From assembly GCA_019118445.1 (NCBI GenBank), contig DWYY01000175.1, positions 1-41,665 on the forward strand: 41,665 nt of DNA, given 5' to 3'. Under the pieces are notes generated by a model. The model was not told the DNA's origin, did not search any database, and was given only the letters and a program-made list of their open reading frames with translations. Below, one piece after another: positions 1 to 41,665 of the stretch (the first letter of the stretch is position 1; each line of letters starts with the position of its first letter). The translations under genes were made by a program, and so were the position numbers. This stretch comes from Candidatus Eisenbergiella merdipullorum (GTDB lineage Bacteria; Bacillota; Clostridia; Lachnospirales; Lachnospiraceae).

Positions 1-320
1 AGGATATTTATGATCTGGTCGGAAGTTTTAGAGAGATCCTCTTTTCAAAGAAAGGGGAGGATTTGGATGCCTGGCTGGAAGAGGCAGACCGCCTGGGGCT
101 GGATGAAATAAAAAGTTTTGCGAATGGGCTGTGCAGAGATCTGGAAGCCGTAAAAAATGCCGCCAGCCATGACTACAATAACGGACTGGCGGAAGGAAGT
201 GTAAATAAGCTAAAACTTGTAAAGCGGAAGATGTATGGGCGCTGCAGCTTTGAAACCCTGCGTAAAAAGATGCTGTTATAGGAATATTATAAGATTTCTC
301 AACAAACATAGGAAAGAACC
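1..320 (+). mobile_element. Right end of an ISL3-like insertion sequence (left part outside window)
   Basis: The window opens inside a transposase reading frame that stops at 279-281. The 40 bp after the stop end in GGAAAGAACC at 311-320, which reads GGTTCTTTCC inward; this resembles ISL3-type terminal inverted repeats, so I place the right end near 320. The next 8 bases, ATTTTTTT at 321-328, could be the 8-bp target duplication typical of the family, but the left end is not visible to confirm it. The cstA-leader promoter begins at 330, so the element sits directly against it. Confidence 0.5.
3..281 (+). CDS. ISL3-family transposase, C-terminal fragment
   Basis: The frame is open from the window edge, so only the last 92 residues are visible. 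The C-terminal pattern NNGLAEGSVNKLKLVKRKMY followed by GRCSFETLRKKMLL is the characteristic end of DDE transposases of the ISL3 family, where the E of the EGxxNKxKxxKR motif is the last member of the DDE triad. A TTG at 63 could be mistaken for a start, but the similarity continues upstream of it, so it is internal. Whether the full gene is intact cannot be judged. No cargo gene is seen on this side of the element. Known for the family: cut-and-paste transposition with 8-bp target duplication. Confidence 0.8.
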   Translation, partial: DIYDLVGSFREILFSKKGEDLDAWLEEADRLGLDEIKSFANGLCRDLEAVKNAASHDYNNGLAEGSVNKLKLVKRKMYGRCSFETLRKKMLL

Positions 321-329
321 ATTTTTTTC

Positions 330-358
330 TTGACATTACTGCGATAATGTATTAAAAC
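330..358 (+). promoter_or_regulatory. Promoter of the T-box/cstA transcript with palindromic operator
   Basis: A perfect -35 hexamer TTGACA (330-335) is followed after 17 bp by TAAAAC (353-358, 4 of 6 matches to the -10 consensus). Inside the spacer is a perfect inverted repeat, ACATTA at 333-338 and TAATGT at 345-350 around CTGCGA. It covers the end of the -35 box and is a plausible repressor site. The start of transcription would be near 366. Confidence 0.5.
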
Positions 359-365
359 AAATTAC

Positions 366-707
366 GAAAACAGCAGACAGGTTAAATGCCAGGAACAGAA
401 CAGGTTATCAGATCATCTTGTATTGCAGAGAGCCTCCGGTTGGTGTGAGGAGGCATGCAGCGTCTGATGATATCCTCTGCGAGCAGTATGCTGAATTTTT
501 CAGTTTTTCATTGAAAAGAGTAGGCAGCACCGGTTTCCCCCGTTAAAAGGAAGTCTGTTTGATACAGTCCGGATGACAGATCTGATCCGGCTGTAATGAC
601 GGGACTGAGAGGCCGTATTAAGTTACGGCAAGCAAAGTGGTATCGCGGAAGTATAAAGCTTTCGTCTTTGGATGTAGGAATATGTCCTGAGGCGGAAGCT
701 TTTTTTC
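366..707 (+). ncRNA. T-box riboswitch leader upstream of cstA
   Basis: Three T-box hallmarks are present in order. The distal stem I (about 433-455) has AGAGAGC, a CCTCC/GGAGG stem and a GGTTGGTGTGA loop. The antiterminator at 633-648 reads AAAGTGGTATCGCGG, with the bulge bases (TGGT) that pair with an uncharged tRNA acceptor end. A competing terminator follows at 656-707. CGTCTTT (663-669) can pair either with the 5' antiterminator side or within the terminator. The specifier codon lies somewhere in 456-480 (gcgtctgatgatatcctc), but I could not place it uniquely. T-boxes sense amino-acid starvation through uncharged tRNA, so this predicts amino-acid-dependent expression of the transporter. 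Confidence 0.85.
656..707 (+). terminator. T-box attenuator terminator before cstA
   Basis: AAGCTTTCGTC at 656-666 pairs with GGCGGAAGCTT at 691-701 over 11 positions, using two G-U pairs, and is followed by a run of T to 707. It is mutually exclusive with the antiterminator because both use the CGTC segment. Confidence 0.85.
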
Positions 708-800
708 ATCTGCTGTGAGTCTTTCTTTTCTGCAGCGATCGAAATTATCCGCACACAGGAGGTCTGCTCCGGCATAGGACCATTTATGAGGAAAGGAGTT

Positions 801-816
801 GTCTGTTTTTACAGAC
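801..816 (+). promoter_or_regulatory. Hairpin between the Shine-Dalgarno and the cstA start
   Basis: The only strong Shine-Dalgarno upstream of cstA, AAGGAG at about 793-798, lies roughly 28 bases from the ATG at 827, too far for normal initiation. GTCTGT (801-806) and ACAGAC (811-816) form a perfect 6-bp hairpin between them. Folding it would bring the SD to about 10-12 bases from the ATG. I infer a structure-assisted or regulated start site. Confidence 0.5.
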
Positions 817-826
817 GGTAATTGTT

Positions 827-2512
827 ATGAACGGATTGATCATTATTTTGATCGGCATTGTCGCCCTTGGCGCAGGCTATGTGTTCTACGGCGGCTGGCT
901 GGCAAAAAAATGGGGCATCGACCCTAACGCAAAAACGCCCGCCTATACCCATGAGGACGGGCAGGATTATGTTCCTTCTTCCAGATTTACGGTTTTCTCC
1001 CATCAGTTTTCTTCCATCGCGGGAGCAGGCCCTGTTACAGGCCCGATCCTGGCCTCTGTATTCGGCTGGGTTCCGGTGCTTTTGTGGCTCATCATCGGAG
1101 GGTTGTTCTTCGGCGCGGTCCAGGATTTTGGCGCGCTGTATGCCTCGGTAAAAAATGAGGGCAAATCCATCGGCATGATCATTGAAAAATATATCGGAAA
1201 GACCGGCCGCAGGCTGTTCATGCTGTTCTGCTGGCTGTTCACCCTGCTGGTCATCGCCGCCTTCACGGACATGGTCGCCGGGACTTTCGTCGGCGTGGGA
1301 CCGGAGGTTGCTGATGAAGCGACGGCATATGCAAATTCCGCCGCAGCTTCCATTTCCATGCTGTTCATCCTGGTAGCTGTCATCTTCGGCCTGATCCAGA
1401 AGCGTGTGAAAAACATGAAGGAATGGGTCAAAGCCATTGTCGCCGTCGCGCTGCTCGTTGTCATGTTCGCGGTAGGCATGCAGCTTCCGATCTATGCCAC
1501 CAAGACCGCCTGGATCTACATCATCATGGCTTACCTGTTCCTGGCGTCCGTGCTCCCGATGTGGCTTCTGATGCAGCCCAGGGACTATATGACCACCTTC
1601 ATGCTGCTTGGCATGATCATCGGTGCGGTGGTGGGCGTTCTGGTAGCTCATCCCAACATGCAGTTAAATGCCTTCAACGGCTTCTATGCGGCGGACGGAA
1701 GCGCCCTGTTCCCGACCCTGTTCGTCACCATCGCCTGCGGCGCGGTATCCGGCTTCCACAGCCTGGTTTCCTCTGGTACTTCTTCCAAGACCATCAGCAA
1801 TGAAAAGGATATGAAGATGGTCGGCTATGGAGCCATGGTCCTGGAATCTCTGCTCGGCATCATCGCCCTGGTCGTGGTAGGCGCTGTTGCCGTGGGCGGC
1901 ACCAAGCCGGACGGCACGCCTTTTGCCATCTTCTCTTCCGGAGTTGCAGGCTTCCTGGAAACTCTGGGCGTTCCGGTGCATGTCGCCACGGTCTTTATGA
2001 CCATGTGCGTATCCGCCCTGGCGCTCACTTCCCTGGACTCTGTGGCAAGGATCGGACGTATGTCTTTCCAGGAGCTGTTTTATCCCGATTCTACAGACCC
2101 GTCCACCATGTCTCCTCTGCAGCGGGTGCTGACCAATAAATATTTTGCGACTGTGATCACCCTGTTCTGCGGTTTCCTGCTGACACTGGGCGGCTACAAC
2201 AACGTATGGCCGCTGTTCGGATCCGCCAATCAGCTTCTGGCCGCTCTGGTGCTGATCGCTCTTGCCGTATTCCTGAAGACCACAGGCCGCACTGGCTGGA
2301 CGTTGTACATACCTATGTTCCTGATGCTGATCGTGACCTTCACCGCTCTGGTGCAGAAGATCATCGCTCTGGTATCCAATTTTGCGGCGGGAACCGCAAC
2401 CCTGCTGGTGGATGGGCTCCAGTTCGTCGTGGCTGTACTGCTCATGGTGCTGGGCATAATGGTTGCTTTCAGCTGTCTGAAGAAGCTGTTTACAGCGAAG
2501 AAGGCAGCGTAA
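827..2512 (+). CDS. cstA: CstA/BtsT-family transporter (carbon starvation protein A)
   Basis: This is a 561-residue polytopic membrane protein with about 15 or more hydrophobic segments. The N-terminal half carries CstA-family signatures: FYGGWLAKKWGIDP, the glycine-rich FSSIAGAGPVTGPI region (about 61-76), and GFHSLVSSGTSSK in the middle. Known for the family: Escherichia coli BtsT is a pyruvate/proton symporter and CstA is linked to pyruvate and peptide uptake, so the substrate here is uncertain. It is shorter than the roughly 700-residue E. coli proteins, in the range of Gram-positive members. The ATG at 827 fits the N-terminus, but its SD is displaced by a hairpin. It lies alone behind a T-box leader, which suggests an amino acid or peptide-linked role rather than simple carbon starvation control. 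Confidence 0.9.
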   Translation: MNGLIIILIGIVALGAGYVFYGGWLAKKWGIDPNAKTPAYTHEDGQDYVPSSRFTVFSHQFSSIAGAGPVTGPILASVFGWVPVLLWLIIGGLFFGAVQDFGALYASVKNEGKSIGMIIEKYIGKTGRRLFMLFCWLFTLLVIAAFTDMVAGTFVGVGPEVADEATAYANSAAASISMLFILVAVIFGLIQKRVKNMKEWVKAIVAVALLVVMFAVGMQLPIYATKTAWIYIIMAYLFLASVLPMWLLMQPRDYMTTFMLLGMIIGAVVGVLVAHPNMQLNAFNGFYAADGSALFPTLFVTIACGAVSGFHSLVSSGTSSKTISNEKDMKMVGYGAMVLESLLGIIALVVVGAVAVGGTKPDGTPFAIFSSGVAGFLETLGVPVHVATVFMTMCVSALALTSLDSVARIGRMSFQELFYPDSTDPSTMSPLQRVLTNKYFATVITLFCGFLLTLGGYNNVWPLFGSANQLLAALVLIALAVFLKTTGRTGWTLYIPMFLMLIVTFTALVQKIIALVSNFAAGTATLLVDGLQFVVAVLLMVLGIMVAFSCLKKLFTAKKAA

Positions 2513-2533
2513 ATCATCGATAGAACGGAAAAA

Positions 2534-2571
2534 CGGAAAAGGGGGCGGCTGTTAGGCCGCTCTCTTTTCCG
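2534..2571 (+). terminator. Convergent terminator-like hairpin after cstA
   Basis: CGGAAAAG (2534-2541) pairs with CTTTTCCG (2564-2571), with an inner GCGGC/GCCGC stem at 2545-2549 and 2556-2560. It lies between two converging genes. There is no good T-run on either strand, so it may be a weak terminator or a 3' stabilising stem. Confidence 0.45.
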
Positions 2572-2634
2572 CTATAAGCAATATCCTGTTTCACATCGTT
2601 TCTGCTACCTTCCTTTTCCCGGTCATCCTCTCCT

Positions 2635-3813
2635 TTAATGATGGAACAGCCGGATCCCGGTGAACACCATCGCCATCCCGTATAAGTTACAGGCTTCGAT
2701 CACCGCATCATCGCGGACGGAGCCGCCGGGCTGGACCACGTATTTCACGCCGCTCCTGCTGGCACGGTCAATGTTGTCAGAGAAGGGAAAGAAGGCGTCG
2801 GAACCCAGGGTCACGCCATCCAGCTTCTTCAGCCATTCCTGCCTCTCTTCCCCGGTAAAGACGGGAGGCTTTACTTTAAAGGTCTTTTCCCAGATCCCGT
2901 CCGCCAGCACGTCCATGTGATCGTCGCTCATATATACGTCGATGGCGTTGTCCCGGTCCGCGCGTCCCAGTCCGTCCACAAACTGCAGGGAAAGCACCCG
3001 CGGAGACTGGCGCAGGAACCAGTTGTCAGCCTTGTTTCCCGCCAGGCGTGTGCAGTGGATGCGGGACTGCTGGCCTGCGCCGATGCCGATAGCCTGTCCG
3101 TCCTTCACATAGCAGACGGAATTGGACTGAGTATATTTCAGAGTGATCAGCGCGATCTTCATGTCGATGCGCGCCTGAACCGAAATATCCTTATTTTCCG
3201 TCACCACATTGGAAAGCATCTCGTCATCCACGCACAGATCATTCCTTCCCTGCTCGAAAGTGATGCCGTAAACTTGCTTCTTTTCGATGGGCGCAGGCCA
3301 GTAAGCGGGATCGATCTGGATGATATTGTAGTTTCCCTTCTTTTTCTGCTTCAGAAGCTCCAACGCCTCGGGCGTATAACCGGGTGCGATCACGCCGTCG
3401 GATACTTCTCTTTTGATGAGCCTTGCCGTATCCTTATCGCAGACATCAGAAAGGGCGATAAAATCCCCAAAGGAAGACATTCTGTCCGCCCCGCGCGCCC
3501 TCGCATAGGCGCAGGCCAGCGGGGAAAGCTCTCCCAGATCATCCACCCAATAGATCTTCGCCAGGGTCTCCGTCAGCGGCAGGCCGACCGCCGCGCCTGC
3601 CGGAGAAACGTGCTTGAAGGACGTGGCGGCCGGAAGGCCGGTCGCTTCCTTCAGCTCTTTTACGAGCTGCCAGCCGTTCAGCGCGTCCAGAAAATTGATA
3701 TACCCCGGCTTTCCGTTCAGCACGGTAACGGGGAGGTCGCTCCCGTCCTCCATGTAGATCCTGGAAGGCTTCTGATTGGGATTGCATCCGTATTTCAGTT
3801 GAATTTCTTTCAT
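2635..3813 (-). CDS. Stand-alone AICAR transformylase (PurH C-terminal domain only)
   Basis: This 392-residue protein catalyses the formylation of AICAR to FAICAR with 10-formyl-tetrahydrofolate, the penultimate step of IMP synthesis. It matches the AICARFT domain of PurH. The catalytic Lys-His pair is at K67-H68 in ATSFKHVSPAGAA, and the SDAFFPFSDNID and VQPGGSVRDD blocks lie near the C-terminus. The N-terminal IMP cyclohydrolase (MGS-like) domain of bifunctional PurH, roughly 200 residues, is absent. The start ATG at 3813 has AGGAG-like sequence upstream and the protein begins directly with the family's KYGCNPNQ block. It is the second gene after the purO-type cyclohydrolase, under the ZTP riboswitch, so the two genes reconstitute the two PurH reactions. 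Confidence 0.9.
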   Translation of the reverse strand: MKEIQLKYGCNPNQKPSRIYMEDGSDLPVTVLNGKPGYINFLDALNGWQLVKELKEATGLPAATSFKHVSPAGAAVGLPLTETLAKIYWVDDLGELSPLACAYARARGADRMSSFGDFIALSDVCDKDTARLIKREVSDGVIAPGYTPEALELLKQKKKGNYNIIQIDPAYWPAPIEKKQVYGITFEQGRNDLCVDDEMLSNVVTENKDISVQARIDMKIALITLKYTQSNSVCYVKDGQAIGIGAGQQSRIHCTRLAGNKADNWFLRQSPRVLSLQFVDGLGRADRDNAIDVYMSDDHMDVLADGIWEKTFKVKPPVFTGEERQEWLKKLDGVTLGSDAFFPFSDNIDRASRSGVKYVVQPGGSVRDDAVIEACNLYGMAMVFTGIRLFHH

Positions 3814-3872
3814 CGTTTCTTATCCTTTCTTCTCCTTAGGGCCGCAGCGGACAGTCCGCCACAGGTGGTATC

Positions 3873-4586
3873 TTATTTATTCTTGTTCACGATACGGCTT
3901 TCCCAGGTACCGTCCTCGATATTGATATAGCGGACAAACAGGGACACCTTGTTTTCTTCATTCAGGCTGTCCCAGAGCATCTGCGTGAATTCGTCGATCT
4001 CTCCCGCGATCTTCACAGGCTTAGGCTCTCCCTCAAAGCTGGGAAGAGGATTTCCGTCATGCATATAGGTATGAATGAACCGTCCCGTACCGGGCGCAGG
4101 ATTTTCATAGGCAAAGGTGAAGCGGCAGCAGGAATCCGGACAGCCGCCGTCACTCTTCAAAATGGACATGGCGAAGTTGAAACCGCCGTTTTCAATATGC
4201 ATGATCCCGGAAATCCTAGGGGTATAATTGGGGCCGTCCGGCTCAAATTCACGGCTTCTCAGGGTCTGTTCAAAGGTGAGCTGCTTGTCCATTCCCTCGT
4301 AAATGGTATCGGTCTGATCGCCGTTGGTGACGATGGTCTTATTTCCCAGAACGCGGACAGGCGCGTAAATGATCAGGCTGGGGTCTTCCAGCTTCGCCTC
4401 ATCGAAAGCCTGTGTGCGGATTCCGTCCCCATCCTCCACGAACACCCGGTTGCGGCTGTTGGCGCTTCTTCCCATGATAAAATAGGCCGCAACAGCCCGC
4501 CTTCCGTCAGGCGTCCTTCCAAGGACGATCCCTCTGCCCGGATAGGCGTTGCCTTTCAGTTCTTCTTCCAGTGATAACAGCTTCAT
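3873..4586 (-). CDS. purO: PurO-type IMP cyclohydrolase
   Basis: A 237-residue protein resembling archaeal-type IMP cyclohydrolase (PurO), which closes FAICAR to IMP. Recognisable blocks are NAYPGRGIVLGRTPDGRR near the N-terminus, AYFIMGRSANSRNRVF, YAPVRVLGNKTIVTNGDQTD and a C-terminal FVRYINIEDG. The open frame extends upstream to 4709 through repeat sequence. I chose the ATG at 4586 because GGAAGGAGAGG lies just before it and the protein then begins MKLLSLEEEL. Its position directly before the transformylase lacking a cyclohydrolase domain, and downstream of a ZTP riboswitch, supports the function. Assignment is by family resemblance, not structure. Confidence 0.85.
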   Translation of the reverse strand: MKLLSLEEELKGNAYPGRGIVLGRTPDGRRAVAAYFIMGRSANSRNRVFVEDGDGIRTQAFDEAKLEDPSLIIYAPVRVLGNKTIVTNGDQTDTIYEGMDKQLTFEQTLRSREFEPDGPNYTPRISGIMHIENGGFNFAMSILKSDGGCPDSCCRFTFAYENPAPGTGRFIHTYMHDGNPLPSFEGEPKPVKIAGEIDEFTQMLWDSLNEENKVSLFVRYINIEDGTWESRIVNKNK

Positions 4587-4589
4587 TTC

Positions 4590-4709
4590 CTCTCCTTCCT
4601 GCCGCCGAACGGCGGCATTTAAATAATGAGGAATTGGACGTAAGTCCAATTCCCAGGAGAAAACCGCAGGTTTTCTCCGCCTCTCCTTCCTGCCGCCGAA
4701 CGGCGGCAT
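4590..4709 (-). repeat. Composite hairpin-SD element R1 (purO leader)
   Basis: Read on the minus strand, two copies of a 29-bp unit (4590-4618 and 4681-4709, period 91 bp) each carry the hairpin TGCCGCC-n4-GGCGGCA followed by a GGAAGGAGAG Shine-Dalgarno. Between them lie two perfect 10-bp palindromes: 4656-4665 with 4669-4678, and 4630-4639 with 4644-4653. The gene-proximal unit supplies the purO ribosome site. Elements R3 (33211-33314) and R4 (40768-40895) have the same architecture. Confidence 0.8.
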
Positions 4710-4765
4710 CTAAAATACGGCGGTATTGCAGCACGGACTCACAGTCCGCGTTTTTGATTTACTGC

Positions 4766-4811
4766 AAAAAATAAAAACCGCCTGGTTACTCATCTGTGGG
4801 TACCCAGGCGG
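4766..4811 (-). terminator. ZTP riboswitch expression-platform terminator
   Basis: On the minus strand CCGCCTGG (4811-4804) pairs with CCAGGCGG (4785-4778), followed by TTTTTATTTTTT (4777-4766). The 5' arm is the conserved CCGCCTGG segment of the riboswitch, so ligand binding and termination compete for it. Confidence 0.85.
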
Positions 4812-4866
4812 CCGGTTTCCTTCATACATACTCCCTGTGGTGCTCCACTGATCCGCCAGTCATATG
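4799..4866 (-). ncRNA. ZTP (pfl) riboswitch
   Basis: On the minus strand the segment GACTGGCGGATCA starts at 4861. It is followed by the GTGGAGCACCAC hairpin, a linker with CAGGGAGT, and the conserved CCGCCTGGGTA block (4811-4801). These are the two conserved halves of the pfl motif, which binds ZMP/ZTP. Its target, AICAR formylation and IMP formation, is the step that consumes ZMP, so substrate accumulation would switch on the genes. This is well established for the class. Confidence 0.92.
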
Positions 4867-4889
4867 TACTGCTGTCTTTTTCTATCTGT

Positions 4890-4918
4890 AGTATATCCTA
4901 TCCTGAATTCTATGACAA
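4890..4918 (-). promoter_or_regulatory. Promoter of the ZTP riboswitch-purO transcript
   Basis: On the minus strand TTGTCA (4918-4913) and TATACT (4895-4890) are separated by 17 bp. Transcription would start near 4883, just before the riboswitch aptamer. Confidence 0.75.
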
Positions 4919-4959
4919 GCTGTTTTTTTCTGAAAAAAACTACGCGCCTCACTTTTCGC

Positions 4960-4989
4960 TGGACACTGCCGGACCGGAATGTTTATAAT
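4960..4989 (+). promoter_or_regulatory. Promoter of the GT-C-like membrane gene
   Basis: TGGACA (4960-4965) and a perfect TATAAT (4984-4989) are spaced by 18 bp. It diverges from the purO promoter about 40 bp away and fits the start at 5067. Confidence 0.65.
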
Positions 4990-5066
4990 GAGGATAAACA
5001 ACCACATTCTGACTTCAGTTAGGATGCGTGCGGCAGTAGGCGGCTCCATCGGCGCAGAGGACAAAA

Positions 5067-6509
5067 ATGACCAAGGTACGAAGCATCTTCAAATACGAAC
5101 TTTTTTATGACCTGCTGTTTTTCGCCTTCGCACTTCTGTGTATGACGGCGTTCATCTTCATACAGCCCTTTGGAGAAGGTCCGGACGAGATCAACCGTTT
5201 CCGGATCGTCTGGTATATCGCGCAGAATGGCCGGCTTCCCAGAGGGGATGACCCTGCGGTCCTGATTCCTGGCTATGGCGGCTCCTACGCCTTCCAGCCT
5301 ATGCTGACCTACATCCTGCAGGGGTATCTTTTGCGGTTTCTCCGGCTCTTCACCGATCGTTTTGACGTTCTGCTGGTTGCATCGCGGCTGGTAAACGCCC
5401 TGTTCGGGCTGGGCGCGGCCTTTTATGTCAGAAAGCTGTCCAGGCTGCTGTTTCCGGACCGGCTTACCCAGTGGGTCTTTTCTTGTCTCGCCGTTTTTCT
5501 GCCCCAGAACATTTTCATCCATACCTACGTGAATACGGATTCCTGTGCCATTTTCTCTGTCATGATGATGCTTACAGAGGCTCTGCGCGGCCTGCAGAAG
5601 GGCTTCCGGCGTCCTGTCTGCATCCGGCTTGCCGTGGGGATCATCCTGTGCGCTCTGTCCTATTATAATGCCTATGGTGCGGTGATCGCAGTCATCCTGC
5701 TGTTCCTCTCCGCCTTCGTGCGCAGAGTGCCGGCAGGCTCCATCCTGCCGGACGGCACTGCCTTTCCAAAGGAACGGCTGCATGTGGACTGGCTTCCTCT
5801 TTTGAAAAAAGGACTTTTCATCAGCGCGATCGTTCTTCTGGGGGCGGGCTGGTGGTTTCTCCGGAACGCGGTTCTCTACCATGGGGATTTTCTCGGCATC
5901 GCCGCAAGAAACGTCTGTGCGGCAGAAACCTGTCTGCCCGAATACCATCCGCTCCTGCGGGCCACCTACCAGAGCATGGGCGCAAGCGTCTTTTCCATGG
6001 TGTTCGGCACCGACTTTTTCACCCTGCTCTGCCGCAGCTTTGTGGCCATGTTCGGACCCATGAACCTGCCCACCCATTACTATATTTATAACGCCTACTA
6101 CTGGCTCTTCGGCATCGGACTGATCGCCGCCCTGATTCCTGTGGGAGGGGATCTGTATCTTACCTGGATGGACAGGAGACACCGGCTTTTTACCAATGCC
6201 GTGATGGCGCTCACCTGCCTGATTCCCATCTTCCTGTGCGTGATCTATTCCTATACCTGGGATTTTCAGCCGCAGGGACGATACCTGCTGCCCATGCTTC
6301 CTGCCTTCATGTACCTGGTGACGCTGGGTGAAAAAAAAGCCGCGTACCTGCTTCAGGTTCTGTTCGACCGGCTGAAGCTGCACGCGCTTTCCTCTCATAT
6401 CTCTGCCATAATGGGAGGCCTTGTGATCCTCTTTACCATCGCAGCTCTGTTCTATTCCGTATTTCTGGTAATGCTCCCGCACTACCTGAATGCCGCTGCA
6501 TTGCCTTGA
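5067..6509 (+). CDS. Polytopic GT-C-like (DUF2142-type) glycosyltransferase-family membrane protein
   Basis: A 480-residue integral membrane protein with about 10-12 hydrophobic segments. After the first membrane segment comes GEGPDEINRFR (about 36-46), an acidic Asp-Glu motif in an external loop as in GT-C glycosyltransferases. A late QGRYLLPMLPAF block matches the conserved QGRYLxP of DUF2142/ArnT-like proteins. These enzymes use lipid-phosphate sugars to modify polymers or lipids outside the membrane; donor and acceptor cannot be told here. AGAGGA precedes the ATG. No glycan gene cluster surrounds it. The last codons are partly duplicated just beyond the stop (see 6471-6531). The long antisense frame across this gene is a composition shadow. 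Confidence 0.7.
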   Translation: MTKVRSIFKYELFYDLLFFAFALLCMTAFIFIQPFGEGPDEINRFRIVWYIAQNGRLPRGDDPAVLIPGYGGSYAFQPMLTYILQGYLLRFLRLFTDRFDVLLVASRLVNALFGLGAAFYVRKLSRLLFPDRLTQWVFSCLAVFLPQNIFIHTYVNTDSCAIFSVMMMLTEALRGLQKGFRRPVCIRLAVGIILCALSYYNAYGAVIAVILLFLSAFVRRVPAGSILPDGTAFPKERLHVDWLPLLKKGLFISAIVLLGAGWWFLRNAVLYHGDFLGIAARNVCAAETCLPEYHPLLRATYQSMGASVFSMVFGTDFFTLLCRSFVAMFGPMNLPTHYYIYNAYYWLFGIGLIAALIPVGGDLYLTWMDRRHRLFTNAVMALTCLIPIFLCVIYSYTWDFQPQGRYLLPMLPAFMYLVTLGEKKAAYLLQVLFDRLKLHALSSHISAIMGGLVILFTIAALFYSVFLVMLPHYLNAAALP

Positions 6510-6531
6510 TGCTCCCGCATTATCTGCTTCC
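6471..6531 (+). repeat. Imperfect duplication of the 3' end of the GT-C-like gene
   Basis: ATGCTCCCGCACTACCTG at 6471-6488 recurs as ATGCTCCCGCATTATCTG at 6509-6526, offset 38 bp. The first copy encodes MLPHYL just before the stop; the second begins on the last base of the stop codon and reads MLPHYL again in another frame. The differences are silent transitions. Confidence 0.55.
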
Positions 6532-7104
6532 TGCCCTTTCCGGGAAACGCAGTTCGCATCTTTCTTCGATGGAGAAGGTCTGAAAATAGTGTTCCTCCAT
6601 GGGGATCCATCTGTTCCGGAACACCTCCAGCGCGCCGCTTCCATTTCTTTTCTCAATGCGGGAAAGCTGCTCCTCGGGAGAAATATCCAGGAAAATATGA
6701 AAGTCATAAAAGGCCCACAGCCGGGGATGGCAGCTGTACGAGCCTTCCACCAGAGTCACGGCGCCGGGCGTGATTCTGACCGGCTCCTGAAGCGTCTGTG
6801 TATGGCAGTCATATGGCCGGTACTGAAAGGGTCTTCCGTTTTTCAACGGAAACAGCACCTCCTCCCGAAACCGCTCCCAGTCCACATTTCCGCCGGGCTG
6901 GGCAAGTCTTTCCTCTGTGCGCTGTTCAGGGCGCAGGAAAAAATCATCCATGTGGATCACAGTGCAGCCTGTTCTTTCCCGTATCTGCGCCGCAAGCGTG
7001 GTCTTTCCCGCCGCACAGCGGCCGTCGATCGCCGCCAGCAGCGGATTTTTTTTCATCTGAAGTCTGTTCAGTACAGGCAGGATCGTTTCCAGTACATTTT
7101 CCAT
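6520..7104 (-). CDS. Uridine-kinase-like P-loop kinase
   Basis: A 194-residue cytosolic kinase of the uridine kinase/phosphoribulokinase-like group. Visible motifs are a Walker A loop DGRCAAGKTT (27-36, K34), HMDDFFL at about 51-57 (base or substrate aspartates), LVEGSYSCHP (Walker B-like region) and a C-terminal RIEKRNG lid-like basic segment. It is shorter than true Udk (about 210) and differs in the substrate region, so the substrate is not assigned. AAGGAG precedes the ATG. It starts 10 bp after the stop of an ECF S-component, which suggests that it phosphorylates and traps the imported compound, for example a vitamin or nucleoside. That link is inference. Confidence 0.8.
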   Translation of the reverse strand: MENVLETILPVLNRLQMKKNPLLAAIDGRCAAGKTTLAAQIRERTGCTVIHMDDFFLRPEQRTEERLAQPGGNVDWERFREEVLFPLKNGRPFQYRPYDCHTQTLQEPVRITPGAVTLVEGSYSCHPRLWAFYDFHIFLDISPEEQLSRIEKRNGSGALEVFRNRWIPMEEHYFQTFSIEERCELRFPERAGSR

Positions 7105-7114
7105 CTCTTGCTCC

Positions 7115-7672
7115 TTACCGCGCCGCCACGTTCTGCCTCTTCTGAAACCGGACCATCCCAGTACGATTTAACGCCACCATTATGGCAGGAATCAGGATAA
7201 GCTGCAGGATAATTCCGGGAACCGCGTTGAGGAATGCGCCCGCAAGAAACATCTGCAGGGTGAAGCCCGTGCCGGACACGCCGAGCAAGATCATCTGCAT
7301 GATGCCCCAGACTGCCCGGCCCGCCAGCATAGCCGCGATCAGGCAGCGGTAAAGGGCGATCACGCACTGCCAGCGGGACAGCCCATACAGAAGCCCGGCC
7401 ACAAGCCCATAGGTGAGAAGCTCACAGGACATGGAAACTCCGGTAGGAAACAAGATCGGCATTCCGAAAATCACATATCTTAACAAGGGCAGGATAAAAC
7501 CCACCGCCGCGCCATGCTGCCAGCCACAGATCAGGCCGCACAGAAAAACCGGGATATGCATGGGAAGCAGCATGCTTCCAATCTGCGGGATCTGCCCGGT
7601 AAAAAACGGGAGCACTAGGCCGACGGCGAGAAACATGGCCGCCAGCGTCATATTCTTAATGTTCTGCTTCAT
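7115..7672 (-). CDS. ECF transporter substrate-binding (S) component
   Basis: A 185-residue, six-segment hydrophobic protein. The N-terminus MKQNIKNMTLAAMFLAVGLV has the small-residue first helix that S-components use to contact the shared T-component. The LLPMHIPVFLCGLICGW and GFILPLLRY stretches are typical of vitamin-type ECF S proteins. ECF transporters import micronutrients using a shared energising module encoded elsewhere; no A or T gene is in this window. Substrate is unknown. The SD AAGGAGG fits the start. It lies between a GT51 gene and a uridine-kinase-like gene in one minus-strand run, and the kinase is the best clue to the substrate class. Confidence 0.8.
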   Translation of the reverse strand: MKQNIKNMTLAAMFLAVGLVLPFFTGQIPQIGSMLLPMHIPVFLCGLICGWQHGAAVGFILPLLRYVIFGMPILFPTGVSMSCELLTYGLVAGLLYGLSRWQCVIALYRCLIAAMLAGRAVWGIMQMILLGVSGTGFTLQMFLAGAFLNAVPGIILQLILIPAIMVALNRTGMVRFQKRQNVAAR

Positions 7673-7694
7673 AGATCTCTTCCTCCTTCAGATA

Positions 7695-8444
7695 TTACTC
7701 CTCCCCCGCCTGCTGGATCTCGCCATTCTGCCGGATCTCTCCCTCCGCCAGGATCGCATCCGCCTGCTTCTGCGTGATATAGTCCTGCTCCACCATACAC
7801 TCCAGGACCGTCCTCTGCCTCTGCGCAGCCAGCGTGGGGCTGTTGGTGAGAGAATAGACAGAAGGCGCGTTTGGAATCCCCGCCAGCAAAGTGCTCTCAT
7901 AATCGGTCATCTGAGAGGGCTCCTTTCCGAAATACCCCTCTGCTGCATCATAAACACAGTAATAGCCGCTGCCAAAATAGATGGTGTTCAGGTACAGCTC
8001 CAGAATCTCGTCCTTGGTATAATCCCGCTCCAGATCAAAGGCCACAAACAGCTCTGCCACCTTACGGAGAAATTTTTTCTCCTGGGTAAAATACATGTTC
8101 TTGGCAAGCTGCTGGGTAATGGTGCTTCCGCCCTCCGCCAGCTCCCCCTCCCGCAGGTTGATGATGACCGCCCGTCCCGTGGAAATCAGGTCAAAGCCGC
8201 CATGCTTATAGAAACGACTGTCCTCCACAGCGACCACTGCCTCTTTATAGATATCAGGCAGCTCGTCCAGCGTGGTATAATGGGGAATCGCCCGGATCTG
8301 CGCCACCTTTTGGGAAATGGGCACCTCTCCCGTCACCTGTTTATAAATCTGATAACCCTGCCAGACCAGCCTGCCGCCGAATACGGCAGCGCCGGCAAAT
8401 AAGACTAGCAGGGTAAAAAGGATCAGTTTCTTCAAAAAACGCAT
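7695..8444 (-). CDS. Monofunctional GT51 peptidoglycan glycosyltransferase
   Basis: A 249-residue membrane-anchored protein: one N-terminal helix (about 5-27), then a transglycosylase domain of the class A PBP/MtgA type. VAVEDSRFYKHGGFD contains the catalytic glutamate E74; EGGSTITQQLAKN and the LNTIYFGSG block follow. It polymerises lipid II into glycan strands outside the membrane. There is no transpeptidase domain and the sequence ends with a short Gln/Glu-rich tail, so it is monofunctional by length, not visibly truncated. The downstream genes (ECF S-component and kinase) follow closely enough for co-transcription but have no obvious functional tie. Confidence 0.88.
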   Translation of the reverse strand: MRFLKKLILFTLLVLFAGAAVFGGRLVWQGYQIYKQVTGEVPISQKVAQIRAIPHYTTLDELPDIYKEAVVAVEDSRFYKHGGFDLISTGRAVIINLREGELAEGGSTITQQLAKNMYFTQEKKFLRKVAELFVAFDLERDYTKDEILELYLNTIYFGSGYYCVYDAAEGYFGKEPSQMTDYESTLLAGIPNAPSVYSLTNSPTLAAQRQRTVLECMVEQDYITQKQADAILAEGEIRQNGEIQQAGEE

Positions 8445-8546
8445 CTTGCTTCCTCTTCCGCTCTTCCTGTATACTACATAAGGATATGACTACTGCCGGA
8501 TTAGTGTATCACAAAGGAGAAGGTTCTATCAAGTGCGAGAGGAGAA

Positions 8547-9812
8547 ATGCGCGATATGAAAAAATTTTGCCGGAAGCACCTTATGCTGTTATCTTTCCTG
8601 TGTTCTCTGCTGATCGGGACGATGATCGGTATCCTGCCATATATGCCATCCATCCGGTCAGCAGAAAACTTCTCGCCGGATATCCTGTTTATGGGACTGC
8701 CCATTGGAATTTTCCTGATCCATCCCTTGGTCCTTACCCTCTTTAACCTGATTTTTGTTTTTCTTCGTCCAGACGACCCACAGACCGCGTACTCCTGCTG
8801 GCTCTGCGAAATCCTCACCCTGATGTGCGGCTTCTTCTACTCCGTCCTGCTTCTCTCCTTTTCCAATATCACGTTTTCGGACTGGCCGGTAATCCTACGC
8901 AACAGTCAGGTCCATACGCCGATCTGGACACAAGGGATCCTGTCAGTCATCCTGCTGTCCCTGATCGGGATCGCAGGTTTTGCGGTTCTCAATCTGGTCA
9001 GCCTCTCCAAAATGCCGCCGCTTCTTTCGGTTCTTTCCATCTCCGCCATGTATCTGGGGATGGCAGAATGCGTTCTCTGGATCCTTCAGGTCTTTTCCCC
9101 AGATCTGACCCGTTTTTATCTGTGCCTGCTCCCCTTCAACTGCATTCTGATCGGCATCCGCACGATCCGCCGGAAAATGGCGGAATGGAGGAGCCTGCAG
9201 CCCGTCGGAACAGTGCGTCTTCAGAACAGGACACTGGAATGGCTGAATCAAAGACTTCTGGATTCCGGCCGCTGGCCGGCGGCGGCATTTCTGCTGGCCT
9301 GGCCGCTTCTCGGCATCGCGCTCTGCGTTCTGATCCTCCTCTGTCAGCGGCCGGACAGCATCATACGCGCATGGACGGAAACCAGCGACTGGAATTTGTC
9401 CACAAGGGTCTCGCCGCAGAACGTGCTTTATGATGAACATTATCTGTGTACCGCGGCCGCAGGCGGGCATCCCCGGATCGTAAAGCCGCTGCGCATGGGC
9501 ATCCGGCACGGCCATTGGGTGATCGTCAACCGCCAGCTCTGTATTGCCAACGCCTTTGAACAGATCCTAGAAGAGCAAATGCCCCACTTTCATTGGATCA
9601 TCCGCTCTTTCTATGACAGATATGGATTTCCGGTGGCAAGGCTGATCCGCTCTCCCTATGCGGCGGATGCCGTTTATCTGCTCATGAAGCCGCTGGAATG
9701 GCTGTTTCTGGCAGTTCTGTATGCGGCCGACGTGAAGCCGGAAAACCGGATCGCACTGCAGTATCTGCCGAAGATGCCGGAGGATTTCACTCCATCCGCC
9801 AGTGATCGTTAA
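8547..9812 (+). CDS. DUF6688-like membrane protein of unknown function
   Basis: A 421-residue protein with roughly seven hydrophobic segments in the first 270 residues. A soluble C-terminal part follows, containing LYDEHYLCTAAAGGHP, GIRHGHWVIVNRQLCIANAF and FYDRYGFPVARLI. This C-terminal block is what I recognise from Firmicutes proteins annotated DUF6688; no function is known to me. The Cys and His residues (HYLC, GGHP, RHGH) could form a metal site, which is speculation. Two in-frame ATGs, 8547 and 8556, share the SD region GAGAGGAG; spacing is short for the first and long for the second, so the start is uncertain by three codons. Confidence 0.65.
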   Translation: MRDMKKFCRKHLMLLSFLCSLLIGTMIGILPYMPSIRSAENFSPDILFMGLPIGIFLIHPLVLTLFNLIFVFLRPDDPQTAYSCWLCEILTLMCGFFYSVLLLSFSNITFSDWPVILRNSQVHTPIWTQGILSVILLSLIGIAGFAVLNLVSLSKMPPLLSVLSISAMYLGMAECVLWILQVFSPDLTRFYLCLLPFNCILIGIRTIRRKMAEWRSLQPVGTVRLQNRTLEWLNQRLLDSGRWPAAAFLLAWPLLGIALCVLILLCQRPDSIIRAWTETSDWNLSTRVSPQNVLYDEHYLCTAAAGGHPRIVKPLRMGIRHGHWVIVNRQLCIANAFEQILEEQMPHFHWIIRSFYDRYGFPVARLIRSPYAADAVYLLMKPLEWLFLAVLYAADVKPENRIALQYLPKMPEDFTPSASDR

Positions 9813-9963
9813 GGATACGGGCAGCGATTTTCCTTGCCAGCGCGCTGGTCACCTTCTCCCCGTCCGTCTGTCCCAGATGGACGCAGAAGTATCGATTCCA
9901 TTCCCTGTTCCAGAAGTATTCCCCGCCCCATCTCCGGACGGAATTTTCCGCTGACTGATTCAT
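9787..9963 (-). CDS. Possible small protein, unrecognised
   Basis: A 58-residue frame, tryptophan- and arginine-rich (RRWGGEYFWNREWNRYF), with an acidic and helical-looking C-terminus. It overlaps the end of the DUF6688-like gene by 26 bp on the opposite strand. No convincing ribosome site precedes the ATG at 9963, and I know of no matching family. It is listed only because it fills an otherwise empty 270-bp gap; it may be non-coding. Confidence 0.2.
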   Translation of the reverse strand: MNQSAENSVRRWGGEYFWNREWNRYFCVHLGQTDGEKVTSALARKIAARILNDHWRME

Positions 9964-9993
9964 TTTACAATGGTATTTTATGAGACACAGTAA

Positions 9994-10032
9994 AACGGCT
10001 GGAGGAATGAAAACGCTCACTCCCCAGCCGTT
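9994..10032. terminator. Bidirectional terminator between converging genes
   Basis: AACGGCTGG (9994-10002) pairs with CCAGCCGTT (10024-10032). On the plus strand it is followed by CTTTCGCTTCT, on the minus strand by TTACTGTG, so termination is more likely for the plus-strand membrane gene, but both are possible. Confidence 0.6.
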
Positions 10033-10082
10033 CTTTCGCTTCTGATTTAATTCCGTGTTAAAATATCCGGAAAAGCCAGATC

Positions 10083-11084
10083 TTATCCCTCAAAGGGCAC
10101 CACATCCTTTACTGCCTCCTGCAGGGTGATCTCCTGATCCCCGTTGTCAATATCGATCAGGCGGTATCTGTCATTTCCCATTCCCAGCTCCTTCATGTAG
10201 GTGAGCTGGCGCAGGCCGTGACGGGACTCCATCCGCTCCACCAGCGCGTGGCGGTCTTCCTCCTTCAGAGCATAGACCAGATCCACTGAGGCCTGGTCGA
10301 TGGCCAGAATGTCAAGGGAAGCAAGAATTCCGATATTTGGCGTAACGACAGGCTGCGCGGCGACGCCCTCACAGTCGCAGGAAACGGACATATTGCGCAG
10401 CACGTTCACGAAACTGATGTGCTCTCCGAAATGATCCACGACAGATTTGGCAGACTCCATCATCCGTTCCATGAATTCCTCTTTGGCGATATCCCACTGA
10501 TCGTCAGAACCAGGCGTGGTATGGATCATGGCCTTACCGATCCGTCCGTCCGCACATCCGATTCCGATGTTCTTGCCGGAGCCGCCGAAGCCGCCCTGCG
10601 TGTGGCCCTTAAAATGGGTCAGGACAAACAGGGAATCGTAATTGAGCAGATTCTTTCCCACATGCATCTCGGTAAACCATTTTCCTCCCTTCACGGGAAG
10701 AACAGCAGAGCCATCCTCGTCCAGAATATCCACCGGACAGAAGGTCCAGCCGTTCACCTTCAGGGTTTTCCTGTGCCCCTCCGTAGTATACCGGTCTCCG
10801 TCATAATAAGAATTGGTCTCCACCACCGCGGCGTCCGGCAGGTCCTTCTCCATCAGATTCTTCACCCAGGGGCGTGGAATGATGTTCGGTCCATGGGGCT
10901 CTCCGGTATGGAGCTTGATGCCCACCTTTCCGGTCATGTTGTCCGCAATACGGCGGTAAATCTTTTCCAGTCCCTCCGCAGAAAGACCTCTTGTGAAATA
11001 GACGATGGATTCGGCTCCGGTGCGTTCCTCATACGGAATGTAGTGATCGCCGCCGGTGCCGGGTACGGGCTTCTGATTTGACAT
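10083..11084 (-). CDS. DUF362 family protein
   Basis: A 333-residue protein with the DUF362 core: GKVGIKLHTGEPHGPN near residues 52-67, VVETNSYYDGDR, THFKGHTQGGFGGSGKNIGIG around 160-180 and CSCDCEGVAAQP-like cysteines in the last third. DUF362 proteins are often fused to ferredoxin domains; here no CxxCxxC pair is present, so it is the single-domain form. Biochemical function is not established. The ATG at 11084 is preceded by GGAGGAATTATC. It has its own promoter (11130-11158) and a terminator after its stop, so it is probably monocistronic. Confidence 0.75.
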   Translation of the reverse strand: MSNQKPVPGTGGDHYIPYEERTGAESIVYFTRGLSAEGLEKIYRRIADNMTGKVGIKLHTGEPHGPNIIPRPWVKNLMEKDLPDAAVVETNSYYDGDRYTTEGHRKTLKVNGWTFCPVDILDEDGSAVLPVKGGKWFTEMHVGKNLLNYDSLFVLTHFKGHTQGGFGGSGKNIGIGCADGRIGKAMIHTTPGSDDQWDIAKEEFMERMMESAKSVVDHFGEHISFVNVLRNMSVSCDCEGVAAQPVVTPNIGILASLDILAIDQASVDLVYALKEEDRHALVERMESRHGLRQLTYMKELGMGNDRYRLIDIDNGDQEITLQEAVKDVVPFEG

Positions 11085-11129
11085 GATAATTCCTCCATTC
11101 TCTTTACAATGTCAGGACTTCCCTTTTCA

Positions 11130-11158
11130 ATTATACTGCGGACTCTGCAGCAGGTCAA
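11130..11158 (-). promoter_or_regulatory. Promoter of the DUF362 gene
   Basis: On the minus strand TTGACC (11158-11153), 17 bp, then a perfect TATAAT (11135-11130). The spacer contains the palindrome CTGCAG. Confidence 0.75.
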
Positions 11159-11183
11159 AAGGATTCCCCCTGTTTTCTCAGCG

Positions 11184-11217
11184 AAAAAGAGCCGGCAGTC
11201 GGAAAGGCGCTGACTGC
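11184..11217 (-). terminator. Terminator after the MATE gene
   Basis: On the minus strand GCAGTC (11217-11212) pairs with GACTGC (11200-11195), continued by CGGCTC and a T5 run at 11188-11184. It lies 28 bp beyond the MATE stop. Confidence 0.5.
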
Positions 11218-11244
11218 TGATTCACCCGACGGCGCTTTGGCCGC

Positions 11245-12630
11245 TCACTTCAGGCCGGAGTCAGCGTCCTTCTGTGCCTTTGCCAGCCGGGAAAGCTTTC
11301 TCCAGAAAGGGATAAACAGGATCACCGCAGCCAGCATGGCGCCAAAATCCGCAATGGGAGTGGCCCACACAATGCCGTTTACGCCAGCCAGAGCGTTCAT
11401 CAGAAACATGAAGGGAATATCCAGACCGCCCTTTCTGAGCAGGGAGAGAATAGTCGGCTCCAGCTTTTTCCCGACAGACTGAAAGGAGGTGATCGCCAGC
11501 ATGGTCACGGAAATGCAGGGTCCCGTAATACAGATGATCCGCTGAAAAAGCTGTCCGTAATGAACCGTTTCCGCATCGTCAATGAAGGCATGGACTATCG
11601 GTCCGGCACAGGTAAACAGAAAAACCGTTCCGGCCACGGCAACCGTCAGGCTGAACAGGAAATTGGTTTTAATTGCTGAAGTCATCCGCCTGTAATTTTT
11701 CGCCGAATAGTTGTAACCGATGAGCGGCAGAACGCCCTGTGACATACCGGTTGCGATCGCGTAGGAAAGCATGTCCACCTTTTTGGCCACGCCGATCCCT
11801 GCGACTGCCGCGTTGGAATAGCCGGACATCAGCCGGTTGATGGTGATGTTGGAGAGCACGCCCATCAGATTCATCAGACAGCTTGGAAGCCCTACCAGCA
11901 ATACCTCCCGTGGGATTCCATGTCCCGGCGTATAATGCCGGGGATTCAGGGAAATATCGGTTTCCTTTCCCTTCCGCAGAATCAGCACAAGAAAATATCC
12001 GGTTGCAGCGGCGTTGGAAAGCATGGTAGCAATGGCCGCTCCGGCAATCTCCATCCCGAACGGGAAAATGAAAATAGGATCCAGAAGAATATTCAGGATT
12101 CCTCCCATCGCCATGCCGAAGCTTGCCTGCGCGGAATGCCCTTCCGCCCGGACCAGATGGGCCAGCTCTTGGTTCAGAACTGTAGGAACGGCGCCGACGG
12201 TGATCGTCCAGAAGATATACTGACAGCAGAAGCCATAGGTTTCCGCATCCGCTCCAACTGCCGGAAGCAGAACCGACCGGATGCAGGCCAGCAGAAGACC
12301 ATAAACCAGCGACACCCCTATGGAGGTCCAGATGCAGAAGGCGGCCGCCTGCTTTGCCTTCTGATGGTCCCCTGTTCCCAGGCTGCGGGACATCAGGCTG
12401 GAACCGCCGATGCCAAACAGATTGGCCAGCCCGGTAAGAAACACGAACATGGGCATACACAGGGAAACCGCAGCCACCTGGTTCGGATCCCCGATCTGCC
12501 CGATGAAAAAGGTGTCCGCCATGTTGTAAACAACCGTGATCAGCTGGCTGATCACCGTAGGAATGACCAGAGAGATCACCGCACGGCTGACCGGCGCATC
12601 TTCAAATAGAATCTGTTCCCTTGTTTTCAT
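11245..12630 (-). CDS. MATE-family multidrug efflux transporter
   Basis: A 461-residue protein with twelve hydrophobic segments in two MatE repeats. The N-terminal FEDAPVSRAVISLVIPTVIS and NMADTFFIGQIGDPNQVAAVS blocks are typical of MATE antiporters, which use sodium or proton gradients to export cationic or drug-like compounds. The frame is open to 12678, but I chose the ATG at 12630: GGAGGAGG lies 7 bases upstream, and that ATG overlaps the stop of the tetR gene (ATGA), giving translational coupling. Regulation is expected through that TetR repressor. The exported substrate is unknown. Confidence 0.9.
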   Translation of the reverse strand: MKTREQILFEDAPVSRAVISLVIPTVISQLITVVYNMADTFFIGQIGDPNQVAAVSLCMPMFVFLTGLANLFGIGGSSLMSRSLGTGDHQKAKQAAAFCIWTSIGVSLVYGLLLACIRSVLLPAVGADAETYGFCCQYIFWTITVGAVPTVLNQELAHLVRAEGHSAQASFGMAMGGILNILLDPIFIFPFGMEIAGAAIATMLSNAAATGYFLVLILRKGKETDISLNPRHYTPGHGIPREVLLVGLPSCLMNLMGVLSNITINRLMSGYSNAAVAGIGVAKKVDMLSYAIATGMSQGVLPLIGYNYSAKNYRRMTSAIKTNFLFSLTVAVAGTVFLFTCAGPIVHAFIDDAETVHYGQLFQRIICITGPCISVTMLAITSFQSVGKKLEPTILSLLRKGGLDIPFMFLMNALAGVNGIVWATPIADFGAMLAAVILFIPFWRKLSRLAKAQKDADSGLK

Positions 12631-13211
12631 TCTGCGCCTCCTCCATTTCCTGCCCGATGCAGCCCGTCCACCACACATTGAATGGCTATCCGGTAGCTTT
12701 CATCCACATCCGCCGGATAATGAGAAAATCCTCCGGCCTGCTCGTGAGCCGCAAATCCATACATGATACCGCGCAGCACCCTTTGCCAGTGAATCTGCTG
12801 TTCCTCTGAAAGTCCATAATCGGAGAGCACCCGGAGAATGGGCTTTATGATTTTTTCCGCCCCTTTGTCCAGCATCCGGTTCTCCTGACGAGCGAATCCC
12901 ATGATCACACGGTACAGCTGATAATGCTCTCTGGCAAAGGTCCGGAGCGCTTCCGCCAGCGCAAAAAGCGCCGCATCTCCTTTCTTTTCCGCAATCGCCT
13001 GACTCTCGGCGTCCACCAGCATGGAAACCGAAAAAAAACCCACTTCTTCCAGAAGATGGTCCATGCTCTCCACATGATTGTACAGGGAAGCTGTTTTTAC
13101 GTTCAGACTCCTTGCCAGTTCTCCCATGGAAAAGCCGGCCAGTCCATTTTCCTCAATCAGCTCCACCGCCTCCTGTACAATGCGTTCTTTTCCAAGTCCC
13201 TGCCTGGGCAT
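12627..13211 (-). CDS. TetR/AcrR-family repressor of the MATE operon
   Basis: A 194-residue regulator. The N-terminal helix-turn-helix covers RIVQEAVELIEENGLAGFSM to the recognition helix region VKTASLYNHVES (about residues 9-50), a standard TetR fold. The C-terminal half is the ligand-binding helical domain with a TetR_C-like HYQLYRVIMGFARQENR stretch. I chose the ATG at 13211 because GGAGGTGAGAGT precedes it; the frame upstream crosses the operators. Its stop overlaps the MATE start by four bases (ATGA). Two near-identical operators lie in its own promoter, so it is predicted to repress the whole operon and be released by a ligand, probably a substrate of the pump. Confidence 0.88.
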   Translation of the reverse strand: MPRQGLGKERIVQEAVELIEENGLAGFSMGELARSLNVKTASLYNHVESMDHLLEEVGFFSVSMLVDAESQAIAEKKGDAALFALAEALRTFAREHYQLYRVIMGFARQENRMLDKGAEKIIKPILRVLSDYGLSEEQQIHWQRVLRGIMYGFAAHEQAGGFSHYPADVDESYRIAIQCVVDGLHRAGNGGGAE

Positions 13212-13228
13212 ACTCTCACCTCCAAAAA

Positions 13229-13274
13229 CTAATAGCATTAGCAAAAGAATAAACTAATACCGTTAGTTTGTCAA
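13229..13274 (-). promoter_or_regulatory. tetR-MATE promoter with two tandem operators
   Basis: On the minus strand TTGACA (13274-13269) and TATTCT (13251-13246) are 17 bp apart. Two 13-bp palindromic sites, CTAACGGTATTAG (13266-13254, in the spacer) and CTAATGCTATTAG (13241-13229, just past the -10), match the pattern CTAAYGSTATTAG. Their centres are 25 bp apart, about 2.4 helix turns. Binding would block both RNA polymerase entry and clearance. Confidence 0.8.
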
Positions 13275-13332
13275 CATGATGTTCCCTTCATCGGATTTCA
13301 AAGTTCATCTGATGCCGAACTTTCCTCATTGA

Positions 13333-13378
13333 AAGCAAAGAATCAGCCGGCCCCCTGTTACGGGATTCCGGCTGATTC
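13333..13378 (-). terminator. Terminator after the DUF3784-like gene
   Basis: GAATCAGCCGG (13340-13350) and CCGGCTGATTC (13368-13378) form an 11-bp stem. On the minus strand it is followed by TTTGCTTTC, and on the plus strand by CTTTATTTCC. It ends the guaB transcript. Confidence 0.7.
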
Positions 13379-13380
13379 CT

Positions 13381-13740
13381 TTATTTCCTCTTGTCTATTC
13401 TATCGTTTTTCTTTTTACAGATCGTATTTCCCAAAATGACCATCACCAGGCAGTCGGCAAATATCAGCATAGCGGCGATTCCGGCAAGGGAGGCCGGGAG
13501 CACATCTTCAAACAGCTCCATGATCAAAATGATCACATCCGCTACAGCCAGACCGGCTCCCACCGTTCTGCACAGCTTTTTCGCATCGTATTTCTCTCTT
13601 TCCTTTTCAGACGCCGTATTGTATCCGGCGATCAGCCATTTTCCATGGCCGGAAAGCAGAAGGGCGGACAGGATGCCGATCAAAATGAAAACGGCCCATA
13701 TGACCCAGTCCGGTCCATTCTGTGTATCTGCCAGCGTCAT
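13381..13740 (-). CDS. DUF3784-like small membrane protein
   Basis: A 119-residue protein with three hydrophobic segments (about 13-28, 63-80 and 85-105). Between the first and second lies GKWLIAGYNTASEKEREKYD, the signature of DUF3784-type proteins (LIAGYNT), followed by a short Lys/Arg-rich tail. Function is unknown. I place the start at the ATG at 13740. The best SD, GGAGG at about 13753-13757, is 12-13 bases away and lies inside a duplicated copy of the guaB 3' end. The gene is 61 bp downstream of guaB and is probably read through from it. Confidence 0.65.
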   Translation of the reverse strand: MTLADTQNGPDWVIWAVFILIGILSALLLSGHGKWLIAGYNTASEKEREKYDAKKLCRTVGAGLAVADVIILIMELFEDVLPASLAGIAAMLIFADCLVMVILGNTICKKKNDRIDKRK

Positions 13741-13745
13741 AATTT

Positions 13746-15259
<1,514 letters not shown>

Positions 15260-15266
15260 CTAATCT

Positions 15267-15351
15267 CCTCCTTTTTGCCGCCGCAGGCGGCATCGTAAAT
15301 CATGAAAGAATGGCATATGCCATTCTCAGGTGCTGCCCTGCGGTCCGCACC
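15267..15351 (-). repeat. Composite hairpin-SD element R2 (guaB leader)
   Basis: Read on the minus strand, an imperfect stem (15351-15329, GGTGC/GCACC ends with a GCA loop) is followed by the perfect 18-bp palindrome GAATGGCATATGCCATTC (15325-15308). After a 15-base spacer comes the hairpin TGCCGCC-TGC-GGCGGCA (15292-15276), joined by AAAA to AGGAGG. The layout matches R1, R3 and R4 but with different stem sequences, and no second SD copy is seen upstream. A further GTCCGC/GCGGAC hairpin sits at 15384-15400. Confidence 0.7.
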
Positions 15352-15426
15352 TCGGGTTCTTTTGTTCTGAGTTTTCCCGCCGCGTCCGCGGAGTGCGGAC
15401 ATCTGCCGGAAAACGATGAATATAAA

Positions 15427-15451
15427 ACTGCCAGTAAAATTTACTGACAGT
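15427..15451 (-). terminator. Hairpin with T-run at the start of the guaB transcript
   Basis: ACTGCCAGTAAA (15427-15438) and TTTACTGACAGT (15440-15451) are near-perfect inverted repeats. On the minus strand the stem is followed by TTTATATTC. It lies only about 10-35 bases after the predicted start of transcription, so it could be an early attenuator or an operator. Confidence 0.4.
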
Positions 15452-15465
15452 TGTGTGTTTTAAGA

Positions 15466-15494
15466 AGTGTACCAGACTTGCCGTAAAATGTCAA
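15466..15494 (-). promoter_or_regulatory. Promoter of guaB
   Basis: On the minus strand TTGACA (15494-15489), 17 bp, TACACT (15471-15466). The -35 box overlaps the stop codon of the upstream DUF6106-like gene. The untranslated leader is about 200 bases long. Confidence 0.75.
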
Positions 15495-15988
15495 TCCGTA
15501 AATACTTTTCTGGGAGCGATGGACTTGATCGCCGCAACCATCTCCGCATTCGGCTCGAAAATGACACGCTTCTCTCCATTATATATCATGCAGTAACGCC
15601 TGTCCGGCTTCTCTTCCACGCCGGAGCTGTAATCCACATCCTTGAGCTGCCTGTTCTTGAATTCATCCAGATGCCAGGACTTGATGGGCGCCAGGATCTC
15701 CATCCGGCCCAGATCGAAGGTCTCGACCTTCTTTCTTCTGCTCTTTGCGAGGATCTTGTCCACGGAAAGCTGCCTGTCCACATACAGGTATTCATATTCC
15801 AGGCTTGCGTTCAGGCCCACAAAATAGGCCCCGACTCCTGCCGCGATGGCAACGATATAGAGAATGATGCTGCCCACGCTTCCGATCAGGAAAGCAAATA
15901 CCGCGATTATGATCAGCAGGACCTTCAGCGCCGTAAGCGCCGCGCTCTTCTTTCTTTTTACCATACATTCCACATAGGTTTCGTTCAT
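15491..15988 (-). CDS. DUF6106-like small membrane protein
   Basis: A 165-residue protein with the N-terminus MNETYVECMVKRKKS, two closely spaced hydrophobic helices (about 18-60) and a cytosolic C-terminal domain with YLYVDRQLSVDKILAKSRRK and MIYNGEKRVIFEPN. It resembles Lachnospiraceae proteins annotated DUF6106; the C-terminal part recalls a PH-like fold, but this is only an impression. Function is unknown. The start at 15988 is supported by AAGGAG six bases upstream; the longer open frame has no ribosome site. It has its own promoter and is followed by guaB. Confidence 0.6.
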   Translation of the reverse strand: MNETYVECMVKRKKSAALTALKVLLIIIAVFAFLIGSVGSIILYIVAIAAGVGAYFVGLNASLEYEYLYVDRQLSVDKILAKSRRKKVETFDLGRMEILAPIKSWHLDEFKNRQLKDVDYSSGVEEKPDRRYCMIYNGEKRVIFEPNAEMVAAIKSIAPRKVFTD

Positions 15989-16046
15989 CTCTGACTCCTT
16001 TTGCCCTGCAGACGCCGCAGCGTTGGGCTTTTTTATATTAGTTATT

Positions 16047-16075
16047 ATGATATTACAAATTTCGCCCGGTTGCAA
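16047..16075 (-). promoter_or_regulatory. Promoter of the DUF6106-like gene
   Basis: On the minus strand TTGCAA (16075-16070), 17 bp, TATCAT (16052-16047). A GCAGCG/CGCTGC-type hairpin lies in the leader at about 16004-16022. Confidence 0.65.
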
Positions 16076-16147
16076 GAAGCAAGTGAAAGGACACCAAAAA
16101 TTCACAGGGAATTTAGAAATTTTTCAGAAGTTTGGCGAAACGCTTCA

Positions 16148-16176
16148 TTGACTTTATTTTATCCACCGACTATCAT
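16148..16176 (+). promoter_or_regulatory. Promoter of the anchored protein at 16222
   Basis: TTGACT (16148-16153), 17 bp, TATCAT (16171-16176). It diverges from the DUF6106-like gene promoter with about 72 bp between the -35 boxes. Confidence 0.7.
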
Positions 16177-16221
16177 AGAAAAAGAATGAACAGCCGGCTT
16201 TTACGGCAGAAAGAGGAAACC

Positions 16222-16914
16222 ATGGCAGCAGGCAATTCCGTAATGGACGAAATCAGGGAACAGCATAAAAAAATGAAGGGCAAAAGCCTGAAAGAAAAGT
16301 TTCAATATTTTTGGGAGTATTACAGGGTTGCTACCCTCATTATCATTTTGGCAGTCATTTTTGTGGCAAACCTGATCTATACGATCGTGACGGCAAAGGA
16401 CAGCGCATTCTATGCCATACTCATCAACGGTTATACAACTATGGACACGGAAACCTATATGGAAGGCTTTGAAGAATACGCACAGATCGATACGAAGCAA
16501 TATACCGCGACTCTGGAGGCCAATTTCACCATCGATGAAAATTCCATGGACAGTTACACCGCTGCGAACATTCAGAAGTTTGCCGCGCAGGTCGCCGCGA
16601 AGGAGCTGGACGCGATGTTCGCCGAGACGGATACTTTCCAGAAATATGCGGATAATGGATATCTGGGAAATCTGGAAGAACTTCTTCCGGCAGAAACCTT
16701 AGCCGCTTATAAAGACCGTCTTCTTTATGCAGACCTTCCGGATGACGACACGGAGGAAGAAGTCCCGGTGGGCGTTCAGGTTGCGGACTGCGCCTTCCTG
16801 CAGGAGTCTGGCGCCTATGCAGGCCAGGACGAGGTTTATTTCGGCGTTATTGTGAACAGCGAGCATGCGGATATGGCGGCAGAGTTCCTGGATTATATCT
16901 TTCAGGAATCCTGA
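16222..16914 (+). CDS. Membrane-anchored extracellular protein, unrecognised
   Basis: A 230-residue protein: a charged cytosolic N-terminus (EIREQHKKMKGKSLKEKFQY), one transmembrane helix at about 38-60, then an acidic external domain. The stretch KFAAQVAAKELDAMFAETDT and the following KYADNGYLGNLEELLP resemble the ligand-binding lobe of extracellular solute-binding proteins, but only a fragment of such a domain would fit the length. No lipobox is present. The ATG at 16222 follows AGAGGA; the upstream open frame overlaps the promoter, so longer starts are unlikely. Function is not assigned. A strong terminator follows. Confidence 0.6.
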   Translation: MAAGNSVMDEIREQHKKMKGKSLKEKFQYFWEYYRVATLIIILAVIFVANLIYTIVTAKDSAFYAILINGYTTMDTETYMEGFEEYAQIDTKQYTATLEANFTIDENSMDSYTAANIQKFAAQVAAKELDAMFAETDTFQKYADNGYLGNLEELLPAETLAAYKDRLLYADLPDDDTEEEVPVGVQVADCAFLQESGAYAGQDEVYFGVIVNSEHADMAAEFLDYIFQES

Positions 16915-16970
16915 GGATTCCGGCAGCAGCGCTCCGGACTGGAAAGCCTTGACATTTGCATAAACAGCAT

Positions 16971-17019
16971 AAAGCCCCGGCTTTTGCGATGCCTGAGCGC
17001 ATCCGAAAGCCGGGGTTTT
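16971..17019. terminator. Strong bidirectional terminator
   Basis: CCCCGGCTTT (16975-16984) pairs with AAAGCCGGGG (17006-17015), with an inner GATGC/GCATC stem. On the plus strand TTTT follows, and on the minus strand a TTT-rich tail. It ends the plus-strand gene and the gatB end of the aspS operon. Confidence 0.8.
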
Positions 17020-17055
17020 AAGTGATACAAATTCTTACATACGAAAGCTCCTTCT

Positions 17056-18489
17056 TTATGCCAGAAGCTCCTTCAGCAGACGGTTCACGGAAGCCGGATC
17101 GGCTTTTCCCTTCATCGCCTTCATGGTCTGGCCCACCAGGAATCCGAGGGCCTTTTCCTTGCCGCTGCGGTAGTCCGCAACGGACTTGGGATTGTCCGCG
17201 ATCACCTGTTCTATCACCGCGCGCAGCGCTCCCTCGTCGTTTACGGTCTTCAGTCCGTTTTCCTCGGCGTAAACCTGCGGATCCACATCCCGGTCATACA
17301 TGGCCTCAAAGATTTCCTTTGCCTGATTTCCGTTGATTTCCCTTCGGTCCGCCATCCCGATCAACTCCGCCAGATGCGCGGGAGAAAAACGGATCGATTC
17401 GGGTTCTTCCGCGTTTTCCTTCAGAAGGCGCATCGTCTCTCCCATCAGCCAGTTGGAAACCTTCTTGGGCTGACCGCAGAGGTCTGTGGCCTCTTCAAAT
17501 AGATCGGCCAGCGCCTTGGAGCCCGTGATGATCTCTATGTCATATTCTGGGATCTCATATTCCCTACGGTAACGCTCCATTTTCTCCGTCCTGAATTCCG
17601 GCAGTCCCTCCCGGATGCGTTCCAGCCATTCATCGCTGATAAAGACGGGAGGCAGATCGGGATCCGGGAAGTAGCGGTAATCCTTCGCGTCTTCCTTGGA
17701 ACGCATGGCATAGGAATACTCCTTGTTGTCATCCCACCGCCTTGTCTCCTGCACCACACTCTTTCCTTCCGAAAGAAGCTCTATCTGACGGGCTCTCTCC
17801 CCTTCCACAGCGCGGGCGATGGCCTTGAAGGAATTCAGGTTTTTCATTTCTGTCCGGGTGCCTAAGGTATCCGATCCCACTTCTCTGACGGAAAGGTTCA
17901 CGTCCGCGCGCATGCTGCCTTCCTGCAGCTTGCAGTCGGATGCGCCCAGATACTGGATGAGGAGCCGCAGCTTTTCCAGATAGGCGATCACCTCGTCCGC
18001 GCTGCGCATATCCGGCTCCGAGACGATTTCGATCAGAGGAACGCCGGAGCGGTTATAGTCCACCAGGGAAATGTCTTCCCATTCATCGTGGATCAGCTTT
18101 CCCGCGTCCTCCTCCATGTGGATCTCGTGGATTCCCACGTTTTTCTTTCCCGCCGCCGTTTCGATCTCCACATGCCCGTTTCTGCAGATGGGTAGATAGA
18201 GCTGGGAAATCTGATAGTTCTGCGGGTTATCCGGGTAAAAATAATTCTTCCGGTCAAACTTGCACAGGCGCGTGATCTCACATCCGGTCGCCAGTCCGAC
18301 CCCGACGGCGTATTCCACCACCTGTTTGTTCAGTACGGGAAGGGAACCGGGCATTCCCGTGCAGACCGGACAGGTGTGGGTGTTCGGAGCAGCCCCGAAC
18401 GCCGTGGAGCAGCCGCAGAATATCTTGGTTTTGGTGGCCAGTTCCACATGAACCTCCAGACCGATCACAGTTTCATATTGTTTTGACAT
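17056..18489 (-). CDS. gatB: Aspartyl/glutamyl-tRNA amidotransferase subunit B
   Basis: A 477-residue subunit that binds the mischarged tRNA and activates its aspartyl or glutamyl group by phosphorylation. Visible are GLEVHVELATKTKIFCGC followed by CPVC (the four-cysteine zinc site, about 24-42), the cradle region with YNRSGVPLIEIVSEPD, and a C-terminal YqeY-like helical tail. I chose the ATG at 18489 because GGAGGTTAAT precedes it; an ATG four codons earlier overlaps that SD. It is the last gene of the aspS-gatC-gatA-gatB operon and is followed by a strong terminator. Confidence 0.96.
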   Translation of the reverse strand: MSKQYETVIGLEVHVELATKTKIFCGCSTAFGAAPNTHTCPVCTGMPGSLPVLNKQVVEYAVGVGLATGCEITRLCKFDRKNYFYPDNPQNYQISQLYLPICRNGHVEIETAAGKKNVGIHEIHMEEDAGKLIHDEWEDISLVDYNRSGVPLIEIVSEPDMRSADEVIAYLEKLRLLIQYLGASDCKLQEGSMRADVNLSVREVGSDTLGTRTEMKNLNSFKAIARAVEGERARQIELLSEGKSVVQETRRWDDNKEYSYAMRSKEDAKDYRYFPDPDLPPVFISDEWLERIREGLPEFRTEKMERYRREYEIPEYDIEIITGSKALADLFEEATDLCGQPKKVSNWLMGETMRLLKENAEEPESIRFSPAHLAELIGMADRREINGNQAKEIFEAMYDRDVDPQVYAEENGLKTVNDEGALRAVIEQVIADNPKSVADYRSGKEKALGFLVGQTMKAMKGKADPASVNRLLKELLA

Positions 18490-18528
18490 ATTAACCTCCA
18501 TCCCTAAGCGTCACGATCCGCCTCTCCC

Positions 18529-19986
18529 TTACAAAGCCGGGCAGGCCGGAAAGCTTCCTCTCTCCAGTTCATACGCATACGCCGCGCGCAGCAGCTTCTT
18601 TTCCTGAAAGCAGTCCGCCACGAGCTGGACGCCGATGGGAAGGCCTTCTGAGCTGAGCCCGCAGGGAAGACTGATGCCGGGAAGCCCCGCCAGATTCGCG
18701 GAAATGGTATAAATATCGCCCAGGTACATCTGAAGCGGGTCAGTCAGGCTCTCTCCCAGCCTCGGCGCGGTAGTCGGCGCAACGGGGCCGAGGATGCAGT
18801 CATAACGGGAAAAGGCATCGTCAAAGGCCTTTTTGATCATCGCCTTGACCCTGAGCGCCTTCAGATAATACGCGTCATAATAACCAGAGCTTAAAACAAA
18901 GGAACCGAGCATGATACGCCGCTTCACTTCCGCGCCGAACCCTTGGGAACGGGTTCTTTTATACATGTCATGGAGACCGTCATATTCCGGCGCGCGGTAG
19001 CCGTATTTGATCCCGTCAAAGCGTTCCAGATTGGAGGAAGCCTCTGCCGACGCGATGGTATAATAGGCCGGGATGGCGTATTCCACCAGGCTCAGGTCGA
19101 ATTCCTCCACCTCCGCCCCCAGCTCCGCCAGTTTCTGAGCGGCATCCAGGACGGCTTTTTTCACTTCCGCATCCAGCCCTTCCGTAAAATAATCCCGCGG
19201 GATGCCGATGCGCAGCCCCTTCGCATCCGTAAGGAGCGCCGACATGAAATCCGTATTTCTCTCCATACTGGTGGAATCCAGCATGTCACGTCCGCTGATG
19301 GCCTCCAGCACGGCCGCGCAGTCCGCCACATCCCTGCATAAGGGCCCGATCTGATCCAGCGAGGAGCCGTAGGCGATCAGCCCGTTTCTGGAAACCGTCC
19401 CGTAGGTAGGCTTCATACCCACCACGCCGCAGAATCCGGCAGGCTGACGGATCGATCCACCCGTATCGCTTCCCAGCGCCAGAAAGGCTTCTCCTGCCGC
19501 CACCGCAGCTGCAGAACCGCCCGAAGAGCCGCCCGGCACATGCTCTGGATCCCAGGGGTTCCTGGTCACGCCGAAGGCACTGGTTTCCGTGGTTGAGCCC
19601 ATGGCAAATTCATCCATGTTGGTCTTGCCGATGATCACGCATCCGGCTTCTTCCAGCTTTTTCACCGCAAAGGCGCTGTAGGGCGGGAAGAAGTCCGCAA
19701 GGATCTTCGACGCACAGGTAGTCCTTCTGCCCTCTGTGCAGATATTGTCCTTCACAGCCGCGGGCACGCCTGCCAGCGGTCCGCCGAGTGTTCCTTCCTC
19801 TATTTTTTTCTGCACCTCATCCGCCTGCTTCAGGGCGCTTTCCCGATCCATGCTGATATAGCATCCAAGCTGTCCTTCTTTTTTCTCTATCTGTTCAAAT
19901 ACTGCCTCCACCGCTTCCCGGCAGGAGACTTCCTTCTGTTTGATCTGTTCGGCCAACTGCAGGGCCGTACTGTCCAATAAGCTCAT
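18529..19986 (-). CDS. gatA: Aspartyl/glutamyl-tRNA amidotransferase subunit A
   Basis: A 485-residue glutaminase subunit of the amidase-signature family that supplies ammonia to GatB. The Ser-cisSer-Lys triad is visible as K79 (AAVKDN), S154 (PGGSSGGS) and S178 (SDTGGSIR), at the same positions as in the Staphylococcus aureus enzyme as I recall it. The protein is of the usual length and intact. It lies between gatC and gatB with short gaps (48 and 39 bp), consistent with a single transcript and a GatCAB heterotrimer. Confidence 0.97.
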   Translation of the reverse strand: MSLLDSTALQLAEQIKQKEVSCREAVEAVFEQIEKKEGQLGCYISMDRESALKQADEVQKKIEEGTLGGPLAGVPAAVKDNICTEGRRTTCASKILADFFPPYSAFAVKKLEEAGCVIIGKTNMDEFAMGSTTETSAFGVTRNPWDPEHVPGGSSGGSAAAVAAGEAFLALGSDTGGSIRQPAGFCGVVGMKPTYGTVSRNGLIAYGSSLDQIGPLCRDVADCAAVLEAISGRDMLDSTSMERNTDFMSALLTDAKGLRIGIPRDYFTEGLDAEVKKAVLDAAQKLAELGAEVEEFDLSLVEYAIPAYYTIASAEASSNLERFDGIKYGYRAPEYDGLHDMYKRTRSQGFGAEVKRRIMLGSFVLSSGYYDAYYLKALRVKAMIKKAFDDAFSRYDCILGPVAPTTAPRLGESLTDPLQMYLGDIYTISANLAGLPGISLPCGLSSEGLPIGVQLVADCFQEKKLLRAAYAYELERGSFPACPAL

Positions 19987-20034
19987 ATTTCTCCTTTTTT
20001 CCCGCGCGTTTTGCGCATCCTGTGCGTTTCCGGT

Positions 20035-20328
20035 TCACTCTACGGTCCTGGGGACCTTGAACATACCGTCCTTGACGCCGGGCGCGTTTGCCAGCAGCGC
20101 ATCTCTCTCGTCCGTTCCCGTCACCACATCCTCCCGGAACACGTTGACCGTATCGAACACATGGGTCAGGGGTTCCACGCCCTGCGTATCAAGCTCATTC
20201 AGCTTGTCGATATAATCAAGCATGCGGCCCATGTCCGCCTTCGCCTGCTCTTTTTCCTCTCCCGACAGCTCCAGCTTCGCCAGGATTCCTACATAATCGA
20301 TCGTTTCATCACTGATCTGATGTGCCAT
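20035..20328 (-). CDS. gatC: Aspartyl/glutamyl-tRNA amidotransferase subunit C
   Basis: A 97-residue subunit that wraps around GatA and links it to GatB. The sequence shows the GatC pattern: ISDETIDYVGILAKLELS at the N-terminus, a central helix MLDYIDKLNELDT, and the DVFR-like VFREDVV tail. The ATG at 20328 is preceded by GGAGGTTGCA; an in-frame ATG four codons upstream overlaps the SD and is less likely. It starts 15 bp after the aspS stop. Confidence 0.95.
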   Translation of the reverse strand: MAHQISDETIDYVGILAKLELSGEEKEQAKADMGRMLDYIDKLNELDTQGVEPLTHVFDTVNVFREDVVTGTDERDALLANAPGVKDGMFKVPRTVE

Positions 20329-20343
20329 TGCAACCTCCATTCA

Positions 20344-21675
20344 TCAAGGCTCCAGCCTGCTCATATCTCTGGGGAACAGGGTGGTCCGTCTCACATTATC
20401 ATCTCCAACCAGTTTCATGGTGAAGCGCTCCAGGCCGATGCCAAGACCTCCGTGCGGCGGAAGGCCGTATTTGAAGGCCATCAGGTAATGCTCCATCCCT
20501 TCCGTGGTCATGCCGCGCCGCTCGATCTTTTCCAGAAGCATGTTGTAATCATGGATCCTCTGGCCGCCCGTAGTGATTTCCATGCCCTTATAGAGACAGT
20601 CAAAGCTCAGGGTGTAGGTGGAATCAGTGGGATCGTCCATCGCATAGAAGGGGCGCTTCTTGCTGGGATAATGGGTGACGAATACGAAATCAGAACCGCA
20701 TTCCTCCTGGAAATATCTTCCGATGAGGGCTTCCTCCTCCGGCTCCAGATCATAGGGGTTGCGGATGGGGCGGTTGTACTTTTCACTCACCAGTCTCTTG
20801 GCTTCGTCAAAACGCACATAGGGGATGCGTGTCACATCCGGAAGGGTAATGGACAGAAGAGAAAGCTCCCTCCCGTAATCCCGCTTCAGGATTTCCATCA
20901 CTCTGCCCAGCACTCCGGTCTCCATCGCCATCACATCTTCAAATCCGTCGATATAGCCCATTTCAAAATCCAGGGATGTATATTCATTCAAATGCCGCTT
21001 TGTGTTGTGCTTCTCCGCCCGGAAAACGGGGGCCGTCTCAAATACCCGGTCGAACACGCCCACCATCATCTGCTTGTAGAACTGTGGGCTCTGTGCCAGC
21101 ACGGCGGGATGATGGAAATAATCCAGCTTGAAGATATTTGCTCCGCCTTCCGCTCCCTTGGCGCCAATCTTGGGCGTATGGATCTCTGTAAAACCCTGTT
21201 CGGTCAGATAATCCCGGAATCCTCTCACGATCCCTTCCTGAATCCGGAATCTGGCGCGCTCTCTGATATTGCGCAGGGAAACAGGCCTCAGGTCCAGGCT
21301 GGTTTCCAAGGAAATGTTCATTTTTGCCTTGGCAATGGGAATGGGCAGGGGCGCCGCTGGACGGGAAAGCACCGTAACGCGCTTTAAGTGGATCTCTATC
21401 CCGCCCGGCGCTTTTTCTGACGCTGCCAGCGTTCCATACGCTTTGACCGTATCCGCTTCCTTCAGCTCCTTGATCGGGAAATCCGCAGCGGATTCCTCAT
21501 AAACGCACTGGAGAAGTCCCTCTCTTTTGCGCAGGATGACGAATGCCACTGTTCCCATATCGCGGATCGTATGAATAGCTCCTGTGACGCATACCTCTTC
21601 CCCAAGAAGCTGCGGGTCCAGAAGGTCTGAAATTTCAAGTGTCTTTTTTTCGGTGGGGGAAGTTAAGAATTGCAT
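20344..21675 (-). CDS. aspS: Archaeal-type, probably non-discriminating aspartyl-tRNA synthetase
   Basis: A 443-residue class IIb synthetase, much shorter than bacterial AspRS (about 590) because the bacterial GAD insertion is absent. It has an N-terminal OB-fold anticodon domain (about 20-105), motif 2 (FETAPVFRAEKHNTKRHLNE) and motif 3 (GLGIGLERFTM). This is the archaeal/eukaryal-type architecture sometimes called AspS2. Followed directly by gatC, gatA and gatB, it probably makes Asp-tRNA(Asn) for amidation to Asn-tRNA(Asn); a separate bacterial-type AspRS may exist elsewhere. A T-box leader controls it. Confidence 0.92.
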   Translation of the reverse strand: MQFLTSPTEKKTLEISDLLDPQLLGEEVCVTGAIHTIRDMGTVAFVILRKREGLLQCVYEESAADFPIKELKEADTVKAYGTLAASEKAPGGIEIHLKRVTVLSRPAAPLPIPIAKAKMNISLETSLDLRPVSLRNIRERARFRIQEGIVRGFRDYLTEQGFTEIHTPKIGAKGAEGGANIFKLDYFHHPAVLAQSPQFYKQMMVGVFDRVFETAPVFRAEKHNTKRHLNEYTSLDFEMGYIDGFEDVMAMETGVLGRVMEILKRDYGRELSLLSITLPDVTRIPYVRFDEAKRLVSEKYNRPIRNPYDLEPEEEALIGRYFQEECGSDFVFVTHYPSKKRPFYAMDDPTDSTYTLSFDCLYKGMEITTGGQRIHDYNMLLEKIERRGMTTEGMEHYLMAFKYGLPPHGGLGIGLERFTMKLVGDDNVRRTTLFPRDMSRLEP

Positions 21676-21821
21676 GATGCTTGGTCTCCTTTGGTTTGCT
21701 GGTTATCAGGTTCCGGCTGCGGGGCGAAATATGGGGAGTTCCCTCAGAGAAGTGCGGCCTCAGATATGCTGTCCCTGACTGGAGGGCCGTGCGGGCATAG
21801 CTGCCCGGCTTGCTGCTCACG

Positions 21822-21856
21822 AAAAAAAAATCCCGGAATGCTTTCACATTCCGGGA
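21822..21856 (-). terminator. T-box attenuator terminator before aspS
   Basis: On the minus strand TCCCGGAATG (21856-21847) pairs with CATTCCGGGA (21840-21831), followed by eight or more T (21830-21822). Confidence 0.9.
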
Positions 21857-22137
21857 CGGACTCTCATAGTTCCGCGGTACCACCCGCATTGACAAGGCGG
21901 CATTTCCAACAAAATGCTTCTTCGCCTTATCCACTCTTACGCTTAACGCGCGTTCACGTATTACCCTACGCTTCTGCCTGCAGAACAGATCCTTCATCTG
22001 ACGGGCAGTACTTTCAGATAATCGGCTCCCGGGTGTTCCCACAACCAGCTTTCACAAGCAGCGTTCTCAGTCGGTGACGCCGCATTCCTGTCGCTTCCCC
22101 TGATCAGAGTCCCGTTCAATGCCTTTCAAAAATTCAT
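21822..22137 (-). ncRNA. T-box riboswitch leader of the aspS-gatCAB operon
   Basis: On the minus strand the antiterminator motif GCGGGTGGTACCGCGGA (about 21887-21871) is a near-consensus T-box, followed by the terminator at 21856-21822. In stem I, AGAACGC and a GCT-n-AGC stem with a TTGTGAA loop precede GGGAACACCC (about 22040-22031), where AAC followed by A (22037-22034) is my candidate specifier, an asparagine codon. That fits an operon making Asn-tRNA. A T-box upstream of AspRS2-GatCAB has been described in Clostridium acetobutylicum. Motifs are seen; the specifier is inferred. Confidence 0.88.
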
Positions 22138-22143
22138 GAAAAG

Positions 22144-22172
22144 ATGTTATCACAGTGCTTTTGAAAATGCAA
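22144..22172 (-). promoter_or_regulatory. Promoter of the T-box-aspS-gatCAB operon
   Basis: On the minus strand TTGCAT (22172-22167), 17 bp, TAACAT (22149-22144), with an upstream TGa (extended -10). It diverges from the antitoxin RNA promoter about 22 bp away. Confidence 0.7.
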
Positions 22173-22193
22173 GTGCTTTTTTTGAAAAAAATT

Positions 22194-22222
22194 TTGCAAT
22201 TCGGAAATTCCCGTGCTATAAT
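22194..22222 (+). promoter_or_regulatory. Promoter of the putative antitoxin RNA
   Basis: TTGCAA (22194-22199), 17 bp, and a perfect TATAAT (22217-22222). No protein-coding frame follows on this strand, and the transcript would run head-on into the toxin mRNA. Confidence 0.8.
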
Positions 22223-22228
22223 CAGGAC

Positions 22229-22340
22229 ATAAAGGAACAACCGTCCCACAAGGGGGTTGACCAGTATGTAGATAACAGAAAAGTTACTTGATACCGGGCA
22301 AGTATACAAGGGTGGCTTTTCTGTTATCTTTGTATTAATA
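22229..22340 (+). ncRNA. Putative antisense RNA antitoxin of a type I system
   Basis: The predicted transcript starts at about 22229 and overlaps the 3' region of the toxin mRNA. Its start, GGAACAACCGT (22234-22244), can fold with GGGGGTTG. A 14-bp stem, AGATAACAGAAAAG (22270-22283) with CTTTTCTGTTATCT (22316-22329), is followed by TTGTATT and could end transcription on either strand. The toxin RNA would share this stem in reverse complement, so the two RNAs pair over about 70 bases or more. Longer read-through into the toxin coding region is possible. Confidence 0.6.
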
Positions 22341-22497
22341 ACCGAAAAGCTACTGACAGATCTGTAAGATCAGAGTCAGTAACGCAATGAGAAACATTCC
22401 AAAAGATATTAAATCTCTGAAATCAAATCTCATATGTATCACCTCCCCTCTTATATAAGCTGGGAGGCCAACGCCCTTGCAGGGACACGGTTGTTCC
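22234..22497. repeat. Inverted repeats bounding the toxin-antitoxin locus
   Basis: GGAACAACCGT at 22234-22244 is repeated inverted at 22487-22497. The similarity continues inward: CCCACAAGGGGGTTGACC versus GTCCCTGCAAGGGCGTTGGCC, over about 32 bases per arm. Both arms begin just downstream of a TATAAT box, so the toxin and antisense RNAs should have nearly the same 5' sequence and fold. Confidence 0.75.
22350..22433 (-). CDS. Type I toxin, putative holin-like small hydrophobic peptide
   Basis: A 27-residue peptide, too short for routine gene finding. It begins MRFDFRDLISFGMF, continues LIALLTLILQ and ends ICQ: a short charged N-terminus followed by a single membrane-spanning helix. The FGMFLIALLTLI core matches the putative holin-like toxins and the TxpA/BsrG type (FGxLLIALLTLI). 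The ribosome site GGGGAGGTGAT lies 8 bases before the ATG at 22433 and is near-perfect. It has its own promoter (22506-22534) and a convergent antisense RNA. Known members depolarise or damage the cell envelope when unregulated. The family assignment is by eye but the gene organisation supports it strongly. Confidence 0.8.
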   Translation of the reverse strand: MRFDFRDLISFGMFLIALLTLILQICQ

Positions 22498-22505
22498 ATG
22501 GAAAT

Positions 22506-22534
22506 ATTATATCATGTATATGAAACGTTGTCTT
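22506..22534 (-). promoter_or_regulatory. Promoter of the toxin mRNA
   Basis: On the minus strand TATAAT (22511-22506) has a TGa extension and AAGACA (22534-22529) at a 17-bp spacing. Transcription would start close to 22499, at the edge of the inverted repeat, giving a leader of about 65 bases with a GCAAGGGC-type hairpin before the ribosome site. Confidence 0.7.
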
Positions 22535-22576
22535 TGAAGGCAAAATTCAATTTCCGGCGGTCCTGCAGGCATCTGC

Positions 22577-23794
22577 CTACAGCGCCTTGATGCGGTCCAC
22601 GGCCTGTACTGTATTTTCATAGGTGCCGAAGGCCGTCAAGCGGAAATAGTGCTCTCCGCTGGGGCCGAATCCGGAACCGGGCGTACCCACCACATGGGCC
22701 TTTTCCAGAAGATAGTCAAAGAACTCCCAGCTTGTCATCTGATCCGGCGTCTTCAGCCACACATAAGGGGAATTGACTCCGCCGTACACCTCGTATCCCG
22801 CTTCCTTCAGGCCGTTCAGGATATAGGAGGCATTCTTCATATATCTGCCTACCATCTCACGGATCTGAGCCTGTCCTTCGGGCGTATAGACAGCCTCTCC
22901 GGCACGCTGCACGATATAGGGCGCGCCGTTGTACTTGGTGCCATGTCTTCTGGCCCAGAGGGCGTTCAGGGACACGCCGTTCTCATCCTTCAGATCTTTC
23001 GGCACGACTGTATATGCCAGACGCAGCCCAGTAAATCCGGCGTTCTTGGAAAAGGAACGCAGCTCAATGGCACAGGTTCTGGCTCCTTCACACTCATAAA
23101 TGCTGTGGGGAATGTCCTCCTGGGAAATATAGGCTTCATATGCCGCATCAAAGATGATCACACAGCCCTCCCTGTTGGCATAATCCACCCATTCCTGGAG
23201 CTGGGCTTTCGTCAGGGTCTCTCCTGTGGGATTGTTGGGGAAGCACAGGTAGATCATATCCGGTCTTTCCTTGGGAAGCTCCGGCACGAAACCGTTTTCT
23301 GCGGTACAGGGCATATAGATCACGTCGCTCCAAGTCTCAGTGGCAGCATCATATATGCCGGTCCTGCCCGCCATCACGTTGGAATCCACATAGACTGGAT
23401 AGACGGGATCGCAGACCGCGATCCTGCTGTCCGCCGCAAAAATCTCCTGGATGTTGGCGGAATCCGACTTGGCTCCATCGGAAACGAAGATCTCGTCCAC
23501 GTCAATCTTGCAGCCCCTCGCCTGAAAATCATTCTCCGCGATCGCCTTTCTCAAAAATTCATAGCCGAGATCAGGCGCATAGCCGTGGAAGGTTGCCGCA
23601 TTCCCCATCTCGTCCACAGCGCGGTGGAGAGCGGCGATCACCGCAGGCGGCAGGGGCTGCGTCACGTCCCCGATCCCCAGACGGATAACGGTTTCTTCCG
23701 GATGCGCAGCCGCGTAAGCGTTCACCTTTTTCCCAATGGTAGAAAAAAGATAGCTTCCGGGCAGTTTCAGATAATTTTCATTCACTCGAAACAT
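22577..23794 (-). CDS. dapL: LL-diaminopimelate aminotransferase
   Basis: A 405-residue fold-type I PLP enzyme that converts tetrahydrodipicolinate to LL-diaminopimelate in one step, bypassing the acylated routes. Signatures are [15 protein letters not shown] at the N-terminus, [25 protein letters not shown], and [15 protein letters not shown] with the PLP lysine. The length is usual for DapL, and the N-terminal [16 protein letters not shown] is distinctive. It follows dapF by 31 bp on the minus strand, so the two consecutive steps of lysine and peptidoglycan precursor synthesis are co-encoded. The toxin locus lies just past its stop. Confidence 0.95.
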
Positions 23795-23825
23795 AAGTCA
23801 GATTTTCTCCTTTTCGTATTTTCTT

Positions 23826-24677
23826 TTATTTCTGATATTCCACACAGCCTTCAAACACTTCTACGGCAGGGCCTGTCATGAAGATTTCTCCCGTATTTTC
23901 ATCCCATTCGATCTGAAGCTCCCCGCCCAGCACGCGGACGGTGACGTTCCTTTCCGTCAGATCGTTCAGCACGCAGGCCGTGACAGCCGCGCAGCAGCCG
24001 GTCCCGCAGGCCAGCGTTTCCCCGCTGCCCCGCTCCCATACACGCAGCTGTATGGTATGCCGGTCGATCACACGGATGAATTCCGTATTCACGCGCTCCG
24101 GGAACATGGAATGATCCTCAAATTTCGGACCGATCTGCTCTAACGGCAGGCTTTCCACATCATCGGCCAGCACGACCGCATGGGGGTTCCCCATGGAAAC
24201 ACAGGTCATCTGCCACTGCCTTCCCGCCAGGAAAACGGGCATATCCAGCACCTGTTCCTCATTGGAAAGCACCGGGATCTCTGATGCCTTCAAAACCGGA
24301 CGGCCCATGTTCACCCGCACCCGCTCCACCTTTCCGTTTTCCACGTACAGCTCCAGGCGTTTCACGCTTCCCGCGCTCACCACCGTGATCTCCGTCTTAT
24401 CCGTCATGTGCCGGTCGTACACAAATTTCGCCACACAGCGGATCCCGTTTCCGCACATCTGTGCCCGGCTCCCGTCCGCATTATACATCTCCATCTCAAA
24501 ATCCGCCTCCTGCGACGGATTGATGAAAATGACACCATCCCCGCCGATACCGAAATGGCGGTCGCTCATCTTCCTGACAAATTCCGGCTTCTCCTCCTGC
24601 GGGACCTTCCAGGCGGAACCGTCAATGTAAATATAATCGTTGCCGCATCCCTGCATTTTGGTAAAATCTATTTTCAT
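23826..24677 (-). CDS. dapF: Diaminopimelate epimerase
   Basis: A 283-residue cofactor-free racemase that converts LL- to meso-diaminopimelate for lysine and peptidoglycan. The two catalytic cysteines are visible: C75 in AQMCGNGIRC and C224 in TLACGTGCCA. The open frame begins at 24725, but I chose the ATG at 24677 because GGAGGAAAG precedes it and the protein then begins MKIDFTKMQGCGNDYIYID, the normal N-terminus. It lies 85 bp after the ANTAR gene with no clear promoter in the gap, so read-through from glnA is possible. Confidence 0.96.
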   Translation of the reverse strand: MKIDFTKMQGCGNDYIYIDGSAWKVPQEEKPEFVRKMSDRHFGIGGDGVIFINPSQEADFEMEMYNADGSRAQMCGNGIRCVAKFVYDRHMTDKTEITVVSAGSVKRLELYVENGKVERVRVNMGRPVLKASEIPVLSNEEQVLDMPVFLAGRQWQMTCVSMGNPHAVVLADDVESLPLEQIGPKFEDHSMFPERVNTEFIRVIDRHTIQLRVWERGSGETLACGTGCCAAVTACVLNDLTERNVTVRVLGGELQIEWDENTGEIFMTGPAVEVFEGCVEYQK

Positions 24678-24762
24678 CTTTCCTCCATTTCTGAGCCTTT
24701 CCCTTCCGCACAGCATTTCTGTCATACATTCTGCCGCCGCATATTCCAGCCGGCACGCCTAG

Positions 24763-25311
24763 TTAGTACCGCATGGCAGCGAGAACCATTCTTGCGGTTT
24801 CCGCCATATTCGTACCGCTGTCCATGCTGCATTTCTGCAGATACCTGTGCGCATCGTCCTCCGACATCCGGTTGCGGCCCATCAGAAGCTCCTTTGCCTG
24901 CCGGATCGCCTCCTGGTCTTTTTCGCCCCGCTCTCTGGGCGCCTGCCTGCGCTTTCTCTTTCTGCGCTCCTGGGACTGGGTCATCATGCCGACTGTGCTG
25001 ATCAGCTCATTCACCTTGAGCGGCATAGACAGACAGACGATCCCCTCCCGATCCACTTCCCCGATAAAGTTTGGGGAGGCAACCACCAGCATCTCCATTC
25101 CTTTCGGCAGGCAGTCATACAGCTCCATGCAGACCATATCCACCAGGCGGAAGCTGCAGACCACGATCCCTTCGTTATAATCCTCCAGCTGGGACAGTGC
25201 CTGAGCTCCAGTGGTACAGGCCGCAGTGACGGTGAAGCCGTTTCTCACAAGGACATTCCGGATGCTTTTCGCATTTTCTGGCTTGGGAAACGCCACAATG
25301 ATATTCGTCAT
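24763..25311 (-). CDS. ANTAR-domain RNA-binding response regulator
   Basis: A 182-residue protein. Residues 1-115 form a receiver-like domain without the usual aspartate-rich phospho-acceptor motif (the strand around EGIVVCSFRLVDMVC lacks a clear Asp). A very basic linker ERRKRKRRQAPRERGEK follows. The C-terminal ANTAR domain (about 130-182) shows AKELLMGRNRMSEDDAHRYL and ETARMVLAAMRY. ANTAR proteins bind paired RNA hairpins and prevent transcription termination. It lies 45 bp downstream of glnA on the same strand, with SD GGAGGG, so it most likely acts on nitrogen-linked leaders such as that of glnA. Partner kinase not seen. Confidence 0.85.
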   Translation of the reverse strand: MTNIIVAFPKPENAKSIRNVLVRNGFTVTAACTTGAQALSQLEDYNEGIVVCSFRLVDMVCMELYDCLPKGMEMLVVASPNFIGEVDREGIVCLSMPLKVNELISTVGMMTQSQERRKRKRRQAPRERGEKDQEAIRQAKELLMGRNRMSEDDAHRYLQKCSMDSGTNMAETARMVLAAMRY

Positions 25312-25356
25312 GCACTATCCCTCCTTCCTGTCACAGCAGCGTGGAAGAAGACTGTG

Positions 25357-26688
25357 TCAGAACCTGTAAAGGTACTCATTGATTTCCCAATCCGTCACCT
25401 GAGAACGATAGCGGTTCCACTCTTCTTTTTTTTCGTCAATATATTTGTTTGCCGCATGCTCTCCCAGAGTCGCGCGGATAAATTCGTCCTTTTCCAGCTC
25501 TGCCACCGCATCCGTCAGTGTTTCCGGAAGCCTCTCGATTCCCATCAGCTTCCGCTCGTCTTCCGTCATGGCGAAAATGTCGCAGTCCACGCTCTTGGGC
25601 GGCTCGATCTTCTCGCGGATGCCGGACAGGCCCGCACGCAGGCATACCGCCAGCGCCAGATAGGGATTGGCCGCAGGGTCCGGGCTACGCAACTCGATCC
25701 TGGTATCCTCCCCTCTGGGAGAAGGCACCCGGACCAGGGGACTTCTGCTCTCCCTGCTCCAGGCGATATAGGAAGGCGCCTCATATCCCGGCACCAGTCT
25801 CTTATAAGAATTGATCAGCGGATTCGTGATCGCGGTGATCGCCCGGATGTGCCTAAGCAGCCCTCCGATAAAATAATATGCTTCCCGGCTCAGCCCATTT
25901 TCATCTTCCGAATCCTGGAAAATATTTTTTCCGTCCTTCAGAAGCGCCATGTTGATATGCATGCCGGAGCCGTTGATCCCGGCGCGCGGTTTCGGCATGA
26001 ACGTGGCATACAGACCGTGACGCTTCGCGATCGTCTTGACCGTCAGCTTGAATGTCTGTATATTATCCGCCGCCGTCAGCGCTTCCGTTGCCTCGAAGTC
26101 GATCTCATGCTGAGCGGGAGACGCCTCATGATGGGAGCTTTCCACCACAAATCCCATTTCCTCCAGCGTCAGCACCATATCGCGTCTGGCATTTTCTCCC
26201 AGGTCGATGGGGCTGACGTCAAAATATCCTGCCTGCTCGTGGCTGATCGTGGTCGGCTGAGCATCGTCATCCAGATGGAATAGGAAAAATTCGCATTCCG
26301 GCCCCACCCTGAACGTATATCCCATGTCGGCCGCTTCCTTCATCGCCCGCTTCAGGATATATCTGGAATCCCCCTCGAAGGGGATTCCGTCCGGACGGAC
26401 TACATCACAGAGCAGGCGCGCCACCTTACCCTGCTGCGGTCTCCAAGGAAAGATTTCCAGCGTGTTCAGATCCGGCTTCAGATACAGATCGGAGTCCTCA
26501 ATGTTGGCGAAGCCTTTGATGGCAGAGCCGTCAAACATGAACCTGCCTTCCAGCGCCTTTTCCAACTGGCTGGCAGTTACCGCCATGTTTTTCAGACTCC
26601 CGAATATATCCGTGAACTGAAGGCGGATGAACTCCACATCCTCCTCCTCAACCAGCTTCATAATATCTTCCTTGGTGTAATTGTTCAT
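25357..26688 (-). CDS. glnA: Type I glutamine synthetase (alpha-like)
   Basis: A 443-residue enzyme forming glutamine from glutamate, ammonia and ATP, active as a dodecamer. Motifs include FTDIFGSLKNMAV and MFDGSAIKGFANIEDSD near the N-terminus, VGPECEFFLF with metal-binding glutamates, the GINGSGMHINMAL block, and the RVPSPRGEDTRIELRSPDP region near the substrate site. The length suits GSI-alpha, which lacks the adenylylation loop of the beta type, so feedback and transcriptional control are expected. The ATG at 26688 has GGAG seven to eight bases upstream. It leads an operon with the ANTAR regulator and has an attenuator in its leader. Confidence 0.96.
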   Translation of the reverse strand: MNNYTKEDIMKLVEEEDVEFIRLQFTDIFGSLKNMAVTASQLEKALEGRFMFDGSAIKGFANIEDSDLYLKPDLNTLEIFPWRPQQGKVARLLCDVVRPDGIPFEGDSRYILKRAMKEAADMGYTFRVGPECEFFLFHLDDDAQPTTISHEQAGYFDVSPIDLGENARRDMVLTLEEMGFVVESSHHEASPAQHEIDFEATEALTAADNIQTFKLTVKTIAKRHGLYATFMPKPRAGINGSGMHINMALLKDGKNIFQDSEDENGLSREAYYFIGGLLRHIRAITAITNPLINSYKRLVPGYEAPSYIAWSRESRSPLVRVPSPRGEDTRIELRSPDPAANPYLALAVCLRAGLSGIREKIEPPKSVDCDIFAMTEDERKLMGIERLPETLTDAVAELEKDEFIRATLGEHAANKYIDEKKEEWNRYRSQVTDWEINEYLYRF

Positions 26689-26763
26689 CTTATCTTCTCC
26701 ATTCTGCCGTTCCGGGCGGCTTATGCTGCATGGGAATTTTTCTTTTTTAAAGGCATCTTTCTG

Positions 26764-26799
26764 AAAAAAGGCACTCTTACCCCTCTGGTAAAAGCGCCT
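26764..26799 (-). terminator. Attenuator in the glnA leader
   Basis: On the minus strand the arms AGGCGCTTTTACC and GGTAAGAGTGCCT form a long stem with an AGAGG loop (26799-26769), followed by TTTTTT to 26764. It lies within about 45 bases of the predicted transcription start and about 75 bases before the glnA ATG, so it would stop most transcripts unless antiterminated. Confidence 0.75.
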
Positions 26800-26813
26800 T
26801 TGCCCTACCGCTA

Positions 26814-26843
26814 ATCATAACAACAAGAATTACGGTTTGTCAA
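26814..26843 (-). promoter_or_regulatory. Promoter of glnA
   Basis: On the minus strand TTGACA (26843-26838), 18 bp, TATGAT (26819-26814). The tandem 24-bp repeats end five bases upstream of the -35 box. Confidence 0.75.
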
Positions 26844-26847
26844 TCGT

Positions 26848-26895
26848 TTTTTCTACCGGAATCTGCCAGCATTTTTCTACCGGAACCTGCCAGCA
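26848..26895 (-). repeat. Tandem 24-bp direct repeats upstream of the glnA promoter
   Basis: Two abutting 24-bp units (26848-26871 and 26872-26895) differ at one base. On the minus strand each reads TGCTGGCAG-R-TTCCGGTAG-AAAAA. Their position immediately upstream of the -35 box is typical of activator sites, but no known regulator site is recognised. Confidence 0.8.
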
Positions 26896-26980
26896 TTTTT
26901 ACAGCCAGGCAGGAAATCCGGTCATAAATGCCTCCTGTCCGGAGTAAACTGTATAAACAACATGAATCGGGGATATGGAT

Positions 26981-27475
26981 ATGAGTTCAAAGACCAGAAT
27001 TGTGGTACTGCATTTAAAAGAATTGATATATACCGGAATTTTTGCGGTACTGGGAATCCTCTTCCTCCTGCTTCTCATCATCATGTTCCTGCCCGGGAAA
27101 AGCCAGACGCCGGAAAACGGGGAAGAGAGCGACCGTTTTGTCCCGGGAAAGTATACCACCTCGGTGATCCTCGGAAATTCCTCCGTGGACGTGGAGGTGG
27201 TGGTGGACAGCAACAACATCAACTCCATCCGGCTCGTGAATCTGGATGAAGCGGTCACCACCATGTACCCGCTGATGGAACCTGCCCTCAACGATCTGGC
27301 CGCGCAGATCTGCGAAAAGCAGTCCCTGGAAAACATCAGCTACTCCGAGGACAACAAATATACCTCCCAGGTCCTGCTGGAAGCGATCTCTTCCGCGCTG
27401 GAAAAGGCGGAAAAAACGCCCGGGAGCTCTCTTGACGCTCCCAAGGACGCCTCTGCTCACTCAGAGACGTCCTAG
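26981..27475 (+). CDS. Membrane-anchored FMN-binding-domain-like protein lacking the flavin-attachment motif
   Basis: A 164-residue protein with one transmembrane helix (about 15-40), a short linker, then an external domain of about 100 residues. The order of features, GKYTTSVILG, then VDVEVVVDSNNINSIRLVN, then QICEKQSLENI and YTSQVLLEAISSALEKA, follows the FMN_bind domain of RnfG/NqrC-type proteins. In those proteins, SGAT(S)xTS carries the covalent flavin; here the segment is SYSEDNKYTS, so that motif is missing. A structural, non-flavin role is likely. ATGs at 26975 and 26981 are both possible; the second has better spacing from GGGGA. It converges on nadE. Confidence 0.6.
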   Translation: MSSKTRIVVLHLKELIYTGIFAVLGILFLLLLIIMFLPGKSQTPENGEESDRFVPGKYTTSVILGNSSVDVEVVVDSNNINSIRLVNLDEAVTTMYPLMEPALNDLAAQICEKQSLENISYSEDNKYTSQVLLEAISSALEKAEKTPGSSLDAPKDASAHSETS

Positions 27476-27510
27476 CAATTCCGCTCACTCAGAGTGTCCC
27501 AGCGATTCCG
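27455..27510. repeat. Tandem ~28-bp duplication at the nadE 3' end
   Basis: GCTCACTCAGAG occurs at 27455-27466 and 27483-27494, and similarity continues over most of each 28-bp unit. One copy ends nadE (minus strand) and the other ends the converging plus-strand gene, so both C-termini contain HSE. An imperfect GGACG-CTCTG/CAGAG-CGTCC hairpin lies at 27445-27472. Confidence 0.65.
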
Positions 27511-29419
27511 CCTCCGAAAGCCACAGGGCGGCACAGGCGTCGGAGGGCATGCGCAGATCGCCTCTGGGGGAAACCGCCACGCTTCCCACCTTGGGGCCGT
27601 CCGGCAGGCAGGAACGCTTGAACTGCTGGGCGAAGAATCTGCGGCAGAAATCTTTCAGCCATTTCAGGATCACATCTTTTTCATATTTTCCTGCAAAAGC
27701 CGCTTTGGCAATGCGGTAGATCTTTGTCGGCGGGAAGCCGCAGCGCAGCATATAATACAGGAAAAAATCATGCAGCTCATAAGGGCCCACCAGGTCCTCC
27801 GTCTTCTGGCTGATCTTCCCGTCCACAGGGGGCAGAAGTTCCGGGCTGACCGGGGTATCCAGCACGTCCAGGAGCACGGCCGCAAGCTCTTCTTCATTAC
27901 AGGTGTCCGCGTAATAACGGACCAGGTGGCGCACCAGCGTCTTGGGAACGCCGGCATTTACCCCGTACATGGACATATGATCCCCGTTGTAGGTTGCCCA
28001 GCCCAGCGCCAGCTCTGACATATCCCCCGTGCCGATCACCAGGCCGCCTTTCGCATTTGCAATGTCCATCAGCACCTGGGTCCTTTCCCTTGCCTGACAG
28101 TTTTCATAGGTGACATCATGAACGGATTCCTCATGGCCGATATCCCGGAAATGAAGCCGGACCGCTTCCTGAATGTCCACCTCCGTGAGGGAAGCCCCCA
28201 GAGCGCGCGTCAGCCGGCATGCATTCTCATAGGTCCGGTCCGTGGTGCCGAAGCATGGCATGGTGACGCAGCAGATCCCTACCCTGGGAAGTCCCAGCAG
28301 ATCAAAGGCGCGCGCCGTCACAAGGAGCGCGAGCGTGGAATCCAGGCCGCCTGATATCCCGATGACCGCGCATTTGCATCCGGTATGCTCCAGACGCTTT
28401 TTCAGGCCAAGGGACTGGATGGACAGGATCTCCTCGCAGCGGCGGTTTTTCGTCCCCTCATCGGAAGGGACGAAAGGCTGCTGGGGAAAGAAACGGGAAA
28501 GGGAAAGCTCTTCTTTTTTCATATGCACAGGGACCGTCAGATACTTTTCTGCGCCTTCAGGGGTATCCGCCGCCGGAAAAGTATTCATACGCCGTCTTTC
28601 ATGGCGCAGCCTGTGGATATCCAGATCAGCGTATATGGCCTGATTTGCAAAGCGCTTCGCCTCCGAGAGCAGGACGCCGTTTTCCGCGATCATGTTATGG
28701 CCGCCGAAAACCAGGTCCTGGGTGGATTCCCCATCCCCGGCGCTGGCGTACACATATCCCGCGATCAGCCTCGCGCTGGTGGCTTCGACCAGCATTCTCC
28801 GGTAATCGTCCTTTCCCACCGTCTCATTGGAGGCGGACAGATTGACGATCACCGTCGCGCCCGCCAGAGCGTGCGCCGTGGACGGGGGCTGCGCAGTCCA
28901 CACGTCCTCGCAGATCTCACAGCCCACCTTCAGCCCCTCCACACAGTCGCAGTCAAAAAGAAGCTCTTTCCCAAAAGGTACTTCAGAGCCGTCAAAAGGG
29001 ATGAAAGAAGGCTGATCCGGCGCCGGGGTAAAATGACGCGCCTCATAAAACTCCGCATAATTGGGAAGGGCGGTCTTGGGAATAAACGCCAGCGTCTTTC
29101 CGTCATTCACTGCCGCTGCCACATTATACAGTTTGCCGTCCTTTTCCAGAGGAAGCCCCACAAAGATCAGGGCGTCCTTTCCTTCCGTATGCCCTGCGAT
29201 CCTGCAGAGCGCTTCCTTTGCCCCGGCCAGCAGCTCATCCTGCAAAAAAAGATCCTGGCAGGTGTAGCCCGTGATGCACAGCTCAGGGAACACGATGAGA
29301 CGCGCGCCTTTTTCCACCGCCTCATCGATTCCCTGCATGATCTGCTCCGCGTTGTATACGGTATCGGCGACCCTGATCTTAGGCGTAAGCGCCGCCGCCC
29401 TGATGAAACCGTCTTTCAT
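27485..29419 (-). CDS. nadE: Glutamine-dependent NAD+ synthetase
   Basis: A 644-residue two-domain enzyme that amidates nicotinate adenine dinucleotide to NAD. The N-terminal nitrilase-like glutaminase carries E46 (VFPELCITGY), K115 (IPKTALPNYAEF) and C170 (GCEICEDVW). The C-terminal synthetase has the ATP P-loop GISGGLDSTLAL and the GTGDMSELALGW block. The frame is open to 29509, but the ATG at 29419 is chosen because AAGGAG lies nine bases upstream and a typical N-terminus (MKDGFIRAAALTPKIRVAD) follows. It starts 17 bp after the hslO stop and is the last gene of the minus-strand run. Confidence 0.95.
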   Translation of the reverse strand: MKDGFIRAAALTPKIRVADTVYNAEQIMQGIDEAVEKGARLIVFPELCITGYTCQDLFLQDELLAGAKEALCRIAGHTEGKDALIFVGLPLEKDGKLYNVAAAVNDGKTLAFIPKTALPNYAEFYEARHFTPAPDQPSFIPFDGSEVPFGKELLFDCDCVEGLKVGCEICEDVWTAQPPSTAHALAGATVIVNLSASNETVGKDDYRRMLVEATSARLIAGYVYASAGDGESTQDLVFGGHNMIAENGVLLSEAKRFANQAIYADLDIHRLRHERRRMNTFPAADTPEGAEKYLTVPVHMKKEELSLSRFFPQQPFVPSDEGTKNRRCEEILSIQSLGLKKRLEHTGCKCAVIGISGGLDSTLALLVTARAFDLLGLPRVGICCVTMPCFGTTDRTYENACRLTRALGASLTEVDIQEAVRLHFRDIGHEESVHDVTYENCQARERTQVLMDIANAKGGLVIGTGDMSELALGWATYNGDHMSMYGVNAGVPKTLVRHLVRYYADTCNEEELAAVLLDVLDTPVSPELLPPVDGKISQKTEDLVGPYELHDFFLYYMLRCGFPPTKIYRIAKAAFAGKYEKDVILKWLKDFCRRFFAQQFKRSCLPDGPKVGSVAVSPRGDLRMPSDACAALWLSEAESLGHSE

Positions 29420-29436
29420 GATGAAAATCTCCTTCC

Positions 29437-30315
29437 TCAGCCCTGGAGCTTTCTGATCTCGGCAAGGTCCTCCACGCTGAACTGGTATGCCGTATTGCAG
29501 AAATGGCATTTCACTTCAATAGGTTCTCCGTCCCGGATCATCTCATCCAGTTCCTTTTTCCCGATGCTGTAAAGCGCCTTTGCCACTCGCTCCCTGCTGC
29601 AGTTGCAGTAGAACTCCACAGGCATGTCGGATAAAATCTCCATATCCAGCCCCTCCAGGAGGATACCGAGGATCTGTTTTGGACTATTTCCCTCCTCCAG
29701 GAGCTTTGTCACCGAGCTGACGCGGCTGAGGTTTTCCTCCAGCTTCTCCACAACCTCATCCTGCGCATAGGGCATGAGCTGGACGATAAACCCGCCCGCC
29801 TGCTTCACGGTATTGTTTTTTTCCATCAAAACGCCCAGGCCCACAGAGGAAGGCGTCTGCTCCGAGGCTGCAAAATAATAGGTCAGATCCTCCGCGATCT
29901 CCCCCGTCTGCAGTTCAGTCTGCCCCACATAAGGCTCCTTTAATCCCAGGTCCTTGATCACCCTGAGTGTCCCGGCTCCCACCGCGCCGCCAACATCCAG
30001 CTTGCCCTGGCTGTTGGCCGGAAGGATGACCTGCGGATTGACCGCATAGCCCTTCACCCTGCCCTTGCTGTCCGCAGTCACGGTAAGTCCCCCTGCGGGG
30101 CCGTCTCCCAAAACCTGCAGGGTGAGCACATCCGCGTCCCCCTTCATCATGCTTCCCATCATCGCCCCGGCGCACAGGAGCCTGCCCAGCGCCGCCGTTA
30201 TGACCGGGCTGGTATCATGCGCCGCACGCGCTTTCTCCACCGTATCCCTTGCCGTCACCGCAAACGCGCGCACCTGCGCGTCCGCCGCCGTCGCTCTCAC
30301 CAGATAATCGCTCAT
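29437..30315 (-). CDS. hslO: Redox-regulated chaperone Hsp33
   Basis: A 292-residue cytosolic holdase activated by oxidation. The C-terminal zinc switch is complete: CNC in EFYCNCSRERV and CHFC near residues 265-270, the four cysteines that release zinc when oxidised. N-terminal landmarks are YLVRATAADAQVRAFAVTA and GRLLCAGAMMGSMMKGDADVLTLQ. The start at 30315 overlaps the stop of the upstream methyltransferase gene (ATGA), indicating translational coupling. Confidence 0.95.
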   Translation of the reverse strand: MSDYLVRATAADAQVRAFAVTARDTVEKARAAHDTSPVITAALGRLLCAGAMMGSMMKGDADVLTLQVLGDGPAGGLTVTADSKGRVKGYAVNPQVILPANSQGKLDVGGAVGAGTLRVIKDLGLKEPYVGQTELQTGEIAEDLTYYFAASEQTPSSVGLGVLMEKNNTVKQAGGFIVQLMPYAQDEVVEKLEENLSRVSSVTKLLEEGNSPKQILGILLEGLDMEILSDMPVEFYCNCSRERVAKALYSIGKKELDEMIRDGEPIEVKCHFCNTAYQFSVEDLAEIRKLQG

Positions 30316-31067
30316 TTTCCATTTTCCCTCGCTATACAATAAATTCTCTCGCTTGACTGTGTGACCTCACCCAGCGTATCGGCGTCCAGCGCCTCCGTAA
30401 AAAGGAGGCCGCTCTTCTCCATCAGCCGCCGGATGTCTGAAAGGTCATACCCTCTCTGATAATGGGTTTCCGTAAACCTGCGGAACAGCCCGCCGTCCTG
30501 CTCCCGGACGAATACGGTCACATCATATTCATTGATCCGCTCATCGGGATCGTAAAAATTCTCCCAGATAAAGCTGCAGTCCTCCCGGTTCTCAGCAATG
30601 GTGGCGTCCCCGATCACCGTCTCATATTTGTATACTGTATTGAAATCAAACAAAAACAGGCCGCCCGGGTCCAGATAATTGTTCACCAGGCGGAAGGTCC
30701 TGATCAGGTCTTCTTCCTCCAGCAGATAGTTCAGGCTGTCGCAGATGCAGACAACAGCCCGGACCGTGCCGTACAGCTCAAAATCCCGCATGTCCTGTTC
30801 CAGATAAAGAATGTCCTGGCCTGCAGCCGCCGTTTTCTCCACGGCAATATTCAGCATGGCTTCCGAGTTATCCACGCCGATCATGTCATAACCCTTCTCA
30901 GCAAGGAGCCTGGTCACCGTCCCGGTCCCGCAGCCAAGGTCCAGCACCAGCCCGTCCCGGATGCCTTCCTTCTTCAGGCGTCCGGCGAGAAAATCCGCCC
31001 ATTTCGCATATGGGGCATTGTCCATAAAGGTATCATAGACCTGTGCAAAATCTGTATAAGCTTCCAC
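30312..31067 (-). CDS. Class I SAM-dependent methyltransferase
   Basis: A 251-residue protein with a Rossmann methyltransferase fold. Motif I is VLDLGCGTGTVTRLLAEKGY (about 40-59), followed by MIGVDNSEAML, the DMRDFEL acidic turn and a VCICDSLNYLL post-motif. The N-terminal YTDFAQVYDTFMDN is common to a group of Firmicutes methyltransferases of unknown substrate (Methyltransf_25/DUF4942-like small-molecule or rRNA enzymes cannot be separated here). Its stop overlaps the hslO start. Upstream is hisC, 30 bp away, so it belongs to the same transcript. Confidence 0.85.
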   Translation of the reverse strand: MEAYTDFAQVYDTFMDNAPYAKWADFLAGRLKKEGIRDGLVLDLGCGTGTVTRLLAEKGYDMIGVDNSEAMLNIAVEKTAAAGQDILYLEQDMRDFELYGTVRAVVCICDSLNYLLEEEDLIRTFRLVNNYLDPGGLFLFDFNTVYKYETVIGDATIAENREDCSFIWENFYDPDERINEYDVTVFVREQDGGLFRRFTETHYQRGYDLSDIRRLMEKSGLLFTEALDADTLGEVTQSSERIYCIARENGK

Positions 31068-31097
31068 GAAAAGCCTCCGTTTTGTCTGACAGCCTCT

Positions 31098-32240
31098 TCA
31101 TTTCAGATAATTCCTCAGAAATGCCAGCAGCGCATCCGTCTGTTCTTTTGTCCCAACGGTGATCCGCAGATGATTGCCGGTCCTCTCCCCTGGGAAATAG
31201 CGGACATAGATGCCGGCCTCCTTTAACGCCAGGAAAATCTCCTCTGCCGGGACTTTTTCATGGGAAGCGAAGACAAAATTGGTCCTGGAATCCGGGAAAG
31301 AAAAGCCCAGGGAGGAAAGCTCCTTCTTCAGATACTCTCTGGTACCCGCCACCTTCTCCACCGTCTCTCGGAAATAAGCGTCATCTGCCATGCTGGCCGC
31401 TCCCCAGGCAATGGTGGGCGCGTCCATAGTATAGGAATTGAAGGAAAATTTCACGTCCCGCAGATACCGGATGGCTTTCGGGCTTCCGACCGCGAAACCG
31501 ATGCGCATCCCCGCCATCGCCCGGGATTTGGAAAAAGTCTGGACGACCAGAAGGTTGTCGTACTTTTCCACCAGGGGTATGGCGCTCATCCCTCCGAAAT
31601 CCACATAGGCCTCGTCAATGATCACTATGGAGCCGGGATTTTTCGCGATGATCTCCTCGATCACCGTCATCGGCTCGCAGATCCCGGTCGGCGCGTTGGG
31701 ATTGGCGATCACGATGCCGCCGTTGGGAACCAGATAATCCTCTTTCACCAGCCGGAAATCCTCATCGAGAGCCGGCCGGCTGTAGGGGATCCCAAACAGC
31801 TGTGCCCACACGTCGTAGAAGGAATAGGTGATGTCCGGAAACAGGATGGGCTTATCCGTATTGAAAAAGGTCAGGAATGCCATGGCAAGCACATCGTCAG
31901 AGCCAACCCCCACAAAAACCTGATCTTCTCCCACCCCGAAATGCTCCGCAATGCTTTTTACCAGCAGGGAGGCCTCCGGATCCGGGTACAGCCGCAGGAT
32001 ATCCGTTTCAAATTCCGCCGCAAGGCGCTTTACCTGCGGGGAAGGGGGATAGGGACACTCGTTGGTATTCAGCTTGATGATCCCTGCCCGGCGCGGCTGT
32101 TCCCCCGGCGTATAAGGGGTTACTTTCCGGACTCCGCTCTCCCAGGAGGCGTTTTCCAAAGCTGCGTTCTTAGAAAAGCGCTTCTTGCCGGCCCGGATAT
32201 CCCTGCCTTCCCGGCAGTCCATTCTGTCTGTCTGTTCCAT
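31098..32240 (-). CDS. hisC: Histidinol-phosphate aminotransferase
   Basis: A 380-residue PLP-dependent aminotransferase of the HisC type, transferring an amino group to imidazole acetol phosphate in histidine synthesis. It shows KLNTNECPYPPSP, the GVGSDDVLAMAF phosphate-binding turn, IANPNAPTG, IIDEAYVDF and the PLP-lysine motif TFSKSRAMAGMRIGF. About 33 residues precede the usual N-terminus (WESGVRKVTPYTPGEQP), rich in charged residues; the ATG at 32240 is chosen because GGAG is six bases away, while the ATG at 32252 has none. No other his gene is in the window, so a broader aromatic or other aminotransferase role cannot be excluded. Confidence 0.88.
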   Translation of the reverse strand: MEQTDRMDCREGRDIRAGKKRFSKNAALENASWESGVRKVTPYTPGEQPRRAGIIKLNTNECPYPPSPQVKRLAAEFETDILRLYPDPEASLLVKSIAEHFGVGEDQVFVGVGSDDVLAMAFLTFFNTDKPILFPDITYSFYDVWAQLFGIPYSRPALDEDFRLVKEDYLVPNGGIVIANPNAPTGICEPMTVIEEIIAKNPGSIVIIDEAYVDFGGMSAIPLVEKYDNLLVVQTFSKSRAMAGMRIGFAVGSPKAIRYLRDVKFSFNSYTMDAPTIAWGAASMADDAYFRETVEKVAGTREYLKKELSSLGFSFPDSRTNFVFASHEKVPAEEIFLALKEAGIYVRYFPGERTGNHLRITVGTKEQTDALLAFLRNYLK

Positions 32241-32253
32241 ACTATTCTCCATT

Positions 32254-32305
32254 CCGGAGCGTCAGTGATCGGACATACCGACTAAAGCTATTTGTGACGC
32301 TCCGG
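32254..32305 (-). repeat. Inverted repeat upstream of hisC
   Basis: CCGGAGCGTCA (32254-32264) and TGACGCTCCGG (32295-32305) are perfect 11-bp inverted repeats 30 bp apart. On the RNA this would form a stem ending just before the hisC ribosome site. There is no T-run. Confidence 0.65.
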
Positions 32306-32344
32306 CACAAACAGCGGTGTGAAAATCATGCCTGCCTAAGTCCG

Positions 32345-33205
32345 TCACCTGTGAAGCGTAGATTTCCTCATGATGATCTTCCAGGACAGTCCGGTCCCCA
32401 CATTATAGGCTCTGGCAAAATTACCCTGATTGATGGCGACAGCCATGAAGTCCAGGCTGTTCACATACACAAGCGCCTCTCCGATATACGCTTCCGCAAA
32501 GGAGTGGGCATAGATCAGGGAGGTGCGGTAAACGGTGCGGCCTCTCTTTTCAATGATGACCTCCACCCGGTCTCCGTAGGAAACGCCCAGCTTCAGGAAC
32601 ATCTCCCTAGGGATGTTGGTCCACAGGCTTCCGAACCGCACGTCCAGCACGTCGATGGTGCCGGTGATCTCATCGCCGGAAAGCACGGCAGGCTCATAGG
32701 CGATCTCCACCACGCTGTCCACAGGCACCTCGGGTCCCACGCCCTCAAAATCAATGATCCCTGCTGCAAGCCTCGCTCCCGTATAGGCGTAGATATCGCG
32801 GCCGTGGAAGGTATAACTCTCTCCGGAACCGGGGAGCCGGTTAATGGACTCGTCGATCACCCTTGCCGCCTTTATGCCGCACAGATGCTTCACATGAGTC
32901 AGCGTGCCGTTGTCCGGGGTCACCACGTACTGTCCGCCGCAGGTCTGTACCACGATGCTTCTTCTGGTGGAGCCGACGCCGGGATCTACAACGGATACGA
33001 AAACGGTTCCCTCCGGCCAGTAGCTCACCGTCTGGATCAGCCGGTAGGACGCCTCCCAGATATCATATTGAGGGATCTCATGCGTCAGGTCCGAAATCTT
33101 CAGTTCGCTGCACACTGAATAGGCCACGCCGTACATGGCGCTCACCGCGCCGTCAGCCCTTCCGAAATCCGACTGAAAAATAAGCGGTTTTAACTGATTC
33201 TCCAT
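32345..33205 (-). CDS. SAM hydrolase (SAM hydroxide adenosyltransferase, DUF62 family)
   Basis: A 286-residue protein of the family that cleaves S-adenosylmethionine with hydroxide, giving adenosine and methionine, related to the fluorinase and chlorinase. Visible motifs are FQSDFGRADGAVSAMYG (substrate Asp near residue 12), ISDLTHEIPQYD, FVSVVDPGVGSTRRSIVV and TPDNGTLT. The frame continues upstream through element R3 to 33316, but the ATG at 33205 directly follows GAAGGAGAGGTAAAT and starts the normal N-terminus. It lies between glgX and hisC. Its purpose beside a SAM methyltransferase (two genes downstream) could be SAM turnover; that is inference. Confidence 0.9.
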   Translation of the reverse strand: MENQLKPLIFQSDFGRADGAVSAMYGVAYSVCSELKISDLTHEIPQYDIWEASYRLIQTVSYWPEGTVFVSVVDPGVGSTRRSIVVQTCGGQYVVTPDNGTLTHVKHLCGIKAARVIDESINRLPGSGESYTFHGRDIYAYTGARLAAGIIDFEGVGPEVPVDSVVEIAYEPAVLSGDEITGTIDVLDVRFGSLWTNIPREMFLKLGVSYGDRVEVIIEKRGRTVYRTSLIYAHSFAEAYIGEALVYVNSLDFMAVAINQGNFARAYNVGTGLSWKIIMRKSTLHR

Positions 33206-33210
33206 ATTTA

Positions 33211-33314
33211 CCTCTCCTTCTGCCGCCTTTGGCGGCTCTGTATTCCGGTGAAATTGGCCGACAGGCCAATTTCCAGGATGAAATCCGCAGGATTTCATCC
33301 GCCTCTCCTTCTGC
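33211..33314 (-). repeat. Composite hairpin-SD element R3 (SAM hydrolase leader)
   Basis: Read on the minus strand, the SD segment GAAGGAGAGG occurs at 33311-33302 and 33220-33211 (period 91 bp). Between the copies lie the palindrome GGATGAAATCC-TGC-GGATTTCATCC (33300-33276) and GAAATTGGCC-TGTC-GGCCAATTTC (33273-33250), then the small hairpin GCCGCC-AAA-GGCGGC (33236-33222) attached to the gene-proximal SD. The two-palindrome core is nearly identical to that of R4. The core also contains an in-frame ATG (MKSCGFHPGNWP) that reads into the downstream gene. Confidence 0.85.
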
Positions 33315-33324
33315 ATTTTTCTTT

Positions 33325-35514
33325 CTACGATGGTAACAGATTCCAGCCGCTCTGTCCATACCCGCCCGTAAACACCGCCACAGAGCGGGGCCGCATGATG
33401 AACTCCCCGTCGATGCGCACCTGCTTTTCTCTCTCATAACTGTAATGCCCCTCTCCGTCCCCGAAGGTATTGACGGTCACGTACCACTCTCCCGCCTTTT
33501 TCAAGTCCGGGAGGGTGATCCGCACATCCTCCCAGTAGGCGTTGACCACCAGATAGACCAGATCGTCATGCCCTTTTTTGCTGTCATAGCCCGCAAAGCA
33601 GATGCCGATGGTCCCCGCATTGGAGGAAGGCGTTTTTCCCGCCGCCGCATCGGCCCCGTATATCCGCACCGGCTCCAGGCCGCAGACCGCACCGGGCAGC
33701 TCCTTCCGGATGGCCGGATGAGCCAGACGGAATCGGATCATGAATCGGAAGAAGTCGAACAGCTCCCTGTTTTTCTCCAGAAGTCCCCAGTCCAGCCAGG
33801 AAATCTCATTGTCCTGGCAGTACCCGTTATTGTTTCCGTACTGCGTATTGCCGAATTCATCCCCGGCCAGGAACATGGGAGTGCCCCTGCTGCACAGAAG
33901 CACCGCGCAGGCATTGCGGATCAGGCGGAAACGCAGGGAAAGCACCTCTTTATCGTCCGTTTCCCCTTCCGCCCCGCAGTTCCAGCTCCGGTTATCGTCC
34001 GCCCCGTCGGTATTGTTCCAGCCGTTGGCCTCATTGTGCTTTCCATTATAAGAATACAGATCATACAGAGTGAAACCGTCATGGCAGGTGAGGAAATTCA
34101 CGCAGGAATTGTAACCCGCGTAGTTCCGGATCCTTCCGCCGTTTTCCCCGTTCTCCTCCTCTTCGTCCCCGTCCGTCCCGTATAGGTCATAGGATCCAGC
34201 GATCCGCAGGGCGGCATTGCCCGACTCCCAGAGATCGCCTTTCAGATAGGAACGCAGGGCGTCCCGATATTTCCCGTTCCACTCCGCCCACCGTCCTGCC
34301 GCCGGGAAGCTCCCCACCTGGTAGACGCCGCCCGCGTCCCAGGCTTCCGCGATCAGCTTCACATGATCGAGAAGCGGGTCACATGCCAGGCTTTCCAGAA
34401 GGGGCGGCCTATTCATGGGAGAGCCGTCCTCATTTCTCCCCAGGATGCTCGCCAGATCGAAACGGAATCCGTCCACCCGGTAATGCACCGTCCAGTAGCG
34501 CAGGCAGTCCAGGATCATTTCCCGCACGATGGGGTGATTGCAGTTGAGCGTATTGCCGCAGCCGCTGAAGTTATAATACCAGCCGTCCGGAGTGAGCATG
34601 TAGTAGATCCGGTTATCGAAGCCCTTGAAGCAGAAGGTCGGCCCCTGTTCGTTTCCTTCCGCCGTGTGGTTGAACACCACATCCAGGATGACCTCGATCC
34701 CGTTCTCATGGAGCGCACGGATGAGCTCCTTTAATTCCGTCCCCTCCCGGTTGTATTCATTGGCCGCCGTATAGCTGGTGTTAGGAGAAAAAAAGCTCAC
34801 CGTATTGTAGCCCCAGTAATCCAGGAGCTTCCGGCCGTCCACCTCCCGGGAATTCATGGTCTCATCGAACTCAAAGACGGGCATCAGCTCCACCGCGTTG
34901 ATCCCCAGCTCCTTTAGATAAGGAATCTTTTCTTTCAGGCCCGCGAACGTCCCCGGATGGGAGACGCCGGAGGATGCATGACGGGTAAAGCCGCGCACAT
35001 GGAGCTCGTATATGACAAGGTCGCTCATCTGCTTTCGGGACTGCGGCATGCTTCCCCAGTCAAAAGCGTCCTTCACCACCCTGGCGTGGTAATGCTTTTC
35101 CTGATGCCTCCCCCATATGCTCTGCCCAGTCACCGCCCTCGCGTAAGGATCCAGAAGGATGGCGTTCTTATCAAATCGCAGGCCCTTTTCCGGCTCCCAT
35201 GGCCCGTCCACACGGTAGGCGTATTCAAACTCTTCAATATCCAGGCCGAATACGATCATGGAATATACATCCCCCACCCGGTACTCCTCCGGAAAGGGCA
35301 GCACCGCGAAGGGTTCTTCCTCCTCCCGGTGAAAAAGCAGCAGCTCGCATCCCGTCCCCTCATGGGTATGCACGGTGAAATTCACACCCGAGGGAAGCGC
35401 CAGCGCGCCGTTTAACTGAAACAGGCCGGGCCGTACCGGATAGCCCGCGATCTTTCCCATTGGGACAAAGAAAGACGGCCCGTTTTCCTTCTCTTTTCTT
35501 CTGTCAGACGACAT
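33325..35514 (-). CDS. glgX: Glycogen debranching enzyme (isoamylase-type, GlgX)
   Basis: A 729-residue GH13 enzyme hydrolysing alpha-1,6 branch points in glycogen-like polymers. An N-terminal CBM48 domain (about 25-125) precedes the barrel with VIYELHVRGFT, VILDVVFNHT, the nucleophile Asp in DGFRFDLAS, the acid Glu in LIAEAWDAG and the third carboxylate in NFLTCHDG. An acidic insertion DGDEEEENGENGG lies before the last of these. The ATG at 35514 follows GGAAAGGAAAAAT. No other glycogen gene is nearby; the five downstream genes on the same strand are unrelated in function but packed closely enough for shared transcription. Confidence 0.93.
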   Translation of the reverse strand: MSSDRRKEKENGPSFFVPMGKIAGYPVRPGLFQLNGALALPSGVNFTVHTHEGTGCELLLFHREEEEPFAVLPFPEEYRVGDVYSMIVFGLDIEEFEYAYRVDGPWEPEKGLRFDKNAILLDPYARAVTGQSIWGRHQEKHYHARVVKDAFDWGSMPQSRKQMSDLVIYELHVRGFTRHASSGVSHPGTFAGLKEKIPYLKELGINAVELMPVFEFDETMNSREVDGRKLLDYWGYNTVSFFSPNTSYTAANEYNREGTELKELIRALHENGIEVILDVVFNHTAEGNEQGPTFCFKGFDNRIYYMLTPDGWYYNFSGCGNTLNCNHPIVREMILDCLRYWTVHYRVDGFRFDLASILGRNEDGSPMNRPPLLESLACDPLLDHVKLIAEAWDAGGVYQVGSFPAAGRWAEWNGKYRDALRSYLKGDLWESGNAALRIAGSYDLYGTDGDEEEENGENGGRIRNYAGYNSCVNFLTCHDGFTLYDLYSYNGKHNEANGWNNTDGADDNRSWNCGAEGETDDKEVLSLRFRLIRNACAVLLCSRGTPMFLAGDEFGNTQYGNNNGYCQDNEISWLDWGLLEKNRELFDFFRFMIRFRLAHPAIRKELPGAVCGLEPVRIYGADAAAGKTPSSNAGTIGICFAGYDSKKGHDDLVYLVVNAYWEDVRITLPDLKKAGEWYVTVNTFGDGEGHYSYEREKQVRIDGEFIMRPRSVAVFTGGYGQSGWNLLPS

Positions 35515-35568
35515 ATTTTTCCTTTCCTAAGCGCTTCAGCAGTCTGAATGCCTCTTCTTTTTTCTGAC

Positions 35569-35577
35569 AGTATATCA
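35569..35577 (-). promoter_or_regulatory. Extended -10 promoter of glgX
   Basis: On the minus strand TGaTATACT (35577-35569) is an extended -10 box about 55 bases before the glgX ATG. No good -35 is present 16-18 bp upstream. The rest of the 257-bp divergent gap is AT-rich with no other feature seen apart from the livJ promoter. Confidence 0.45.
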
Positions 35578-35701
35578 CATTTTCCTCTTTTCCTGCCATC
35601 AGCATGCCCAAAATTTTTCTCTTTCTCTCGAGTAAAAAATGCAAATCTGCCAAAATATAAAATTTCCATAAATTTTCCTCTCCTTTTTTCCAAAACTGGT
35701 G

Positions 35702-35707
35702 TATAAT
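35702..35707 (+). promoter_or_regulatory. -10 box of the livJ promoter
   Basis: A perfect TATAAT lies 65 bases before the livJ ATG, preceded by GGTG. The -35 region at 17 bp (TCTCCT) is poor, so an activator may be needed. The livJ ribosome site is AGGAGGAAAGTT. Confidence 0.5.
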
Positions 35708-35771
35708 ACAACCACGTCCAAAAAGACAAATGTATTCCTGCTGAGGACAACAGGAAGATAGGAGGAAAGTT

Positions 35772-37037
35772 ATGAAAAAAGCACTCAGTTTTGTTTTGAC
35801 TGCAGTGATGTGCGCAGGCCTCCTGGCAGGCTGCGGCAGCACAGCTTCTGACAATGGTTCGGCTGCAGCGCCGGAGAGCACGGCTGCTGCGGAGGCGTCT
35901 TCTGAAGTGACCGCTGAGACGGGCGACGCTTCTTCCACAGAAACCACTGCTGATACGGCTTCCACCGGAAGCGTGACCCCCTTTAAGCTGGGCGGCACCG
36001 CTCCCCTGACGGGTTCCGCCGCTATTTACGGAAACGCCGTAGCGAACGGCGCTCAGATCGCCGTTGACGAGATCAACGCGGAAGGCGGCCCGATCCAGTT
36101 TGAACTCAAGTATGAAGATGATGAAAACGATCCCGAGAAGGCTGTTTCCGCTTACAACGCCCTGAAAGACTGGGGCATGCAGCTCTCCCTCGGTTCCGTT
36201 ACCACCAAGCCCTGTGAGGCGGTTGCGACAGAGCACTACGCGGACCGCATCTTCGGCCTGACCCCTTCCGCTTCTTCCACTGCGGTTACGGAAGGCAAGG
36301 ACAACTTCTTCCAGATCTGCTTCGCGGATCCCAACCAGGGGATCGCTTCCGCGGATTACATCGCGGACCAGCAGCTGGGCACCAAGATCGCCGTCATCTA
36401 CAGAAATGACGATGTTTACTCCAGCGGCATCTACGAGAAGTTCCAGGAAGAGGCTGACGTGAAGGGACTGGAGATCGTATCCGCCACGACCTTTACCGAC
36501 GCAAGCTCCAACGACTTCTCCGTACAGCTGACCGAGGCGAGAGATGCAGGGGCCGACCTGATCTTCCTTCCGATCTATTATCAGCCCGCTTCCCTGATCT
36601 TGAAGCAGGCGAGCGACATGGGATATGCGCCCAAGTTCTTCGGTGTGGACGGCATGGACGGCATCCTGACCCTGGAAGGCTTTGATACCTCCCTGGCGGA
36701 AGGCGTTATGCTCCTGACCCCTTTCAACGCGGACGCAACGGATGAAAAGACCGTGAACTTCGTCACCAAGTATGAAGATCTCTACGGCGAGGTTCCTAAC
36801 CAGTTCGCGGCAGATGCCTATGACTGTGTATACGCATACAAGCAGGCTCTGGAGACTGCCAACGCGACCTCTGATATGAGCGCGCAGGAGCTGTGCGAAC
36901 TGATGGTAGCCACCTTCCCCACCATCACCTTTGACGGACTGACCGGCGAAGGCATGACCTGGGATTCCACGGGTGCGGTTTCCAAGGCTCCCAAGGGAAT
37001 GGTCATCGAAAACGGCGCTTACGTCGGAATGGACTGA
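35772..37037 (+). CDS. livJ: Branched-chain amino acid ABC transporter substrate-binding lipoprotein
   Basis: A 421-residue lipoprotein. The signal peptide MKKALSFVLTAVMCAGLLAG ends in the lipobox LAGC, with the lipidated cysteine at 21. A flexible Ser/Ala/Thr/Glu-rich linker (about 22-70) follows. The type I periplasmic-binding fold of the leucine-binding family then begins (FKLGGTAPLTGSAAIYGNAV), with GASSVTTKP-like LSLGSVTTKPCEAVA, TPSASSTAVTEGKDNFFQIC and DAYDCVYAYKQAL. It captures leucine, isoleucine, valine or related compounds outside the membrane and is the first gene of the liv operon. Exact specificity is not deducible. Confidence 0.93.
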   Translation: MKKALSFVLTAVMCAGLLAGCGSTASDNGSAAAPESTAAAEASSEVTAETGDASSTETTADTASTGSVTPFKLGGTAPLTGSAAIYGNAVANGAQIAVDEINAEGGPIQFELKYEDDENDPEKAVSAYNALKDWGMQLSLGSVTTKPCEAVATEHYADRIFGLTPSASSTAVTEGKDNFFQICFADPNQGIASADYIADQQLGTKIAVIYRNDDVYSSGIYEKFQEEADVKGLEIVSATTFTDASSNDFSVQLTEARDAGADLIFLPIYYQPASLILKQASDMGYAPKFFGVDGMDGILTLEGFDTSLAEGVMLLTPFNADATDEKTVNFVTKYEDLYGEVPNQFAADAYDCVYAYKQALETANATSDMSAQELCELMVATFPTITFDGLTGEGMTWDSTGAVSKAPKGMVIENGAYVGMD

Positions 37038-37096
37038 TCATAGAAGCATACGGGCAGCGGACGCCATCCGGCGTCTGTCCTGTCCGTTCTGAAACA

Positions 37097-37152
37097 GGCA
37101 CGCAAGGAGGTCTGCCAGAGGCGGCAGTCCCTTCTTGCGCCTTGTTGATTTT
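37097..37152 (+). terminator. Partial terminator-like hairpin after livJ
   Basis: GGC-CGCAAGGAGG (37097-37110) pairs with CC-TTCTTGCGCC (37129-37141), enclosing a CTGCC/GGCAG stem, followed by TTGTTGATTTT. It probably gives partial termination, so that the binding protein is made in excess of the membrane subunits. Confidence 0.6.
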
Positions 37153-37202
37153 GTACAAAAATGTTTTCGGGATCTCATGAAGAAACAGTTGACCACAAGC
37201 CT

Positions 37203-37254
37203 ATGATGCGAGGCAGCGGTCCGTAAGAGGACGGACGGGCTGCTGCCTGGCATC
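37203..37254 (+). promoter_or_regulatory. Long hairpin in the livJ-livH gap
   Basis: Three consecutive stems, TGATGC/GCATCA, AGGCAGC/GCTGCCT and GTCCGT/ACGGAC, form one 19-bp helix with single unpaired bases and an AAGAGG loop. There is no T-run after it. It ends about 20 bases before the livH ribosome site and may stabilise the processed mRNA or control livH translation. Confidence 0.6.
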
Positions 37255-37281
37255 ACAGGCGGAAAGAACGAGGTGTATCCT

Positions 37282-38163
37282 ATGACCTTTTTATCTCATC
37301 TGATCAGCGGCATCAGCCTCGGCAGCGTGTACGCCATCATCGCACTGGGCTATACGATGGTTTACGGAATTGCCAAGATGCTCAACTTCGCCCACGGAGA
37401 TGTCATCATGGTGGGCGCTTACATATCCTTCTGCACAACCAGCTATCTGGGGCTGTCACCGCTCATTTCCGTGATCTTCGCGGTGATCGTCTGCACCGTC
37501 CTTGGCATCGTCATCGAACGGCTCGCCTATAAGCCCCTCCGGCAGGCTCCTTCCCTGGCAGTCCTGATCACGGCTATCGGCGTATCCTATTTTCTGCAGA
37601 ATGCTGCCCTTCTGATCTGGGGTTCCAGCCCCAAGGTCTTTTCTTCCGTCGTGGGGAACTGGTCCGTCCAGCTCTTTGACGGACAGCTCGTCATTTCCGG
37701 CGTGACCATCGTGACCGTCGCGGCCTGTATCGTCATCATGGCCGCTCTGACGCTGTTTACCGCCAAAACACGCATGGGAACCGCCATGCGCGCCGTTTCG
37801 GAGGATAAAGGTGCCGCAGGGCTCATGGGGATCAACGTGAACACCACTATTTCTGTCACCTTCGCCATCGGCTCGGGACTGGCCGCCATCGCGGGCGTGC
37901 TGCTCTGCTCCGCCTATCCGACCCTGATGCCCACGACCGGCTCCATGCCCGGCATCAAGGCGTTTACCGCCGCCGTGTTCGGCGGCATCGGTTCCATTCC
38001 TGGAGCCATGATCGGCGGCATCCTTCTCGGCATCATCGAGATTTTTTCCAAAGCATATATTTCCACCCAGTTATCCGATGCGATCGTGTTTGCCGTCCTG
38101 ATCCTCGTCCTTCTGGTAAAGCCTGACGGCCTGCTGGGAAAACACGTCAACGAGAAAGTATAA
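37282..38163 (+). CDS. livH: Branched-chain amino acid ABC transporter permease LivH
   Basis: A 293-residue membrane protein with about eight hydrophobic segments. It has the LivH N-terminus (LISGISLGSVYAIIALGYTM), NFAHGDVIMVGAYI, and the cytoplasmic coupling loop with MRAVSEDKGAAGLMGINV. I chose the ATG at 37282 because GAGGTG is six bases upstream; a GTG at 37273 overlaps that SD. It pairs with LivM to form the channel. The downstream livM starts 13 bp after its stop. Confidence 0.94.
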   Translation: MTFLSHLISGISLGSVYAIIALGYTMVYGIAKMLNFAHGDVIMVGAYISFCTTSYLGLSPLISVIFAVIVCTVLGIVIERLAYKPLRQAPSLAVLITAIGVSYFLQNAALLIWGSSPKVFSSVVGNWSVQLFDGQLVISGVTIVTVAACIVIMAALTLFTAKTRMGTAMRAVSEDKGAAGLMGINVNTTISVTFAIGSGLAAIAGVLLCSAYPTLMPTTGSMPGIKAFTAAVFGGIGSIPGAMIGGILLGIIEIFSKAYISTQLSDAIVFAVLILVLLVKPDGLLGKHVNEKV

Positions 38164-38176
38164 AGGGAGAATAACA

Positions 38177-39250
38177 ATGAAACAGTTGAAGCATCTTCTT
38201 ACCGAAAGGCGTGACAATGTGATCGCCTACGGCATTGTGATCATCGCCTTTCTCATTGTTCAGGCCATGATCCTGACCGGCAATATTTCATCGTCCTTAA
38301 ACGGCCAGCTCGTTCCGATCTGCGCTTACATCGTGATGGCCATTTCCCTGAATCTGACCGTCGGCATCCTGGGCGAGCTGTCGCTGGGGCATGCGGGTTT
38401 CATGTCCGTCGGCGCATTTGCCGGCATTGTCGTCACCACCAGCCTTGCAGACGCCATTCCCTTAGGCCCTCTCCGTCTGGCCATCGCAATGGTGATCGGA
38501 GCCGTCTGCGCTGCCATTGCAGGCGTGATCGTGGGAATCCCGGTGCTGCGCCTGAAAGGCGACTACCTGGCTATCGTCACGCTTGCCTTCGGTGAGATCA
38601 TCAAGAACATCATCAACGTGCTCTATATCGGAATGGATGAAAAAGGACTTCACTTCAGCCTTTTAAACCAGACTTTTGAGCTTTCGGAAAACGGGAAAAT
38701 GATCATCAACGGGCCCATGGGCGTCAGCGGCGTGACCAAGCTCTCTTCCTTCACCGCCGGTTTCGTCCTGATCCTGATAACCCTGTTTCTGGTGCTCAAC
38801 CTCATCCACAGCCGGACGGGCCGCGCCGTCATGGCGGTGCGCGACAACCGGATCGCCGCCGAAAGCATCGGCATCCCTGTCACCCGCTACCGCCTCCTTG
38901 CTTTTGTCATCTCGGCGGCGCTGGCTGGAGCGGCAGGCACGCTGTACGCCATGAACTTCTCCACCGTTACGGCGACCAAGTTTGACTTCAATACCTCCAT
39001 CCTGATCCTGGTATTCGTGGTCCTTGGCGGCCTGGGGAATATCTGGGGCTCCATCATCGCGGCAGCCCTGCTCACGGTCCTTCCGGAGCTTCTGCGCTCC
39101 CTGAATGATTACCGTATGCTCATCTACGCGATCCTGCTCATCGCCATGATGATCTTCAACAATTCGGGCCTGAAGAAACGGCTGCTGGAAAAACGCGCCG
39201 CGGCCCGTGCAGCAAAGGCGGAAGCGAAAAGCAGAAAGGAGGCGGCGTAA
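38177..39250 (+). CDS. livM: Branched-chain amino acid ABC transporter permease LivM
   Basis: A 357-residue membrane protein with about ten hydrophobic segments. Signatures are ISLNLTVGILGELSLGHAGF near the middle of the N-terminal half, GDYLAIVTLAFGEI, and the coupling loop AVRDNRIAAESIGIPVTRYR. The C-terminus is a Lys/Ala/Arg-rich cytosolic tail of about 25 residues. Its GGAGAATAAC ribosome site lies in the 13-bp gap after livH, and livG starts 2 bp after its stop, so the three genes are tightly coupled. Confidence 0.94.
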   Translation: MKQLKHLLTERRDNVIAYGIVIIAFLIVQAMILTGNISSSLNGQLVPICAYIVMAISLNLTVGILGELSLGHAGFMSVGAFAGIVVTTSLADAIPLGPLRLAIAMVIGAVCAAIAGVIVGIPVLRLKGDYLAIVTLAFGEIIKNIINVLYIGMDEKGLHFSLLNQTFELSENGKMIINGPMGVSGVTKLSSFTAGFVLILITLFLVLNLIHSRTGRAVMAVRDNRIAAESIGIPVTRYRLLAFVISAALAGAAGTLYAMNFSTVTATKFDFNTSILILVFVVLGGLGNIWGSIIAAALLTVLPELLRSLNDYRMLIYAILLIAMMIFNNSGLKKRLLEKRAAARAAKAEAKSRKEAA

Positions 39251-39252
39251 GA

Positions 39253-40011
39253 ATGGCAATGCTGGAAGTGACAGAACTTGGCATCTCCTTCGGCGGCCTG
39301 CGGGCGGTCGATGAACTGTCCATGAAGATCGAAGAGGGAAGCTTGGTCGGCCTCATCGGCCCCAACGGCGCCGGAAAGACCACTGTTTTCAATATGCTGA
39401 CCGGCGTATACCGCCCCACAGACGGCGGCATCCGCCTGGACGGGCAGAACCTGGTGGGAAAGAAACCTCATGAAATCTGCCGGCTGGGCGTCGCAAGGAC
39501 CTTTCAGAACATCCGTCTGTTTAACGCGCAGACCGTCCTGGATAATGTAAAGGCGGCGCTTCATAACCGGATCACCTATTCCCTTGCGGAAAGCATGCTG
39601 CATCTCGGCAGCTACCGCCGGAAGGAAAAGCAGATGGATGAGGAAGCCATGCGGATCCTGCGCTTGTTCGGCCTGCAGGATTCCGCAAAGGATCTTGCCT
39701 CCAACCTCCCTTACGGCAAACAGCGCAAGCTTGAGATTGCCCGCGCCCTTGCCACCGATCCCAAGCTTCTGCTGCTCGACGAGCCTGCAGCCGGCATGAA
39801 TCCCAATGAAACGAAGGAGCTGATGGAAACCATCAGCCTGGTCCGGAAGGAATACGGCGTGACCATCCTCCTGATCGAGCATGACATGAAGCTGGTGCAG
39901 GGAATCTGCGAATATCTGTATGTGCTGAATTTCGGAAAGCTTCTGACCGAAGGGGAGCCCAAGGACGTGCTGAACAATCCGGATGTCATCACGGCCTATC
40001 TGGGCGATTAA
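39253..40011 (+). CDS. livG: Branched-chain amino acid ABC transporter ATPase LivG
   Basis: A 252-residue ABC ATPase. Walker A is GPNGAGKTT (about 37-45). The LivG-type signature is LPYGKQRKLEIARAL in place of LSGGQ, Walker B is LLLLDEPAAGMNP, and the switch histidine is in IEHDMKLV. The C-terminus ends in the LivG-type ITAYLGD. It energises uptake together with LivF. Confidence 0.95.
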   Translation: MAMLEVTELGISFGGLRAVDELSMKIEEGSLVGLIGPNGAGKTTVFNMLTGVYRPTDGGIRLDGQNLVGKKPHEICRLGVARTFQNIRLFNAQTVLDNVKAALHNRITYSLAESMLHLGSYRRKEKQMDEEAMRILRLFGLQDSAKDLASNLPYGKQRKLEIARALATDPKLLLLDEPAAGMNPNETKELMETISLVRKEYGVTILLIEHDMKLVQGICEYLYVLNFGKLLTEGEPKDVLNNPDVITAYLGD

Positions 40012-40018
40012 ACCAACC

Positions 40019-40044
40019 ATGCCGCCTGCGGCGGCAAAAAGGAG
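40019..40044 (+). repeat. Hairpin-SD unit R5 (livF ribosome site)
   Basis: TGCCGCC-TGC-GGCGGCA (40020-40036) is joined by AAAA to GGAG, six to eight bases before the livF ATG. These 26 bases are identical to the unit in front of guaB (minus strand, 15293-15268), an unrelated gene 25 kb away. No palindromic core accompanies it here. Confidence 0.85.
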
Positions 40045-40050
40045 AATCTC

Positions 40051-40761
40051 ATGGCAATGCTCACCGTAGAAAATCTGAATGTATATTATGGCATGATCCA
40101 CGCTCTCAAGGACGTGTCTTTTCATGTAGACGAGGGCGAGATCGTCGCCCTCATCGGGGCGAACGGTGCGGGAAAAACCACCACCCTGCAGACCGTCAGC
40201 GGCATGCTCCAGGCGAAATCCGGCTCCGTACATTTTGAGGATCAGGATATCACAAAGTTCCCATCCCACCGCATCGTGCAGCTCGGTATCTCCCACGTGC
40301 CGGAGGGACGGCGCATGTTCGCCAATCTGACCGTTTATGAAAACCTCCGGATGGGAGCATATACCCGTAAGGATAAAAAAGAGATCGAGGAATCCCTCGC
40401 CAGGGTTTACGAACGGTTTCCCCGGCTGAAGGAGCGTACCAGGCAGCTTGCCGGAACTCTGTCCGGCGGCGAACAGCAGATGCTCGCCATGGGACGGGCG
40501 CTGATGTCCAACCCCAGGCTGCTGCTCCTGGACGAACCCTCCATGGGCTTATCCCCCCTTCTCGTCTCGGAGATTTTTGATATCATCGAAAAGATCAGCA
40601 AACAGGGCGTCACCATCCTCCTGGTGGAACAGAATGCGAAAAAGGCACTCTCTATTGCTGACCGGGGCTATGTGCTGGAAACCGGAAGCATCGTAATGGA
40701 AGACAGCGCGCAGACGCTTCTGAACAACGAAGATATCAAGAAAGCCTATCTGGGCGAATAA
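40051..40761 (+). CDS. livF: Branched-chain amino acid ABC transporter ATPase LivF
   Basis: A 236-residue ABC ATPase. Walker A is GANGAGKTT (about 34-42), the signature is LSGGEQQMLAMGRAL, Walker B is LLLLDEPSMGLSP, and VEQNAKKAL has glutamine-asparagine after the usual switch position, as in LivF. It is the last gene of the livJHMGF operon. The gap to livG is 39 bp and holds hairpin-SD unit R5, which could tune LivF translation relative to LivG. Confidence 0.95.
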   Translation: MAMLTVENLNVYYGMIHALKDVSFHVDEGEIVALIGANGAGKTTTLQTVSGMLQAKSGSVHFEDQDITKFPSHRIVQLGISHVPEGRRMFANLTVYENLRMGAYTRKDKKEIEESLARVYERFPRLKERTRQLAGTLSGGEQQMLAMGRALMSNPRLLLLDEPSMGLSPLLVSEIFDIIEKISKQGVTILLVEQNAKKALSIADRGYVLETGSIVMEDSAQTLLNNEDIKKAYLGE

Positions 40762-40767
40762 AATAAA

Positions 40768-40895
40768 TAAAATGCTGCCCTTTGGGCAGCGGGAAGAAGA
40801 GGCGGATGAAATCCGTCGGATTTCATCCTGGAAATTGGCCTGCCGGCCAATTTCTCTGAATAAAATGCTGCCCTTTGGGCAGCGGGAAGAAGAGG
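40768..40895 (+). repeat. Composite hairpin-SD element R4 (cytidylate-kinase-like gene leader)
   Basis: A perfect 35-bp direct repeat (40768-40802 and 40861-40895, period 93 bp) carries the hairpin GCTGCCC-TTT-GGGCAGC followed by GGGAAGAAGAGG. Between the copies lie GGATGAAATCC-GTC-GGATTTCATCC (40803-40828 region) and GAAATTGGCC-TGCC-GGCCAATTTC (40831-40854). The second copy provides the ribosome site for the gene at 40900. The core differs from R3 at only a few positions, mainly in loops. Confidence 0.9.
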
Positions 40896-40899
40896 AAAT

Positions 40900-41538
40900 A
40901 TGTCAAAAGTGATCATCACCATCGCGCGTCAGTATGGCAGTGGCGGAAAAACCGTGGGGAAAATGCTGGCAAAGGAGCTGGACATTCCCTACTATGACCG
41001 GGAGATCATCGCTATGGCCGCAGAGGAAAGCGGCGTGAATCCCACGCTTTTCCAGGACGAATTCAAACATCACAGCCTGCGTGCTCTGCTCTCCGGCGGT
41101 TATAAGGGCAGCCGCATCCTTTCCCCAGAAAGCGCCGGTTTTACCAGCGATGATAATCTGTTCAACTATCAGGTCAAGATCATCCGCACTCTGGCGGAAG
41201 AAGGCTCCTGCGTGATCATCGGCCGCTGCGCGGACTATATCCTGAAGGATATGCCAGGCGTCATCCGGGTATTCGTCCACGCCCCGGAGGATTTCTGCCT
41301 GCAGGAGGCGATGAAGGTCAACAGCCTCCCGGAAGGAGAAGTGAAAAAGCTCATCGCAAAGACCGACGACTACCGGGCCAGATATTATAAGTATTATACC
41401 GGGCAGGAATGGAAAAACGCCCTGAACTACGACCTTTCCCTTGACAGCTCCAAGCTGGGCTTTGCCGGAACGGTAGAGGCTATCAAGAGTTATATCGAGG
41501 TACGGAAACGCTTTGATGAAGAGATGAAGGGGGCATAA
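40900..41538 (+). CDS. Cytidylate-kinase-like protein
   Basis: A 212-residue P-loop protein of the cytidylate kinase-like family (PF13189-type). It begins MSKVIITIARQYGSGGKTVGK with the nucleotide-binding loop at about 11-20, then LDIPYYDREIIAMAAEESG. The RCADYIL and FVHAPEDFCLQ blocks correspond to the Arg-rich and core strands, and DYRARYYKYYTGQEW is the lid region. It is not the housekeeping Cmk; members have unknown substrates. AAGAGG lies four bases before the ATG, in the R4 element. A strong terminator follows. Confidence 0.85.
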   Translation: MSKVIITIARQYGSGGKTVGKMLAKELDIPYYDREIIAMAAEESGVNPTLFQDEFKHHSLRALLSGGYKGSRILSPESAGFTSDDNLFNYQVKIIRTLAEEGSCVIIGRCADYILKDMPGVIRVFVHAPEDFCLQEAMKVNSLPEGEVKKLIAKTDDYRARYYKYYTGQEWKNALNYDLSLDSSKLGFAGTVEAIKSYIEVRKRFDEEMKGA

Positions 41539-41546
41539 ATAAATAT

Positions 41547-41576
41547 CCACCCGCATAGCGGGTGGTTTTTCTTTTT
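41547..41576 (+). terminator. Terminator after the cytidylate-kinase-like gene
   Basis: CCACCCGC (41547-41554) and GCGGGTGG (41558-41565) form an 8-bp stem with an ATA loop, followed by TTTTTCTTTTT. Confidence 0.92.
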
Positions 41577-41665
41577 CGGGCATAGCCCTAATACCTCTAG
41601 CTACGCACAAGTGCGTCTTTTATTGGCCTGCCAGCCACGCGTGGGATTACTTGCTACCCGTAAAC
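41577..41665. other. Palindrome-rich non-coding tail at the window edge
   Basis: After the terminator no coding frame is supported. Short palindromes follow each other: GGGC-ATA-GCCC (41578-41587), ACGCAC-AA-GTGCGT (41603-41616) and GGC-n-GCC within TTGGCCTGCCAGCC. This has the look of an intergenic repeat or a small structured element continuing beyond the window. Confidence 0.4.

Follow-up and report, generated by a model that had tools for sequence, protein, structure and literature searches.

A modular palindromic repeat at ribosome sites in a genus of Lachnospiraceae, probably Eisenbergiella

Unrelated genes in Candidatus Eisenbergiella merdipullorum have leaders that contain a palindromic repeat. 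The repeat is real, modular and present throughout the genus; it lies at ribosome sites and retains a Shine-Dalgarno (SD) sequence before the start codon. One of its modules is constant, a GC-rich hairpin (TGCCGCC-loop-GGCGGC) with a purine-rich SD sequence after it. This hairpin-SD is found singly or in arrays of the form hairpin-SD (core hairpin-SD)n, n ranging from 1 to at least 3; a core consists of two palindromes and an AT-rich tail of about 60 bp in all, and the arrays have a period of about 90. On balance, and with somewhat more confidence than doubt, we take the element to be a modular chromosomal repeat of the translation initiation region, mosaic and non-autonomous, that duplicates the ribosome site. 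Small non-autonomous palindromic repeats are already known, and what is unusual here is the constant part.

Three leaders of one plan

The window, meaning the whole stretch of 41,665 nucleotides that was analysed (contig DWYY01000175.1), holds three such leaders, R1 before purO, R3 before a SAM hydroxide adenosyltransferase gene and R4 before a cytidylate-kinase-like gene. A preliminary description had given the three one plan in a single orientation relative to the gene, with periods of 91, 91 and 93, and direct reading together with a repeat search confirmed this: hairpin-SD, palindrome A, palindrome B, AT-rich tail, hairpin-SD, start codon. Each leader lies immediately 5′ of the start codon and is oriented with the gene. 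R3 is the exception to the plan, since its left side has the SD part alone and no hairpin. The description had assigned an SD unit to the left and a hairpin-SD to the right; an SD part does stand on the left in all three, but the left copies of R1 and R4 carry the hairpin as well. The R4 repeat is perfect, as claimed, at a length of 37 bp instead of 35. Window coordinates are as follows.

40766-40895, plus strand: whole R4 leader, perfect 37-bp direct repeat, period 93
40766-40802, plus: R4 left hairpin-SD copy, hairpin 40774-40790, then purine-rich SD (repeat search, hairpin scan)
40804-40828, plus: R4 palindrome A, GGATGAAATCC arms (reading, repeat search, model building)
40831-40854, plus: R4 palindrome B, GAAATTGGCC arms (reading, model building)
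40859-40895, plus: R4 right hairpin-SD copy, hairpin 40867-40883 (repeat search, hairpin scan)
4589-4714, minus: whole R1 leader, 35-bp repeat, 97% identical, period 91
4680-4714, minus: R1 left (upstream) hairpin-SD copy (repeat search)
4630-4678, minus: R1 palindromes A (4656-4678) and B (4630-4653) (reading, model building)
4589-4623, minus: R1 right hairpin-SD copy, hairpin 4600-4617, 5′ of the purO ATG at 4586 (reading, repeat search, hairpin scan)
33203-33316, minus: whole R3 leader, period 91, palindromes A and B of the same kinds
33302-33314, minus: R3 left SD copy, no hairpin, 13-nt SD part, GCAGAAGGAGAGG (reading, flank alignment)
33250-33300, minus: R3 palindromes A (33276-33300) and B (33250-33273) (reading, repeat search, model building)
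33211-33236, minus: R3 right hairpin-SD, hairpin 33222-33236, 5′ of the ATG at 33205 of the SAM hydroxide adenosyltransferase gene
15266-15353, minus: partial copy with two other palindromes, tail and hairpin-SD, hairpin 15276-15292, no left hairpin-SD, model E-value 2.3e-6
40020-40036, plus: lone hairpin directly 5′ of the SD of an ABC-transporter ATPase gene (livF-like, ATG 40051) (hairpin scan)

The right hairpin-SD of R4 ends 4 nt 5′ of the ATG at 40900 of the cytidylate-kinase-like gene. The downstream genes are unrelated, as first described, and Pfam bears out the names they were given: IMP cyclohydrolase (purO), SAM hydroxide adenosyltransferase and Cytidylate_kin2, to which Pfam adds the ABC ATPase and, after the partial copy, IMP dehydrogenase. 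That no named family fits also held up, as no Rfam family reaches its threshold on the window element; across the window only a T-box leader (382-672) and a ZTP riboswitch (4795-4873, upstream of the R1 element before purO) do so. At the end of the IMP dehydrogenase gene there is, in addition, a 29-nt repeat (13745-13773 and 13801-13829, 90% identity, 56 bp apart).

Dispersal through the genus

A blastn search with R4 found 8 places in the genome that contains the window (the own genome), R3 among them at E 1.2e-20. The first covariance model, built from 7 copies, gave 78 matches there at E<=1 and 37 at E<1e-4, the latter being the 7 model-building copies, 1 antisense overlap and 29 further places, or about 36 places in all; model E-values of R1, R3 and R4 are not counted because these copies helped to build the model. 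Chance does not account for the likeness, given the R3 match, the 29 further places and the flank alignments described below. At E<=0.001 the same model matched 13 of 61 genomes, that is, all 13 of the genus (own included; the genus is probably Eisenbergiella) and 0 of the 48 outside it, which were 24 of the family and 24 of the order. There were 1-3 matches per genome in the large genomes G001, G003 and G012 and 21-61 in the other ten. The preliminary description had named a covariance-model scan of the genome and of other Lachnospiraceae as its check, with the finding of only these copies as the contrary outcome; copies lie well beyond the window.

A second model of 85 units, searched at E<=1e-4 against 348 genomes of the family, matched 8, two of the genus and six from other genera, a count in which misses are likely because only 12 candidates per genome were scored under strict filters. 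By reading, two of the six (G288, G336) have the full plan with quite different palindromes and one (G252) has the full plan minus the left hairpin; the matches in G078, G208 and G353 are weak. Exact patterns matched Candidatus Eisenbergiella (two), an uncultured Eisenbergiella and an uncultured Lachnospiraceae bacterium. Spread by phages or plasmids was rejected as an explanation, as viral contigs gave 0 matches to three exact patterns and plasmids and phages gave no blastn match to R4.

The hairpin pattern TGCCGCC-N3to5-GGCGGC, counted on both strands so that some sites are counted twice, occurs 84 times in the own genome and 49-223 times in nine others (125 in G002, 49 in G011), one genome alone thus having 223 matches. 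The counts in G003, G012 and G001 are 4, 2 and 5, against 4, 3 and 0 for a control pattern. For G005, 38 hairpin sites were taken in the order listed, two that were already known being skipped, and a script placed 29 of them in sense, 5′ of a purine tract and an ORF start; by eye, about half of the sites stand alone and half have a core. The three large genomes have the element at one and the same gene (L048, L049, L050), apparently by descent, and its loops differ across species and agree within the locus in two of the three. In G011, an element with near-perfect flanking copies (L047:1470-1600) lies 5′ of a ribosomal protein L30-like gene, as judged from the translation by eye.

Placement and composition of the units

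From matches of about 40 bits or more, 129 distinct units were collected after same-place repeats, antisense overlaps and weaker matches had been dropped; L059, L060, L097 and L100 are outside this list though their matches exceed 40 bits. Another listed unit follows next downstream in 18 of the 129, which leaves 111 array ends. Counting ORFs that have at least 50 codons or run off the end of the stretch, a start lies at most 30 nt downstream of 108 of these ends, for 104 of them at 2-8 nt, and the other three run into a further core; in the control, an opposite-strand ORF start was near the left end in 10 of 111. The core begins with GCGG in 94 of the 129 units. In L129, L150 and L113, immediately upstream (in gene direction) of the listed unit, a hairpin is separated from its SD by a single palindrome of the GCACGAAC type, which is either a shorter insert or a decayed core. 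An upstream leader peptide encoded in the core was also considered and rejected: reading showed an ATG after the internal SD in GGATGAAA-type cores alone and in none of the GGAGAAAA, GGGAAAAG or GGCACGAA core types.

The left flank of a unit resembles the hairpin-SD on its right. Alignment scores over the 129 units had a median of 22.5 against the own right copy and 12.0 against 40 random other loci, with scores of at least 25 in 45% and 1.5%, respectively. The own right copy beat all 40 others in 70 units and did not in 59. Flanking repeats no shorter than 24 nt and no less than 96% identical were present in 30 of the 129, with a median of 30 nt.

The cores vary, whereas the hairpin-SD is constant. 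Different core families stand between matching hairpin-SD copies of one array in L145, L165, L115 and L098, and the arrays L026, L114 and L157 consist of nearly identical units. Between unrelated loci of one genome, 16 of 1,249 unit pairs had a core identity of 0.90 or more, the best being 51/51 for purO and L013 in the own genome; in these 16 pairs the hairpin-SD identity averages 0.75 and that of the flanks 0.48-0.50. Median core identity was 0.84 for orthologs (194 pairs) and 0.65 for unrelated loci of one genome.

Stems that covary with almost no wobble

In an alignment of 85 units, which leans to the model structure, 98.1% of 2,210 cells were standard pairs, with 479 double changes and 41 mismatches. 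The 2,169 standard pairs included 16 G-U pairs. For comparison, a single stem of the ZTP riboswitch that precedes purO in this genus had 16 G-U in 88 cells, a small control of eight pairs and 11 sequences in which one pair accounts for 10 of the 16. Selection for RNA pairing is expected to leave wobble pairs, and a DNA palindrome need not have them. Because the covariation is nearly free of G-U pairs, the stems appear to be kept as DNA, and a lack of wobble in covarying stems may be a mark by which DNA palindromes can be told from RNA structures.

A cis-regulatory RNA common to many genes, whether a riboregulator or a protein-binding leader, would account for the position in the 5′ leader and for the sense direction. 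The R4 leader does fold strongly as RNA (z -5.4), and its two hairpins are also able to pair with one another, enclosing the core; since the element's hairpins are self-inverse, the ends of the element are able to pair. Stems also vary less than loops (49 of 1,147 pairs against 112 of 310 bases), in a contrast biased by taking stems as perfect by construction and keeping those at least 70% alike, and for the same reason the absence of one-sided stem changes is no evidence. Such an RNA would need helices that tolerate G-U pairs, and the 16 in 2,169 found here, against 16 in 88 in the small ZTP control, led us to reject it in its structured form. The wholesale replacement of the core family at one gene, the unrelated genes downstream, the presence and absence between orthologs and the lack of an Rfam family at threshold on the window element also argue against it, so that we regard a regulatory RNA of any kind as improbable.

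Orthologous leaders differ in presence, core type and number

At the kinase gene, a single type-1 core is present in the own genome and in G007, types 1 and 2 together in G004 and type 2 in G006, the type-2 core being the GGCACGA.. / AAGAACGGC.. family. A single hairpin-SD stands before the gene in G009, in G008 and in a second copy in the own assembly (C44); G005 has one palindrome and a hairpin-SD, and G012 and G001 have neither. Matches in G002, G003, G010 and G011, at 38-41% identity, were not taken as orthologs. The own assembly thus has two ABC ATPase - cytidylate-kinase loci, L079 (G000:C44:5660-6289) and window 40051-41538, whose kinase proteins are 92% identical and of which only one has the element; the C44 locus may be assembly contamination because its leader, by reading, nearly equals that of G008.

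At purO, cores are present in the own genome, G006 (with no left copy), G007 and G008, and G005 has two different cores, the extra one being a type-2 core between near-identical copies (24 nt, 96%) that is absent from the other four. G004 has a single hairpin-SD. The element is absent, with at most a weak hairpin, from G001, G002, G003, G010, G011 and G012, and G009 gave no match. At iscU, the own genome is the only one of the 13 with the element, and a few others have degenerate palindromes. The ABC ATPase gene has a bare SD directly after the stop codon in G012 and G001, and in the other genomes read it is preceded by a hairpin that is alone or decayed, or by one palindrome, in some cases accompanied by a hairpin (9 of 10 loci read).

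The creatinase/prolidase-family gene has three hairpin-SDs and two cores in both G008 and G006, one core being common to the two; the other eight orthologs have neither hairpin-SD nor core, and G004, G009 and G011 gave no match. In G008 a type-2 core that is absent from G006 lies between hairpin-SD copies identical over 30 nt; one substitution and one indel separate these copies from the first hairpin-SD of G006, and more changes separate them from the third. This is the cleanest-looking case of a gain with exact duplication, with loss in G006 possible too because no third genome has the array. Since G006 carries an extra core of its own at this gene, the direction of single events is read from few genomes; and since most other genomes lack a clear hairpin at iscU and the creatinase-family gene, hairpin and core may have been gained there together or in an order that cannot be seen.

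In a midpoint-rooted tree of three genes, G009 falls beside G007 and G004 next to both. Given these placements, the single hairpin-SDs of G009 at the kinase gene and of G004 at purO, which look like hybrids of the left and right copies, are most simply explained as precise losses, and we consider such losses probable. The tree also groups G002 and G011 with the three large genomes despite their 125 and 49 hairpins, so that loss in the large genomes is as possible as gain elsewhere.

Flanking copies are homogenised within a locus

Among 83 ortholog unit pairs, 36 were dropped for a left repeat score under 15 and 47 were kept. Mean identity in the 47 was 0.89 between left and right copies within a locus, 0.82 between left copies and 0.85 between right copies of orthologs; the within-locus value was the higher in 38 pairs, the lower in 8 and tied in 1. 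The copies at one locus therefore change in concert, or else tandem duplication and loss renew them. Because homogenisation within a locus can mimic a target duplication, flank identity alone does not prove one, and the initial reading of the flanks as a pure target duplication was weakened to a lesser claim: flanking repeats of about 30 nt and one clean-looking gain suggest a duplication like that of a MITE, yet homogenisation also occurs.

This bears on a rival in which there is local turnover only, as in a minisatellite, and an old leader array of hairpin, palindromes and SD grows, shrinks and is homogenised by slippage and gene conversion gene by gene, with no transposition. The nearly identical units of L026, L114 and L157, the core type mostly common to orthologs and the within-locus identity above that of orthologs are all as this would predict. 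It fits poorly with the different core families between matching hairpin-SD copies (L145, L165, L098), with near-identical cores at unrelated genes whose hairpin-SDs differ, and with elements at genes where most other genomes lack the hairpin. We consider turnover of this kind unlikely as the whole account, while giving it real weight.

The copies at a locus are, most likely, mostly inherited and homogenised. The preliminary description had said that the element looks mobile or actively copied and had taken descent of the same sequence at each gene as a refutation. A dispersed non-coding element, present and absent between orthologs, is what the comparison of orthologous leaders found, together with core swaps and the probable precise losses; "actively copied" is too strong for most copies, and the mobiliser search described below found no enzyme. 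Descent is half of the truth. Most copies at one gene within the genus seem inherited, but none of the orthologs recovered from G001, G003 and G012 for the five genes compared has the element, and the type and number of cores vary from species to species.

Discussion

Under the reading that we favour, of a mosaic chromosomal repeat that duplicates the ribosome site, the most likely course begins when a core, or a core with one hairpin-SD, enters at a ribosome site. The insertion would leave a hairpin-SD copy of about 30 bp on both sides, and the downstream copy would keep an SD at the normal distance from the ATG, so that the host gene should stay translatable. Units could afterwards multiply in tandem and be lost precisely through recombination between hairpin-SD copies, which would be kept alike within the locus. 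The palindromes would be maintained at the DNA level, through a single-stranded hairpin, a cruciform or template-switch correction, and not by an RNA fold. These steps suggest a possible route by which selfish DNA enters leaders harmlessly and reshapes translation starts across a genus, and the filled and empty sister pairs that occur naturally could be used to measure the effects of leaders on expression.

No gene was seen in the element, which is taken as non-autonomous. The search for a mobiliser covered the Y1 transposase and Cas1, within the limits of incomplete assemblies. Y1_Tnp (PF01797) was found in 6 of the 13 genus genomes (own included) and Cas1 in 8 of 13, neither tracking copy number. 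In 27 loci fetched with Y1 or Cas1 genes, 12 arm motifs gave scattered single 7- to 9-mers and no paired arms.

It is conceivable, at rather long odds, that the hairpin-SD is a dedicated integration site at which the bacterium or a hidden enzyme acquires diverse two-palindrome cargo, duplicating the ribosome site each time. If true, this would be a repeat-cargo system like a CRISPR or an integron at the translation starts of dozens of genes.

Comparison with known systems

CRISPR arrays have a partly palindromic repeat of about 30 bp that is constant within a locus and alternates with variable inserts of regular length, and the element shares each of these traits. It differs in that each array has few units, a genome has dozens of loci, the inserts share a plan of two palindromes and there is no link to Cas1; R4 matched a CRISPR repeat model at 20.2 bits against 37. 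Arrays driven by Cas1 were set aside, since Cas1 does not track the element in these incomplete assemblies. Site-specific acquisition at the hairpin-SD of the CRISPR or integron kind, with the variable palindromic cores as cargo between repeat copies, would explain why the arrays alternate repeat and cargo, the cargo being variable and flanked on either side by a constant repeat of about 30 bp. We nevertheless think it highly improbable: the cores follow a fixed plan, unlike random spacers, the repeats differ between loci, Cas1 is absent from G003, G005, G006, G007 and G009, the last four of which have many copies of the element, and we know of no common integrase for such a site.

TD-2 RNA (RF03162), which we take to be a Treponema denticola motif, gave sub-threshold matches of 39.8 and 37.9 bits (cut-off 48.7 bits) to the antisense strand of L115 (708-791) and L145 (800-882). 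The likeness lies in a CCGCC hairpin, a spacer of about 14 nt, a long palindrome, a short gap and another long palindrome. Only these 2 of 25 distinct element loci scanned matched, and R4 did not, so that we note the match as no more than a lead that could link another described motif to this element type. In the portions seen of a paper on 104 motifs (PMC2864571), TD-1 and TD-2 are not mentioned. The repeat itself is not described in the titles and abstract openings covered, a literature set to which subscription papers mostly do not belong.

REP, BIME and REPIN sequences are, in the sections available of PMC8266576, short dispersed extragenic palindromes with many copies, mosaic arrays and hairpins that act as DNA, and as far as that account goes the element likewise has dispersed palindromes, many copies, mosaic arrays and hairpins at the DNA level; tagged palindromes are treated in PMC3733652, likewise consulted in part. 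These common traits would fit a REP/BIME family of small palindromes moved by RAYT (TnpA-REP) or another Y1 single-strand transposase. The element, however, lacks the GTAG tag (0 of 129 units in the stretch that starts 8 nt ahead of the core and ends 6 nt inside it), has its flanking hairpin-SD copies in direct and not inverted order, the asymmetric SD part included, lies at a ribosome site in the sense direction and does not conserve the sequences of its core palindromes. Nor does a Y1 transposase follow it: Y1_Tnp was not found in G002, G004-G008 and G011, seven genomes with 21-61 model matches each in assemblies 81-97% complete, and no paired element arms lay beside the Y1 genes fetched. 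Of the origins weighed here, we hold this to be the least probable.

Pneumococcal BOX elements (boxA-boxB-boxC) are modular with a variable number of middle modules, and BOX and RUP occur in few species, are presumed non-autonomous, are overrepresented between convergent genes and have terminal inverted repeats and target duplications, according to the excerpts seen of PMC3049150. Judged by these descriptions, our element is similar in being modular (as is BOX), confined to few species and presumed non-autonomous, with the difference that its constant module is a ribosome site and its middle is hypervariable. Unlike REP and BOX, as those sources portray them in the parts at hand, it is located where genes begin, in an arrangement that leaves the start site intact.
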